Below are positions 1-64,000 of a stretch of DNA of 64,000 nt, piece after piece. The translations under genes and the position numbers were made by a program. Each line of letters starts with the position of its first letter. Within the stretch, counting starts at the first letter, position 1. The stretch covers positions 13,590,906 to 13,654,905 of the forward strand of contig CM055113.1 of NCBI GenBank assembly GCA_029204225.1, written 5' to 3'. Under the pieces are notes generated by a model, which made no database searches, was not told the DNA's origin, and saw only the letters and a program-made list of their open reading frames with translations. This DNA is from Diphasiastrum complanatum (lineage: Eukaryota; Streptophyta; Lycopodiopsida; Lycopodiales; Lycopodiaceae).

Positions 1-3000
1 GAGAGATCGAGAGGGCCGCGGACAGGCCTCGCGCACGCCAACCAGAGAGGACACTTAGTGCAAAAAGGTGCGTAGTGCTCGAAGGGAGCACGGTTCGGTG
101 CACAAGAGAATGGAAGGCCGTCGGATCTTATGGAGTTCACATCCACGGTAGAGATCACGTTGAGAGAGGAGCGATTTGGGCCATAGAAAAGGGCAGCACC
201 ATTGGATATGTGTGAAGTGGACCCAAAGGGCCATGAAGGGCCAGAATGAAGTTTCTTCAATAAAAATTTTCAGACTGAAATGCTAAAAGGGACCCGAAGG
301 GCAGAATAATGCTCTTTCTTCATTAAAATTTTTCAAAATGAAAATCCTGTTCATTTTTGCAAGGAAAATGGTTTTGGGGCTAACTATAGCTAGAGGGCAC
401 CTTTTTTGGCCATCCTTGGGCCAAAATGACCCCTGAAACTAGCTGCTCAAAGCCAGCAGATAGAGCGACATCATAGAGCAAGGAGAAATATTTTTTGGGG
501 AGTTTCTATCACCATTCTATCAAGCGGAGTGCGGGTGACCTAGTGATGGGCTACATTCGCCATTTGGGTACCGTAGGGCCAAATTTGGGACACTTTTTGG
601 CTGGTAAAACCTGCTACAGGGCAGTACAATGAGGCATTATCACTTCGGAATCATTATTACTTACTCCTGATAGGGTATCAGGGTGCTTAAAAGCAGTAAA
701 TGCAATATGGGGGCGAATGGTAGCGGAAATGTGTGGAGAAAGCTAGTTTTGGCGACGGAAGTGCAGTTTGGCGGCGTGACTACTCATCATTGGCGACAAT
801 TTTGAGAGGGCAAGCAATCACAGGTAAGAGGTAGGCATGGTATGCCAGTTACATGTGAAAAATTCTTGTGATCAAGTTCAACTTTTGGGGTTCGAACCAA
901 CCAACGTCAAGTGGCATTTTGGGGGAACGCTCTCACAGGTATGATCGACAGTGGCATTATCGAGTCAGGTGATAGCTGCATTGACACACGCATTTGTAGC
1001 TTAGAAATTTCTCATTCGGAGAAAAATATGGGCTATCTTGGAGGTACACACATATTGGCGATCACGGGTGATTGAAGTGCCAAGTGGTGCCAGTTGAAAA
1101 CCATTGGGCAAGATAGCGGACTTGCATTGGACAAGCTATGTGTGGGACAAGCAGAGGATGAAGAACGGGTCAATAATCACACTTTGGATGCTCTTGGTGA
1201 GTGGTGAGTGTGATGATTTTGCGGTTTTGCAGTCGGTAAGTCAATTTTGATCAAGCCATTGTAGTTGTGGAGCAGTGTATCAGGTTTGTCATTAAGAGAT
1301 ACACCTCAACTGCCAATTTGGATAAGTCAAGTCAATTTGCCATATCAATATTGCATCAGGGATGCAGATTTCAGTGATGGCAAGGTGTAGATCATTTGGT
1401 TTGGGCCATGGAAGATCTCACAGGTTCACTTGGAGGGATGTTGGCATGCACAGTCATGTGAGGGACTTGATGGTGGCTTTGGAGTTCACATCTCAGTGTA
1501 TTCTTAGGGAGTGGTTTGGAACCATTCACAGGAGCAGCTTTGAGGTAGTTTGGGGAAATACAGGTGGGCACTACAGGGTAGATGCTCAGATCTTTGTGAT
1601 CAGGGATGGCATTGAAATACCTAGTAGAGATAGCACTGCAAGATGACATGGGATGATCATCAGGGGACAGCTATTTCATATTGGACTTGAGTCATTGGCA
1701 TGGACAGGACTTACAGGTGGGATTCATGATGGATTCAGGAAGCTGCAAAAGCAAATGGTCAAAGCGTGAAGCTTTGAGAGCCAGCTCTAGATTGGAGAGC
1801 TCATGGAGATCGCACGGGGTGTGATCAGAGGGCAAACACTATGATGGGTGTTTTGCTAGCGATCTACTGCACGAGACATTGATGGTGAGGACTTCATGGT
1901 GTGCTCATTTGGGAGTACAGGTTGGCATTACAGTAGGGGACCAGTCATTGGCATTGGCATCAAAGGGAGGCATCTACCATCACGAGCGTGGATAGGCTAC
2001 CTATAGCTTTCATGCATTTGGCTATATTTGCAGGATTCTAGGCTTGGCACAGGTGTTGGAATTTCCATGGTGCAGATTCTCAGGTGGTGAGATCATGGGG
2101 AAGCTTAGAGGAAGTCACTCAGAGCCATATACCTCAATATGATCAGGGAGACAATAGTCTCGGAATCCCATGAGCGACGACTCAGGGATATGCTTGCGGT
2201 GGCATGGTGTCAGGTGGCACATAGCCAGGGAGAGCGAGCAGATGCTAGGAGCCAGGTGGAGCAGGTGATGCTTTGGAGTTTGGCTTGTCTAGCAGAATGG
2301 TGACCAAGATTGGAGACATCAGGTGAGCATAGTATGTGGATGACGAGTCCATTGGGGTGGCACTCAGGGAGATGCTACAGTTGCTCAGGTATGATATGTC
2401 ATTTGATGTATGGATGATGTTCTTCAGCTGGTGCATCATGGTGATCTAGGGATGGGTCAAGCCTACTCGGAGGTAGGTGGCATGGAGTGTACCTATGGTG
2501 GTACATATCCTGAGGGCATGGAGAGCATTACGGAGTGATGTGGATCCAGCATGCCCATGGTTGTGAGCCGACAGGGATGGAGATGGTTGCTCAGGGAGTG
2601 ACAGGTGATACTTTGGCAAGTAATTAGGTGAGCTGCATGGTTATATGCATAGTAGTCTCCAAGTTGGCGTCACATGTTGTTGTTATCCATCATTATTTGG
2701 TAAGCAGGATGCAGCTTTTGGTTAGATCCAGTTGGAGTCTAGTTTCACTATAGGTGGACAAATTCTTGGAGAGCTATCAGCGAGTAATGGATATTTGGTG
2801 ATCAGATGGTATATGGTACAAGGTCCTGGAGCTATCCTACCTGATATGATATGGATCGCGGATGAGTTATTCATCACGATAGTGGATCTAGTTTGCATTT
2901 GCTTTGGCTTGGACACTATGATGGATGTTGTGGGAAGATAGGCTCCTTGGTGGGAGGCCTATATACTGGTCAAATCAGAGTTGGCAACGTCAAGCATGGG

Positions 3001-3540
3001 AAGTTGAGCCTACATGGGATCATCATTAGTATCTCTGGGAGATGGGCGAGCTACTCAAGTATAGCCTATGGTGAGGTTTGTGTACATTCATTCATTGGGT
3101 CCTTGGTAGACTCTTGTGCTTGGAGCATGGGGAATGGATGGGGATCAATTTTCAGGACTTATTGGACAGTTGGATATGCTTGGACGTGAGGGCATCTTGG
3201 TTACAGGTGTGGGCCATGGTTGGAGACTTGATTTGGAGACCAATGGTGTAGCAGATCTACAGGTGACACAGGTGTTGGTACGACAGGATTCCACAATTTG
3301 GACAGGCCTTGGTCATGTATTTGACGCTTTATCTGTCGCGGGAGTGCGTGCGTGGGACTGATTCTTGTGTCCTCACTCCGTCTTCTTTATCGCGAACAAT
3401 TTTCTGTCTTTTAATTTTCTTTTGTGCGGAAGCCCTTATAGGATCTACGCATCATAGAACATATTCTATTCTAGCAATCATGATCTACAGCACAAGACAA
3501 GATGCACGAAAATAGAGTGACCGAATTATTAGTTTTAGTT
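1..3540. other. G-rich non-coding region, no gene recognised
   Basis: Only short ORFs without recognisable domains occur here. The plus strand is G-rich with recurring 'cacaggt' and 'ggtggcat' words, a texture similar to the non-coding interior of the LTR element at 21.7-24 kb. By inference this is degraded internal or LTR sequence of a non-coding retroelement. I found no primer-binding site, polypurine tract or paired terminal repeat in it, so the assignment is weak. Confidence 0.4.
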
Positions 3541-3889
3541 TAGAATGAATTTGTCAGTGTCATGCTCGTTGGCGGAATGACATTCTACTCTTTCTCCGTG
3601 TTCTGCTCGTTGGCAGACTTTCATGCACATCTATGGTTTCTTTTCTTTCTTACTCTATTCACTACGTCTCTCTCTGTCTCTTACAGATCTCTGTATTCAC
3701 ATATTCTATTATGATCCAGAGATGATCGTTTATACCTCCACTATGTGGAGTTTACAAGATAGCTAAACATAGAATCACATCACTAGTTAATGCTAATCAA
3801 CTAGTTAGTTAGTCTGTGTCGTTTCAGCTAGGCGTGAAGCTCGTTGAGCTGCCAGCTGACAACATGAAAGATTTTCCTTCGTCTGTTTT
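3541..3889 (-). repeat. LTR-like direct repeat, left copy
   Basis: This ~349 bp segment is a near copy of 7450-7808, in the same orientation. Shared landmarks include 'gctcgttggcggaatgac', 'ttacagatctctgtattc' and 'cactatgtggagtttac'. The two copies flank a minus-strand copia pol relic, so they are probably its LTRs, this one at the 3' end. The left copy lacks about 9 nt present in the right copy after 'tctgtgtcgtt'. It runs straight into RNase H coding sequence without a polypurine tract, which is odd for a real LTR. Confidence 0.6.
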
Positions 3890-4222
3890 GACAGGATCCT
3901 GGGACAGATAGATGGCACTCTGAGAGTCCATCATCATCGTGTTTGGCCCCTCTTGTGGTATCCTGATTGCCTCCAATATCATTTGTAGCCACACTACCTC
4001 ATTTGCCACTTTCGAGACTACGACATACTCAGCTTTGCAAGAGGATTGAGATACCAACGTTTGCTTTTTGCATATCCAGCTGATTGCAGCTCTGCACATT
4101 ATCGTATATCCTCCAGTAATGGACTTGCTATCATCTTTGTAGCTCGCCCAGCTTGCATCACTGTAGTGATGCAGCTCGAATTCTTTCTCTTCGTTTCTAG
4201 CTCTGTAGGTTAATCCAACATT
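3890..4222 (-). pseudogene. Copia RNase H fragment, C-terminally truncated
   Basis: The minus strand encodes the copia RNase H signatures ISWICKKQTLVSQSSCKAEY and MDSQSAIYLSQDPV. Translation then leaves the family consensus at about 3890, where the left LTR-like repeat begins, and the expected 'H.RSKHI..RYH' segment is absent. The domain would normally degrade the RNA strand of the RNA-DNA hybrid. Here it is an incomplete relic. Confidence 0.8.
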
Positions 4223-5218
4223 CTAGGTACCCTTCAGATACTGTAGAATTCGTTTGGCCATTTTCCAATGTGCTAGACTAGGATTGGAACAGAATTGGCT
4301 CAATGCGTAGACAGAGAAGGCCAGATCGGGTCTGGTACAAATTGTTAAGTACATCAGACTACCGATTAACCTATGGTAGGGTATACCTGCCATCTTTTGT
4401 TCTTCCTCTTCTGTTTTTGGGCAATCTTGTTTCGTGAGCTTGGCTCCAGCTATCATTGATGTGGCTTTCTCTTCACAGTCCATCATGTGGTACTGCTTCA
4501 GCACTTTTCTAGCGTACTCTGACTGACTCAAGTGCATTTTGCCATTTGTTCGATCTCTTCTGATATCCATCCCTAGGCATTTTGTTGCTTCTTCAAGATC
4601 TGTGATTTTGTAGTTTTCAGAAATTTGACTCTTCGTGTCTTTGATCAACATCAAGGAATTTTCTATCATCATCAAATCATCCACGAAAATGGTCAATATC
4701 ACAAAATCCTTTCCTATTCTTTTGATGTAGACATTACAGTCTGGTTGAGTAGGAATGAAGTCTAGAGACTTCAGAAGACCATCAAGCTTTTTGTACCAGG
4801 CTCGTGATGCATGTTTTAGACCGTAGATGCATCTTTGCAATCGACAGACATATTGTCTGTTGTCGGGGTCTTCATAGCCTTCAGGTTGCTTCATGAAAAT
4901 TTTCTCCTCTAGATCTCCGTGGAGAAAGGCTGTTTTCACGTCAATCTGGTGAATTTCCATATTGTACTATGTGGCGTATGCAAGGAGCAGCCTTATGCTT
5001 GTCATCTTGACCATGGGCGAATATGTGTCAAAATAGTCGATACCATATCTCTGCATGTAGCCCTTCGCGACAAGCCTTGCTTTGTAGTGGCCAATGGCGC
5101 CATCTAATTTCAGTTTCTTCTTGTACACCCATTTGCAGTCGACTACTTTTCTGTTTTCTAGCAGTGGCTCTAATGTCCATGCCTCGTTTTGCCTCATCGA
5201 CTCGATCTCTTCTGACAT
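4223..5218 (-). pseudogene. Copia reverse transcriptase relic
   Basis: Two open stretches (5218-4967 and 4960-4223) are separated by one TAG codon, in the place of a likely Gln before YNMEIHQID. Visible motifs are [30 protein letters not shown], the YGLKHASRAW block and the catalytic IFVDDLMMI. Both catalytic aspartates are present. The stretch ends with ARPDLAFSVYALSQF-like sequence (here TRPDLAFSV) and the ILQYLKGT block that leads into RNase H. Confidence 0.88.
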
Positions 5219-5437
5219 TGCCTATTTCCAGAATTCTCCCTTTGGACTCTAGATAGCTTCTTGGTATGTAGCTGGTTCTTCTGTGAAGTTGCAGCAATCA
5301 AACTGCGTGTCTTCGCTCCATTGAAGATTGTCAGAATAGCGGTCTGGAGGTCTTTTTTGTCTGGTTGACCTTCGAGATTCGTTTAATCGCTGCTCGAACA
5401 TTTCTTGTTCGTGGGAGCAATCCTCTGTTTCCTGCTG

Positions 5438-6400
5438 CTATGGAGTCTGGGGTCCTGCATTCTGATTTGATGATTGTCCTTGATCTCCCTCTTGAATAGG
5501 CAGCAGTGTGAAGATCTCATGGCCTCTTTCATCTTTCAGTCCGGGGAATGTGGACTCGTGGAACTTCACATCTCTGCTCAAAACAACCTTCTTCGTGGTT
5601 GGATCGTAGAGTCTGTACACACGTGTTCCGTTCAAGTAGCCGACCATGATTGTTCGCTGAGATTTGTTGTCGAGCTTGTTTCTCTTTTCCTTTGGAATGT
5701 GCTTGTATGTTGCACATCCAAACACTCTTGCGTATGACAGATTAGGCTTTCTGACTGTCCACATCTCGTACGGTGTTTTGTTCTTCAGCGCTGTCGTTGT
5801 TGATTTGTTCTGTAGATGTACTACTGCAGCTATTGCTTCAGCCCAGAATTGGCCTGACAATTGAGCCTGTGCCATCATGCATCTGGCTCCTTCGACTAGC
5901 GTTCTGTTTTTTCTTTCTGCCACACCATTGTATTATGGTGTGTGTGTAGGAGTAAATTGGTGTTCAATCCCCTGTTCTTCACAGAATCTTGAGAATTCTG
6001 TGCTTTTGTATTCACCTCCATTGTCAGATCTAAGGATCTGTATCCTTTTTGAGGTGTGTCGCGCTGCGAATGCCACGAACTTCTTGAAAGAATCAAATAC
6101 TTTGGATTTCTTCTTCAGGTAGTAGATCATGGTCTTTCGACTGTAATCATCTATGAACGTTTAGAAATATTGCAAACTTGAGAGCGAATCTGTTTTCATT
6201 GGTCCACACACATCAGAGTGGACAAGCTCAAGAACTTCCTGAGCTCTTCTTCCTTCATGAGTAAATGGATTCCGATGTTGCTTGTCTTTATGACAAGCTT
6301 CGCAGAACTCAGCCTCGTCTCTTGATATTCTGAGACCTGTGACAATGTCCTTTGTGCTCATGTCGTACAGGCTGTGCATGTTCAGATGATACAATCTCCT
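5438..6400 (-). pseudogene. Copia GAG-pre-integrase and integrase relic
   Basis: Three successive open stretches on the minus strand together cover the GAG-pre-integrase zinc region (FCEACHKDKQHRNPF, HSDVCGPMK), the integrase core (RSDNGGEYKS) and NGVAERKNRTL followed by RVFGCATYKHIPKEKR. The catalytic D-D-E residues can be seen in HSD, RSDNG and VAER. At 5933-5935 the minus strand has TAA where the family has Gln (TP-stop-YNG instead of TPQxNG). The order and spacing are those of copia integrase, but stops make it non-functional. Confidence 0.85.
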
Positions 6401-6469
6401 ATGCCAGAGCTAATCTTCATTTTTTGAAGCATTTAGTATGCTATCAGAGTTGTTGATTATTTTGGTCTG

Positions 6470-6802
6470 CTAGAGGTTTCCTTCTCTGCATCCGACCGTC
6501 AGCAACTTGTTTGTCGTTTTCTCAATCATACGGCAAGTGTTGCCGTCGAACAAAACTCGAATGCCTAGATCTGCCATCTTGGAGACAGATAGCAGATCTT
6601 TTCTAAGTGAGGGCACATAGAGTGCTCCTGGCAGCTTCGCTTGGCCTGACAGTGTTCGTAGTTGTAGAGAGTCGATGCCTTTGACATCGTGTCTGCTTCC
6701 TTCACCTAGAATCACCGCTCTGTCATTTTTGAGTTCGCAAAAGTTGATCAAGATCTTCTTGTTGCAGGTTATGTGGGATGTTGCTCCTGAATCGATGACC
6801 AC
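6470..6802 (-). pseudogene. Copia aspartic protease fragment
   Basis: The 110-codon open stretch starts with VIDSGATSHITCN. The Asp-Ser-Gly-Ala tetrad is the retropepsin active-site motif and matches the copia context (DSGATSH). It follows the gag relic and precedes the GAG-pre-integrase part, as expected. The stretch ends at a TAG on the minus strand near 6470. The active site looks intact, but the polyprotein around it is broken. Confidence 0.8.
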
Positions 6803-7449
6803 ATCATAGTCATGTTCGGAGTAGCTTGTCGAAGCTTTGTCGAGTATTGTGAAAGCTTCATCTCCTCTTTCTGCATCTTTGAAAGATTCTGCAACGTTTG
6901 TTTTTTCAGCTTTGTTTTTCTTTTTGGGTTGAATCTGTAGTCATATGCAGAATGCCCTTTCTTCTTGCAGTGCATGCAAGGTATTGCTGGATTGAACCAG
7001 TATTTGTCGGCTGTATGGTCGTAGGAAGAAGATTGCTGATTCGAGAACTTCGTCTTCTTGAATCTTGGCTTGTTTTTGTTCTTCTTCTTGCCTTTTGTGA
7101 AGAGAGCCTTCTCTTGATCACTGCTTCCCTCTCCTTCGTCTCTCATCAGTCTCTCATCAGCGACAAGACTGACTGCTTTGTCGAATGTCATATATGGTAG
7201 ACTCAGTATGAGCATTCTCAACGGCTGATAGGACGTCGGTAGATATTTCATGAAGTACATCAACTGCTATGGTGCTGGGACCTGGTGCTCCTGTCCTGAT
7301 GCAGTGAGTTGAGCGAAGATCGTTATGATCTTCTCAATATGCTGATCCAACTAATTGTCGTCCCACCGTATTGATTACAGCTGATTGTGAAGGTGCATGA
7401 CTGAAGCTGCAGTCCTCACTTCATACTTCTGCTTTAATCTTTCCCATGC
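6769..7449 (-). pseudogene. Copia gag fragment with degenerate zinc knuckle
   Basis: The minus-strand translation begins inside gag (AWERLKQKYEVRT, just left of 7440). It continues through a Lys-rich linker to a CCHC-like knuckle, CMHCKKKGHSAYDY, near 6970. The final Cys of the C-x2-C-x4-H-x4-C pattern is replaced by Tyr, so nucleocapsid zinc binding would be lost. In a working element gag forms the virus-like particle and packages the RNA. The gag start is cut off by the right repeat. Confidence 0.75.
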
Positions 7450-7808
7450 TTAGAGTGAATTCGTTAGTGTTACGCTCGTTGGCGGAATGACATTCTACTC
7501 TTTCGCTGTGTTCTGCTCGTTGGTAGACTTTCATGCACATCTATGGTTTCTTTTCTTTCTTATTCTATTTGCTATGTCTCTCTCTGTCTCTTACAGATCT
7601 CTGTATTCACATATTCTATTATGATCCAGAGAGGATCGTTTATACCTCCACTATGTGGAGTTTACAAGATAGCTAAACATAGAATCACATCACTAGTTAA
7701 CGCTAATCAACTAGTTAGTTAGTCTGTGTCGTTCCTACTTGTTTCAGCTGGGCGTGAAGCCCGTTGAGCTGCCAGCTAGTAGCACAAAAGATTTTTCTTC
7801 GTCTATTT
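7450..7808 (-). repeat. LTR-like direct repeat, right copy
   Basis: This is the partner of 3541-3889 and would be the 5' LTR of the minus-strand copia relic. It contains the motif 'tataaacgatcc' on the minus strand, which could be its TATA box. It directly abuts coding gag sequence at 7449, with no leader or TGGTATCAGAGC site between. That argues that the repeats include more than an LTR or that the interior was deleted. Confidence 0.6.
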
Positions 7809-8653
7809 CGTAATCTCCCATTTGCTTTCGTTCTTTTCGTAGTTTTCATTTCGCGTTCCTTTTTCGGCTTTGCGGTCCTGAAGATGTGTTTGCGATTCGC
7901 GATTGATTCGCGAATCGTTTGTGCTTCGAGTCAAAGACACGTTGACTGTCACGAATTGTTCTCGTATGTGCTTCGAGTCAAGGTCATGTTGACTGTCGTG
8001 AATTGTTCAACCTTTGTGTCTTGTTCGTGCTGCGACAAAGTTGTAGGAGTTCACCATTTCTGACATTATCATTCGTGTTGGTTTGCATGAGTGTGTGTGG
8101 GCTTGCATGTTGCCTTGTCACAGGAGTCTAAATCTGAGTCGAAGTTGTATGTGGTTGTGCATTTGCTACGTCAGGAACAAAGTAGTCATTTTATGCTCAT
8201 TGACTTGTTATTGTCTACTAGTTGTTTATCTACTGAGGGTGCAATCTTATGGTGGCAGTAAGATTTCCTCAACTTGAGCGTCAGTCGCTCATTTATGTCA
8301 GCTTTACAGGTTTGTGCTTGTAAGTGCCTGATAGGATGTCAGCCTGGCTAGATGGAGGATGTAAGTCTCATGGTGGCAGTGGGATCTCCTCAGTTTGAGC
8401 CATGTTGCTCATGTGGTCCACTTGTGGTCAAGTTGGATTGGAGACGAGTCAGTTGGTCGAGAGTATGGTAGACTCTCTGTATGAGCATTGTGTTTACATG
8501 ATACTTTGTGAGTCAAACTTGGTGGTTTGTTGGTGTGCTTGAGTGTGAGTCAAGTACATAGTAGCTATGATATGATAACATCTTTTGGACACTCCAGACG
8601 CTGCTGCAATATATTGTTTTTCACTCTTATCACATTTGAGCTTAAGGGAGAGA
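7809..8653. other. Non-coding stretch with two short internal duplications, ending in a polypurine tract
   Basis: No domain-bearing ORF was found. 'gtgcttcgagtcaa' followed by 'gttgactgtc.cgaattgttc' occurs twice (about 7920-7961 and 7969-8010). 'atggtggcagt.ggat.tcctca' also occurs twice (about 8250 and 8370). The segment ends in 'cttaagggagagag', a typical polypurine tract immediately before the LTR at 8654. It is probably degraded 3' sequence of an LTR element. Confidence 0.45.
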
Positions 8654-9116
8654 GTTAGAAATCAGAGTTAATCTGATATACATTTTATGTAAGCTCTAGA
8701 TGTAATGATGTAATTAGTGTACAGTTTATTTGGTTTACTGTATATGGTTGTGATCGGGACGTGACCCGTTAGGATATATTGATCGGGCACTGATCCCGTA
8801 GACGGCTACTTGGGTTAGCCGAGTAGCCACATGTAGGAAGAAATTAGCCTGTACAGTGATTTTGAGCTCATTATGCTATACTCAGGGGCATGTCTTGGGT
8901 TGTCAATATATGTGGCCATATTGGGCCTAACTCTAGTTTGGCAGGTGGTAGGCCAGTTTAGTGACACTTGTTGAGCCCATACAGTTTGGGGCTTTGCTAT
9001 ATGTACAATATTTCTTCATAATAGACTTAACTTTTGTTGTGCCATCTTTGAGAGCTTGTGAGGAGTGGCTATGGTGATTGTGTGATGTGATCTGCATACT
9101 GTACTAGATCCTAACA
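8654..9116 (+). repeat. LTR (3' or solo) preceded by a polypurine tract
   Basis: The segment starts 'gttag' and ends 'ctaaca', an imperfect form of the TGTTAG/CTAACA ends of copia LTRs. It follows the purine-rich 'cttaagggagagag' at 8641-8654. No matching second copy was recognised in the window, so it is a 3' LTR of an otherwise lost element or a solo LTR. Confidence 0.55.
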
Positions 9117-10471
9117 GAAGTTCAACTAACTGCACTTAGATGAGTCTTGATCCAAAAATGACTACAAAAATGAAAATTTTGCTATGAAATTGACAAATGA
9201 CGTCTGTGACCACTTTCCAATCCGAGCTATGGATTGAAAGTTATGCCAAATTGAAGATTTTGGCCTTAAATTGGCTCACAACTGCCCTTAAGCCTGAAAA
9301 ATGGCAATTATTGCCAAACTGCCATTTTTGAAAAATTTCTCCACTGCGCACAGATCTTCGATTTCAGAGATTTTTATATCAGCGCATAGCCCTTTGTACC
9401 AGTATAGCTCCCGTCTAGTCAGATCCCAAAAACAGTCTCTCCAGCTAGGTCAAAACATCACTTTGTTTTCTGCTTACCTGCAAAAAAAACTATAGTGGAC
9501 AGAGCCCTTAAGAAGAATGGGCCAGTTCCAAGGTCTAGGGGCACTTGTTGGACCCTTCAATCTGAAATGAAATTTGAAAAGAAGATTCTTCAATCAATCA
9601 TGGCCTTTGATCTAGTTTCATCTAGCGGTCTAGATTCAATAAGCATTGACCTCTGACACATGGTAGTCAGCTACTTGTGCACTTCCTACTGCTAGAAGGG
9701 CACTTCCATACACTAACAATTTTTAACAGCATTGGGTGCGTGGACCCGCGTTTCGCGAGTTTTTGGCCATGTTTCTAGGCGTTTCGGGCAGGTGCCTTGG
9801 TGTTTCGGCCATTTTCTGGCATTTCGGGTCAGTGGACAAACATTTTGGGACAGTTTGATGGTGTTTCGGGCCCTTTTGGAGGCGTTTTGGGCCTGTGTGC
9901 CACGTTTCAAACCTGTTCAGCACCTTTCCAGTATTAGAATGCAACCAACAAACCTGCAGAACATTGTTTTTCAGCCAAAAAACTTTGCTTTTCACTCAAA
10001 TCTCTACCAAAATCCATGATTAATGAGTTACAAATCCAACTCTCCTTGCAGTTGACTACCTCCCAACACTACTCTCACTGAAAATGATAGAGGATGGTGA
10101 GTTTTCCAGGCCTATCCTACTTGCTTGCACAAGTTTCACACACAATCACAAAAGTAGAGTAAAACTCAACGAAATCACAGTTTCTCAGTTCCTAAATGTT
10201 TCATAACTGTGAATGGCAGTACTAGACACAGTCTAGTGTGATTTGCAGTTTCCCAAATAAACAAATGAGGGATTTCTTGGCAAAACCCTCTCACAAATGG
10301 CACTTTTCACACAAAACTTGGAAGTATTGTAAAAATCTCCCAACTCAACAGATTTTCAATTTGTCTGATGCTAAATGTAATCACAGCTTTAAGTGTAATC
10401 ACAGCCGATTAGAACGGGAGAGCTGTTCCGCAATATTTCTGCTCTCTTCTGTCTCCCTTGCCCCATCAGAT
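9117..10471. other. Non-coding DNA with degenerate 'tttcgg' repeats, ending in a probable 5' LTR
   Basis: There is no recognisable gene. Between about 9730 and 9910 the plus strand carries loose ~20 bp repeats of the type 'gtttcgggc...'. The last few hundred bases before 10472 should be the 5' LTR of the old copia element, because a TGGTATCAGAGC primer site follows at once. The left border of that LTR could not be set. Confidence 0.45.
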
Positions 10472-10483
10472 TGGTATCAGAGC
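10472..10483 (+). other. Primer-binding site of the older copia element
   Basis: TGGTATCAGAGC is complementary to the 3' end of plant initiator tRNA-Met, the standard primer site of plant copia elements. It lies about 60 bases before the gag sequence at 10545 and marks the end of the 5' LTR. Confidence 0.8.
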
Positions 10484-10544
10484 ATAGCTCAAATAAACCG
10501 AGAGAGTAAGTTTGTTCTATTTGTATACTGTTATCACGTCTCAT

Positions 10545-10661
10545 ATAGGTAGCTCTTCATCTTCATCACTCAGTGAAGCTAGAGTCATTGACAAGTTCAA
10601 TGGTTCTTACTTCTACATTTGGAAGTTAAAACTTAGAATGATGTTGATAGATAGAGATCTT
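10545..10661 (+). pseudogene. Older copia gag, 5' part, interrupted by the nested element
   Basis: Translation gives a Ser-rich start, then EARVIDKFNGSYFYIWKLKL and RMMLIDRDL, the conserved copia gag N-terminus. The expected start ATG reads ATA at 10545. The frame stops at 10661, where a complete copia element is inserted. It resumes after 16795 with TGGGATGTAGTAGAAG, giving DLWDVVEANP across the junction. This pins the insertion to a single codon. Confidence 0.85.
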
Positions 10662-11656
10662 TGTTGGATTTATTTCCTCTAGTCACCTAAATCCCATTTT
10701 TAATCTGCCTACATTCATGCTGCATATTTACTTGTGTTGTCGCGTAGTTTGCATATTCACATGTAAATTCTCACAGGCGATGAAAAGATGAAAAGCAAAG
10801 GCTGATGTCACACCCTCTTCACGCTCATGCAGCTACGCTAACAAATTGCACGACGACTGCAGCCACCCACGATCTCCAACAGACAGCCAGCCACCCTGTA
10901 CTTTCTTCATCTACACACCTGTGACATTATGTATATATATATTGAATACCATTTGCGTATTCATTAACAACAAGGAAGAAGTTAGTAAGCGAGAGAGAAC
11001 GAAGAAGATAAGCTTATCAGAGGTAGACAAAAGTAGATGCTCTGTGCATTGATTTTTTAATTTGTCAAGAATAAGGTTTCATTTCTTTTACAGTTTGAAT
11101 AAGCTTCATAGGGCACGCGGTTTTGTCCGCTATTGTCTTGTGCTCTACCGCATTATTGACATGTATACTTGATATACTTAATCTGATACAGTTCTTTGTT
11201 CTGCGTTCAGATTTGTGTTAATATTGCTATGCTTATTATTCATTCTGTCTGATCTTTCTAGTTGCTCTTTCTGGTAATAGACGACTAACATTTAGTTTCG
11301 TCTTTCACGAATGTTTCGCGACTAATTATCAATCGAGCATTGTCTAGCTCTTCGCGAATCATTCACAACACATAATTTGTCTAGCTATTCGCAACAAATT
11401 ATTCTTTTGGTGCTTCATTTATTAATGTTTGGCTACGTAATCAAGAATGACCGTGATTTCCATCACTAACGTTTTGTTCATTCTGATAGGCATACTCATG
11501 CTTTTGGAGAGAGTCGCATAGCTCGTTCTGCTGTGCGCGAACAATTTTTGTTCGAGTTCGTTTCTCGTTCGTGTTCCTCTTACCCCTCTGAGCTAATTTT
11601 TTTTTTCTAACATACGACACCTTTCTCAACTCTCGCTACTCCCCCTCTCTTCAATA
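10662..11656 (+). repeat. 5' LTR of the nested copia element
   Basis: The ~995 bp LTR begins TGTTGGATTT and ends TCAATA, where the 3' LTR has CCAACA; the two tip differences are C-to-T changes. It contains a TATA-like 'tatatatatattg' near 10930 and T-rich blocks. It shares long near-identical stretches with 15783-16790. Confidence 0.93.
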
Positions 11657-11668
11657 TGGTATCAGAGC
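11657..11668 (+). other. Primer-binding site of the nested copia element
   Basis: TGGTATCAGAGC follows the 5' LTR with no gap and pairs with initiator tRNA-Met for minus-strand DNA synthesis. Confidence 0.92.
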
Positions 11669-11811
11669 TATTTTCATTGCTTGATAAGCTTCCACAATAC
11701 AAGACTCTACTAGCCAATAGAGAAATTGTTTTTTTGTTATGTATTTCAGCATCAGATTTTTATACTTAAGTCACTGATAGTTTCTCCTATCACTTAGACT
11801 AATTCCTCTAC

Positions 11812-12620
11812 ATGGATTCCCAGGGAAAAGCCAGTCCTATCATGGACAAGCTTGATGGAGCCAATTACTATATGTGGAAATTTAAGATGAAAACTGTACT
11901 AATGGCTAAAGAATTGTATGACGTTGTTACAGGTGCATAAGAAAAACTCGATGTAGACGATGCAACAATCGCCAAATGGAAACTGAAGGATGGAAAGACT
12001 TTCACGTTGATCATCCTCAACATCACGGATACCCAAATCGGCCATGTATCCGAGGCTTAGACATCAAAAGAAGTCTGGAACATCTTGAGCACACTATATG
12101 AAGTGCGAGATATAGCTTCCAAGCTACATCTCATGAATAAATTCTACTCCCTCAAGATGATGAATGGTGATTCTTTGCAGAATCACATTAATCAATTCAA
12201 GAACCTGTTGAGACAAATGGCCGTTGTGGGATCTGTCATTGATGATCAAGACGCAGTGATGTAACTGCTTACAATCTTGCCAAGCTCTTACGACAGCTGG
12301 GTGATGATCATCACGACTCATCCAGAATTGGCCCTTTCGAGAGTCATCACTATGTTGTTGCAGGAAGACATGCAGAGGAACAAAGCCTCAAGTTCCTCAG
12401 CTAATTCTCACGCCTTGTACACCAACAAGAGCACGATAGAGCAGAAGAAGAAGAAAGGTCCGAAGCAATCAAAGCCAGACCAGAAACCAGCTCAACACAA
12501 AGAATAGTCGAATCCGCAGACAAAGAAGAAGCTGTTCTGTAGATACTGCAAATGAAACGACCACGAAATACAAGACTACCAAATACTTTAAGCGAAGAAC
12601 AACAGCAAGGGGCAGTAGAA
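11812..12620 (+). pseudogene. Nested copia gag with in-frame stops
   Basis: ATG at 11812 begins MDSQGKASPIMDKLDGANYY, followed by WKFKMKTVLMAKELYD, a gag N-terminus. About 270 codons keep one frame, but stops interrupt it: TAA 11938, TAG 12058, TAA 12262, TAG near 12506, TGA 12553 and others to 12617. The knuckle reads FCRYCK-stop-NDHEIQDY, with the last Cys also changed to Tyr. The stops fit single C-to-T changes of CAA, CAG or CGA. The product would form the particle in a working copy. Confidence 0.88.
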
Positions 12621-12689
12621 TCAAGTGGCAAATGCAGTTGTAGAAGCTCCACAGCCTATTCAAGAAGCAAATCATAATGCCTTCATGAC

Positions 12690-13050
12690 CAGCCATCAAG
12701 GAGCATCTGGCGACAGTTCTTGGTTCTTGGATTCCAGAGCCACTCAGCATATGACTAGCCTCATTGGCTGTTTCGAGTCCTATACACCTTATAGTACCCA
12801 AAAATATGTCCACCTTAGTGACAATAGCACACAGGCTATTAAAGGTGAAGGCACTATAAGATTAAACTTTGCCAATGATCAGTCTAAGACTCTCTAAAGT
12901 CCTTTATGTACCAAATTTATCTATGAATCTGCTCTTTGTAAGCAGAATCATAAATCTAGGACACAGAGTAGAATTTGAATGTGATCAGTATAAAGTAGTT
13001 GATAGGATAGGCAAGATCCTAGCACTTGAAAAGAGGCATGGATACTTGTA
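12690..13050 (+). pseudogene. Nested copia protease
   Basis: The motif SSWFLDSRATQHMTS at about 12715-12760 is the retropepsin site, with Gly of DSGA changed to Arg. The stretch continues with FESYTPYSTQKYVHLSDNST and VLYVPNLSMNLLFVSRI, standard copia protease to pre-integrase sequence. A frame change lies near 12890. The same family sequence is found in the deleted copy at 27.6-27.8 kb. Confidence 0.85.
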
Positions 13051-13930
13051 AAAATTGAGCCATTGCTTTTCTGCCTCTAGTCAAGCTCTCAGTACTTCAA
13101 TTCATTTAAATAAAGGCTTACTTTGGCATTATAGACTTGGTCATTTAAATCATGCTGCTGTACAACAAATGTCTAGACAATCTATTGTTCTTGATCTCGA
13201 CTATCCTCGCGAAAGAGTCGAGTTACATGTCTGTCAAGACTATCTAATTGGTAAACAGACTAGGAAACCTTTTAAATCAAGCCATCAACACATTGCTAGA
13301 TGTTGTACATTCAGATATTTGTGGCCCAATGAAAAATCCTTCGCTGAAGGATGCCAAGTATTTTATAACCTTTATTGATGAATTTTTCAGAAGGACCATG
13401 GTGTATTTTATAAAGAAAAAATCAGAAGCCTTCAACTGCTTCAAAATCTTCAAGGAGTGTGCAGAGAAGGAGACTGGAAGGACGATCAAGGCCCTCAGGT
13501 CAGACAATGGTAGAGAATATATCTCTATCGAGTTTAAGGAGTACTGCCAAAGCCAAGGCATTGTGTAGCAATTCATCACTTTTTACACTCCTCAGTCTAA
13601 TGGCTTAGCCAAGAGGAAGAACCGTACTCTGCTCGAATCTGCCAAATGTATACTATCGCATGCATCGTTGCCTAAGAGATTCTGGACTGAAGTTGTCTCC
13701 ACTGCAGCCTACATCCAAAATAGATATTCGACCAAGGCCCTCTTAGACAAGACACCCCACGAGGTGTGGACAGGCTCTAAGCCTTCTTTGAAGAACCTAA
13801 GAGTGTTTGGGTGCATTGCCTACGCGCAGATCCCAAAAGACACGAGAAAGAAATTGGACTTCCAAGGTCTCAAGACCATCCTGATCGGATATACTTCATC
13901 TGATAATACTTATAAGCTATATGACTGATA
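13050..13930 (+). pseudogene. Nested copia GAG-pre-integrase and integrase
   Basis: LLWHYRLGHLNHAAVQQM marks the GAG-pre-integrase domain; its zinc region has lost a Cys (VCQDYLIGKQ). The integrase core shows VHSDICGPMK and LRSDNGREY. The expected catalytic Glu in NGVAERKN reads NGLAKRKN, Glu to Lys. A stop sits in GIV-stop-QFIT near 13566. The C-terminal RVFGCIAYAQIPKDTRKKLD is preserved. As it stands the enzyme could not integrate. Confidence 0.87.
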
Positions 13931-14259
13931 CCCAGCAAATCTTGTATAGCGGGGATACAGTCTTTATCGAGGATCAGTTCGTTGATCTCAAAGGCAAGGA
14001 TGTTGCTCAAGAAGAACCCTCATAACCTGCAGATGACAAGATAGTCCGAGCTTCTGGCTCAATCATGTCTATTGTCGACCCACTTCGAGACAACGAATCA
14101 GACAAAGATGTTGCTACTATCTAGTAACAAATCCCAGGAGCAATTCTTTAGTCGAATCCTCCCAGAATATCAAGCCGAGTGTGCACACAGCCCACAAGGT
14201 ATACTCCCGAGTCTGCCTATCTCTTAATATAGAAACCGACGACAGTCAAAGAGGCACTC

Positions 14260-14935
14260 AGCCAACCAGACTCTGATCTCTGGAGAGAAGCTATGGACAG
14301 AGTATATTCATCTCTGATCATTAGTCGAAGCTTCTATTGGCTGCAATATCATTGATTGCAAATGGATCTTTAAGATCAAATACAATGCCAACGGAGCACT
14401 GGCAAGACTGGTAGCACGAGGATTCACCCAAATCTCGAATGTCGACTACAGTGAGACTTTTAGTCCAGTCATCAAACATTCATCGATCCAATTGCTCCTT
14501 TATTATGCTGCAGCCTGCCGACCTTGAAGTACATCAACTTGATGTACAAACAGCCTATCTGAATGGAGTGATACAAGAAGATATCTACATGATCCAGCTC
14601 GAAGGATACGTTCTGGAAGGTATGAAAAATCATGTCTGTAAACTCCACAAAGCACTGTACGGCTTGAAATAGTCTACCAGAGCTTGGTTTCAGAGGATCA
14701 AGACATTCCTCATCAAACAAGAATTCAAACCAAGCACTGTTGATTGCAACATCTATTCCAAGTCAGTACAACAATCCTTCATTATCATCACCTTGTACAT
14801 GGATGATACGTTGCTCTTCATCAACAATACCAATATGGTCAAGGATTCAAAGCAGATGCTGTTTTCAGAGTTCGACATGACTGATCTGGGTGAAGCTCAC
14901 TTCACAGAGACAGAGCAAATCAACTAATTTACATC
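14260..14935 (+). pseudogene. Nested copia reverse transcriptase
   Basis: Motifs in order are DCKWIFKIKYNANG, ARLVARGFTQI-like sequence, the EVHQLDVQTAYLNGVI block, LHKALYGLK-stop-STRAW and the catalytic LYMDDTLLFI. The stop at 14670-14672 is TAG exactly at the invariant Gln of YGLKQ. Both YMDD aspartates are kept. A small frame change occurs before 14440. Confidence 0.88.
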
Positions 14936-15029
14936 ATTCAACAAAGGTATCTTCACAATGTTCTCAACAGATACAATTTAATGAATTGTAAATTAGCTCA
15001 CTCACCAATGGATTCAGGCCTGCATCTGT

Positions 15030-15780
15030 CAAAGGACCAATGTCCCCAGACCAAGCAGGAAGTGGAGCAAATGAGAGAATACCCTTATCGATCGATACTA
15101 GGATCTCTCATGTACGAATGGTCTATACAAGACCTGATGTCTCTTTTGCTGTAAGCTCACTCAGCCAATACATGGCTAATCCTGGCATTATCCATTGGAG
15201 GGCTCTCATACGAGTCATGAAATATATTTGAGCTACCATGGACCAATGCATCTGCTATGGAGATGTCAGCAACGAAAATCTTCATCAGCTCAGTGGTTAT
15301 TCTGATGCAAGCTGGGGAGGAGATGTAGACAATCGTAAATCCACATCTGGATTTACATTCTTCTTCAACGACGGTCCTATCTCACGGAACAGTCGTAAGC
15401 AAATTTCTGTTGCACTTTCTTCTATAGAAGCATAATACATTGTTGCTTCTCAATCTATCAAGGAAGCATTCTGGTTGAGAAATTTACTGTCAGATGTTAA
15501 TTAGAATCAGTATAGCCCTAAAAATTTTATTTTGTGATAATTAGAGTGCTATTGCCTTATCGGCCAACCCTAGATTTCACTCTAGGAGTAAGCACATTGA
15601 AATCAGATATCACTACATCAGGGGCAAGGTTCTCAACAAGGAAGTAAGCTTAGCGTACTACAGAACGTAGGACATGGTTGCAAACATATTCACAAAAGCA
15701 CTCAGTGTTAATGCACACAACAAATTTTGTGCATTGCTTAGTCTGAATATCAAGGCATTCACGAATCTAGATTAAGAGAG
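15030..15780 (+). pseudogene. Nested copia RNase H
   Basis: Visible blocks are VYTRPDVSFAVSSLSQYM, HWRALIRVMKYI-stop-AT, SGYSDASWGGDVDNRKSTSG, SSIEA-stop-YIVAS, CDN-stop-SAIALSANPRF and SRSKHIEIRYHYIRGKVL, then ANIFTKAL. The stops at 15542 (TAG) and 15668 (TAG) replace Gln in the conserved CDNQSA and in RTQDM. The domain otherwise has full length. Confidence 0.87.
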
Positions 15781-15782
15781 GG
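15768..15782 (+). other. Polypurine tract of the nested copia element
   Basis: The purine-rich 'gattaagagagggt' ends directly at the TATTGG start of the 3' LTR. It is the usual plus-strand primer position. Confidence 0.75.
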
Positions 15783-16790
15783 TATTGGATTTAATTCCTC
15801 TAGTCACCTAAATCCCATTTTTAATCTGCCTCCATTCATGTTGTATATTTACTCGCGTTGTCGCGGAGTCTGCATATTCACATGTAAATTCTCACAGGTG
15901 ATGAAAAGACAAAAAGCAAAGGCTGACGTCACACTCTCTTTACGCTCATGCAGCTACGCTAACAAACTAGACGACGACTGCAACCACCCACAATCTCTTG
16001 CAGACATCAGATTCACCCTGTACTTTCTTCATCTGCACACCTGTAACATTATGTATATATATATATTGAATAACATTTGCGTATTCATTAACAACAAGGA
16101 AGAAGCTAGTAAGCGAAAGAGAACGAAGAAGAGAAGCTTATTAGAGATAGACAAAAGTAGATGCTCTATGCATTGATTCTTTGATTTTCATTCCTTTTAC
16201 AGTTTGAATAAGCTTCGTAGGGCACGTGGTTTTGTCTGCTACTGTCTTGTGCTCTACCGCATTATTGACATGTATACTTGATATACTTAATCTGATATAG
16301 TTCTTTGTTCTGCATTCAGATTTGTGTTAATATTGCTATGCTTATTATTCATTCGTCTGATCTTTCTAATTGCTCTTTCTGGTAATAGACAACTAACATT
16401 TAGTCTTGTCTTTCATGAATATTTCGCGACTAATTATTTGTCGAGCATTGTCTAGCTCTTCATGAATCATTCGTGACACATAATTTGTCTAGCTATTCAT
16501 GACAAATTATTCTTCCGGTGCATCGTTTATTAATGTTTGGCTACGTAATCAAGACCGACCGTGATTTCCATCACTAACATTTTGTTCGTTCTAATAGGTG
16601 TAGTCATGTTTTCGGAGAGTCTCGCATAGCTCATTCTGCTGCGCACGAACAATTTTTGTTTGAATTCATTTCTCATTCGAGTTCGTTTCTCGTTCGTGTT
16701 TGTCTTACCCCTCTGAGCTAATTTTTTTTTTTTTTTGTTTTCTAACATACGACACCTTTCTCAACTCTCCTACTCCCCCTCTCTCCAACA
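15783..16790 (+). repeat. 3' LTR of the nested copia element
   Basis: The ~1008 bp LTR starts TATTGGATTT (the 5' copy has TGTTGG) and ends CTCTCCAACA. It is followed by the target duplication ATCTT and by the resumed gag of the host element. The differences from the 5' LTR that I noticed are largely transitions. Confidence 0.93.
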
Positions 16791-16795
16791 ATCTT

Positions 16796-17640
16796 TGGGA
16801 TGTAGTAGAAGCAAATCCTCTAAGGAAGCATTGGACTTGTTATCAAGTCTTTATGAGACTCACAATGTAACCACGAGATTACATCTTAGAAGGAAATTCT
16901 TTACTCTTAGCATGTCTGATTCTACTGCCATCACTTCTTACATCAACAGCTTCAAGTCCCTATTAGATCGGTTATCAGTTGTAGGATGTTCTATTCAAGA
17001 TGATGATGTCGTTATGACCTTGATTTTTTCTCTTCCAAAATCCTATGAGCACTTTGTGGTGATGAACTCCACACAACCTGACCTCACTCTTCAAAAGGTA
17101 ATCGGTCATCTTCTTCAAGAAGAAATGCAGAGAAAGACCAGCAGCCTGTCCATCAAAGACAAATCCATGGCTCTATACACCAAGAAGAAAGACTATTCCA
17201 AGGGCAAGAATCAAGTGCAACAGCAACAACAGAAGCCTCACACTCAAGGTGAGCATGGTGGATCGCGCAAGAAGCTTTTCTGCAGATACTGCAAAAGGGC
17301 TAATCACGACATCAAGGAGTGTCGCATCAGGATCTACAACAAGGCAAAGAAGTAGCAACAACAGCAGCAGCCAGACTCCTCCAACACGGCGGAATTGAAG
17401 GAGTTAGATACACACTTGTTGATGCCTTACAGCAGCAGCGAAGACTGTGATAGCTAGTACTTAGACAGTGGCGCTACCCAATACTTGACCTCTCACAAGG
17501 AATGGTTTACGGAGTACACAGCTTACAACAAAGATCAATTTATTTACCTCGGAGATTCTAGCACCATACATGTGAAGGCAAAGGAGCAGTAAAGATCAGC
17601 TTCAACAACGATATGTCCATTTGTGTTCCTAATGTCCTTA
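16796..17640 (+). pseudogene. Older copia gag (3' part) and protease start
   Basis: After the nested element the older gag continues. A short deletion or frame change lies after DVVEANP, then comes a 206-codon open stretch with ALDLLSSLYETHNVTTRLHL and an intact knuckle CRYCKRANHDIKEC. A TAG follows KAKK, and the protease motif YLDSGATQYLTSHKEW appears near 17457. It breaks off at about 17640, where a minus-strand LTR begins. Confidence 0.85.
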
Positions 17641-17648
17641 GTGAAATT

Positions 17649-17660
17649 GCTCTGATACCA
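17649..17660 (-). other. Primer-binding site of a minus-strand LTR remnant
   Basis: GCTCTGATACCA on the plus strand is the reverse complement of TGGTATCAGAGC. The matching 5' LTR must lie to the right; the internal part to the left is gone. Confidence 0.7.
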
Positions 17661-18300
17661 TGTCAAAAGGTGGTGTGTAGAAGATAGGTCTAGCTCAAAA
17701 AGAAAACTTTTTATGCATGGCAGAATAAACTATCTTCATCTTAACAATGCATGATTATGCCTATCAATTTCAAACAAGACAATAGTGATAGAAATCACGT
17801 TTGAACTTATAGTAACTAACTTTGAAATCGCCAATACTATAGTGATTACGTAGCCAAACAATTAAGCATTGAAAATTATCAAACAAATAATTAGTCGCGA
17901 AGAACTCCAGGAAACGCATATATTCTAAGACGAAGCTGAACAGTATAAAGGATAGTATTGATTCAAAATGAAACAGAAGTAAGTGAGTACAATAAGTTCT
18001 GGATCTAAGCCGCGTACTCTATTGTTGGCTGACTCTAACGAATCCCCAAGATACTCAGACAGAGCAACTCAAGAACACCTCTCACCTTAGACCGAGGAGG
18101 TCTCTGACGAGACCAACGAAGACTGAGAGCCGAGTATGAGAGCCGAGAAATGCTAGTTAGGAATGACAATCAAGAAATGTGTAAGCCTCATGGTGAATCT
18201 TGAAAGATGAAATGACCATGTAAGAACTAGTAATTCTAGGCAAATGTAATAAATGGAAGTAGATCCCTCTTAAGGAAAGTAGAGTGAGCCATCTTTTGAT
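17661..18300 (-). repeat. 5' LTR remnant of a minus-strand element
   Basis: The sequence begins TG directly next to the reverse primer site and contains 'aattagtcgcgaag', the reverse complement of a word in the nested copia LTRs ('cgcgactaatta'), so it is probably a relative. Its right border is unclear and merges into the minisatellite at 18.3 kb. Confidence 0.5.
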
Positions 18301-18304
18301 GGTG

Positions 18305-18662
18305 ACCTCAACCGACGCCCTCCATAACGTCTGATCGACGTCTTCCATTAGATTTCAACCGACGCCTTCCATAAAATTTCAACCGACGCCCTCCATCACG
18401 TCTCGACCGATGCCCTCCATGATGTCTCGACCGACACCCTCCATCACGTCTCGACCAACGTCTTCCATCGGATTTCAACCGACGTCCTCCATCACCTCTC
18501 GACCGACACCTTTCATCAGATTTTGACCGACGCCTTCCATCAGATTTCAACTAATGCCCTCCATCACGTCTCGACCGACGCCCTCCATCACGTCTCGACC
18601 AACGCCTTCCATCAGATTTTGATTGACGCCCTCCATCAGATTTCGACCGACTCCTCCATTGA
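18305..18662. repeat. Minisatellite of ~22-23 bp units
   Basis: About fifteen diverged head-to-tail copies of 'gacgccctccatcacgtct' plus 'cgacc'. Two unit versions alternate: 'catcacgtctcgaccgac' and 'catcagatttcgaccgac'. The minus strand shows an 80-codon Arg-rich ORF through it, which I read as a by-product of the repeat. No unique spacers are present. Confidence 0.85.
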
Positions 18663-18689
18663 AATCTCAACCGGGTCCTACGAAATATC

Positions 18690-20110
18690 TCAAGCAGACT
18701 GATATAATTTTTCGAGTCATAATTTTTGAGTCTTTGATAAATGTTTCGATACTCCTATATTTTTTTTGAGCCTTTGTTAAATTTTTTTTTAGGTACAAAA
18801 CAAACTTTAACCATGCCCTTGGAGAAAGGCTAGATAGCTACTTTGAATTGATGACTATTGGATACTTCTCTTTGATTACTAGTGTAAAGTTCCAATGCAC
18901 ACTTGAAGAAGAGGAGTATGTAATGTCTTTCCCTTTCTTGCATTAATTGTGCCTTGCACAAAGTAGTTAACTGTAGCTTGCCCTTAGGGACCTTATTTTT
19001 TTCGAGTCCTAATTTTTCGATACATTTTTTTTGAGTCATTAAAAAATTTTGAGCCATCATTTTCGATACACTTTTTTCGAGTCACCTACACAATTTTTTG
19101 ATACATTTTTTCGAGTCACCTACATAATTTTTGATATATATTTTTTTTTCGATTCACCAACACACATTTTTGAGACACTTTTTTTGAGTCACCAACATAA
19201 TTTTTGATGCACTTTTTTCAAGTCACCTACATAATTTTTTATATATAATTTTTTTGATTCACCAGCACACATTTTCGAGAGACTTTTTTTGAGTTACCAA
19301 CATAATTTTTTATACACTTTTTTCGAGTCACCTACATAATTTTCGATACATTTTTTCGATTCACCAGTCCAGATTTTCGATACACTTTTTTCGAGTCACC
19401 AACATAATTTTTTGATACCTTTTTTTGAGTCACCTACATAATTTTTGATACATTTTTTTTCGATTCACCATCACAGATTTTCGATACACTTTTTTCGAGT
19501 CACCTACGCATTTTTTCGATAACTTTTTTTGAGTCACCTACATTATTTTTTATACATTTTTTTTTTCTTTTTTTCGATTCACAAGCACAACATTTTCAAG
19601 ATTTTTTTTGAGTCACCAACATAATTTTTGATACATTTTTTTCGATTCACTAACACAGATTTTTTATACACTTTTTTCAAGTCACCTACGCAATTTCTCG
19701 ATACATTTTTTTGAGTCACCAACATAATTCTCGATACACTTTTTTCGAGTCACCTACACAATTTTTTGATACCTTTTTTTTTGAGTCACCTACATAATTT
19801 TCGTACATTTTTTCAATTCACCAGCACAGATTTTTGATACACTTTTTTTGAGTCACCTACACAATTTTTTGATACATTTTTTTGAGTCACCAGCATAATT
19901 TTTTGATACAATTTCTTCGAGCCTTCTATTTTTTGAGTCATCTATTTTTTGAGTCCTCTATTTTTTTTATACAATTTTTTCGAGTCTTCTATTTTTTTGA
20001 GCCTTCAAGTTTTCGAGTCATCTATTTTTTCGAGTCCTCTATTTTTTTGATATTTTATTTTTCGACGTCATCTTTTTTTCCGATCCAAACAAATTTTCGA
20101 CCCCATACAA
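18690..20110. repeat. T-rich degenerate tandem repeat
   Basis: For about 1.4 kb the plus strand repeats units such as 'ttttttcgagtcacctacat' followed by 'aattttcgatacac', with unit lengths of about 30-70 bp and variable T-runs. It ends shortly before the gypsy gag at 20158, so it could be an expanded leader or LTR portion of that element. No gene is seen inside. Confidence 0.8.
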
Positions 20111-20157
20111 AAAAAAAAACTAAACCCAAAAAATCACAAAAAACAAGATCTTATCAA

Positions 20158-20985
20158 ATGGACCCACATACAGATTCTGAAATACCGAACATTATCCATA
20201 CGAGATTAGGTTCCCTGTAGTTGAACAAATCAGATGTCATAGGTTCTACCGAATGCGGTCCCAACCCCACGAGCCATCTTCAAATCCATTTGAGGGACAA
20301 GGACCTGATAGAGCCGAGTCTTCACGAGCACGAGCCCATTCTTTTGGTGTTGAACCCTCCCAGGTCCGAACCAACCTTAATGGTGCTTCTGCCACTCACG
20401 GAGCTCATCTAGAGAGATGTACACTCAAGCTAGATCTACCAAAGTTTGACGGTACTTCGGACCTTCAAAGATTTTTGCAAATATTTGAGAATGCATGTGA
20501 TGTGTATGGCGAAACATCTCCCGATGCTATGGTCCAACTGTTTTTTATGACCATGATTGCTAAAGCACGTGATTGGTTTTTCAACCTTGATCGTGAAGAT
20601 AAGATAGACTGGTCAGTTTTGAAAGAGTCCTTTATCAAGCGTTTTAAGCCCTTTCGCTTGATTGAGAGTCCTTTTGTCAAATTGAGTAACATCAAGATGG
20701 CAAAAGACGAACATGTACGAGACTATATCGAACGTTTCAAACGCCTCAAAAGTCAAGTACAAGAACAACCTACCAAACAGATGCTCATCATATGGCTTTT
20801 AGTCGGCCTTCCAAGATGGATTAGACGCGAGCTTACATCCAATGATGAATATATGAGCCCAAAGTTAGCTATGTCTGATGCCATCAAAGAAGAAGACGAG
20901 GGATCAGATGTTGACGAATCCAGAGAAAGGAGAGCACCACATGCTCCTGTCCATGAGTCGAAGCCGATCGCGAATACCTGAGATC
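20158..20985 (+). pseudogene. Ty3/gypsy-type gag capsid region
   Basis: A 242-codon open stretch carries the retrotransposon gag signature: LPKFDGTSDLQRFLQIFENA, ARDWFFNLDREDKIDWSVLK and FIKRFKPFRLIESPF. A possible start ATG at 20158 is in another frame and meets TAG at 20218, so a frame change separates the leader peptide from the main frame. In a working element this is the capsid precursor. Only gag is present; protease and pol do not follow. Confidence 0.82.
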
Positions 20986-21129
20986 AGCTTTGGAAATCCC
21001 AGTTGGAGTTGCTTAATAAATAACATCAACTACAAATGGAGAAAATCACCAATGAGTTTCAAACTACCCTGAAGTCTGTCCAAAGCAGTATGCATGGTCA
21101 ACCTAACCCTGCATAAGTACCTTATAGAC

Positions 21130-21480
21130 AAAAATCAATCTGGTGCCCACACTGCCGAGCTACACATCCTGCTGATGCTTGTCCTTCATATTAGCCTATC
21201 CAAGCACATATAGTCCAACAATATGAAGAACAACCAACATTCCTTGACTTATCATGAATATCCACCTAAAAGTCCAGAACCATTCGCCATATAAGATGGC
21301 TATGCCGTTATACAAGGGCCATTGAACAATAGATGTTTTATCTGTGGTGAAATTGGCCATCTCATGGTTGATTGCCCAGTCAAGACTAAGTACCATGCCG
21401 AGTGTCTCGATTGTGTCAGAAAACATAGTTTCAAAGACTCTCCGAAACAACCAACTAAGATCCTACCTGTCTGACACGTT
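21130..21480 (+). pseudogene. Gypsy gag nucleocapsid zinc knuckles
   Basis: Two knuckles follow the capsid region with frame breaks. The first is CPHCRATHPADAC at about 21147, in the C-x2-C-x3-H-x4-C form. The second is CFICGEIGHLMVDC at about 21332, in the canonical C-x2-C-x4-H-x4-C form, followed by a Cys-rich AECLDC segment. The gag stops being recognisable at about 21480, and the LTR of a different element starts at 21539. Confidence 0.75.
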
Positions 21481-21691
21481 ATTTATGACTCCCAATAGGA
21501 TCATCACGACCACATAACATGAGCACCATAATGCAAACTCAATGTTGGTTTTCGGAACTTCAAGTTGGTTAAGTCTGATCGTTGTTGGCGAGTTGGCTGC
21601 TTATATGTCAAGTGGGTTTGGATGGCAAGAGTTGAAGGCTAGGAAGCTAAGTCGTGGTTCCCGGCTCCCTTTGGGATGCCTGCGCTACATG

Positions 21692-21703
21692 TGGTATCAG
21701 AGC
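21692..21703 (+). other. Primer-binding site of the non-coding LTR element
   Basis: TGGTATCAGAGC lies two bases after the 5' LTR fragment. The copy of the LTR end at 25.53 kb is not followed by such a site, which orients the element on the plus strand. Confidence 0.8.
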
Positions 21704-21989
21704 CGACTGGCCGGTCAGTTATGCGGATCTCACACAAATGGCCACTGTTTGGGGTTCATCAAGACAACTGTTGTGCAAGGTGCTGCCCACAGTGTAAGCA
21801 CGGGTGCGTCCACGGTTGGGGTGGTCGATAGAACAGGGGCTTGATGAGTCAAGGTGTTGCCCTTGAGGTGTAAGCATGGTCGGTTTCTGCGGTTCGAGCC
21901 TGGCACCGTCTGCACGTAGGACAGATGAGGCAATGTGCTGTTACTAGGTTAGTGTAAGCACGGTCTGTGCCTTGTGGGGTGCGGGGTGA

Positions 21990-22450
21990 CATATTCGCGA
22001 TAGCCACCGTTCGTTTAGCTATAAGGGCTATCGACCAAATTTGGTGGGGGCGTTACTGAGGCAATGTGCTGCCTAACGGTGAAAGCACGGGTGCGTCCAT
22101 GGGGGTGGTGTATTCAAGGATAGCTGCCATTCGTTTAGCTATAAGGGCTATCGACCAAATTTGGTGGGGGCGTTACTTAGGCAATGTGCTGCCTAACGGT
22201 GAAAGCACGAGTGCATCCATGATTGGGGATTATGCTGCCGATCGTTTAGCTATAAGGGCTATCGACTAGATTTGGTGGGGGCATTACTGAGGCAATGTGT
22301 TGCCTAATGGTGAAAGCACGGGTGCGTCCACGGGGGTTGTATATTCAAGGATAGTTGCCGATCATTTAGCTATAAGGGCTATCGACCAAAAAGTGGTGGG
22401 GCGTGACTGAGGCAATGTGCTGCTTAATGGTGAAAGCACGGATAGTTGGA
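21990..22450 (+). repeat. Tandem array of ~115 bp units inside the LTR element
   Basis: About four copies contain 'gaggcaatgtgctgcctaac', 'ggtgaaagcacgggtgcgtc' and 'cgtttagctataagggctat' followed by 'cgaccaaatttggtgggggc'. Copies start near 22060, 22180, 22290 and 22410, with a partial copy before. The array lies just downstream of the primer site, where retroviral elements place leader and packaging signals. Confidence 0.85.
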
Positions 22451-23349
22451 GGGGTGTCCTATGTGGGCTGATTTTGTGATCGATTTGTATGGGCGCAGCC
22501 AGACAAAGGTCAGTTGGCAGGACCATCTCAAAGGGGGACCTTGTCTTTGTTACTTGTTAGTAAACCTGCCTGAGTGTCTTACTTGTATGTATTTGTGGTG
22601 AGTCTTAGTACTCGTGCTTTGTCTGGTTTGCATGATTGCTTGTGATACAAGGAGCTGATGACTCGAGAAGGAACCTTTCTTTCGAAGGCTGATACCATCA
22701 AACAAAGAGGACTACAGAATCTGTGGGGCGGATTTGCAGTTCAAGTACTCGCACGTGAACGGCAATGAAACGACTCAATGTTTGCAAAGGATGGATGGCT
22801 AGCCTGTTTCTTGGGTTGGTTTCATTTGCGACAACGCCCACCAGACGCAAGCAGGAAGTCAAAAGTTGGAAAGGACAATTTCAAGGGAGATCTTCTATGG
22901 AGCAGTTGGTCTTCATTTTGGGACGGCCACCTTCGGAACTGAAAACTCACTGAGCATGGGTGATATCCAGTATCAGTTGGGTTTTTCCTCAAAGGGGAAG
23001 GACTAGGATCCTCTTCAGAGATTGGCAACAAGTTGGATCAAGCCATAATCCTAGCAGATGGGAAGCAAAGTGTTGGAAAGGCTTTTTGTCCGAAGAACTC
23101 TACTCTAAGTCCGATCAGCTGATTTTATAAGTGGAGGGGAACTATCACACACACCTCTCTCTTGGGGCAAATTTTGAATGAAAGTTGATCAAAATGGGGG
23201 CAAATTCAAGGTGACCTAGCCATGCTCACACGAGGAGACTGGCGAACTTTGGATCTAATAAGTTGACAAGTTTTTGTTGTGGAAAGGAAAGCTTGTTATA
23301 GGCTTTCTCTGGACCAGCAATGATGAGGAAACATATGAGTACGCTAGCT

Positions 23350-23740
23350 TGTGTTATGTGTTAGGCAGCTGCTGATCAATCAAGGAACTGTGAAAGTTGA
23401 GTCTTGCATGAGAGACTTGGTATTTTGAACAGACGCTAAGGGACAGTTCGCGTTGAGATCGGTCTAGTGCAAACTCTGGGTGCATGTTTCTGATTCAAAG
23501 AGAGCTACTTGAAGCCAAGCTCGATGTACACTTTTTGTTTTGACTGTGAGGCAACTGACCAGTGATGGAATTGTGAAAGTCAAGTTTTGCGCGACGGACG
23601 TGGTGCTTCAAACAAACGCGAAGAGATAGTTCGGATGTGGATTAAACTGGTGCGACCCTTTGGCTTTCCACAAGGTCAATGGTTATATTTGGGCTGATTC
23701 AAAGAGCTACTTCAAGCTAAGTGAGAGGTGCGTTGCGGAG
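23350..23740 (+). repeat. Diverged ~200 bp direct duplication
   Basis: Two neighbouring copies share 'actgtgaaagttgagtcttg' / 'attgtgaaagtcaagttttg', 'gacagttcgcg' / 'gatagttcgga' and 'gattcaaagagagctacttg' / 'gattcaaagagctacttcaa'. They lie in the interior of the non-coding LTR element. Confidence 0.65.
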
Positions 23741-24289
23741 TACTCAATCTTTGCCTACCTTAAAGAGCCAAGATGGAAAAGTATCAAGATCAGGCTGGGA
23801 CAAGGAGAGAAACCAAGGTGCAGAAGCAACAAGGCACAGAGTGGACCACAAAGTGGGTAATCAAACAATAAATCCTTTGGCTCAGGGAGCCTTGATACCT
23901 GTGCAGAACTGATCAAATCTGGAGCTCAGGGAGCTCAACACAAACTGCATCAAGGACAAATCAGGAGCTCAAAGAGTTCCAAAGTCGAAAGTCAGAAGCG
24001 ACAGGGGTGAACATTTCAAAGAAAGGCCTCTGTCACCAGTTAATAAGGTTCTTGGGTTTTACGAAAGTGATATTAAATCTACGCTTTTCCCAGACAAAGA
24101 GATATTTTCAAGTTATGTAATTTTTCAGTACAAAGAGCCGAGCCTCCGACTTGTGGTGTGCCAGCTTCAATGTTAATAAAAAGTGGTCAGTAGATTGAGT
24201 ACTGTGCCAAGTAGCTTAAATGTATAGTTATTTTTAATTTGGAGACACCTTTATTTTAATCTGACATCTGATGAGAACATCAGATTTTA

Positions 24290-25533
24290 TAAAGGTCGGG
24301 TGGATGTTGTAAAGCTACCTTTACAAGCTTTACTTCCGGTGCCACTGGCGCCAGCTATGTCCCCGGCGCCAGCAGCGCCCCTATTGCTTCCGGCGTCAAC
24401 AGCGTCGGCGCCACTGTGACCAGAATCCAGCCGGCCCCAAGTTCCTATGGCTGAAAATCTTTGATCGGTTCTAGCGGAGTCCAGAGAGCTCAGATCGATG
24501 TGCAATCACCTCATACGATCTAGGCATGATTAAAGGAAGCTTGGGAATCAATAAAATGTAGAGAGAGAAAATGACTTTCTAGAAAGAGAAAATCCTAGAG
24601 AGAGAAAAACGTGCTTTACCAGCTTGGGTAGAGTGCTTGGTATGAGGGAGATGCCGAATCACACCAATACTATAGGGGAGTGCGGGTTGCGACTCAGGGC
24701 GAGCTCCAACCAAGTCTCAGCCTCCCTTGCTAGAATGTTGTCATGGCTCTTGCCTTGGCATGCTAGCGCCCCGGAGACTAGGGTCGATCACACACTTGAA
24801 ATGTAACCTTCTCAGATTTATCAATAAAGTGGGATTTTTCTCAAACTAACTCTGATTACCTTCTGGGTTTCAGTGTTCGGTAAAAGCGCCAGTTGCCAGA
24901 CCGCTTCAAAATTTTTAAGTTGGCACATAGCTGAGGGTCGTATCCCAGGACGCCAGCGGTATGTCGTCGGGACCATTTGGTCCGTGGCACCAGCGGTATG
25001 CTGTCGGGACCATTTGGTCCAGGAACTAGTTTTCTCCATATCTGTCGCGGCTTGTGGTTCTGAGTGTTCCTTGCATGAACGTGAATGGGTTAAGCTCTTG
25101 GGGAACGGGCTCTAACCTATCGGCTGAGTTGGATGGCTTGCTTGGGTGGAAGTTACCTGGTTATGGCTGTCCAGTCTGGCGTGGCGCCAGGTTGGCTTCC
25201 ATTGCTCATGACGAAACTTTCAGTTGGTTAAGTCTGATGTAAGTCAGACCACTTGCTTGGAATGGATGTTACTCATTTGTAATGAAGCTTCGAGTTGGTT
25301 AAGTTTGATGTATGTCGGGCGGTTTGCTTGGAGGGAAGTCACCCACATCGGGACCCCCGATATGGCATGGCGCCAGGTTGGATCTCAATGTTGGTTTTCG
25401 GAACTTCAAGTTGGTTAAGTCTGATCGTTGTTGGCGAGTTGGCTGCTTGTATGTCAAGTGGGTTTGGATGGCAAGAGTTGAAGGCTGGAAGCTAAGTCGT
25501 GGTTCCCGGCTCCCTTTGGGATGCCTGCGCTAC
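24290..25533 (+). repeat. 3' LTR region of the non-coding element, with internal tandem repeats
   Basis: The right end (25384-25533) is the copy of the 5' LTR end. Further left are short repeats: two copies of 'ggtatg.cgtcgggaccattt' (24957-25020) and three copies of 'agttggttaagt.tgatgt' (about 25220-25425). The left border is not certain; no clear TG tip was found, so the start given is approximate. Confidence 0.5.
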
Positions 25534-25655
25534 ACTAGCCCCTTTACCTTTAGTAACTTCAAAATCAGCTTAAGAGCGGCTTCGATAGCATCCACCTTGG
25601 AACACACTACATCTAATCTTTGTGAATTTTGACTAGTGTTGCTTGCGAATGCCAT
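25534..25655 (-). pseudogene. Start of a retroelement gag, cut by an LTR
   Basis: On the minus strand, ATG at 25655 begins MAFASNTSQNSQRLDVVCSK followed by VDAIEAALKLILKLLK, a short amphipathic start like gypsy-type gag N-termini. It runs into the end of the plus-strand LTR at 25533, so the rest of gag was displaced or lost. The reverse primer site at 26182-26193 lies upstream on the same strand. Confidence 0.5.
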
Positions 25656-26181
25656 AGTAGAAGAATAGGCAGAAGAAACAAATAGTGTACAATATGCAAA
25701 ATCAAGCAACTAAAGTTCTTAAAACAAAGCAAAAAACAAGCTCTCAGCACCTCAAATCAATACACAGATAGGTTACCTTGAATTCCTAGAAGAACTAGAT
25801 AGAATAGACCTCCTATAGCCAAGTTCTAACTACACATAGACTCTTCTTCTACAAAAATTAGCAAACTAGGGTTTCAAATTGATAATTGGCAAAAAAAAAA
25901 ATGGATGACCATCGAATCGGAAGGCAAAAAGCCCTATCCTATCAGTGACCTACCCCAAGAAGTCTAATGCAACTGACAGATCTAAAAAATATTGAGTTCT
26001 GAAAAATTTACAAACAGATTCACAAATCCTATGTGGCCTGGATTTTCACAAAAGTGAAAATAATCAAGCCACGTAGAAGAAAATACTCAAAGGCTGTCAA
26101 CATAGTAGGGCGCTGGCTCTACAGGAATGCACCAAACCCTAACTGAAGATGCCAAATACCAAACAAGTCTCATAAGCAACT

Positions 26182-26193
26182 GCTCTGATACCA
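26182..26193 (-). other. Primer-binding site of a minus-strand element
   Basis: GCTCTGATACCA is the reverse complement of TGGTATCAGAGC. It belongs with the gag start at 25655-25534. Its 5' LTR should extend to the right from 26194 over several hundred bases. Confidence 0.7.
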
Positions 26194-27165
26194 AACTATT
26201 ACACACAAGCTCACAAACCCTAAGTAAATACATATAATTACCCAGCAAATTCGTCACTTTATCAATCTCAAGCCAATATACATGGATCAATATGCAAACA
26301 TGAGAGCTCTGCTGCTAGTGTCCTCCCAACCAGAGCTGCATAGAAATCCGATAGGGAATGTCTAGCAAGGCTCACACTATTTCCCCTTAGGCACCCTTAA
26401 TCTTGACGCTACTGAGGAGGTTGAGTGATCTGGGATGGAAAGGACTCGACTAATCCCTCGGTGTGTGCACAAAGAATGGATTGCTTTACGAAATGAGGAA
26501 GAACAGACAGTCATACAAATCAATTCGAAAGTCAGACAAATTTTGAAATAGCGAAGCATCCACCATTGACTTCAATCTAAATGCAATAACAAGACAATAA
26601 TTGATTCAAATTGATGTATGTAAGAATACAAGTCAGATGGTTGCTCAGAGCACAAAACAATTGCGGACGAAACTACATGCTTGCAAAGCCAACTCCATTC
26701 TATAACAACTATGAGCTTATTTTTATAATAAGTCTGAAAAAGAATCGATGCACAAAAACATCAAAAAGTGGCTTTGTCTCTAATTTCAGAACCAGCATTT
26801 TTATCATTTATATACAATTTTTACTTTTGTAGATGTTTGTACAAGAGAAGGGGCATGGAGCTGTTGTTCCATCTGAGGTGGATCGTGGCTGCTATTATTG
26901 TCAAGGCAGTTGCATAGTGTAGGAAGTGGACGAGTGGTGTGAGAGTGAGAAGACTTCGATTGTTCGATGTCGAGCATGTCGCTACCGATAGTGGATAAAG
27001 TCGAGACAATCATCTCAATAGTTTGACAGTAGTCGATAGTCGACAAGTCGGTCTTCTTCGCTAATTCGATGACGACACTGATGTCTATCTCCAATAATAA
27101 AGCATTTCTACAAACAATGTGACAATGTATGTAAAACTACAGCAATGTGAATGGAGCTAGATTAA
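26194..27165. other. Probable LTR remnant and unassigned DNA
   Basis: The left part should be the 5' LTR of the minus-strand element primed at 26182. A 96-codon minus-strand ORF (26804-27094, beginning MEIDISVVIELAKKTDLS) has no domain I recognise and no coding context. I treat it as probably spurious. Confidence 0.4.
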
Positions 27166-27169
27166 CCTA

Positions 27170-27965
27170 GGATTTAGGAGGGTAGAGAAATAAATCAACA
27201 CCCCTCCTAAGTCTGGATCCATAAATGCCTCGATCTTCAGAGTAAGCGATGCACAAATTTTGTTGTGTGCATCGATTCCCAATGCCTTGGTAAACACATC
27301 TGATGTCATGTCTTGCATTCGACAGTACATTAAGCTTATCTCTTTTTCGAGAAACTTACTCCTGACATAGTAATATTGAATCTTAACAAGTCTATAATGC
27401 CACAGAAAACTTTTATTGATTTGAATAAAAGTACTGAGAGCCTGATTAGAGGCAAAATAACAATGACTAATTTGTAGAAGTATCCATGTCTCTTTCTGAG
27501 TGCTAGGATCTTGCCTATCCTATTGATTACTTTACATCGATTTGATTCAAATTCTACTTTGTGTTCTAAATTTGTAGTTATGCTAATAGAGAGCATATTT
27601 GTAAATAGATTTGGTACATAAAGAACACTTGAGAGTAGTTTGAATAGATATGATTTGCAAAGTTTAATCTTATTGTACCTTCACCTCTAATAGCAGGTGC
27701 GCTATTGTCGCTCAAGTGAACATACTTCTTGATATTGTAAGGTGTATAGGATTTGAAACAGACAATATGGATGGTCATGTGCTGAGTGGCTCCGGAATTG
27801 AGAAACCATGAGCTGTCAACTGATGCTTCTTTTTGTCATGAATGCATATCGTGATCTGCTTCTTGATTTGATGTTGTTCTTGGCATGTAGTATGTGACAA
27901 TCTTGGATCTCGTGGTTGGACTATCTTGTTTTGTGGAATATTTGAGACCTATCTCAAATACAGTT
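27170..27965 (-). mobile_element. Internally deleted copy of the nested copia family
   Basis: On the minus strand the order is a degraded knuckle (27960-27880), protease (FKSYTPYNIKKYVHLSDNSA, 27780-27600), GAG-pre-integrase up to WHYRLV (about 27385), then at once the RNase H end (IQYYYVRSKFLEKEISL, TSDVFTKALGIDAHNK). Integrase, RT and most of RNase H are missing. The wording matches the 12.6-15.8 kb element, so it is a deletion derivative of the same family. No LTRs remain. Confidence 0.85.
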
Positions 27966-28042
27966 GCAAGTTTTGCACATAGGAACGGTAGCACACCCTT
28001 GAAAATATCTATAGTGAAAGAGAGTAGCAACATCAAGTCTGA

Positions 28043-28570
28043 TTGGAACAAGCTCAAACATATAATTGTCCAATAACAAGAAGTCTTCACAATATGGCAC
28101 TTGTAGGAGGATATCTCTTAGAACCAAATGAAAGACTAAGTACCTCCAATTATCCAATATGGAAGGTTAGGATGGAGTCAGTTCTAAGACTCCAGGATGT
28201 TATGGACATAGTACTTGGTATTGAGGAGGAGCCTCAAGCACAGCTTGAAATACCAAAGTATAGAAAGAGAGCTAGAATGGCTCTACATTTCATTAAAATG
28301 AATGTCTCTAAGGAGATTCTAAGAGAAATAGGATCTTGCACCACTGTTAAAGAAGCTTGGGTTGCACTTAAGTCCATCTATGAAGCTAAGAACACTTCTA
28401 GAATACTCACTCTTAGAAATCAGATTTTTCAAAGTTTTCAAAGAAGTGAGGAGAGTGCATCAAATTATGTTCTAAGAATAAAAGATCTTTATAGGGAGCT
28501 TGCCCAATTTGGAAACTCTTCAAGGGATTCTCATCTCTGAAGAAGCAAAGCAAAGTTACAAAATTTCTAG
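28043..28570 (+). pseudogene. Copia gag
   Basis: A 165-codon open stretch holds ALVGGYLLEPNERLSTSNY, PIWKVRMESVLRLQDVMDIV and SYEAK-like AWVALKSIYEAKNTSRI, a copia gag of the UBN2 type. A frame change follows at about 28540 (NSSRDSHL). The related minus-strand gag at 44.8 kb shows what should continue there. It normally assembles the virus-like particle. Confidence 0.82.
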
Positions 28571-28575
28571 GATGA

Positions 28576-29140
28576 ATGCATATTGGAAGTTACAAAGCTC
28601 TCTTTGTCAAGGACAAGCATAAAGGGAGGAGCAAGAACCAGTTTTCTCAAGTTTTCAACAAAGACAAAGCCAAGGACAAAGACAAAGATGGTGAAGAGGA
28701 TGACTCAACTCATCCTTCTACTTCCAAGACCAAGAAGAAGAAAGTAAAGTGTTTCTTTTGTGGCAAGAAGGGGCACTATGTCTCTAATTGCTTCAAAAAG
28801 AAAAATCAACTCAAACAAGCAAATCTCTCTGATGAGAAAGAAGAAGATTTTATTGCAAGTGATGGAGAAGGATCACTCATGGTGTCAAGCTTTTCTTCAA
28901 CACCCTTCAAGAAAGATGGAACATGGTACATTGATAGTGGAGCCTCTTCACATATGTGTTGTTCAAAGGAGTCTTTTGACTCTATTGTACCTTATAAAGG
29001 ACTTAAAAGATCTATCTATACTACAAATGATCCTGAATGCTCTATTGAAGGAATTGGCAACATTCCATCAAAACTTGCTTCTTCTAAAGTTCTATCACTT
29101 TCCAATGTTCTTTTTGTTCCTAAGCTTACAAGGACTTGAT
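28576..29140 (+). pseudogene. Copia nucleocapsid knuckle and protease
   Basis: A 187-codon open stretch contains a Lys/Asp-rich linker, an intact knuckle CFFCGKKGHYVSNC (about residues 59-72) and the protease site TWYIDSGASSHMCCS. It ends LFVPKLTRT just before a stop, where a short deletion has removed 'NLLS'. Knuckle and active site are both chemically intact. Confidence 0.83.
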
Positions 29141-29559
29141 AAGTGTTGGAAAGTTGTTGATAGTGGTTGTGATGTAAAATTCAATTCCAATACTTTCTTT
29201 ATCAAGAAAGATGATGAGATCCTAGCTAATGGATCTAGATATGGTGGAATCTTCAAGTTAAATTCTTATGAGAATGCAAACTTTTGTGAAATTGCTCTTA
29301 TGTCTAAGGAGGAGTTATGGCATAGAAGGTTGGGAGATTATCATGGAGAGATGGGGCCGAGAATTGAGGAGGAGTCACCTCAAATTTTTTCACCAAGTAG
29401 ATCACAAAGAGAAAGATCTGAGCCTAAGAGGCTTACATATGGAGATAAAGGCAAGCAAGTGGAACTCAACTCCACTAATTATGCTTATTTTGTTTCACAT
29501 GAGGAGCCAAAGGATGTATATGATGCACTCAACTCAAGAGAATGGTTGCCATGGAGGAA

Positions 29560-30120
29560 GAATATGATGCATTGATTGCCAACAAGACATGGGAGCTTGT
29601 GGATCTTCCATCCAACAAGCACACCATTTGTTGCAAATGGGTTTTTTGAGTCAAATATAATCAAGATGGCACAATCAACATGTACAAGGCAAGACTTTGT
29701 GCAAAGGGTTTTGCTCAAGTTTATGGACTTGATTATGAGGAGACTTTTGCTCTAGTTGCAAAGATGGTATCAATTAGAATCATGATTTCTATTGCTTCTT
29801 TTTTCAAATGGCAAGTTTTTCAACTAGATGTCTCAAATGCATTTTTATATGGATATCTAGAAGAAGAAATTTATATGGATCAACCTCTTGGGTTCATCCA
29901 AGACAAGACCAAAGTCTGCTTGCTCTTCAAAAGTCTCTATGGACTAAAGCAAGCTCCAAGATTGTGGTATTCTCGACTTAACACTTTTCTTGATTCGCTA
30001 GGATTCAATCTTAGTAACTATGATCCTTCCTCGTATGTCAAGTTTTTATGATAGGGATATTGTCATTCTTCTCATTTATGTTGATGGTATTATCCTGACA
30101 TGAAGTTGTATCAAGTTAGT
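29560..30120 (+). pseudogene. Copia reverse transcriptase with damaged catalytic motif
   Basis: Motifs are TWELVDLPSNKHTICCKWVF, a TGA or TAG break, ARLCAKGFAQVYGLDYEETF, FQLDVSNAFLYGYLEEEIYM, SLYGLKQAPRLWYSRL and then LIYVDGIILT. The family has YVDD; here the second Asp is Gly, which would abolish polymerase activity. A frame change separates SSYVKFL from the YVDG block. Confidence 0.87.
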
Positions 30121-30157
30121 TGAAGAAACCAAAATTGCACTTGGAAAAGAATTCAAG

Positions 30158-31045
30158 ATGCAAGATCTTGAAAAAATTCATTGCATATTAGGATTAGAGA
30201 TTGACTTATATAAAGAGAAAGCTTTTGTTTGTCAATCCAAGTATGCTCTTTCAATGTTAAAAAAGTTCAATATGCTAGATTGTAAGAGTATTGATACTCC
30301 TATGGAGCAAATTGTAAAAGACCCTAACAAAGGTGATGAAAGATCCTTCGTGGACATCACTCTTTTTAGGAGTCTTATAGGCTCCTTAATTTGGCTCACT
30401 ATACCTAGGCATGATGTAAGTTTTAGTGTTCATACGTTGAGCCAAGCTATGCAAAATCCTACTATTCATCATCGGAAAATGGCCAAAAGGGTACTTAGGT
30501 ACATATCTTCAACCTATGATTATGGTTTGTTATATAAATTTAGTGAAGATCTTTCCATAGTTGGCTATTCTGACTCGGATTTTGCAAGTGATAAAGCAGA
30601 TCGGAAATCTATAAGTGCATATGTCATATATCTTGGAGGAAATTTGATATCTTGGCTTTCCAAAAAGCAAGATACTATATCACTCTCATCTTGTGAAGTT
30701 GAATATAAGGCACTCACTACTACAACAAAAGAAGTGCTTTGGATCAAGAGGTTGTTAGTGGAGCTAAAGATAATCAACGAAGATGATCTACCTTTGATCA
30801 TGTGTGACAATATTTCAGCACAAGCCCTTGCAAACAATCCAATATTTCATGCAAGGAGCAAACACATCGAGGTTGCACATCACTTCGTGAGAGAAAAACT
30901 CATTAGAGGGGAAATCTACTTGGAGCACATTGAAACATCATCTTGTATTGCAAATTTGCTCACCAAACTTTTGAGCAAAAATTCTTTCATCAAGCATAGA
31001 GCCAATTTTGAAATAATACCAAGATCCATGTTCAAGTCAACATAG
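30158..31045 (+). pseudogene. Copia RNase H, long open frame
   Basis: A 295-codon open stretch runs from the RT thumb (MQDLEKIHCILGLEIDLYKE) through SLIGSLIWLTIPRHDVSFSV, YSDSDFASDKADRKSISAYV and SLSSCEVEYKALTTTTKEVLW to SKHIEVAHHFVREKL and the C-terminal end. There are no stops, so this part is less decayed than the other copia relics here. The catalytic acidic residues of the domain (D in YSDSD, E in EVEY, D in CDN) are visible. Confidence 0.87.
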
Positions 31046-31062
31046 ATTATTTTTAGGAGGAG

Positions 31063-31850
31063 TGTTGAGAGGTGAAAAATCATCTATCTTGACTTTAGGC
31101 TTGTTACAAATTTTTTTCTATGTAAGTTTGTTGTTTCATATTGTAAATGCCAAATTTGGCCTAAAAGAAACTCGAGCTACATGGGTTCTTCAAGTCTAGT
31201 TGGTAGTATACAACAACTTGCATATAGAATGTAGACTTAGAAATGTCAATAATATGCTTGTAGAAACTCGTGGCATATCACATGCAATGGTTGTAAGTGA
31301 TCCATAGTGACATGCAAGGCATGCACAAAGTGAATTGGACACATGCATGATGATTTGCACAATTCTAGATGAAAATATGACACTTGGTAAAAGTACGTAG
31401 AAATGCATGCATGAGAAGTGACAAATGTCATTTGATACTCTAGTTTTCACTTATAGATGTGGATGGAAGTTGGATGGATGTGGTTCTACCTCGAGCTACC
31501 TCAAACTCCATAGATATGTGTAGACATTCTCATAATTTTTTATTAAGAACCAAGCTTTGAAGCTATTCCATGCCATTTTGGATCTACACTATCATTTGCT
31601 TGAATATTGCTCTCTCTTTCTCTCCTCTCTAACTCGAGTAGAGGCTTATGCTAATGCATTAAATTCTTGTACTTTTTCTCTCTCATCTTTCAAAGTTATC
31701 ATTCTTTGATTCTTAGCATGCTAGATTGTGATTTAGCCATAAAATTCAGTACTAGATCTTGGCATTCAAACTAGAATCAGTTTATGTGTAATCATAAAGC
31801 TTAATAAGATCATTCACACTTGAGGATCATTCCTCACACATGTGAGCTTG
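31063..31850 (+). repeat. 3' LTR of the 28-31 kb copia element
   Basis: The purine tract 'aggaggag' at 31056-31062 is followed by TGTTGAGAGG, a copia-type LTR start. No second copy is present for comparison, so the right end (about 31820-31850) is a guess. Confidence 0.55.
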
Positions 31851-32049
31851 CTGAAAATTTTGTCAAATGTGACATGGCAAGGCCTTTGTGGTACAATACC
31901 ATATCGCTCTTGTTGAGTTCCAATCTGAGTTGTATCTTTCTCTGTGCGACCTTTGTCGGACAAAGAACATTTTTCGGTCGTATTTGGCAAGAAATCATGG
32001 CAGGAAACTCTAAGTTAAGAGATAATCTTGGAAAACAGATATTCCAATA

Positions 32050-32835
32050 AATTTTGGAAAGAGAAAACAATGGTTAACTTTTTTGTAGAGGAAAAGTGTG
32101 TGTGCCAAATAGTGCAAACATTAGGGCCCAAATCTTGCATGAATGTCATGATAGTCCCAGTGCGAGACATCCTAGTACAAAAAGAACAGTTGACCTTGTT
32201 AAAAAATAATTTTATCGACCAAAAATGAAAGTCATATGGAGGCATATGTTCAAAAGTGTGAACAATGCCAAGTTAATAAAGCTGAAAGACTTAAAGCAGT
32301 TAATCTGTTACATCAGTTGAAAATTCCTAGCAAGAAATAAAAAAGTACTTCCACATATTTTGTGATCGGACTTCCCAGATATGGGAAGGGCCATGATGCC
32401 ATTTGGGTGGTAGTTGATAGGATAACCAAAATGGCTCAATTTATTCCAACAAAGTCTATTGTAAAGACTAGAAACTACTTTGAGTCTTTCGTTTTCAGAT
32501 CAGACCAGAATATGATGGGCAGACTGAACGTCTCAACCAGTCTATAGAGGATATACTTCATGCATATATTCCAGATGATAATCAGATTGGAAGAAGCATC
32601 TCCAAATGGTTGAGTTTGCATACAATAGTATGAAACATTTTGCCACTGGATTTAGTCCTTTTATGTTTTTGTATGGCTTTCAGCCTTGTTCCCCTATTTT
32701 TGTTGGACAAAGATTGTAAGAAGCTTGTGGATGATGTCATCGAGAAGAAGTCTAAGGAGAATACAAGTTTATGTGCTTCTACAGAAAGTGAAGAACAAGA
32801 CCATGATGAAATACTCTTTTGAAAAGAAATGTGAA
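32050..32835 (+). pseudogene. Ty3/gypsy integrase relic
   Basis: In shifting frames the plus strand encodes the H2C2 zinc domain (LHECHDSPSARHPSTKRT, with Cys of the second pair near 32262), then the core YGKGHDAIWVVVDRITKMAQ, a deletion after YFESF, and DGQTERLNQSIEDILHAYI followed by MVEFAYNSMKHFATGFSPF and MFLYGFQPCSPIF. These are gypsy integrase hallmarks. At least one internal deletion and several frame changes make it non-functional. Confidence 0.85.
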
Positions 32836-33000
32836 ACTCCAGTGGGAGTAGCAATGTGGTTCTAAGGGAGGCTGAAAGTTGTGTGACCTGATTGCGTGAT
32901 GAGATCTCAAAGTGAAAGTACATGCATCATGTGTATTCTTGACTGTGTTTTAATGTGTGATCATGGATCTGATTTGGACATATCTATGATCAAGTAGGAG

Positions 33001-33062
33001 TGTTAAATAAGTAGCGTCACGTAAGCAATTGTTTATGACCCTAGTCCATAGGCAATAATAAG

Positions 33063-33097
<35 letters not shown>

Positions 33098-33238
33098 CAC
33101 GTGCACAAAACAGATTCAAGATTTTATGTGTGTCTAAACTGTCATAACCATTGAGAGGGACACCTCCCTCAGCACTATGTGTATCTGTATAAGGGCAGTT
33201 GCTCGTTCATTAATAATTATTTGTCATGTTGGTTATCT

Positions 33239-33273
<35 letters not shown>

Positions 33274-33295
33274 TTGTATTGCTTGAAATCACAAT
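33001..33295 (+). repeat. Probable 3' LTR of the gypsy relic, with two microsatellites
   Basis: The purine-rich 'caagtaggag' leads into TGTTAAATAAG at 33001, directly downstream of the gypsy integrase. The segment holds a (GT)n run at 33066-33093 and a (CT)n run at 33241-33271. The right end is approximate. Confidence 0.55.
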
Positions 33296-34490
33296 AGGTG
33301 GTATGGGATGCCAATTATTGTTGGAGGCTTGACCAAGCATGACAGTTTTAGTAACTCCAGTGCATGGGGGTGGTCAACGTAATCCTACAGATGGGCAATT
33401 ATGATGTGTCGTCACTTGTATGGGAGTGCATCAACCTTCAAAGCTATCGGAGATCTTGGGAGTTGCAACATGTTGTGACCTTATAATAGGGCCTCATGGG
33501 CCAAAGGGGGCATTTAAAATATGAGCTACCAACCGGAGGGCGGATAAGCCATTTTGGGTGCATGGTTGACCACTTGAAAAACCTTTTTGACAAGCTTAAC
33601 ATAAGGTTTGACTAGGAAGCATATGTCACCAATTATTCAACCACAAACAAAAACTACATTTCCCTCTCTCAGCTACCTCTATCAATGATATTTGAGATGT
33701 GTACGCAATGGCTATTAGCCAACAATCCCTTTATCAACAATCCACATAATTTGTAGGTACTGCTTTTTAGCTAGCGATCGATGGGCAATGCTATATAGGC
33801 AGCCAACAATTTGTAGATATGTGGCTATCTAGGCAAAACTTCAAGAAATGCCATCCAACCCTTCTTTCTAGTGATATCTATAGTCGGTTGGTGACCTGCA
33901 ACAATTTTCATAGTTCTGCTAACTCCGTATTTGGGTCTTCGAGAGGTTCGTCCTTGCCCTCTAAGATCTTCTAAATCTTAGCACAAGCCGATGGTCAAAA
34001 ACGGGCCTTGGTGGATCAACAGTCCATGGGGACCCTTCTATCTAAGAAGCACGCACCGGTTTGGGTCCGTGATATGTACTCAACCACTGGTTTTTTTTTT
34101 TTTTATTCTTGGCTGCCTAATAATGTGGCAATCTAGGCAACCAAAAACATAATCCCATAAGTAAATGTGGTGCTGTTGTGGCTCATATACCTGAAAACTC
34201 AATAATGATGGTGAGTAGGTCCAAGCGTGCACTATATAGTCCAGAAAATTTTGGGTGCTCACGAAATATGTTGCTTGTGCTTTGGCTCAGACTGGCGAGA
34301 GTATTCCAAAGCTTTTGGTGGATCGTTATGTACTGTAAACAGGGCTTCCAAATGGTTGTCATTGTTGCCACGACATCTGAAGCCGAATATACGTGTTTGC
34401 CTGGAATGGTCGTTGGAAGATTGAGCACAACCGCTGACTCAAATTGCCAACTTCGACTAAGTAATTGTTTTTTGCGCAATTGTTGCACTG
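33296..34490. other. Non-coding DNA, nothing recognised
   Basis: Only short ORFs without domain motifs occur. A T-run lies at 34090-34104. I see no RNA gene, terminal repeat or conserved protein here. Confidence 0.4.
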
Positions 34491-34496
34491 ATGCAA

Positions 34497-34736
34497 GGGC
34501 TCGATAGATCATGTGTGAGGGCGGGTGCGATTGGGGAAGAAACAAGAAATGAGAGCCGAGGTCACTTGTCCGAGCTCCAGAGTGAACTGCTGCTCCCACA
34601 CATAGTATCACCAAGGCTGATTAGATCATGTGTGAGGGCGGGTGGGATTGGGGAAGAAACAAGAAATGAGAGCCGAGGTCAATTGTCCAAGCTCCAGAGT
34701 GAACTGCTGCTCCCACAGATAGTGTCACCATCCCTT
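34497..34736. repeat. Two-copy tandem duplication of ~123 bp
   Basis: Both copies run from 'gatcatgtgtgagggcgggt' through 'gattggggaagaaacaagaa' and 'gccgaggtca.ttgtcc' to 'gaactgctgctcccaca'. They differ at only a few bases, so the duplication is fairly recent. It keeps an open frame on the plus strand (34491-34934), but the peptide has no recognisable domain. Confidence 0.85.
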
Positions 34737-34924
34737 GGCTCCCGTCACTCACATGATGCTGTGAGCAACCGGGCTGACTACGCCCAGCCCCAGACACAGC
34801 CCATCTGCTCCAGCCCACTCCCACTGCCCAACCACGACGCCTTCGGTGATCCATTCATCGTGCTTAGCAGGGATCAGCATGAATATTGCAAAGGCATTTG
34901 GTTTGCAAAAAAAATGCCCAGAGG

Positions 34925-36125
34925 TGCACATTAGATCATAATGCCATTGTCTCACTTAATGTACTTCCTTGCATGAGCATTTCTTTTCATTATACTCGAG
35001 TGCCATTGTGTCACTTAATGTGCTTCTTTGGATGAGCATTTCTTTTAATTGGCATCAACAGCCTACTCATTAGATTATAGTGCCCTTGTCTTACTTAATG
35101 TGCGTCCTTGGATGAGCATTTCTTGTACTTGACATTAAAAGCCTATGCGTTGAGTATTGTTAAGCACTCAGCATTAGCACCCTCCTCCTAGGAGAGCGGG
35201 GAGTACTTTTATACTCACTTGGACTCCTCCAAAACAACGCTAGACCAAAGAACTTTTTACACTCTAGGTCTTGACCTAGAAAGACCCTTGATTCATGTGG
35301 GATGGGTCTCCACTAAAGCACCTTTAGTAAGAGCCAAAGAAAGGCACATATGCAAGTAGTATAAATGATCCTAGTCAAGTCGATCATATTTATTGGCAAA
35401 GGCCCATCGAAAGTGTAAAAAGCCATGCAAATCACAATAGAGTGCACACTCACCATTATATCTTTAAAGTAGCTTATGATATAGGAGGTATACATCATTG
35501 ACATTTCTCTAGTAATTTATCTAAGTAGTATCATAATATTAATTTTAATATTTTATGTATTCATAATATATAATTTAGTACTAGTTTCCAATACAATCTA
35601 CTCTTGCTAATTGTTTGTTGTGGGAGCCATGCCATTTAATATCTGCTTGTCATGTCAAACTTGCAGTAGTTTTGAATTTTTGTTATTGGTGCTAACCAAG
35701 TCTATTCTTGTTAATTGTTAGGCCTCAAGTGGCATGCAAAATTATCATGTTGGGTTTGCATATCATTCAGACTCTTATTGTTGGTTCTAACTACACTCTA
35801 CCCTTCCTTATTGTTAGGACTCAAGCGGAACACAAAATACCATGGTTGGGTGGCATGCTAAGTTATCATCCCTAAATGACATGTTGTTTGATCTCTTATT
35901 ATTAGTTCTAACCACAATGTACTCTTGGTTAGAAGGCATGTCATTTAAGTTATTTTTCTCAAGTCAAAGTTGCGAGTCATTTAAACTCTTATTATTAATT
36001 GTATACTCTTGATGAATGTTAGGTGCCATTTAAGCTTTCATTATCATTTCTAACTACAACGTACCCTTGCTAAGTGTCAGGCCTCATAAAGCATGTGAAA
36101 TGCCTTTGTTGGGAGGATTTTAGCC
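34925..36125. repeat. Diverged tandem repeats, non-coding
   Basis: Three ~70-90 bp copies with 'gtc.cacttaatgt.cttc' and 'ttggatgagcatttctt' lie at 34935-35130. Between about 35590 and 36100 another ~90-110 bp unit recurs four or five times, with 'ctcttattattagttctaac' and 'ttgttaggcctcaa.tggca' as landmarks. No gene is recognised. The block ends shortly before the 3' side of the H3 variant gene. Confidence 0.6.
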
Positions 36126-36285
36126 ATTCTAGAAAAGGGAGTAACAAATTATCATAAATCAACACATAAAATGTTTGGTGTGATGGTCCAACCAAAGGAC
36201 GAGAGATGTGAGAGGGGGATGGTGACTCGTTGAGTACCACCCTTTGCTTGGCAGGCCTGATGGGCTTGGTCTGCTTCCTTCTTCG

Positions 36286-36726
36286 TTAAGGAACAAGACC
36301 TCTCTCTGTAGGTGGTGGCCTAGAAGTGAAGCCACTCTTAAAGACTTGATCGTATGTACTCCTCAGCCTCATGACAAGATGCATGTCCTGAGGCATGAGG
36401 GTAACCCTCTTAGCGTGCACTGTACAAAGCGTGGAGTCCTCAAAGAATTTGACTTGGAAGTCCTCATAGGCAGTATGGAGGGCTTCCAGGGCTGTTATGT
36501 TCCAGCGAACGTCAGGTGAGAGGGACCTTGTTACCAGTCTCACAGACCTGTAGAAAGGAGCACGGGAAATCAGAAGATTTGTGGTCCTCTGAAGTCTCCT
36601 GATATCCCTTAACCATGGTCTTCTGGGCCGACCTACTCTCGTACCAGTGCCCACTGCCCTTTGTAGAGGAGGGCGAGGAGGCGGGGCAAATGTGGTAAAG
36701 CGGGTTGTCTGCTTGGTACGGGCCAT
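36286..36726 (-). CDS. Divergent histone H3 variant, CENH3-like
   Basis: The intact 146-codon single-exon frame starts MARTKQTTRF and is followed by a Pro-rich tail, then a complete H3 fold: RDIRRLQRTTNLLI (alpha N), RAPFYRSVRLVTRSL (alpha 1), RWNITALEALHTAYEDFQVK (alpha 2) and FFEDSTLCTVHAKRVTLMPQ (loop 2, alpha 3). The tail has one lysine, K4; K9 is Phe and the K14, K18, K23, K27 and K36 sites are gone. TNLLI, Trp at the start of alpha 2, AL.AL, A.ED and RVTLM are CENH3-like. Loop 1, however, has canonical H3 length without the usual two-residue CENH3 insertion. A C-terminal extension of about 20 residues follows. A TATA box lies 257 nt upstream. It could be a centromeric-type, germline or mobile-element-borne H3; the domain call is firm, the role inferred. 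Confidence 0.88.
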   Translation of the reverse strand: MARTKQTTRFTTFAPPPRPPLQRAVGTGTRVGRPRRPWLRDIRRLQRTTNLLISRAPFYRSVRLVTRSLSPDVRWNITALEALHTAYEDFQVKFFEDSTLCTVHAKRVTLMPQDMHLVMRLRSTYDQVFKSGFTSRPPPTERGLVP

Positions 36727-36738
36727 TGCAAGGTAGGG

Positions 36739-36883
36739 TATCGATATGACGCGCCAACGAGCAGGGAAAGCAGGTATTCGACAGGGGAGGCGCGTGATGG
36801 TGATATGAGCGATGACGTATTGCCACGACGCGCGGGCGGGCTAGCTGTACTGGTATGTGGGTCCTTTGGCGCGTGGTAGCGAT
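36739..36883 (-). promoter_or_regulatory. 5' leader blocks of the H3 variant gene, mirrored in the partner gene
   Basis: Read on the minus strand the leader contains ATCGCTACCACGCGCC (36883-36868), CATATCACCATCACGC (36807-36792) and GGCGCGTCATATCGATA (36755-36739). The same three blocks occur in the same order before the divergent gene. The gap between blocks 2 and 3 is 36 nt in both. They lie downstream of the predicted transcription start, so they act in the 5' UTR or as downstream promoter elements. Confidence 0.75.
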
Positions 36884-36954
36884 ATGCGTCTAACGGGGAG
36901 CGAAAGTGAAAGAAGGAAACTAAGGAGAGCCAGAGAACGAAGAATTAAGAAACT

Positions 36955-36983
36955 GAAATAAGACCCGAAAACGTCCTTTTATA
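36955..36983 (-). promoter_or_regulatory. TATA box and initiator of the H3 variant gene
   Basis: Minus-strand TATAAAAG starts at 36983, and TTTCAGTTTC places an initiator CA at 36955, 28 nt downstream. The partner promoter shows the same 28 nt spacing and the same CAGTTTC initiator. Predicted 5' UTR is about 230 nt. Confidence 0.7.
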
Positions 36984-37037
36984 CCTGTAGAATGTCCCAT
37001 CATATTCACACGTTCGATGTGACACCTCCACTCCCCG

Positions 37038-37298
37038 CACGTGTGGTCACACACATTCTTCACGTGTCAAGATATCAGTGGTTCGTATGATCAGACGGCT
37101 GGCATGCACGTGCGAGGACACGTGGTGACATATGGACCACACACGCTTCAAAAGACGACTGGGGCATACAATAGTATAGTTGGCATGCATGTGCGAGGAC
37201 GTGTGTCAGGATCCGAAGTGTACACGTGTCATTCAGAATGATTTCGGCATCGTTTCCACACGTGTGGCAATTTTGACCGCACGTTACTGAGACACGTG
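37038..37298. promoter_or_regulatory. G-box cluster in a bidirectional promoter
   Basis: Seven CACGTG cores lie at 37038, 37061, 37107, 37119, 37223, 37259 and 37293, all between the two divergent TATA boxes. Most read ACACGTGT or CACGTGTC, the ABRE/G-box form bound by plant bZIP and bHLH factors. A local direct repeat 'ggcatgca.gtgcgagga' (37101 and 37182) contributes to the array. Co-regulation of both genes by such factors is inferred. Confidence 0.75.
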
Positions 37299-37324
37299 TA
37301 CGGATCAGATGCTCTGTATTAGAC

Positions 37325-37354
37325 TATATATATGAGTGTCGTTTCTATAATTCA
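37325..37354 (+). promoter_or_regulatory. TATA box and initiator of the divergent partner gene
   Basis: TATATATATG starts at 37325, and the initiator CA of ATTCAGTTTC lies at 37353, again 28 nt downstream. Predicted 5' UTR is about 207 nt. Confidence 0.7.
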
Positions 37355-37407
37355 GTTTCGCATATTGAGTCCAATTAACCGGCCCGCTCCAAATCTGTTT
37401 GTACAAT

Positions 37408-37561
37408 ATCGCTACCACGCGCCCAGCAAAGACATTCATAGTTGCACTGATTCCCTGGCGCGTGGTTCCGATATTCGGATTCGCGTACAATGCATATCAC
37501 CATCACGCACCCGCGCTTACCTCGTTTATGTCCCCTTGCTAACTGGCGCATCATATCGATA
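37408..37561 (+). promoter_or_regulatory. 5' leader blocks of the divergent partner gene
   Basis: ATCGCTACCACGCGCC (37408-37423), CATATCACCATCACGC (37493-37508) and GGCGCATCATATCGATA (37545-37561) match the blocks of the H3 leader exactly, except for one base in block 3. Block 3 runs into the start ATG at 37561, supporting this start. Confidence 0.75.
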
Positions 37562-39510
37562 TGGCCTCCTCATCTGCTAGTTTGATCTATGATAAAGCTC
37601 TTAGTTCTTTCCTAGTTGATGTTGAGGTTAGCGACAAATAGGCCCATTTTTTGTCCTATTTTGATTTTCAGTTTCACATAGAGGGATTTGTTATTGAGCA
37701 CAAGAAAATTTTTTCTAAATTGTACAAGGATTTTTATGAGTGCTTGCAACAGGGTACCCTTCTGATGGACGGCCTTAGATTTGTGCATTTCACAGATTTG
37801 GCTCATGCTCAGCCAAGTGCCAAGCAAAGGCATGATTGTAAGTTTATCAAACTTATCGATATGTTTAAATGTGTCATACCCTGTGAGGAACACAATCAAG
37901 TATGTCGCTTCGTTCAGGAGGGTATGGCCTTCGTGTTTTTCTTATCTGCTCTTATCCTTGACAAGGTAGAATCTTCTGGGTCATCCATGATTGGTTTGCC
38001 TGCCCCTACCACTCGTGTGGCTTCAGAGGTTTCCATTATTGATGAGATTTTAGGAGGTGTAGAGGAGGCCAGGCAAGCAGAACAATATGATTCTGCCAAG
38101 GCTCGTTCTCTGTCTATCTCTCAGAGCAGAATCCTGATGGACTTCCCTGTGTACCATATGGATGATGTTGCATTCTTATCCATTAGCGACATCGGAGACG
38201 TAATGGATCTCAGAGAAGATGAGATATTATCTCTTATGTCAAGGATGATTTTTGAATTTAAAGATTTTATTGACTTTGATGATGACGACCTCATAGATGG
38301 CATCGACTATGAGGACCAGGTAGAATGGGGAAGTGGCACATATGCCCTTCAAAGGATGCTATCTAAGAGCAAGGCATATGAGGCTAATATGCCCAGTGAT
38401 GAGGAGTTTTTGGCTTTTCAGAAAAAGTATCCGCCACCTCCCACATATACTATTCCAGCTGACCAGCAATCCACCATTATTGCTGGTCACAATTTAGATG
38501 CTGCTGGTATGATCCAAGCTGACGAGGAGGATTTGGTAAGTACACCTTCTCTCGAAAATCATTTATTATTTAACGTGTAATTATTAGAGGAGTTCTAAAT
38601 CCAAAAAAGTTTGTAAAGATTCTTTCTATATTTTTTTCTCAAATTTTTCTTACAAATGGACCAATCAAAACACTCAAATTTGAAATCTACGTAACGTAAC
38701 TTTTTGAGTCCACATTTTGATTCCATACTAAAAATGGCATAACTTTTTAGTGGTAAGTCCGAATTTAGCGAAGTTTGGTGCATTGGAAAGCGCTTGACAA
38801 GGGCTTTCCAATGATATGTTAGATGACATACTTTTGAGCTACGATTAAAAAGTTATGGCAAGTCAAAATTATTAGTGTTATAATATTTCAATAATAAAAA
38901 AGGCATCTTGCACGAATTCTTAAAGGGTCTTTTTGGAACTCAAAACTCTTCTAATGTGATGATTGATCTGCTAGTTTGACTAACACTTGATTATGTGTTG
39001 TAGGATATCGTTGAAGTTGATGTCTTTGCTAGCAAGCATGGAGGATTGAGAGAGAGACAAGGCGAGAGACAGAAGGATGGCTCGTTGGCTCATTATTTGA
39101 AACATTTTTTAAATAACGAAATTTGTGTTCTTCATGAAAGGTTTTTTGTGAATGCGGGAACTTTAATCATGGCCATCAAGGCTCTATCTTATTTTGCCCA
39201 AGGGCATAAATACCCAAAAAATACATATAGAATCATTTTTGTCAAAAGAGATGTTGCTCTTAAAGTGTTTAATTATGTGCCAGAAAATGTTCCTATGAGA
39301 TCCTCTGCTCTGGCAATTCTATCAGGATATATAGATTTACGCAAAAGGCGATCCACTCAATTTTTGGATTGTATGATAGGAAAAAGTTCCTTCGTGACCA
39401 CACAACAAAAATTGTCCTTAGAGACAATGAAAAAAAATGATTGTACTCTTTTTCATTTAATGTATGTGAAATTTGAGAATTTTTTATCACACATGTTTGA
39501 TCTTTATTGA
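37561..39510 (+). CDS. Unrecognised two-exon acidic protein, divergent partner of the H3 variant (one in-frame stop)
   Basis: Exon 1 (37561-38535) ends EEDL at GTAAGT. Exon 2 (39004-39510) starts after TTGTAG with DIVEVDVFASKHGG, joining in phase 0 to give about 494 codons. One TAG at codon 27 (37639) interrupts an otherwise open frame; no later ATG gives a long start, so it is a young pseudogene or needs readthrough. The N-terminal half is Cys/Phe-rich (KLYKDFYECLQQGTLL, HDCKFIKLIDMFKC). A strongly acidic run, DFDDDDLIDGIDYEDQVEW, lies near residues 236-255. Exon 2 is mostly helical and basic (FVKRDVALKVFNYV). I recognise no family. The acidic run beside an H3 gene invites a histone-chaperone idea, which is speculative. 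Confidence 0.65.
38536..39003 (+). other. Predicted intron of the acidic-protein gene
   Basis: The borders are TTG|GTAAGTAC and GTTGTAG|GAT. The 468 bp intron is AT-rich with in-frame stops, while both flanks stay open in matching phase. Confidence 0.7.
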
Positions 39511-39864
39511 ATGCCATCAATCTAATTTTGGCTTATAAATCTACATGCTTTTTTGAATTTTTGATATTCAGTTGATCTTGTTGTGTATCGAACTTGAGCT
39601 CGTCTATAAAACCATTGAAATAGCTTAATGATGTAACTATTTTTTGAGGATGTTCCACCATGTTGTGTATTTCGATAAAATGCTACTCTTGCCTGCCAAT
39701 GTGATTTCTCCATTCCTTGTGAAGACCATATACTCAAACTACCATACTTTTTTGCAAAAAATGATGCATGATGCCTTAGTATGTGCTGCAATATCAAAGA
39801 TTTATGCATTGGTTAGAATCTATCAAGCAAGTTATACTAAAATTATAAAATTGTAAGACACTAT

Positions 39865-42150
39865 TCAAATGTATCTTACCATGTAGTGGGTGATGTGATC
39901 TGAGCCCCAAGCCACCCGAACTGCATCTACAAACTCTATTGCTGTTTTCTCCAATAGGAGTGCATCTGCATATGAAATTGTGTCTTTTCTAAGCACTTCA
40001 ATCATATTATCAAGCTTTTTCCAAACTTCAACCTTCTTTACCCTTGTTGTTCCTTTATCTTCAAAGTCTTCTGTCGCAGAAATAACATCTTTCCAAATCG
40101 AATATTGGATCTTAGACGACTCTTTAGAATGATTTGATAAAAATCGACGAGCTTTCACTCCTAGTATGCTAGGTTTATTGGGTACGTTTCCTGTTTTTCC
40201 CGAAAGCTTTTCATCTTTTTGTATTTTAACATGGCCTTTATGAAGGCCTGCTTTTGACAACACTTCCTCTAATCGAGCGATTGCTTGTTTTAATGCTAAC
40301 TCTGGCTTAGTATCCATGCAAACAAGATATGAAGATATATTAATTTCTCTATGATCCTCACCTCTGCATGAAGTGTGCAAATATGCACATTTTGTAAAGG
40401 GATTGGTAGTACTGGTTTCCAGTTGGGATCTTCAATATCTCTTGAAACTCTTGTGTTCCTTGAAATGTCATTTGATGATTTCATACAATATAGACATGGA
40501 TGTTTTGAATTTGCTCCATGAGATACATTGAAAATACATTTCAATGACTTCAAGTCTCCAGCTAAATGCCATTCCACCAAAAATTCACCTCTTTCAGGAA
40601 CACTAAGTACTTTGCCATTCATATGATTTTTTATGATATATGGATAACTTGTTCTGCTAAAAATCCAGGAAAGAACATCGTGATCCTCCTTGATAATCTG
40701 TTCAACATATGGAATCACAAGTTTTTATGTATTCAAGACAATTACCAAAAGAAATTGCACATGCATAACAGCCATTTTTTACCTGAAAACATGCTAGCCA
40801 CCATATGTTGTTTTCTGATTGCACACTGAAGTTGAGATCCCTTGAGTTTGTTGCATTGCTCAATGTTCCATTCATGAGAGTAATACTTACTCTTTCCAAC
40901 TTTTGTCCTTTTATAACTTCCGATTCATCTAGCTTGACCACCAGAATAAGTTTGCTCATACTAACACTTGTAATATTATAGAATTTCACTATAAATCTCA
41001 ATAAATGATTCAAATTCACAAATAAGTTGTTGGTAGAATTATATGACAAATTGCCAGACTTTGAATTGTAAATCTCATTGATGTGAAAAGGGATTCCAAT
41101 AACATTTTGCATACCCTTATTCAATACATCTCTCTCCAATCTTATCTGAAAAGGGCGAGGAATGGGAAATTTTCTAACATGCAATTGTCCAAAAGCCTCT
41201 TTAATAATTTTAAATATACTGGCATATGCCTCCCTGCTAATACCTGAGAGATCACATGCTCCCTGAATTAACGTTCGGTCGATTACCTTACCGATCTCGT
41301 TCATCAAATCCTCAGTGACCTTGGACTTGATTCGAGAATACCGATTATTGTCCAATAAAGACTTTGTGGACTTGGTTTTCAATACCGAACTTAGTGATTT
41401 TCCGATCAGGTCATTGTCCTTCAGATGCTCAGTTGCAACCAATGCTGATCTGCATATGAAAATCAAGAAACCCAAATAGGACACATAATAAATGTCATGC
41501 TACTTCACAAAACTAAAATAAAACTGATTGAAATCAAATCCTTATTTGAATGCTTGAATCCTTTTTCTCCGTTGGCCTCCATTTAGTGAAGCTCATCAAT
41601 GTCCTTCAGAATTCTTTTTCGCTTGTTTCTTTTTTATTTCTTATCTAGTATGCGAGTTTATTCTTTTAACTGGTCATTTGATATACGTAATGTCTGAACA
41701 ACTTGTTGGAATTGATCATTACTTGCATTCAAATTTAACATAATATTATGTATACGTGCATTATCTTCTTTTGTTTGTAATAATGCGGTCACTTTTTCTC
41801 TATAGTCAGCAAGCAAACCATTTAACATACATTCTAAACTCTGTATTTTCTGAACCGAGTTTGCAACACCATAAGTCGTCAATCTTTCACAATAACCCAA
41901 TAAACTGTCTTCTCTGTCACACAAAAACTTTATTAATTGTGTGATGGATTGGAATTGTGGAGCTTGCATCGATCCAATGGATACAAACTTCCGTCAATCC
42001 ACAAATCGTAATTCTTTCTTTGGTTGATTCTGTGAGCGATCATATCAAGTGGAGAAACTGTGGATTCTTTCACTACTCCTCTTTTAGCTATCGGAGCATT
42101 CTCGGCAGGGAGAACAATGTGTAGATGAAACTGAGACATCTCCGCAAACA
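39865..42150 (-). pseudogene. Exon-split DDE-transposase-like gene
   Basis: Minus-strand open blocks are: a coiled-coil segment (about 41969-41658, LADYREKVTALLQTKEDNAR); exon 2 (41449-40783; acceptor ATGCAG, donor CAG|GTAAAA), with KLDESEVIKGQKLERVSITL; and exon 3 from 40697 with EFLVEWHLAGDLKSLKCIF, HGANSKHPCLYC and HICTLHAEVRIIEKLIYL, then after a one-base frame change ALKQAIARLEEVLSKAG to a stop at 39865. An Asp before the split, a second Asp in GDLK, a C-x2-C, then C..LH resemble a DDE-type transposase with a zinc insertion, as seen in many animal and protist genomes. The family name is not certain. The frame change near 40325 and a TGA near 41990 suggest decay. Confidence 0.55.
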
Positions 42151-42179
42151 TCAGATGACAGACCAAAAAGAAAATAGAC

Positions 42180-42470
42180 ACTATTATTCATCCATGACGT
42201 ACATGAGATTCTATGTTTATTCTCTCGCTAGTTAAAACGAGGGACACAATCTCATTTTCAAATTTGAAAAAGTTAGTTAATTGGCGTCATAGGTTCTTGA
42301 AGTCGCAGTTGCATACGTCATAATCGTGTCATGTTAACTACACATTACTAGTAAGGTTAAGCTAAACTGGACCTGAAAATCCATCGGAGTTTTAAAATCC
42401 GGCCTTTTTTTTTGTCCTACGTGGCATTTCTTAGACGGCCCTTTTGATGTTTGTAACTCCTCTAATGATG
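42180..42470. other. Intergenic, nothing recognised
   Basis: A short unassigned stretch lies between the transposase-like gene and the gypsy gag. It might contain one end of the mobile unit, but I found no inverted repeat partner near 36.1 kb. Confidence 0.35.
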
Positions 42471-43440
42471 GAACTATGGTAATGATCAAGAAGGTGGATC
42501 TTCAAAACAATATGCTTTTTATGCTGTCGTGCAACAACAAGCATGTGGAGAAAATCACAGAGTTGCAGAATGTCCAAATAAAGAAAAATTTGTACCATTT
42601 TGTCGTGACTGTGGTTATGGGCATTGCTATAAGGAGTGTCCAGCAAAACCAAAGCCACCACCGGCCATAGCTCTTGTAAATTTGATAACAATCAAACAAA
42701 GACTAGTAGCTCAGAATAACCAATTGTACCCTTGATGGTGGTCACCAGAGCACAGAAGCAGAAAGAACCGGTAGCAGATCCAGTACCTATTGATTCTATA
42801 CCATTAATTGATATACCAACAGCATTTGGAGTCTATCCAAATCTTCATGCAAAAAAAAGAAGATATCAGGATATGAGGCAGTGGATTAAAAATCTGCAAG
42901 AAGAAGAGGAGCTTGAAGCTACTAGAGCAACATCCAAAGTTCGTTCTTCACCATTGCAGTTACCGAAAAATTCACATACAAATATGAATGTTCAATTGCA
43001 TCATCATGAAGAACCCTTCAAGATGATTGAACCAAAAGCACCACAAACAAAAGTACTCATGGATATTTTGTCTAGTAAGATCAATATTTCATTGGGAGAG
43101 TTCCTGAAGTTGGTGCCAAAAGCAAAAGAAGTATTAGCGCAAAAGTTAACTCAAGTTGAACTAGAAGTCCATCAGGAGCCACTTTTTTGTGCTGGATTTG
43201 AAGAATCTAATGAAGTACTCCATGTCAGAGCAGCTTGGGAAAGTGAACAAAAAAATATCACTCTATCGATACAGCATAGACAATTTCCTAATGAAGCAGC
43301 TGTCATCAATGCCTTAATCTGGTCAATGAACAAGTAGCTATGGATTATCAAATTGAGAATATTAATATGCTCAAAGAAACTCAATCAAGGCATTCACCAG
43401 ACTTTCAGAATGAGGATTATATAGCATCGATATTCTATGG
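42470..43440 (+). pseudogene. Gypsy-type gag C-terminal part with zinc knuckles
   Basis: The plus strand encodes QQQACGENHRVAECPNKEKF, then FCRDCGYGHCYKECPAKPKP, a C-x2-C-x3-H-x4-C knuckle. After a stop near 42733 a 201-codon stretch starts VVTRAQKQKEPVADPVPIDS and continues with ILSSKINISLGEFLKLVPKA, a segment typical between gag and protease of gypsy-like polyproteins. Its end lacks the protease D-S/T-G motif. It is a fragment of a retroelement unrelated to the copia pieces nearby. Confidence 0.65.
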
Positions 43441-43651
43441 ATTGGACCACACACTTATTCAGAATGTATGAACATGAATAATGATTTAGAATGTTCTCTC
43501 AGTCAACCAAAACTCTATCAAAAATTGATTTTAAAATATGTCAACAATTTGTATTAATTCCTTTGGAGAAGTTTGCATTGCTCAGTGGTACTAATGCGGT
43601 TCGGAGAGCGATGGGTGTGTGGCACTTGTGGTGATTGATCTGGTTGGGTGT

Positions 43652-44812
43652 TTAAACTATGTTTCTTAACTTGGTATCTTGAGTCAACTCCTCCATAACC
43701 ATATTCACACTTTCAATAGCCACATTAACATCCAACTTGAAAAGCCTTCCTTGCTTAATGCCACTAGCTATGCACTTATTATTTTTCAAGATGGAACACA
43801 CTCCATTCTTGAAATGTACATCTAGTCCATTGTCCATTAATTGACCAACACTAAGCAAGTTTTTTGTAATGGATGGAACATACAAAACATTATCAAGATC
43901 TATCCTTTTAGATGATCCTAAGCATAATGGAATAGATCCTATGCCATCTATCTTGCATTCTTGATCACTAGCAGTGTAGATTGATTTCTTAGAATCATTA
44001 CAAGAAAGTAGATAAGAGAAATAATGCTTGTTGAATGACATGTGGGAACTAGCCCCACTATCAATCCACCATGTCTCTTGGCTTGATGTTGGTGTAGATG
44101 CTATCATCAAGGATGTGTTGAAGCCATCCTCTTCCTCCTCCCCTTGTGCAAGATTGCCTTGATTTTCATTCCCTTGTGCATTTTTCTTCTTATAGCTTTC
44201 GGAAGCAAAGTGTCCTTTCTTTCCACAAAAGAAACACTTCAACTTTGCTTTGTTCTTTTGCTTTCCTTTGGAGGTAGATGCTCCATCCTTTGCCTCGGCC
44301 TCCTTGCCTTGGATCTTCTTGAAAGGATGAGACTTCTTCTTGCCTTTAGATGTGAAGTTTGCTTTCTCATCACCATTATGTAGTGATAAGGACCCCATTC
44401 TTGTTTTGAGGTGTAGAATCCTACTCTCTTCAGCCACAAGAACATTATGCAATTTTTCAATTGCTGGAAGTTGGTCTTGAATAGCAAAAGATTGAACTAG
44501 ATTAGAGAACTCATCTCCTAATCCATTCAAAGTTACTTGTACTAGTTCATTATCTTGGATCTTCTCTCCTGTAGATCCCAATTCTTTGTTCAAGGATTTT
44601 ATCCTTAGGACATACTCTTGTCCATTTTCTCCACTTCCCCTCATGCTTTGCAAGAACAAGTTTCTTAGCATAAGCACTCTTGAAGTGTTGTTGGATTCAT
44701 AAATGTTCTTTAGTGAATCCCAAGCCTCTTTTGATGTGGTACAAAAGCCACATGCATACAAAAGTGTAAGTAAGTTTAGATATATGATCACGGGCAATGG
44801 GCACTTACCCAA
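43652..44812 (-). pseudogene. Copia gag-protease fragment, 386 codons open
   Basis: From about 44770 leftwards the minus strand encodes CTTSKEAWDSLKNIYESNNT, VLMLRNLFLQSMRGSGENGQ, a Lys-rich linker, the knuckle CFFCGKKGHFASES and the protease site WWIDSGASSHMSFN, then VLYVPSITKNLLSVGQLM. It matches the gag of the 28 kb copia element. The last knuckle Cys is Ser, breaking zinc binding although the frame is intact. The first ~80 gag residues and everything after the protease are missing; sequence right of 44770 is unrelated. Confidence 0.85.
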
Positions 44813-44950
44813 AAAAAGTGTTTATATATTTTTGGAGGCTGTGTTTTTTTACCATTATTTGAAAATCTCTTTAGTTTTTCCTTTTACAAATGGGTGAAAT
44901 TTTTTGTCGGCAAACCGTAACATTTTTTACGGCACCTCATACATTCTCTC

Positions 44951-44955
<5 letters not shown>

Positions 44956-44990
<35 letters not shown>
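44956..44990. repeat. (TA)n microsatellite
   Basis: A perfect TA dinucleotide run of about 17 units. Confidence 0.95.
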
Positions 44991-45265
44991 TTTTTTTGTA
45001 TCTGTGTATAAGTAAATAAATAGAAATTACTTATTGAAAATTGTTTTTTAAGCTCAATATTGTTTTGAGTTTAATTTTTTTTGCAACTGTAGAAATAATA
45101 ATAACCAATAAAAACAATAAAAACAAAAAGAGATGCCAATTCCATTTCTATACCTTGCCGACTGTCTCGAACACTAGCTTTCCCAAACATTGGCAATTTT
45201 ACTAACTTTTTGGGGCATCTATATAGTGTGATAAACGTCAAGCCTCATGGATGCTGGTTTCACTA

Positions 45266-45436
45266 GCAATTGTACAATGTGCATAGTATCTAGCAATATG
45301 AATAGTAAACTAGGGCAATATCAATGGCTTTCCAACAATTTCATTGGCTATTGTACAATAATGTGCATAGTATCTAGCAATATGAATAGTAAGCTAGGGC
45401 AATATCAATGGCTTTCCAACAATTTCATTGGCCACA
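45266..45436. repeat. Two-copy tandem duplication of ~86 bp
   Basis: 'atgtgcatagtatctagcaa' followed by 'tatgaatagtaa.ctagggc' and 'aatatcaatggctttccaac' is repeated with almost no change, at about 45276 and 45361. Confidence 0.9.
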
Positions 45437-45617
45437 ATTAATAGTATCTAGCAAGAATAGAATTTTGTAGTGCTTTAAAAAATTTCAAAAAATTCTCATC
45501 AAATTCCCCACAAAAATCCTTGCATTTTGATTCCCATATTGCCAAGAAAAACAGTGTGTGTTCCAAAGATTTTGGGACAGTCTCTTGAAATGTGTTTTGG
45601 AATGCTGTTATGCAAAT

Positions 45618-45722
<105 letters not shown>

Positions 45723-45853
45723 TAGCAGAGGTAGCAGGAGGAGGAGGTAGGCCGGGGATACCAAAGCAGGCAGGAGAGAAGGGAGGAGAGGCAGCGAGCA
45801 GCAACAGTAGCGAGCAGAGGCAAGAGTGCAGCTGCAGCTGCGAGGGAGGCCGG

Positions 45854-47256
<1,403 letters not shown>

Positions 47257-47654
47257 ATGGCTGGCTTGGCAAGGCCAGCCGTGGTAAACTTGGTAGGAAC
47301 CAACACTAAGCACTTGCCCAAAAGCCATCCAAAATTCTTCGGCAGTGCGCTTTCTTCTCTGGTTACCATCCCCAAAACTGCTCTTATCAATAGAGCTCTA
47401 TGTACTGATGTAATAGTTGTAGCCCATGCAAATCTAAGTTTGTCTAAGCTTCCAGCAAGCCCATCTCAGGATCAAATTCAGGATGCTGGCGATTCCATTC
47501 CTTGTAGCAGGATAACGTGGGGGCAGCTGGCTGTGCAGGGTCCTAGAACGGAAATGGAGGATGAAATTGTGGTGGAGGGTCCTTGTCCTTATGGCTTCAC
47601 GTATGCAGCTGTTTTTGATGGACATGCCGGATTTTCGTCTGTCAAATTTCTAAG
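47257..47654 (+). CDS. TAP38/PPH1: PP2C exon 1
   Basis: ATG at 47257 is the first in frame and gives MAGLARPAVVNLVG, a plausible plastid transit start. The exon carries the first metal-binding motifs (TEMEDE, VFDGHAG) and ends CTAAG|GTTTCG in phase 2, within SVKFLR. Confidence 0.9.
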
Positions 47655-50600
47655 GTTTCGTCTTTACTTGATTTCCAGTGTCGAATGCTGAAATTTGATG
47701 CGAAGCAGGTGTGATATAGATTTGCTGGCATCCAAAACAGTGGTCATTTGATCGATTTCTTAATTGCTGACAAATTTTTGGTAATCGCAAAATATTTTTC
47801 TAAAGGTTATTATTCCGTGATGAAGTTTGTGTGCAACTGAATTCGTCTTAGTTATTATTTGAATAATTCTTCATTGATTTGCTTTTGTTCTAAAGTGGGC
47901 ATAACAGCTGAGTGCACAATTCTTGCTTGATCGTCTAAAGATTTGCTGGGGCATTCTCAGAAATGAGCTTTACAAGGAATGCATGGCCGCATTGCAAGGT
48001 GGCCTTTTGCTGGAATCTAATGACGTTGGTGTGATTAAAGATGCTCTCTCTGCTGCCTTCTTGCAGACAGATCGTCGACTGTTGTCCTGGTTTGCAACGT
48101 GACCAAGTTCTTCTTACCTACAGTTATTAACAGAAGTGCTGAGCAACAAAAAAATCTTGTATGAAACAAAAAACATGGCTTACAATGATATGTATCATCC
48201 AATGAATCCAAATTCTAAGCCAATAAGGCCTCGTGCATGCCAGTTTACCGGCTTGCTGTATGACAACAGATCAGAATTCCGAATATTTTTGTTTTTGTGA
48301 CAGACAAATGCCCTTTAAAAACTTTTTACGGATTGACTGCATTGTGATGACTTTCAAGAGTAAGGAAATGAGTAGACCTCTGGATAGTTTCACCAGCGAT
48401 GATAATAATGTAGTCAAAATTACTATTGTGTAGAGTGCTTCAGATGCATGTACTATGGCATCTAAGATCAAAGGACAATCAGACATTTTTTCTAAGAATG
48501 ATGTATCATGCACAGACACTGTTGAAAGGGCTTGCACACATCTTCCTGCTCGTGTCTCTAATACAGCAACCCTAACTTCTGGCTTTTCTTTCTGTCTCTT
48601 TCACACAGGCTGGATGAACTCAGAGAAGATAACGAGTCAGGTTCTACTGCAACTGTCATGTTTTTGAGAGCAGATCGTCTCATTGTTGCACATGTTGGAG
48701 ATTCACGTTTGGTGCGTATGATTTCCCTTCATTATGAGATCAACTCACCATTGATGACATGGATTCACATTTGCATATTCAATATCTATGACACTCCATC
48801 TTTTTTTGGAGCTTGGACATCTATTGTTGGTTCAAGATGAAAGTCACAAGGAAACACTGAACTCCCATTCAAAGAGGGCAAGAAAGAAAGAAAATACACT
48901 CAATAGAGAGAGACAGACATGCTTGAGCATAATGCACATTTGATGTGAAGAAGTTATGTAAGATCAGTGAATCTTTGATAGTAAAGAATGAAATCAATGA
49001 ATACAAGAATGAAGAGGTGTCCAATTTAGTCTTATACACTCTTCTAAATGTCCAGTAGAGCTGTAACAAAACTTTGCCAAAAATAATGACCTGCAAAGAT
49101 TTCTGAGTGTCCTGGTATATACCATAGTATATACATGTTTTAGATATTCATCAAACCACCTGTTTACCATCTCAGATTTTCCATCTGATGGTGAAGACAT
49201 GCAGTGCTGGGACTTAATGTTGGACCTAGGCAAGCAAACAATTATTGCCAAAAGCTGTGAGGTTTACATCCCATATCAGAAACAATCTACTGTGGTAAAC
49301 CATGTGATTGACATTTTTTTCCATGAACTGTGTATCTACCTTCCTTTTTTGTTAGAATGAAAAGTATTACTTTAGTGCACCTATCAACCATCACGAAGAT
49401 GCTATTCCGAATCACCTGAACTTAGAAGAAGACTTGCAAGAAAATCGGTGTTGATATGGTGTAACCTCTTTGATATCGGCACTTGTTACAGCAACCCCAT
49501 TAACATTGATTGCTATTTTTGTTCACTTGGCATTGGGTGACATGATCTGACACATCGCTCCACAAGCCTTTCCATTGTCCAAACGAGCTTTGTTTGATTT
49601 CATTGTAGGCTTTATTTAACCGTGCATGTTTCCCAAAGGTGTTGCATGTACTTGGCACTTGCAGAGCCTGATTCTTGAAATCTACTTGTGATGTAAACTA
49701 AGCCTTGCCTTTATACCTCAATAATCCACCCTAAGGAAGAGGATGGTGGACGTGGACGCGCACCGGACATTGCCCGCACCCGGCCCGGTCTGAATCCACC
49801 CCTCAATTGATAGTTGGGTTATTGTGTAAAATCTTCGACTGTTAGGGTCCTGAACATATTTACCACCTCCGGATCCTCCAAAATTTCCTCTTGGATCTCT
49901 GAAACCAATTATTATGTACTTTAGATATTGACAATGCTTGGCGTCATAGTTCCATAGCATATGGAGTGGGCGTGCTCATAATGCCACTCCATAAAAATTA
50001 AATATGTGTATCAAAGGGTCAAAAGACTGATAATATTTCTTCATATGAGCAGAAAATATCAGAAAAATAACAAAATGAATTAAGTTTCCAAAATAATTTG
50101 TTAATATGATAGTTTTGTGTCAAAGGAAATGGGAATTTTTGCAAAAAATCGAGGCTTTTTATTAGATGATAAAATATAGTTACGGTACTTTTTATTAGAG
50201 TAGACGCTGGTTAATGTATAGATAGCAACGTAAAGGCAATTCTCCTTGACATGAAATTAATTAAGTGTATCTTCTAGTTGAACTAATCTTTTCATGACCA
50301 CAAGAGCCCTTTTTTTTTGAAGAAGGTAGTTCAATTTTGGGGAGTATTACTGTTGTATTCATTGTTAACGGAAGTTCAAACAATTTGTTTTTGCATAAGT
50401 TATAACCGATTCATATCTACATTTCCAAAAAAATTTCAGAAAAATTCTTAGCCCCCACCCCCTCCCATTTCACACCACTTTGACGTGAAATAACTTGTCC
50501 AAAAGTTAAGATGAGTTGCTGGCTCTCAAAATCTGTAGCAAAAAGGACATTTCATGGGCCTTTTCCCTACATATGTAGTGTTCATAATTGCAATAGGTGC

Positions 50601-53600
50601 ATACTTTTGACGTTGTGGTGTTTGACAATATTCCCTGCAAAAGATTATTATTTTTGCAAGGTGCTCATTCAAGTTATTTCTGATAGCCTAATGACAATAA
50701 CTTTGCCAAACAACAAACCACTTTCCAGCAAGGCCTTGCCCTCATCTAATATACCAGAAATGAGATTTAAGTGAACTATGCAAACTCGTTTATTAGTTTT
50801 GACAAGTCCTATGTTCATACAGTAAATTTCCTAGGAATGAGCAAATAAAAAGAGCACAAGAGTACAAGATCATGCATGCACAAAGGCTAGGCATACAAGA
50901 TCATGCATGCACGAAGGCTAGGCATACAACATAGGGTGCATAATCATCTTCTGGTTACACTTTGAAAAAATCAAAGACAACACATTTGACAAAGTAGTTC
51001 AGCTTAACCTAAAAGCATAATCATTTAGGTGGCATCTTGCGATGATGGTAACTTAATCATACATAAGCAGAAAGTACATATGGCAAGACAAACTATGATG
51101 TTTCTTCAAAAAATATGCAGGTCCTTTCTTGTGCAGGAAAAGCTGAGGAGTTATCAGCCGATCATAGACCATTTGGTAATAGTAAGACCTCCTTGGCAGA
51201 AATTAAAAGGGTCAAGGATGCAGGTGGCTGGGTAATTATCTTTTACTTGGAGAACTGATAGTTATTCCCTTGCTCTTTCCATAAACATAATGTCTATTGA
51301 GATGCTCTGGGCTTGATTCTTTTCTAGGTAAGGGATGGGCGAGTATGTGGTTCACTCTCAGTTTCACGAGCTTTTGGAGATATTCTTTTGAAGACTCGAA
51401 GAAAGGAGTAAGTGATGAATCTCAAAACATTAAGGACGATTTGCAGTTTTCTATCCTTGCTGTACTTGGAATGAAATATGGTGAGCTACACAAATCAAAG
51501 CTTGGCAGTCTAACATTGTAGTCACCTTTTATTTGCAACTTTGAGGTATTCTTGAAGCCATAAATTTTTTGTTATATGTTAATGCTTTTCTTTTTGAGTG
51601 CTGTAAACCATAGGTACCACTAGATTCAACTTGAGTACAATCAGATCCGTATGTGCACTGAGATTTTGAGGGTTAGAAGAATATTCGAAAAATTTGCGTA
51701 AAGTTTCAAAGAAAAAAACTTGTCTTAAAACGTAGCAGCCATGATGTGTTTAAACTCAGATTTGCTACAAGGTACCTTAATGTCATCTCACACATTCCAT
51801 AACAAAAAGACTAAATTGAGTTAATGAAATAAGTTACTGATTTTCCCATGTTCCCTGTTGTTCAGGTTCATATTACCTAATTAAGATAAGCTATCAAATA
51901 AACAAATTGGGTCACAATAGCATTGCAGAAAGAAGTTGATAAGGAAACATGTTTTTTTCTACTAAACCTAGCATTATTGAAGGTTCGGGCTGAGTGGACT
52001 TGAACTTTTGGAATTGATCTTTTCAGTGACTCGAATGCTGATATTAGATTGACACCTAGGCCTTGGTAAATTGGATGTGTGACTACCCAATGAGTCATTG
52101 CCAGTTCCATGCAAAATCCACCATCATAGGTGTCAGGCCTCACCAAGCCAGTAATTAATCATGATAATACATTATACGGCCTCCAATCCTCACATTATCA
52201 CAATTAATATACTTGCTGAGTTGGGCCCCTCGACCACTCATGGGATTACTCCATGGTCAAGTATAATTAACTATGGTTAGTTAAGGGCATGACATACTTC
52301 CCCACGTTAACAAGTTTTGTTCTCAAAACCTATAGGGACATCGCACCTAAAGCTATTCTCCTTGTTGATAAATACTTCCTATAGCCATAAGCGAATTTTA
52401 CTAAGGCAGATATCTGATTTGGGTAGTTTACTTTTGTCCTACATAAGCTTGAGGCATGCCCTAATAGGGTATCCTTGGCCTTCTAAGCTTAAGAAGTTGC
52501 ATGTCAATTATCTCCATTGCTTGTTCATGGTTGTGTTCAAAATTTGGAAAACATGACCTTCTAATATTGACCAGGAAAATACAAATCCTTGTTCTCTCTT
52601 CTTGGCATGTGGACAATTAGCATCTCGCTCCTGCACCAATGAGTTCAAAGTTCACAACTATGAACCTCATCGGATTCTTGAATTGAGAGAATGCATTAAC
52701 TATCACATTCTTGTTCACCATACCTATTTTCACATCTATTCTCTTGCATAAGCTACTTCCAAGTTGGAAACTTGCATGCTAATTACCATAGTCGATCTTT
52801 CCCATCCTTGACATAACTAGTCACCTACTTGAGGATTACTCTTGTAGGTTGTTGGTTAGTCTTGGTCCTTAGCCAATAATCTCCTTGGTCATGAGACATA
52901 ATGACAAAGCCTTGCCAACCTTCTTACTTTATTGGCAATACCATGGCTGCTTGCTAGTAGACAGTCATATGGGATTTCTCTAGTGCTTGATGTTTCTATT
53001 GTAGTGCCCATAGGAGACAGGGCAAGAGGATTCCCTTCCTTCCTCTTCTAGCTTGAAGCTCTTGTGTTGCATGTTAGTATCTGTATGCTTCTGAAGGCTT
53101 GATATGAAGATTTCCTCCTCTTAAAGATCAAAGCTTCTTGAAGATGATGATTTTATTGTGTGTCCTGATCGCCGCTTGTGTGGGAGCAATTGAGTTGCTA
53201 TTGCAACCTACATCTTCCTATCCTTGTCTCTTCTAACCAATTATGTCGATCTTGTTATGTAGATTATTGTTCATAATGCTTGTTTCCCTACCGTATACTT
53301 GCTTTATACATGACATGTAGGTTGAGCTCTAGGAAAAGAGATTTCTCTCCCACAACTATATTATGGTGAAGAGTGAGTTCTAGTTACGACCCTTGCATGG
53401 GATATTGCATATAGTTCTATTTTGACATATGCTTGTTCACTTGATTCTAAGATATTTCTAGTTCACAATTGTATTGTGTTGGAGAGTGTGGCATGAGTCT
53501 TGTTGCTTTTGAATGGCCTTCCTTTATGTTGGTAACTTTGCATGCTTGATGGAACATTGCCTAACTGTCTACTAGCTTGATTAGTATTTCATGGTGGTGT

Positions 53601-56600
53601 CTCTACCCTTATCTTATGTTGCTTAGAGATGATTCACTTAGTCATGCATGTGTATGCATTGCGGTGCATGAGCCTTTATGGGCCTTGCATGTGCTGATTG
53701 CTGTGTACAACTTTGCATGCATCTATGGTTGGTGCGGTTTTGGTTTACATCAATCTTTATTTAATGTTTATTTTTGTGAATTTTTTTCGTGGTATTATAT
53801 CGTAATCTTTGGTTGGATTGTTAGATTTGATGCCCTATCTTCTCCCTTTGCTAGCTAATTGGAATTCAGAGCTGTTCAAAATCTCATGAGCATGTCTTCA
53901 ATTTGCCAACACCTTGTTTGCCCTAAGTTTCATGCTTGAGAGGTTAGAAAGTCCTCAAGATGCGACTTGAGTGACTCCTTATATAATTGAAACTTTTGTC
54001 AAGGTGTGGGGAATCAAGTAGAAGATAGAGATCAAACTACAATAGCTTTACCTCCGAGCTATGATGTGTGTATGTTGATGAGGAGATGAAACTGGCAACC
54101 AACATTTGAAAGTTGGAAGTGCTGGAGGGTGAGTTTTTGTAGGGTAGATATAAACCTAAATGTGCCTCTGCATGTGCCATGCAACCATGGTATGCTGCTA
54201 GCCCCAATTGAATTTGCTATTGATGCCCCTCACCATGCATATAGCTGTCAAACACCTTGAACAGCTCCACGTGTCGCAATTGGAGTGCCCGGGCCCTCTC
54301 AATTATTAATCACAAATCTAGCCTTGCACAACTAATAATCTTGACAATTGGAGTGCCAACTACCCATGTCAAGGATTTTTCCAAATCCTTAGTACTAGAC
54401 ATGGACATAACACCTATCTTGGCTTTGGATGGACAATATTAGTAGAGAGAGAGAGGGAGCTTTTAAGTTTATTAATCGATCAAAAGAGCTCATTGATGTC
54501 TAGCATAACGATAAAAGTGAAGGTTCTTCCTTGGGAGAAACTTAATCTCTTACTCTAGCTACTCCTCTATACTAATGTCCTTTCTGGTGGACTTCAGTGA
54601 TATGTGATAATCATAGAACCCACGGTTCTGAGAACTGTGGGTTCTGGGAATCATGGGAGGAACCATACCACAGTTCCTTGAACCGTGGTACGGTTCCTCT
54701 ATTTAATTAAATAAATAAATAATTAATTAATTAATTAACTAATTACCAAATTCACAGATTTCACAGATGATTTCATACTGTTCAAAGATGATACAGATTT
54801 TACATGATGTACAGATGATTTGACACAGATGGTTTCACAGAATTCACAGATTTCACAGATGATTGACAGATTTCACAGATGATTTCACAGAATTCACAGA
54901 TTTCACAGATTTTTTTGGCCTTTGTTTTTGCATATTGTATTTTGGGGGGGAAACTAAAAAATAATAATTAATTAATCAGTACGGTTCACCACGGTTCTGG
55001 GCAGAAAATTTTAAGAACCGTACAGTTCTCAGAACCGTGGTGAACCGCTAACGGTTCATTAATTCTATGGTGATAATGAAGATTAATGATTCATACTGAG
55101 CCTGTGGTGACAATATTGCAATCCAAAGTTCATGACTCGAAAATTGTGATAGCAGATTAGTAAGTCATGATTCCAATCACTGCCTTAGGATATTTAAATT
55201 GTGAACCATAAACATGGCCATTTCAAATAAATCGTTATGTTTATTTTGCTCAAACATTTGGATGTGTTTAGTGAGATCAGGCATGTTTTACGAAATGAAT
55301 ATGATCTCATGGTAAGTTCATGTTTCTTTGACACAGCAAAGTTGTGAAGTTTGTTTTGCTATTCTTTCACATTCAGTTTCTTGGAGGAATGTCAATTCAG
55401 TTTCCGTACATTTCCAATGCAGAACGAAATGTACGGCAACTAGATTTCATAAGAATACAGTCATCAACTACAGGTTGAAAGTATATGTTTTTCCTTTATC
55501 ACTTTCAAATTTTGGCAGAGTGCTTGGGACAAAGTTCAAACCACAATAATTTAACTGTAGAGTGTATTTATTACCTTTTCTTCTATTTTGTTGTACCTTT
55601 GAGATTGTCAAGTGCATATGCAGGAACTTCGATTGCTATAATTTATTATGATATAATTGGCTTGAGGTTTAGCTTTATTCTTTGTTTCTCCTGCCTCTTT
55701 GGTTTTCTGTGATCACAGCAGAACTTTTTTCATTATTGGCATCTGTGACGTTCTAACTAATATATTTGGTTCATGATGATCTTTGTGCATCAGAAAACTT
55801 TAGTGATTATCTTACTTCCTTATTCAGATGTCACCTTCGTTTTTGAAAGTTTCCTAAAAGAGCATTTGTTTACAGAATGCTGGATAATGGAGTCAAAAAC
55901 CGATTCTGGACGAACCACTTTGTATCTAGGTAGATGAAAAAAACTTTATGCTTTTCAGCATTTAACCTGATTTTGTATTTAGTCTCTCTCCTGATTGGCT
56001 TTTCCAAAAGAGAGCTTATAAAAGAGACATCGCACTCCTATTATCTGCTTTCTTTAGATGGATTACACCTCATAAAAGGAACAAAAGGTCTAGGTTGTGC
56101 ATGATTTTTAAGTTACGCACTACTATGACTTCCATGTGTGAAAGATTGGATACAGCAGCCGACTGGATTGTAGCTCTTCCTGATGTGAATGTTGCAAACA
56201 TCAATCAAGATACAGAGTTTATTCTACTAGCTTCTGATGGTTTATGGGATACCATAAAAAGGTAAAACATTGAATTCCACAGATTTTTCCAAACTTTTTG
56301 AGCATTTCAACATTCCTTCAAATATTTCAGTGCACTTTACTTGCTCAATAAAACCTAGTGTCAGCTGTTCTTGATGCATTTAAATTTTAGATGTCTATTT
56401 GCTCTTATTTCCAATTTCCAGGATAAAGGATGACCCTAGGGCTGATTACATTTGCTCAAAACGTTTTATTCCGAGTTCGGACTAGGTCCCATTTATAAAA
56501 TCCATTCATGCCACTTTCTAGTGCTGTTTCTTATTGTTGGGTTCTCAGGATTTTCAGTGTTGTTATATTTGAATCTTCAATACGCTGGATTTTTTAATCC

Positions 56601-57791
56601 CCTTAAGTAGCGCCGTTGACCATGAGTTTCAACTGAGGAAAGGCTAACCTGCTTTATATTTCAATGTAACATGCCACAGAAAACTGTCTGAATTGAATCC
56701 ACCTGAAACGCTCGAATGTAAAGAGTGTCTGCAAATGTGTACATTTTTGTGATTACAATCTTTCTTTTTGACTACCCATAACCGGTTACTCCATCTCTGT
56801 TCATTAAGTTGTTTGTATTATGTCCAATGCTATGGAGATTCTTGGCTTTATATGCAGCATGAACAAAAAGTTTCTCAAACAAAACAATCGCAAACATTGG
56901 AAAGAAACATAAAGTGGGAAAGTTGTAGACCCTGATGCTTGTAGTGAGCTGTATTTCAGCTATGTTGAGGTTTTCCTTTCAGATTTGTATACTTTTCTAC
57001 TTTTATTATAGTCTTACGAGTTTATTGGTGAATGGATCTTCTAGAAATTTCAACCAAAACTTTCTTTGCTCAGGTCAAAGCATGCATGCATTGAATGAAT
57101 CTGAAGTCAATCAGAAATGAAAGGTTTGTTCTTTGACAAATTGAAACCTTTTGCCAGTGCTGAAGCAGTTAAATTTGTAACGAACCAATTGAAGCAGCAT
57201 GGTGATGTTCAGGTACGTAGGAAGTTATAGTTCTGAATAGTGGTTTGTGGAGGTTCACAATTGTCAGAAAGATCTGTTACAGTTATTTTGACAAATTTTA
57301 TTTTGTTGTTTGGACTGTAGCTTGCCTGTGAGGCATTGGCTGGTGCTGCTCTGGTACTTTTCCTATAAATTCATAAGTTTCTGCATTTGATTCCTGTAAT
57401 ATGAAAGCTCTACATTAATCAACTGAAAGAAATAATTATACGATAATCAGATAATGTGAGTCCCTGTTCTGAAAATCTGATGAAGGCTGACTGGACATTG
57501 TAGGATCGCAATGGACAGGACAACATAAGCATCATTATTGCTGACTTAGGGTAAGTCCAACAAGGAATTTTGTTGAATCATAACATAAAGAAGCAAATGG
57601 GTTTTTTTGTAGCTCTCAACTGTTTCAAGAGGGGTCATAATCGTGAAGGCATAAGTTAGCAAATCTAATGCTCCCCGTCTACATGTATTTATTATAGGAG
57701 TAAAGGCTCATTGAGTAAATACAAAGTCAAGGTAGATAAGGAGGCAGTTAACGATCTATCTAGTAAGTCAATGGCGGTGGCCTTGAACTGA
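47257..57791 (+). CDS. TAP38/PPH1: Chloroplast protein phosphatase 2C, TAP38/PPH1 orthologue (11+ exons)
   Basis: Joined exons give a PP2C of about 400 residues. It has an ~85-residue Ser/Ala-rich, acid-poor N-terminus (likely transit peptide), then the PP2C motifs in order: ITWGQLAVQGPRTEMEDE, AAVFDGHAG, ESGSTATVMF, VAHVGDSRL, SADHRPFG, KDAGGW, GRVCGSLSVSRAFGD, LLASDGLWD and QDNISIIIADLG. Metal-binding Glu/Asp residues (MED, DGHAG, SDGLWD, QDN) are all present. Segments such as SSVKFL, ELYKEC, EEL.ADHRP and FVSR match Arabidopsis TAP38/PPH1, the thylakoid phosphatase that dephosphorylates LHCII and drives the state 2 to state 1 transition. Introns of 2.4 and 4.5 kb contain transposons. The 3' end, including the membrane anchor known in TAP38, is uncertain. 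Confidence 0.92.
47961..48089 (+). CDS. TAP38/PPH1: PP2C exon 2
   Basis: Acceptor TTCTCAG|A. It encodes NELYKECMAALQGGLLLESN to TDRRLLSW, the helix region after DGHAG. Donor TCCTG|GTTTGC. Intron 1 is 306 bp. Confidence 0.88.
48609..48711 (+). CDS. TAP38/PPH1: PP2C exon 3
   Basis: Acceptor CACACAG|G. It encodes LDELREDNESGSTATVMFL to VAHVGDSRL. The central PP2C beta-strands and GDSR motif are intact. Donor TTTG|GTGCGT, phase 0. Intron 2 is 519 bp. Confidence 0.9.
48712..51120 (+). other. PP2C intron 3 (2.4 kb)
   Basis: Apart from the antisense gypsy integrase relic at 49.03-49.46 kb and a 31 bp two-copy tandem repeat ('gatcatgcatgcac.aaggct', about 50866-50928), no structure was recognised. 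It ends AATATGCAG. Confidence 0.75.
49025..49460 (-). pseudogene. Gypsy integrase relic, antisense within intron 3
   Basis: On the minus strand, pieces in different frames read FVMVDRCTKVILFILTKKE, then a VSD segment, then SSPSDGKSEMVNRWFDEYLK and LFLAKFCYSSTGH. They match the integrase core landmarks VVVDR.TK.AHFIP, SDR, HPQTDGQTE.VNR.LE.YLR and LPLAEF.YN. The piece is short, frameshifted and non-functional. Confidence 0.7.
51121..51231 (+). CDS. TAP38/PPH1: PP2C exon 4
   Basis: Exactly 37 codons, VLSCAGKAEELSADHRPFG to VKDAGGW, between ATGCAG and GTAATT, phase 0 at both ends. It continues GDSRL with VLSCAGKAEEL, in register with the Arabidopsis protein. Confidence 0.9.
51328..51407 (+). 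CDS. TAP38/PPH1: PP2C exon 5
   Basis: Acceptor TTTCTAG|GTA. It encodes VRDGRVCGSLSVSRAFGD then ILLKTRRK. Donor GGA|GTAAGT, phase 2. Intron 4 is only 96 bp. Confidence 0.9.
51408..55875 (+). other. PP2C intron 5 (4.5 kb)
   Basis: This is the largest intron of the gene. It holds a hAT-type MITE at 54612-55069. The rest (51.4-54.6 and 55.1-55.87 kb) is AT-rich DNA without a recognised gene. It ends TTTACAG. Confidence 0.75.
54604..55077. mobile_element. hAT-type MITE with 8 bp target duplication, inside intron 5
   Basis: GTGATAAT flanks the element at 54604-54611 and 55070-55077. The 458 bp element starts CATAGAA and ends TTCTATG, and the subterminal 'cacggttctgagaac' / 'gttctcagaaccgtgg' pair extends the inverted repeat imperfectly. 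The centre has AATTAATT runs and repeats of 'gatttcacagatgatt'. It has no coding capacity. An 8 bp duplication is diagnostic of the hAT superfamily. Perfect duplications suggest a fairly recent insertion. Confidence 0.88.
55876..55929 (+). CDS. TAP38/PPH1: PP2C exon 6
   Basis: MLDNGVKNRFWTNHFVS between TTTACAG and GTAGAT, phase 2 at both ends. It aligns with DMLKKGV and KFVSR of Arabidopsis and is too short to find without the homology. Confidence 0.85.
56145..56261 (+). CDS. TAP38/PPH1: PP2C exon 7
   Basis: LDTAADWIVALPDVNVANIN to LLASDGLWDTIK. It contains the metal-binding Asp of SDGLWD. Acceptor TGAAAG, donor AAAG|GTAAAA. Family ATPD reads ALPD. Confidence 0.87.
57158..57212 (+). CDS. TAP38/PPH1: PP2C exon 8
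   Basis: SAEAVKFVTNQLKQHGDVQ between TTTGCCAG and GTACGT. It corresponds to the helix SSDVVSYVRDQLRKHGNVQ of Arabidopsis. Confidence 0.88.
57321..57353 (+). CDS. TAP38/PPH1: PP2C exon 9 (33 nt micro-exon)
   Basis: LACEALAGAAL, eleven codons between CTGTAG and GTACTT, phase 0. It matches LACESLAQVAL. Confidence 0.88.
57504..57550 (+). CDS. TAP38/PPH1: PP2C exon 10
   Basis: DRNGQDNISIIIADLG between TTGTAG and GTAAGT, phase 2. The QDN motif is the last metal-binding block of the PP2C fold. Confidence 0.9.
57698..57791 (+). CDS. TAP38/PPH1: PP2C exon 11 (unspliced version ends at TGA)
   Basis: After TTATAG the frame continues SKGSLSKYKVKVDKEAVNDL and SSKSMAVALN to TGA at 57789-57791. A strong donor A|GTAAGT at 57763 inside it allows splicing to 57846 instead. 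The TAP38 C-terminal membrane anchor is not visible in this version. Confidence 0.6.
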
Positions 57792-57845
57792 CGAGAAGTC
57801 ACTTAGCTTTAACAGTTTTTCTTCCTTTTACTGCTTTCTTGTCAG

Positions 57846-58038
57846 ATGAAGCTCTCACATGCAGCCATCTTCAGGGAGGTTTTCCCTCTAATAATACAAC
57901 ATTTAGTCCTCCTTCAAGCACCCAGTTGATTGGACACTACCTAGCAAGTGTCCGGTGTGTAAGTAGGATGGGTCCACTTATGAATCTTTTTAGGGACCCT
58001 TTCATGTTTCTTGGGATTTTCTTGTTCAATATAGGTTA
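57846..58038 (+). CDS. TAP38/PPH1: Candidate PP2C exon 12 with hydrophobic tail
   Basis: If 57762 is joined to 57846 (acceptor TTGTCAG) the frame reads NEALTCSHLQGGFPSN and, if not spliced again at GTAAGT (57959), ends MNLFRDPFMFLGIFLFNIG and TAG. That tail is short and hydrophobic. Splicing at 57959 or nearby to a further exon at 58259 is an alternative. Confidence 0.4.
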
Positions 58039-58258
58039 GGATTCCCTCTTCTGAGCTCTTGAATCCTAGTAGAAGCAATACAGCTGCAATCATGGACTAA
58101 TTCCAACCCTAGTCTGAAATTGAACCTCATAATGGATTCTAGAGAGATTATTCCATGATAGAATTACAATTTTTCCCTAAAATCATCCACCTGTATTTGA
58201 GAGCCCAAGGGTCACAATCATTGCTTTCTTCTTAAAATTTCTCTTTTTGTTGTATTAG

Positions 58259-58389
58259 TTTGCAAGAATCAATTGAATCTCGCAATGAAATGCACCGTTC
58301 ACTTATGGTGACCCAAGAGGATACGCACCTGAGTGCTGAGATGCTATTCCCTCATCACCATGAGAGCCATATCAATGGATGCACAAGGT
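58259..58389 (+). CDS. Candidate further PP2C exon
   Basis: Between TGTATTAG and AAG|GTAAAGG an open 43-codon stretch reads LQESIESRNEMHRSLMVTQE to HHHESHINGCTR. It has exon-like borders but no homology I can name, and its phase fits only a weaker upstream donor (CG|GTGTGT at 57954). It could equally be chance. Confidence 0.3.
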
Positions 58390-58745
58390 AAAGGCAAATC
58401 CAGCTTTCTATTGCTTTGTTGATTTCAAGAAAGCTTCTGATATTGTGCCAAGGCAAAGTCGCAGGTTAGAATGGAAGAGCTGCTGGTTCTTGAAGAGCTA
58501 AGAGAGGACTTAAGCTCTACAAGCAACTATGACCTGAATTAGAAAGACTGCTTGTGGATGGTACAGGGCAGAACAAAGCGGAAGCTTTTACAACAATATC
58601 TATATTAAGCAAGGACTCTCTCTCTCTCTCTCTCTCATACTCTTTGTGGATAAGAGAGCAGTGAGCACCAGGAGTTTTCAAAGCCTTTTGCTGATGCAGA
58701 ACAAATGCAAGAAAGTATATACCAAAAAATTTAGAATAGAATTGC
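58385..58745 (+). pseudogene. LINE (non-LTR) reverse-transcriptase relic
   Basis: One frame reads ANPAFYCFVDFKKASDIVPR, the LINE RT motif (A)FVDLKKAFDTVPR with its catalytic Asp. After two stops comes GSFYNNIYIKQGLSLSLSL followed by ILFVDK, the equivalent of the F.N.IGVKQGCPLSPTLF block. The CPLSPTL codons have turned into a CT-microsatellite. The YADD block and the rest are missing. It lies just after the PP2C gene. Confidence 0.72.
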
Positions 58746-60020
58746 ACATATGCTGGAAGGAAATTTAACTAAAGTGATCAAAATCATCATTAGTTGGTGC
58801 ATTATCTTCCAATGAAAAGCTGGAAGTTTTCGCAATCAAACTCCTAATCAATGAGACCCATAGGCCTATTCATTATTTGGAGGGTTGAATTAGTGACAGG
58901 ATTAAGAGTTACTAGCTAGGGATGAACAGTAGCCCAAGAATCAATATATGTCCCTAATAGTGTCAAATACATGGCCCAAGTCCTTGAACCATATGTTCCC
59001 AATGTCAAATAATAGCATGGGTACCTGTGTAGTTATTTAGAATATGCTTGTAACTGAGCTATCTACTTAAAAAGGAAAGTGTTGACTTTCCAATTTTGTA
59101 AGTGGATTTTCCTTAATTTGTTTATAAAAACTTTGTTATCATTTATTCCCCCTATCACCCTCTTTTCAACAAAAGCATTCCATTCATTATTGTAATCAAG
59201 GTCAATGTTACGTTCCTAGGTTACCCCAAGTTGACCAGGCCTTGACCATGGATATGGGGGATACAATGATTTCTGAATTGTATGTTTGTTTTACTATAAT
59301 AAAACTAGTATTTTTTACTTCGGGGAATGAAAACCATGTCGTTATTGTCTCTAGTGGTGGTACTGATGCTTCTGGTGGGTTTGTACACCCCATGCGCTTG
59401 AGCTGTCATGCATGACAATAGGACCTATATTGATCAAATCGTGATGGAAGCAATTTTTTGTGGAAAATTGTTATTAAAATCTTGAAATAGAGCACTATGA
59501 TGAATGGAGGTTTGTAAAACGAAATTTTCAAATACAGAGTCATCACTAGTGGTGCATTGAGTTTCACCTAAATATATTGTAAAAGTTTCAATTTTTTTTT
59601 CACAATCATAGCTATCAATAGTAGTAATTTCTGTAGTCTCATGTTATTGGTGTTGGGGATGCAATCAAGATTGCCGAAACTTGCTTCTCTACCATTACAA
59701 ACTTCACAAGCCGATAGTACATAACCCTCAATTATGAAATTTGTGGGTTGCTCAGCAATAATTTTTTGTCACATCAGAAAGCTCAGAATATAAAGGAAAA
59801 TGTTTTGGGTCCTTTTACTAAAAACGAGCTTATGTATCTGGTGTAAAGACCAAAGTTTTCTCCTGTTGATTCTGCTACATTAAGGGGATCATATTGTTGG
59901 ACTTTGAATAAAATCATGAATTTCTTGATTGCTTCCCCTTTTAGGGACTTCTAGAGAGACCAATTCCCCGTCCGAAAACCCCTAACACCAAAGTACTAAT
60001 GGTATTTTGTGTCCCAATCT
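58746..60020. other. Non-coding, nothing recognised
   Basis: AT-rich sequence with scattered stops on all frames longer than 60 codons. No domain, RNA gene or terminal repeat was recognised. Confidence 0.4.
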
Positions 60021-60025
60021 AAGAA

Positions 60026-60250
60026 AGCGGACCCTGCATCCGAACGCGCGTCCGCTTCCGGGCGCGGACGCGCTAGGGGTGCGTCCGGGGGTCCGGATGC
60101 GTCCACTTTTTTTTTTTAATTTTTGTTAGTGTTAAATAGCATTAAAAACGTAAAAAAAAAAATTGGATGCGTCCGACCCCGCGTCCAGGGGTCGGACGCG
60201 TCCGGGTCCAGACGTCGGACGCGGACGCGGAATGCCCGCGTCCGGCCCGA
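60026..60250. repeat. GC-rich cluster of 'gcgtccg' motifs
   Basis: Repeated 'gcgtccg' and 'ggacgcg' words lie on both sides of an A/T-rich centre (60105-60160), for example 'ggtccggatgcgtccac' and 'ggtcggacgcgtccggg'. The layout resembles a small fold-back element, but I could not align two full inverted arms. Confidence 0.55.
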
Positions 60251-60299
60251 ACCCTCCATATGAAGCATGGACTCTTGCACTGGATATTGGTCCCATAAC

Positions 60300-60880
60300 C
60301 ATAGAATGTAGATCAAAGATGGAAGTTTTGTTCCGGAACGTGATCTGGGAAATCCCATTAGGGTTTCCCGGAACTTGTAGTAAATGTATATTTTTTTCAA
60401 TTCTCTTTTTCAAAATAACAGAAGTGTGTTGTGTGAAATTGTTTAGCCAATGTCAATTTTTTTCTACTACTAGAAACGTTTTTTTTAGGTGATTTAGTGG
60501 TTTTTCTTTTAAGTTTTATGAAAAAAATTTACCAAAAAAAAAAGCAATCCGAAACGCTCGTTCCGGATCGCTGTTGCAGCGGAACGCGATCTGCTGCAAC
60601 ATCGATGTAGATATACAAGGGTTGTTCAATGTTATTCAATGCCTTGCGTGATCTAAAAATGTAGCAAAGCAAACTTGACTCCAATGCAACTGTGTATAAT
60701 TTAGTATTCCTAGTACCTAATACCTATCATTGTTTTTTTGAAATTTATAGGCTTTTAATTTTCCCCTAAGACACCTAGGAAAATTCACAAAGAAAACCTT
60801 TTAAAAAAAAATTCCCATGCCGAAGGGACCCAGAAATGTTCCGGAACTTGATCAGAACACTACGTTCCAGAGCGCGATGC
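60300..60880. repeat. Dispersed 'ttccggaac' palindromes
   Basis: 'gttccggaac', 'ttcccggaac', 'gttccggatcg' and 'gttccagagcgcgatgcatc' recur (about 60329, 60365, 60560, 60837 and 60870). They are spaced irregularly in AT-rich DNA, possibly subterminal parts of one or more MITEs. Confidence 0.4.
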
Positions 60881-63800
60881 ATCTGTGGTTCATCAACATA
60901 ATCCACGTCAAATTTCTCAATTACCCAAATAAAGAAATCTAACAGAAACAATTGAAAAAAGACGTTTTATCTAGGCCATGTACAAACAATTGAAAGAAAA
61001 TTCAAATCTTCATTGTTCATATATTCTTGTTGAAATTGTCTCTTTTTAAACAGGGCTGCTCAAAAATACAGGAAATATGTTTTTATTTTTGTCCTCTACA
61101 AGCCTCAAATTTCGAATTTATGGGCTAAGTAGTTTGAAAAAATTCTGCAACAAGCTTACTCCAAGCTGAGTTTGAAAAGAGACCCAAATCCTCTTGAAAA
61201 GTGATGGAAAAGGGCCTCAAACGGATCTGAACTGTGATCCGACTTTTTGCATTTGTAGATGAAAGTTGAACGCTCAATACGGCTCGGAACAATTTTACAG
61301 CAAAAGCCCCTTGAAAACCACTTAAAAGAGTGCAAATTTGACCTAGATAGGTGGCCCAAAAAATCCTCCTAGAATGCATTCCAGCACCCTCTTTCAATTA
61401 ATTTTTTGGCAAGTTTTTAAAGCAAAAAGGACACAATCTGTTGTCTGGATTTCGTCTACCTGGACAATGATAGAATATCTGGATTTTGCCCTCCTTCAGA
61501 TAGAATATCTGCTACAGAAGTCTTAGTTTCCTCTTCCTCCATTATCGATGCAAATTCAGCCTGCTTGTAAGAAATGGATCTTTGGGTTTTCTGTTAGCAC
61601 TTACCAAAGGCATCTGTAAGTGAAGGTGGTAAGGCACATAGTACATATAAGATATAGTTCTCAATTTTGGGTACAATATATGTATGTAGAGCAGCTCGAA
61701 GGTGAATCCCCCAACTGTCAAAAGCACACGAATAGAACCACAAAATGATACCGTAAATGATGAAAATGTCAGAAGAAACTTCAGCTAAAAAGTTTGAGTC
61801 TTTACACAGCCCACCAGTACGTTGCCTTTTAGGAGTATAACATCTTGGTTTCCAACCAATAAATCCTGCAAATTGTCTTTTCAAGAATAGCCACCTTCAA
61901 ATTCTTGTTGCTTTACTTTTGTAGTCCAGAATCTGGCGGGTTCTCTCAAAATCCCTTTTACCAGGTCACTTTAAGATAACTCGTTGCATTTTCTTGTAGT
62001 GTGCTCAAAGGCAGTCCTTTTGAGCAAAGGGGCGAGGATATAGACTCAATCCAAGGTCAAGCCATAAAGAGTCAATCACTGAACTAGCTCTGAGCTCATA
62101 CAGGAACAGAAGTGGTGAGGATATAAACTTGATCCAAGGTCAGATCATGAGGAGTCAATTGCTGAAGTTGCTCTGCACTGAGTGTTGTCTACCAAGTTGT
62201 AACCCAAATAAGAAATAATGTTATGCTAGAGGAACATCCCCGTACATTTGTAGTGATGCTACAGGGGAGGATGAGCACATTTGTTGTTTGCTCTTTCTTT
62301 TCTGATCTTTTGACATATGAACTGATTTTTTTGCTTTTGAATAATCTGAAGCTTCATGAGGCAACACCAGGATCTGACCAGCAATTGCTTCTCTCACTTT
62401 GGTTGTGATGACAGAAAAATTCAATGTCAAGAAGGTTTTGCAAAGAGGCAAGAATTAAAAGAAAGCATCAAACAAGTACTGGTAACAACATGCATTGTTC
62501 TACTTAGCATATACGTGTCACAAATAGCAAATTGAATGCATTACTAGAGTTGTTATTGATCAAGCAAACCTTGCATTTTGCTTTGGAAGCTACAATTTTC
62601 ACCCTGAAGAACATTTTAAATTTCTTATGGGTGGTAATTGAATGTCAAGTCTAGCCTTTTCACAAGTAGCCTTATTTCCCAGGTTGATTGTATATTAAAT
62701 GTCAAGAGTCTCAATGTGCTCTGGCAATCAATATCATGTGCACTAGGGGAGGACTTTCCCATTTCAATGTATGATCTCCACACTCTGCTTTGTCCACCAT
62801 ATGCTTTTCCAACCGGTGCTTAATTTACCTGTTTCTTTGATCACAATTAGTGTTGGTTTCAAAGCTTGAATTGGTAGTATGTAGGTAACAGAAAAATATT
62901 ATGTAACCGGTATCCTAAACCAAAGGCTTTGAGTGGCGAGTCATTAGCAAATTGTAGATGAAATTTTCATAGTTGCGATTGCTTGAGCCCTTGTGCAAGT
63001 TCACATGAAGACACGATATGAAAAAATCATTTGGGATGTCAAGTGATAGAAACTAGCTAGCTTTCTTTCCAACTAGATTTTAAACAAGTTGATGTAATGA
63101 AATGTAACTTTTTTTTTCTTCCATAAGGTGACTTCATTTCATAGTTTTACGAAATGCTATCCACTCGGGAAATGTGGTTCCCTAGGGAAACAGGAAATAA
63201 AAAAGTGGAAATGGGATACGGGGAACATGGAAGTGCCACCTCATCACAAAAGCAAACTATGTCAGGAAACACATATTCTCATTTGATTGTCTTTGCTCTA
63301 TAGTGCTATCCTTCATCAAATTTGAATCTGCCCACCACCAGACAAGTGATAGGAACTCGGTACATTGGTTGTACAACAAATGTTTGAAAGCTAATGTAGA
63401 TGTGTTTGTGCATTTGACATGCACCTACTCGAGGGTGCTGATGATGTAAGGAGGGATATCATATCATTTGGTCCAAGCTATGCATGCTGAAGTTGATGGT
63501 GTAAGACATTGTGGTTAGACATATGTTTGAAGATTGTATGTCTCCTTTGTTATGTCGAGTATTATCCTAGGCATAACACCAAGGTATTTGGGATGCCAAG
63601 TTGCCACATAGGTTCTCATATCAGGGCTAGATGCAAGTAGCATAATAAGGGGATTTTTTTGGAGCAATGGTTTGGGCTATCCACGCACTCAAGTCTTCTA
63701 AAGTTTTCTGTTTTCAAGTTTCAGTATCACTAGGATGCCACATCAAAATCACCTCTTCTCACTAATGTAGTAGTGAAGGCATTTGATCACCTCTCATTAC
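60881..63800. other. Non-coding, nothing recognised
   Basis: Several short ORFs up to about 96 codons exist on both strands, but none has a recognisable domain or coding context. Further exons of the PP2C gene could be hidden here, but I found none encoding a clear membrane anchor. Confidence 0.4.
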
Positions 63801-63806
63801 CTTGGG

Positions 63807-63811
<5 letters not shown>

Positions 63812-63869
<58 letters not shown>

Positions 63870-63873
63870 ACAT
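63812..63873. repeat. Compound (CT)n-(CA)n microsatellite
   Basis: About 17 CT units followed by about 14 CA units. Confidence 0.95.
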
Positions 63874-64000
63874 TCCATTAAGTCCATAACACATCATATT
63901 TATGTTAAGATGTACGAATGTCATTTCAAATATACCAAAGTCCCACAATAAAAGGTGGTCAACTATATTTCTTATTAATTGTTTGACTTTTATTGATATT

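Follow-up and report, generated by a model that had tools for sequence, protein, structure and literature searches.

The DNA analysed here, hereafter the window, is a stretch of 64,000 nucleotides from Diphasiastrum complanatum (Lycopodiaceae; C22:13590906-13654905). It contains a histone H3-like open reading frame (ORF) of 146 aa on the minus strand. Pfam matches this ORF to the core histones (PF00125, E = 6.5e-24) and its top-ranking chains among solved structures are H3, in agreement with the first-pass annotation, which had recognised a histone H3 fold. The same annotation had described a tail that keeps K4, carries Phe at position 9 and has no further lysine, together with the motifs TNLLI, VRW, ED, RVTLM and FED..LC..HAKRV; all of these are found in the ORF, which also aligns to H3 without a gap in loop 1, as the canonical loop length ascribed to it would require. 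The gene had further been called TATA-driven, and a TATA box is indeed present upstream on the same strand.

Two other properties, an intact reading frame and a single exon, do not hold. Codon 147 is TAA in the window and CAA in all 16 other copies compared (the next codon being TGA in three of those, L010, L017 and L018), and a break at 36176 deletes the remainder of exon 1 and the later exons. In fuller copies exon 1 is longer and is followed by two more exons, with splice sites inferred from sequence. The reported C-terminal extension consists of residues that are really there, but these are the start of a basic linker cut by the premature stop; the TAA codon and the break at 36176 together account for its appearance as an extension. 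Phe9 is likewise private to the window copy among 17 family-1 copies (Leu in 15, Ile in one), and Leu occupies this position in all 12 family-2 copies. An intact host H3 variant is ruled out by the stop and the truncation. We conclude that the ORF is almost certainly a degraded copy of the gene that characterises a D. complanatum DNA transposon lineage; this gene encodes a fusion of H3, a linker and a C48 peptidase-like domain. The features of the locus are as follows.

36176-42467, no strand assigned: left-truncated family-1 copy of the H3-bearing DNA transposon, from alignment with 20 other loci, the junction and the termini
36176-36285, minus strand: what is left of the basic linker (RRRKQTKP...) after the premature stop, without the C48 part that other copies have
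36286-36726, minus strand: H3 domain, the truncated exon 1 of the H3-linker-C48 fusion gene, with a stop at codon 147
36976-36983, minus strand: TATA box TATAAAAG
37038-37124, no strand assigned: four G-boxes (CACGTG) between two divergent genes
37651-38580, plus strand: divergent element gene, an ORF of 309 aa whose homologue adjoins the family-2 H3 gene in L045
38582-38956, no strand assigned: nested MITE of 375 bp with a similar terminal motif, missing at this site in all seven other copies compared
39868-41484, minus strand: putative transposase gene, so called from its position only, with ORF blocks on either side of an inferred GT-AG intron
42455-42467, no strand assigned: right terminus AACTCCTCTAATG, which in inverted orientation matches the left terminus seen in fuller copies

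The shared unit was defined by alignment of the window to 20 other loci. It starts at about 36176 in the window and ends at 42467-42474 in the five copies that reach the right end within the fetched stretch; other copies extend leftward beyond 36176 by up to about 3.15 kb, and the left terminus of the fuller copies is, in seven of them, CATTACAGGAGTT or near it. The element has inverted ends, CATTA...TAATG. No target duplication was found in the flanks of three copies (L024, L016 and L012), a small sample drawn from four in which the right end was sought. The TATA match is frequent (14 of 17 family-1 copies, with TATATAAG in 12 of 12 family-2 loci), and at least one G-box is found in 16 of 17 family-1 and nine of 12 family-2 copies. 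A loose pattern places E2F-like sites upstream of the ATG in 10 of 17 copies of family 1, and two of 12 family-2 loci have them; they were given no weight.

Besides the H3 gene, the element carries at least three ORF blocks. One lies on the plus strand of the left arm in L009 and L016. The divergent gene has no Pfam match at E = 1; it is homologous to a gene adjoining H3 in family 2 (E = 1e-19 and 9e-31). The putative transposase gene is frameshifted in the window, where two ORFs correspond to one 284-aa ORF in L016, and an AlphaFold model of the transposase-like exon (mean pLDDT 40.8) was too poor to use. Outside the H3-C48 gene, no match reaching the Pfam cut-off was obtained for the element ORFs scanned; hAT, MULE and tnp2 domains were all absent from them, a result that may have missed part of the transposase, as its frame is split. 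The nested MITE belongs to a family, since a 93% match to it also lies inside L026. Set against the empty sites, its insertion is compatible either with the absence of a duplication or with one of 3 bp less three bases, a comparison that chimaeric copies could mislead; it was perhaps moved by the same transposase as the H3 element.

These properties were compared with those of known transposon classes. CACTA (EnSpm) elements have CACTA/G ends, a 3-bp duplication and a tnp2 domain; the element departs from this class in its CATTA ends, the absence of a duplication in three copies and the absence of tnp2 from the scanned ORFs. It differs from the MULE/Vandal type (KIU) in its inverted ends and the absence of a MULE domain from the scanned ORFs, and from the fungal hAT type in the absence of a hAT domain from the same ORFs and of an 8-bp duplication in three copies. 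The H3 gene is not cargo of an LTR retrotransposon either, as the copia and gypsy pieces of the window fall outside the shared unit. These pieces are copia-type remains and one gypsy-like gag at 4223-5923, 16735-17355, 20253-20981, 28043-31045 and 43652-44812, called by Pfam RVT_2, SH3_retrovirus, Retrotran_gag_2, Pol_BBD and Retrotrans_gag. Elsewhere in the window, an ORF at 47257-47691 resembles by eye the start of a PP2C phosphatase (TEMEDE, FDGHAG) and has no Pfam match at E = 0.01, and long dinucleotide repeat tracts at 45600-45980 are the source of many spurious matches between loci.

The H3 query recovered at least 150 scored places in its own genome, at 100% down to 71% identity (from 6862 first-look candidates); we refer to these as family 1. 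The best protein match to the ORF, at 61% identity over 92%, is a D. complanatum hypothetical protein (P0001; O6H91_14G014700), which sits twice on C14 at 100% and, used as a query in the same genome, defines a second family, again of at least 150 scored places. The two lists do not overlap (no shared place within 1 kb). Among the 150 scored copies of each family, 56 of family 1 and 79 of family 2 are without a stop in the matched stretch, the other 94 and 71 having one. Family 1 is found on 22 and family 2 on 21 of contigs C1-C23, and jointly they occupy all 23. These counts may be inflated by assembly duplicates, given the identical or near-identical locus pairs L033/L034, L040/L041 and L042/L043. 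With at least 150 copies scored in family 1 and at least 150 in its sister family, the H3-like ORF is well beyond chance, and P0001 is itself a copy of the transposon H3 exon that may be mistaken for a host histone variant. Of the three origins suggested earlier for the window H3, centromeric, gametic or element-encoded, the last is thus borne out by its many copies and its place on a transposon.

Of the 150 scored places of family 2, 26 cluster on C3:18.5-30.1 Mb. Eighteen of these have no stop, and the cluster includes two pairs about 14 kb apart in opposite orientation. The H3 of L046, from this cluster, has K4; its sequence follows the fusion as far as about residue 129 and ends at a stop at 152.

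A plant CENH3 query of the genome gave at least 150 scored hits, 13 at 59-60% and 137 at 40-57% identity. The one examined among the 13 is a canonical H3 (L047). The 137 weaker hits do not overlap with the family-1 list (150) or with 111/150 of the family-2 list; three of them were examined, of which L048 and L049 represent a third fusion family and L050 is a CENH3-like exon. The remaining 134 were not counted as transposon copies.

The coding capacity lost from the window is seen in other copies. In four of the 13 family-1 copies translated (L009, L022, L023 and L024), exon 1 has 364-365 open codons and a common end; in L028 it has 392 and a different end, the remaining eight stopping sooner. 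The open length is 345 codons in L038 (family 2) and 337 in L049 (family 3). The order is H3, a basic stretch, a Pro/Ser-rich linker and the start of a second domain, followed by a GT donor. The basic stretch RKQ..P.R, identical in all six rows from three families, is possibly a nuclear localisation signal. With splicing inferred from sequence, exon 2 supplies HW and NSL..TH and exon 3 supplies QQ.DGHSCGW. Exons 2 and 3 of L010 score 27.1 bits against Pfam Peptidase_C48 (E = 4.3e-6; cut-off 20.7), and E falls to 3e-8 when the exon 1 end of another copy is prefixed, a query that mixes two copies; the corresponding exons of L045 (family 2) give 12.5 bits (E = 0.13), below the cut-off. In its match above the cut-off and in having the HW and QQ..G..CG motifs in order, the domain resembles Ulp1/SENP proteases (PF02902); it differs from them in having Asn at the usual Asp and an H3 domain at its N-terminal side. 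Counted over 22 exon-2 rows/loci (L038 and L045 being one place), 20 of the 21 covering rows retain the C48 His (Tyr in L023) and the usual Asp is Asn in 20 of 21, in both families (Ile in L037). The C48 Cys is present in 24 of 24 exon-3 rows from 23 loci.

Alignment between families extends over the fusion. The family-1 protein aligns to all 12 family-2 loci, for nine of them as a single alignment of 288 columns or more (48-54% identity); its alignment to family 3 spans 339 columns (30% identity; E = 8e-40), and families 2 and 3 align at 29% (E = 1e-33). Three diverged families therefore share the H3-linker-C48 architecture. An AlphaFold model of the fusion had a mean pLDDT of 36.5 and was too poor to use. 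A protein-database search with fusion residues 180-397 yielded 492 candidates, restricted to 0.55-1.75 times the query length and shared short words, none of them at E = 0.01.

We found that other copies, too, lack nearly all tail lysines. K4 is kept in 17 of 17 family-1 and 12 of 12 family-2 copies, and beyond it there is no tail lysine in 28 of the 29 (16 of 17 in family 1, L021 having one, and 12 of 12 in family 2), where host H3 has seven lysines in the corresponding stretch. The older family-1 copies L025 and L026 have one tail lysine each. In family 3 (L049) the N-terminal end reads MDRKKQTRR and the rest of the tail is without lysine. Arginines persist in the tail (means 7.4 and 6.2), so that the loss concerns lysines and not basic residues in general.

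The H3 part is also the most constrained part of exon 1. For the 17 copies of family 1 (136 pairs) its pN/pS is 0.34, and for the 12 loci of family 2 (66 pairs) it is 0.51; between the two families it is 0.285 (204 pairs), a value that is only rough because synonymous change is saturated (pS = 0.83). When four family-1 copies are compared with L038, pN/pS is 0.30 for H3, 0.45 for the C48 part and 0.77 for the linker, and within the four copies the values are 0.29, 0.59 and 0.52, respectively. As a control, the four share on average 91% identity over the H3 coding part, against 82% and 78% over two 450-base stretches upstream. Within family 1 the H3 fold (0.26) and tail (0.71) differ. The motif H.KRVT.MP of alpha 3, which takes part in H3-H3 and H3-H4 contacts, is kept in all six rows from three families. 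These ratios indicate that recent copies drift and that the surviving lineage is constrained, H3 most of all.

We then consider the relation to CENH3, a host gene of one or few copies with a loop 1 longer than that of canonical H3. Like P0012, P0028 and P0071, the transposon H3 has W before alpha 2, ED, RVTLM and LLIP.APF; unlike CENH3/CENP-A it is multicopy, transposon-borne and fused to a protease-like domain, and its loop 1 has the canonical length in family 1 (no gap against H3), being four residues longer in family 2. In a 27-row tree the seven transposon H3s from the families form one clade (98/93), which points to one capture of H3. The AU test on this tree rejects neither a grouping with plant CENH3 (p = 0.351) nor one with canonical H3 (p = 0.195); on an earlier 28-row tree, p was 0.317 for plant CENH3 and 0.154 with animal CENP-A also included. 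A branch (95/85) of the 28-row tree had canonical H3 and animal CENP-A on one side and, on the other, the transposon H3s together with three plant CENH3s and two further H3s; this branch was not recovered in the 27-row tree. The CENH3-like exon L050 (C9:47175250-47175950) is 57% identical to Anthurium CENH3 over its residues 83-167; it has 75 residues, lies behind a proline-rich low-complexity stretch and forms a long branch in the tree, and is probably an exon of the clubmoss's own CENH3. Among the origins entertained by the first-pass annotation, a centromeric H3 is very unlikely in the form of a host CENH3 and is discarded, on the multicopy transposon location of the window gene and on the canonical H3 (L047) and the CENH3-like exon (L050) that the genome has besides.

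A viral origin was also rejected: viral contigs held no relative of the fusion, and the three-family alignment matched two viral loci at 30-31% in the histone part only, which we take to be generic viral histones.

Each half of the fusion has a precedent on transposons. In the available parts of the fungal reports, H3 is carried by hAT elements in Pyrenophora tritici-repentis, where it is named H3L and a chimeric transcript is mentioned for the short form (PMC3538342), and in Pseudocercospora fijiensis, with an 8-bp target duplication (PMC6710886). As described there, these are likewise DNA transposons with inverted ends, present in tens to hundreds of copies and carrying a diverged H3; H3L, however, is an ORF beside hAT transposase sequence, whereas the clubmoss H3 is fused to C48, and the diverged clubmoss families stay under constraint. 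The Ulp1-domain proteins KIU and VANC belong to the plant MULEs Kaonashi and Vandal, and VANC directs the loss of methylation from related elements, according to the accessible portion of a 2026 review of plant gene capture (PMC13317346), for which the literature listing gives a count of 0 for the word histone. The likeness lies in a plant transposon accessory protein with an Ulp1 domain; the KIU/VANC MULEs are non-TIR in that portion of text, which mentions no histone part, in contrast to the inverted ends of the clubmoss element. No histone-Ulp1 fusion on a transposon was found among the open-licence matches listed (titles and abstract beginnings), and none appeared among the matches listed for D. 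complanatum with histone, or for CENH3 with lycophyte or Selaginella.

Transposons are usually repressed through histone-tail marks. We propose that the fusion would enter the nucleus through its basic linker, pair with H4 and enter or mimic chromatin on the element DNA. With K9 and K27 absent it would not receive repressive marks, the K4 end being retained, and the C48 domain would bring SUMO-protease activity and remove SUMO on site; the outcome would be to oppose host silencing and aid transposition. As an explanation of the whole, a transposon H3-C48 fusion acting against silencing is in our view the best available and somewhat better than an even bet. The anti-silencing role taken by itself, for which the Ulp1-bearing MULE proteins VANC and KIU offer a plant model in the available text of their source, may well be correct but falls a little short of even likelihood. 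The most specific version, a 'Trojan nucleosome' in which an H3 closed to methylation at K9 and K27 is tethered to a SUMO protease, built into element chromatin and so blocks both histone marks and SUMO-dependent silencing, under selection through at least three families, is tentative and on balance doubtful.

Four other readings need to be weighed against an anti-silencing fusion. The fusion may not be deposited at all and may act as a decoy or chaperone titrator, its ARTKQTAR end and H3 fold binding readers, demethylases or histone chaperones and diverting them from silencing. The retention of K4 in every family-1 and family-2 copy, while the tail is otherwise loose relative to the fold within family 1, argues for this reading; the preservation of H.KRVT.MP in all six rows suggests real pairing instead, and the N-terminal end of family 3 is altered, so that we regard the decoy as unlikely, if a serious contender. 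A plain dimerisation module, in which the histone fold joins the protease to another element protein in transposition and has no chromatin role, would agree with a fold more conserved than the tail and with a tail free of lysine. Families 1 and 2 nevertheless keep K4 and the greater part of the H3 N-terminus, which a dimer does not need, and we consider this reading improbable.

A targeting device, in which a CENH3-derived H3 steers integration to centromeric or heterochromatic DNA, is slightly less probable still. The CENH3-type residues (LLIPRAPF and W before alpha 2), a link to plant CENH3 that the trees do not reject and the clustering of 26 scored family-2 copies on C3:18-31 Mb are consistent with it, but scored copies are spread over all 23 large contigs and the one cluster copy examined (L046) departs from the fusion sequence. 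That H3 is a passenger, captured by chance and amplified functionless with the element, as reported for the P. fijiensis hAT elements (PMC6710886, in its available part), would suit the high copy number, the many broken copies and that fungal precedent, but is unlikely, given the persistence of the fusion in three diverged families, an H3 pN/pS of about 0.3 between families 1 and 2, and the retention of key residues in both domains.

The finding carries a warning for annotation, as H3-like genes in annotated genomes may belong to transposons, O6H91_14G014700 being an example. For D. complanatum, it means that a transposon lineage carries its own H3, stripped of mark-bearing lysines, joined to a SUMO-protease-like domain and maintained by selection. 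The families offer a natural experiment on which tail lysines are dispensable to a nucleosome, and if the proposed function is true, the element would be a selfish one that directly sabotages chromatin.
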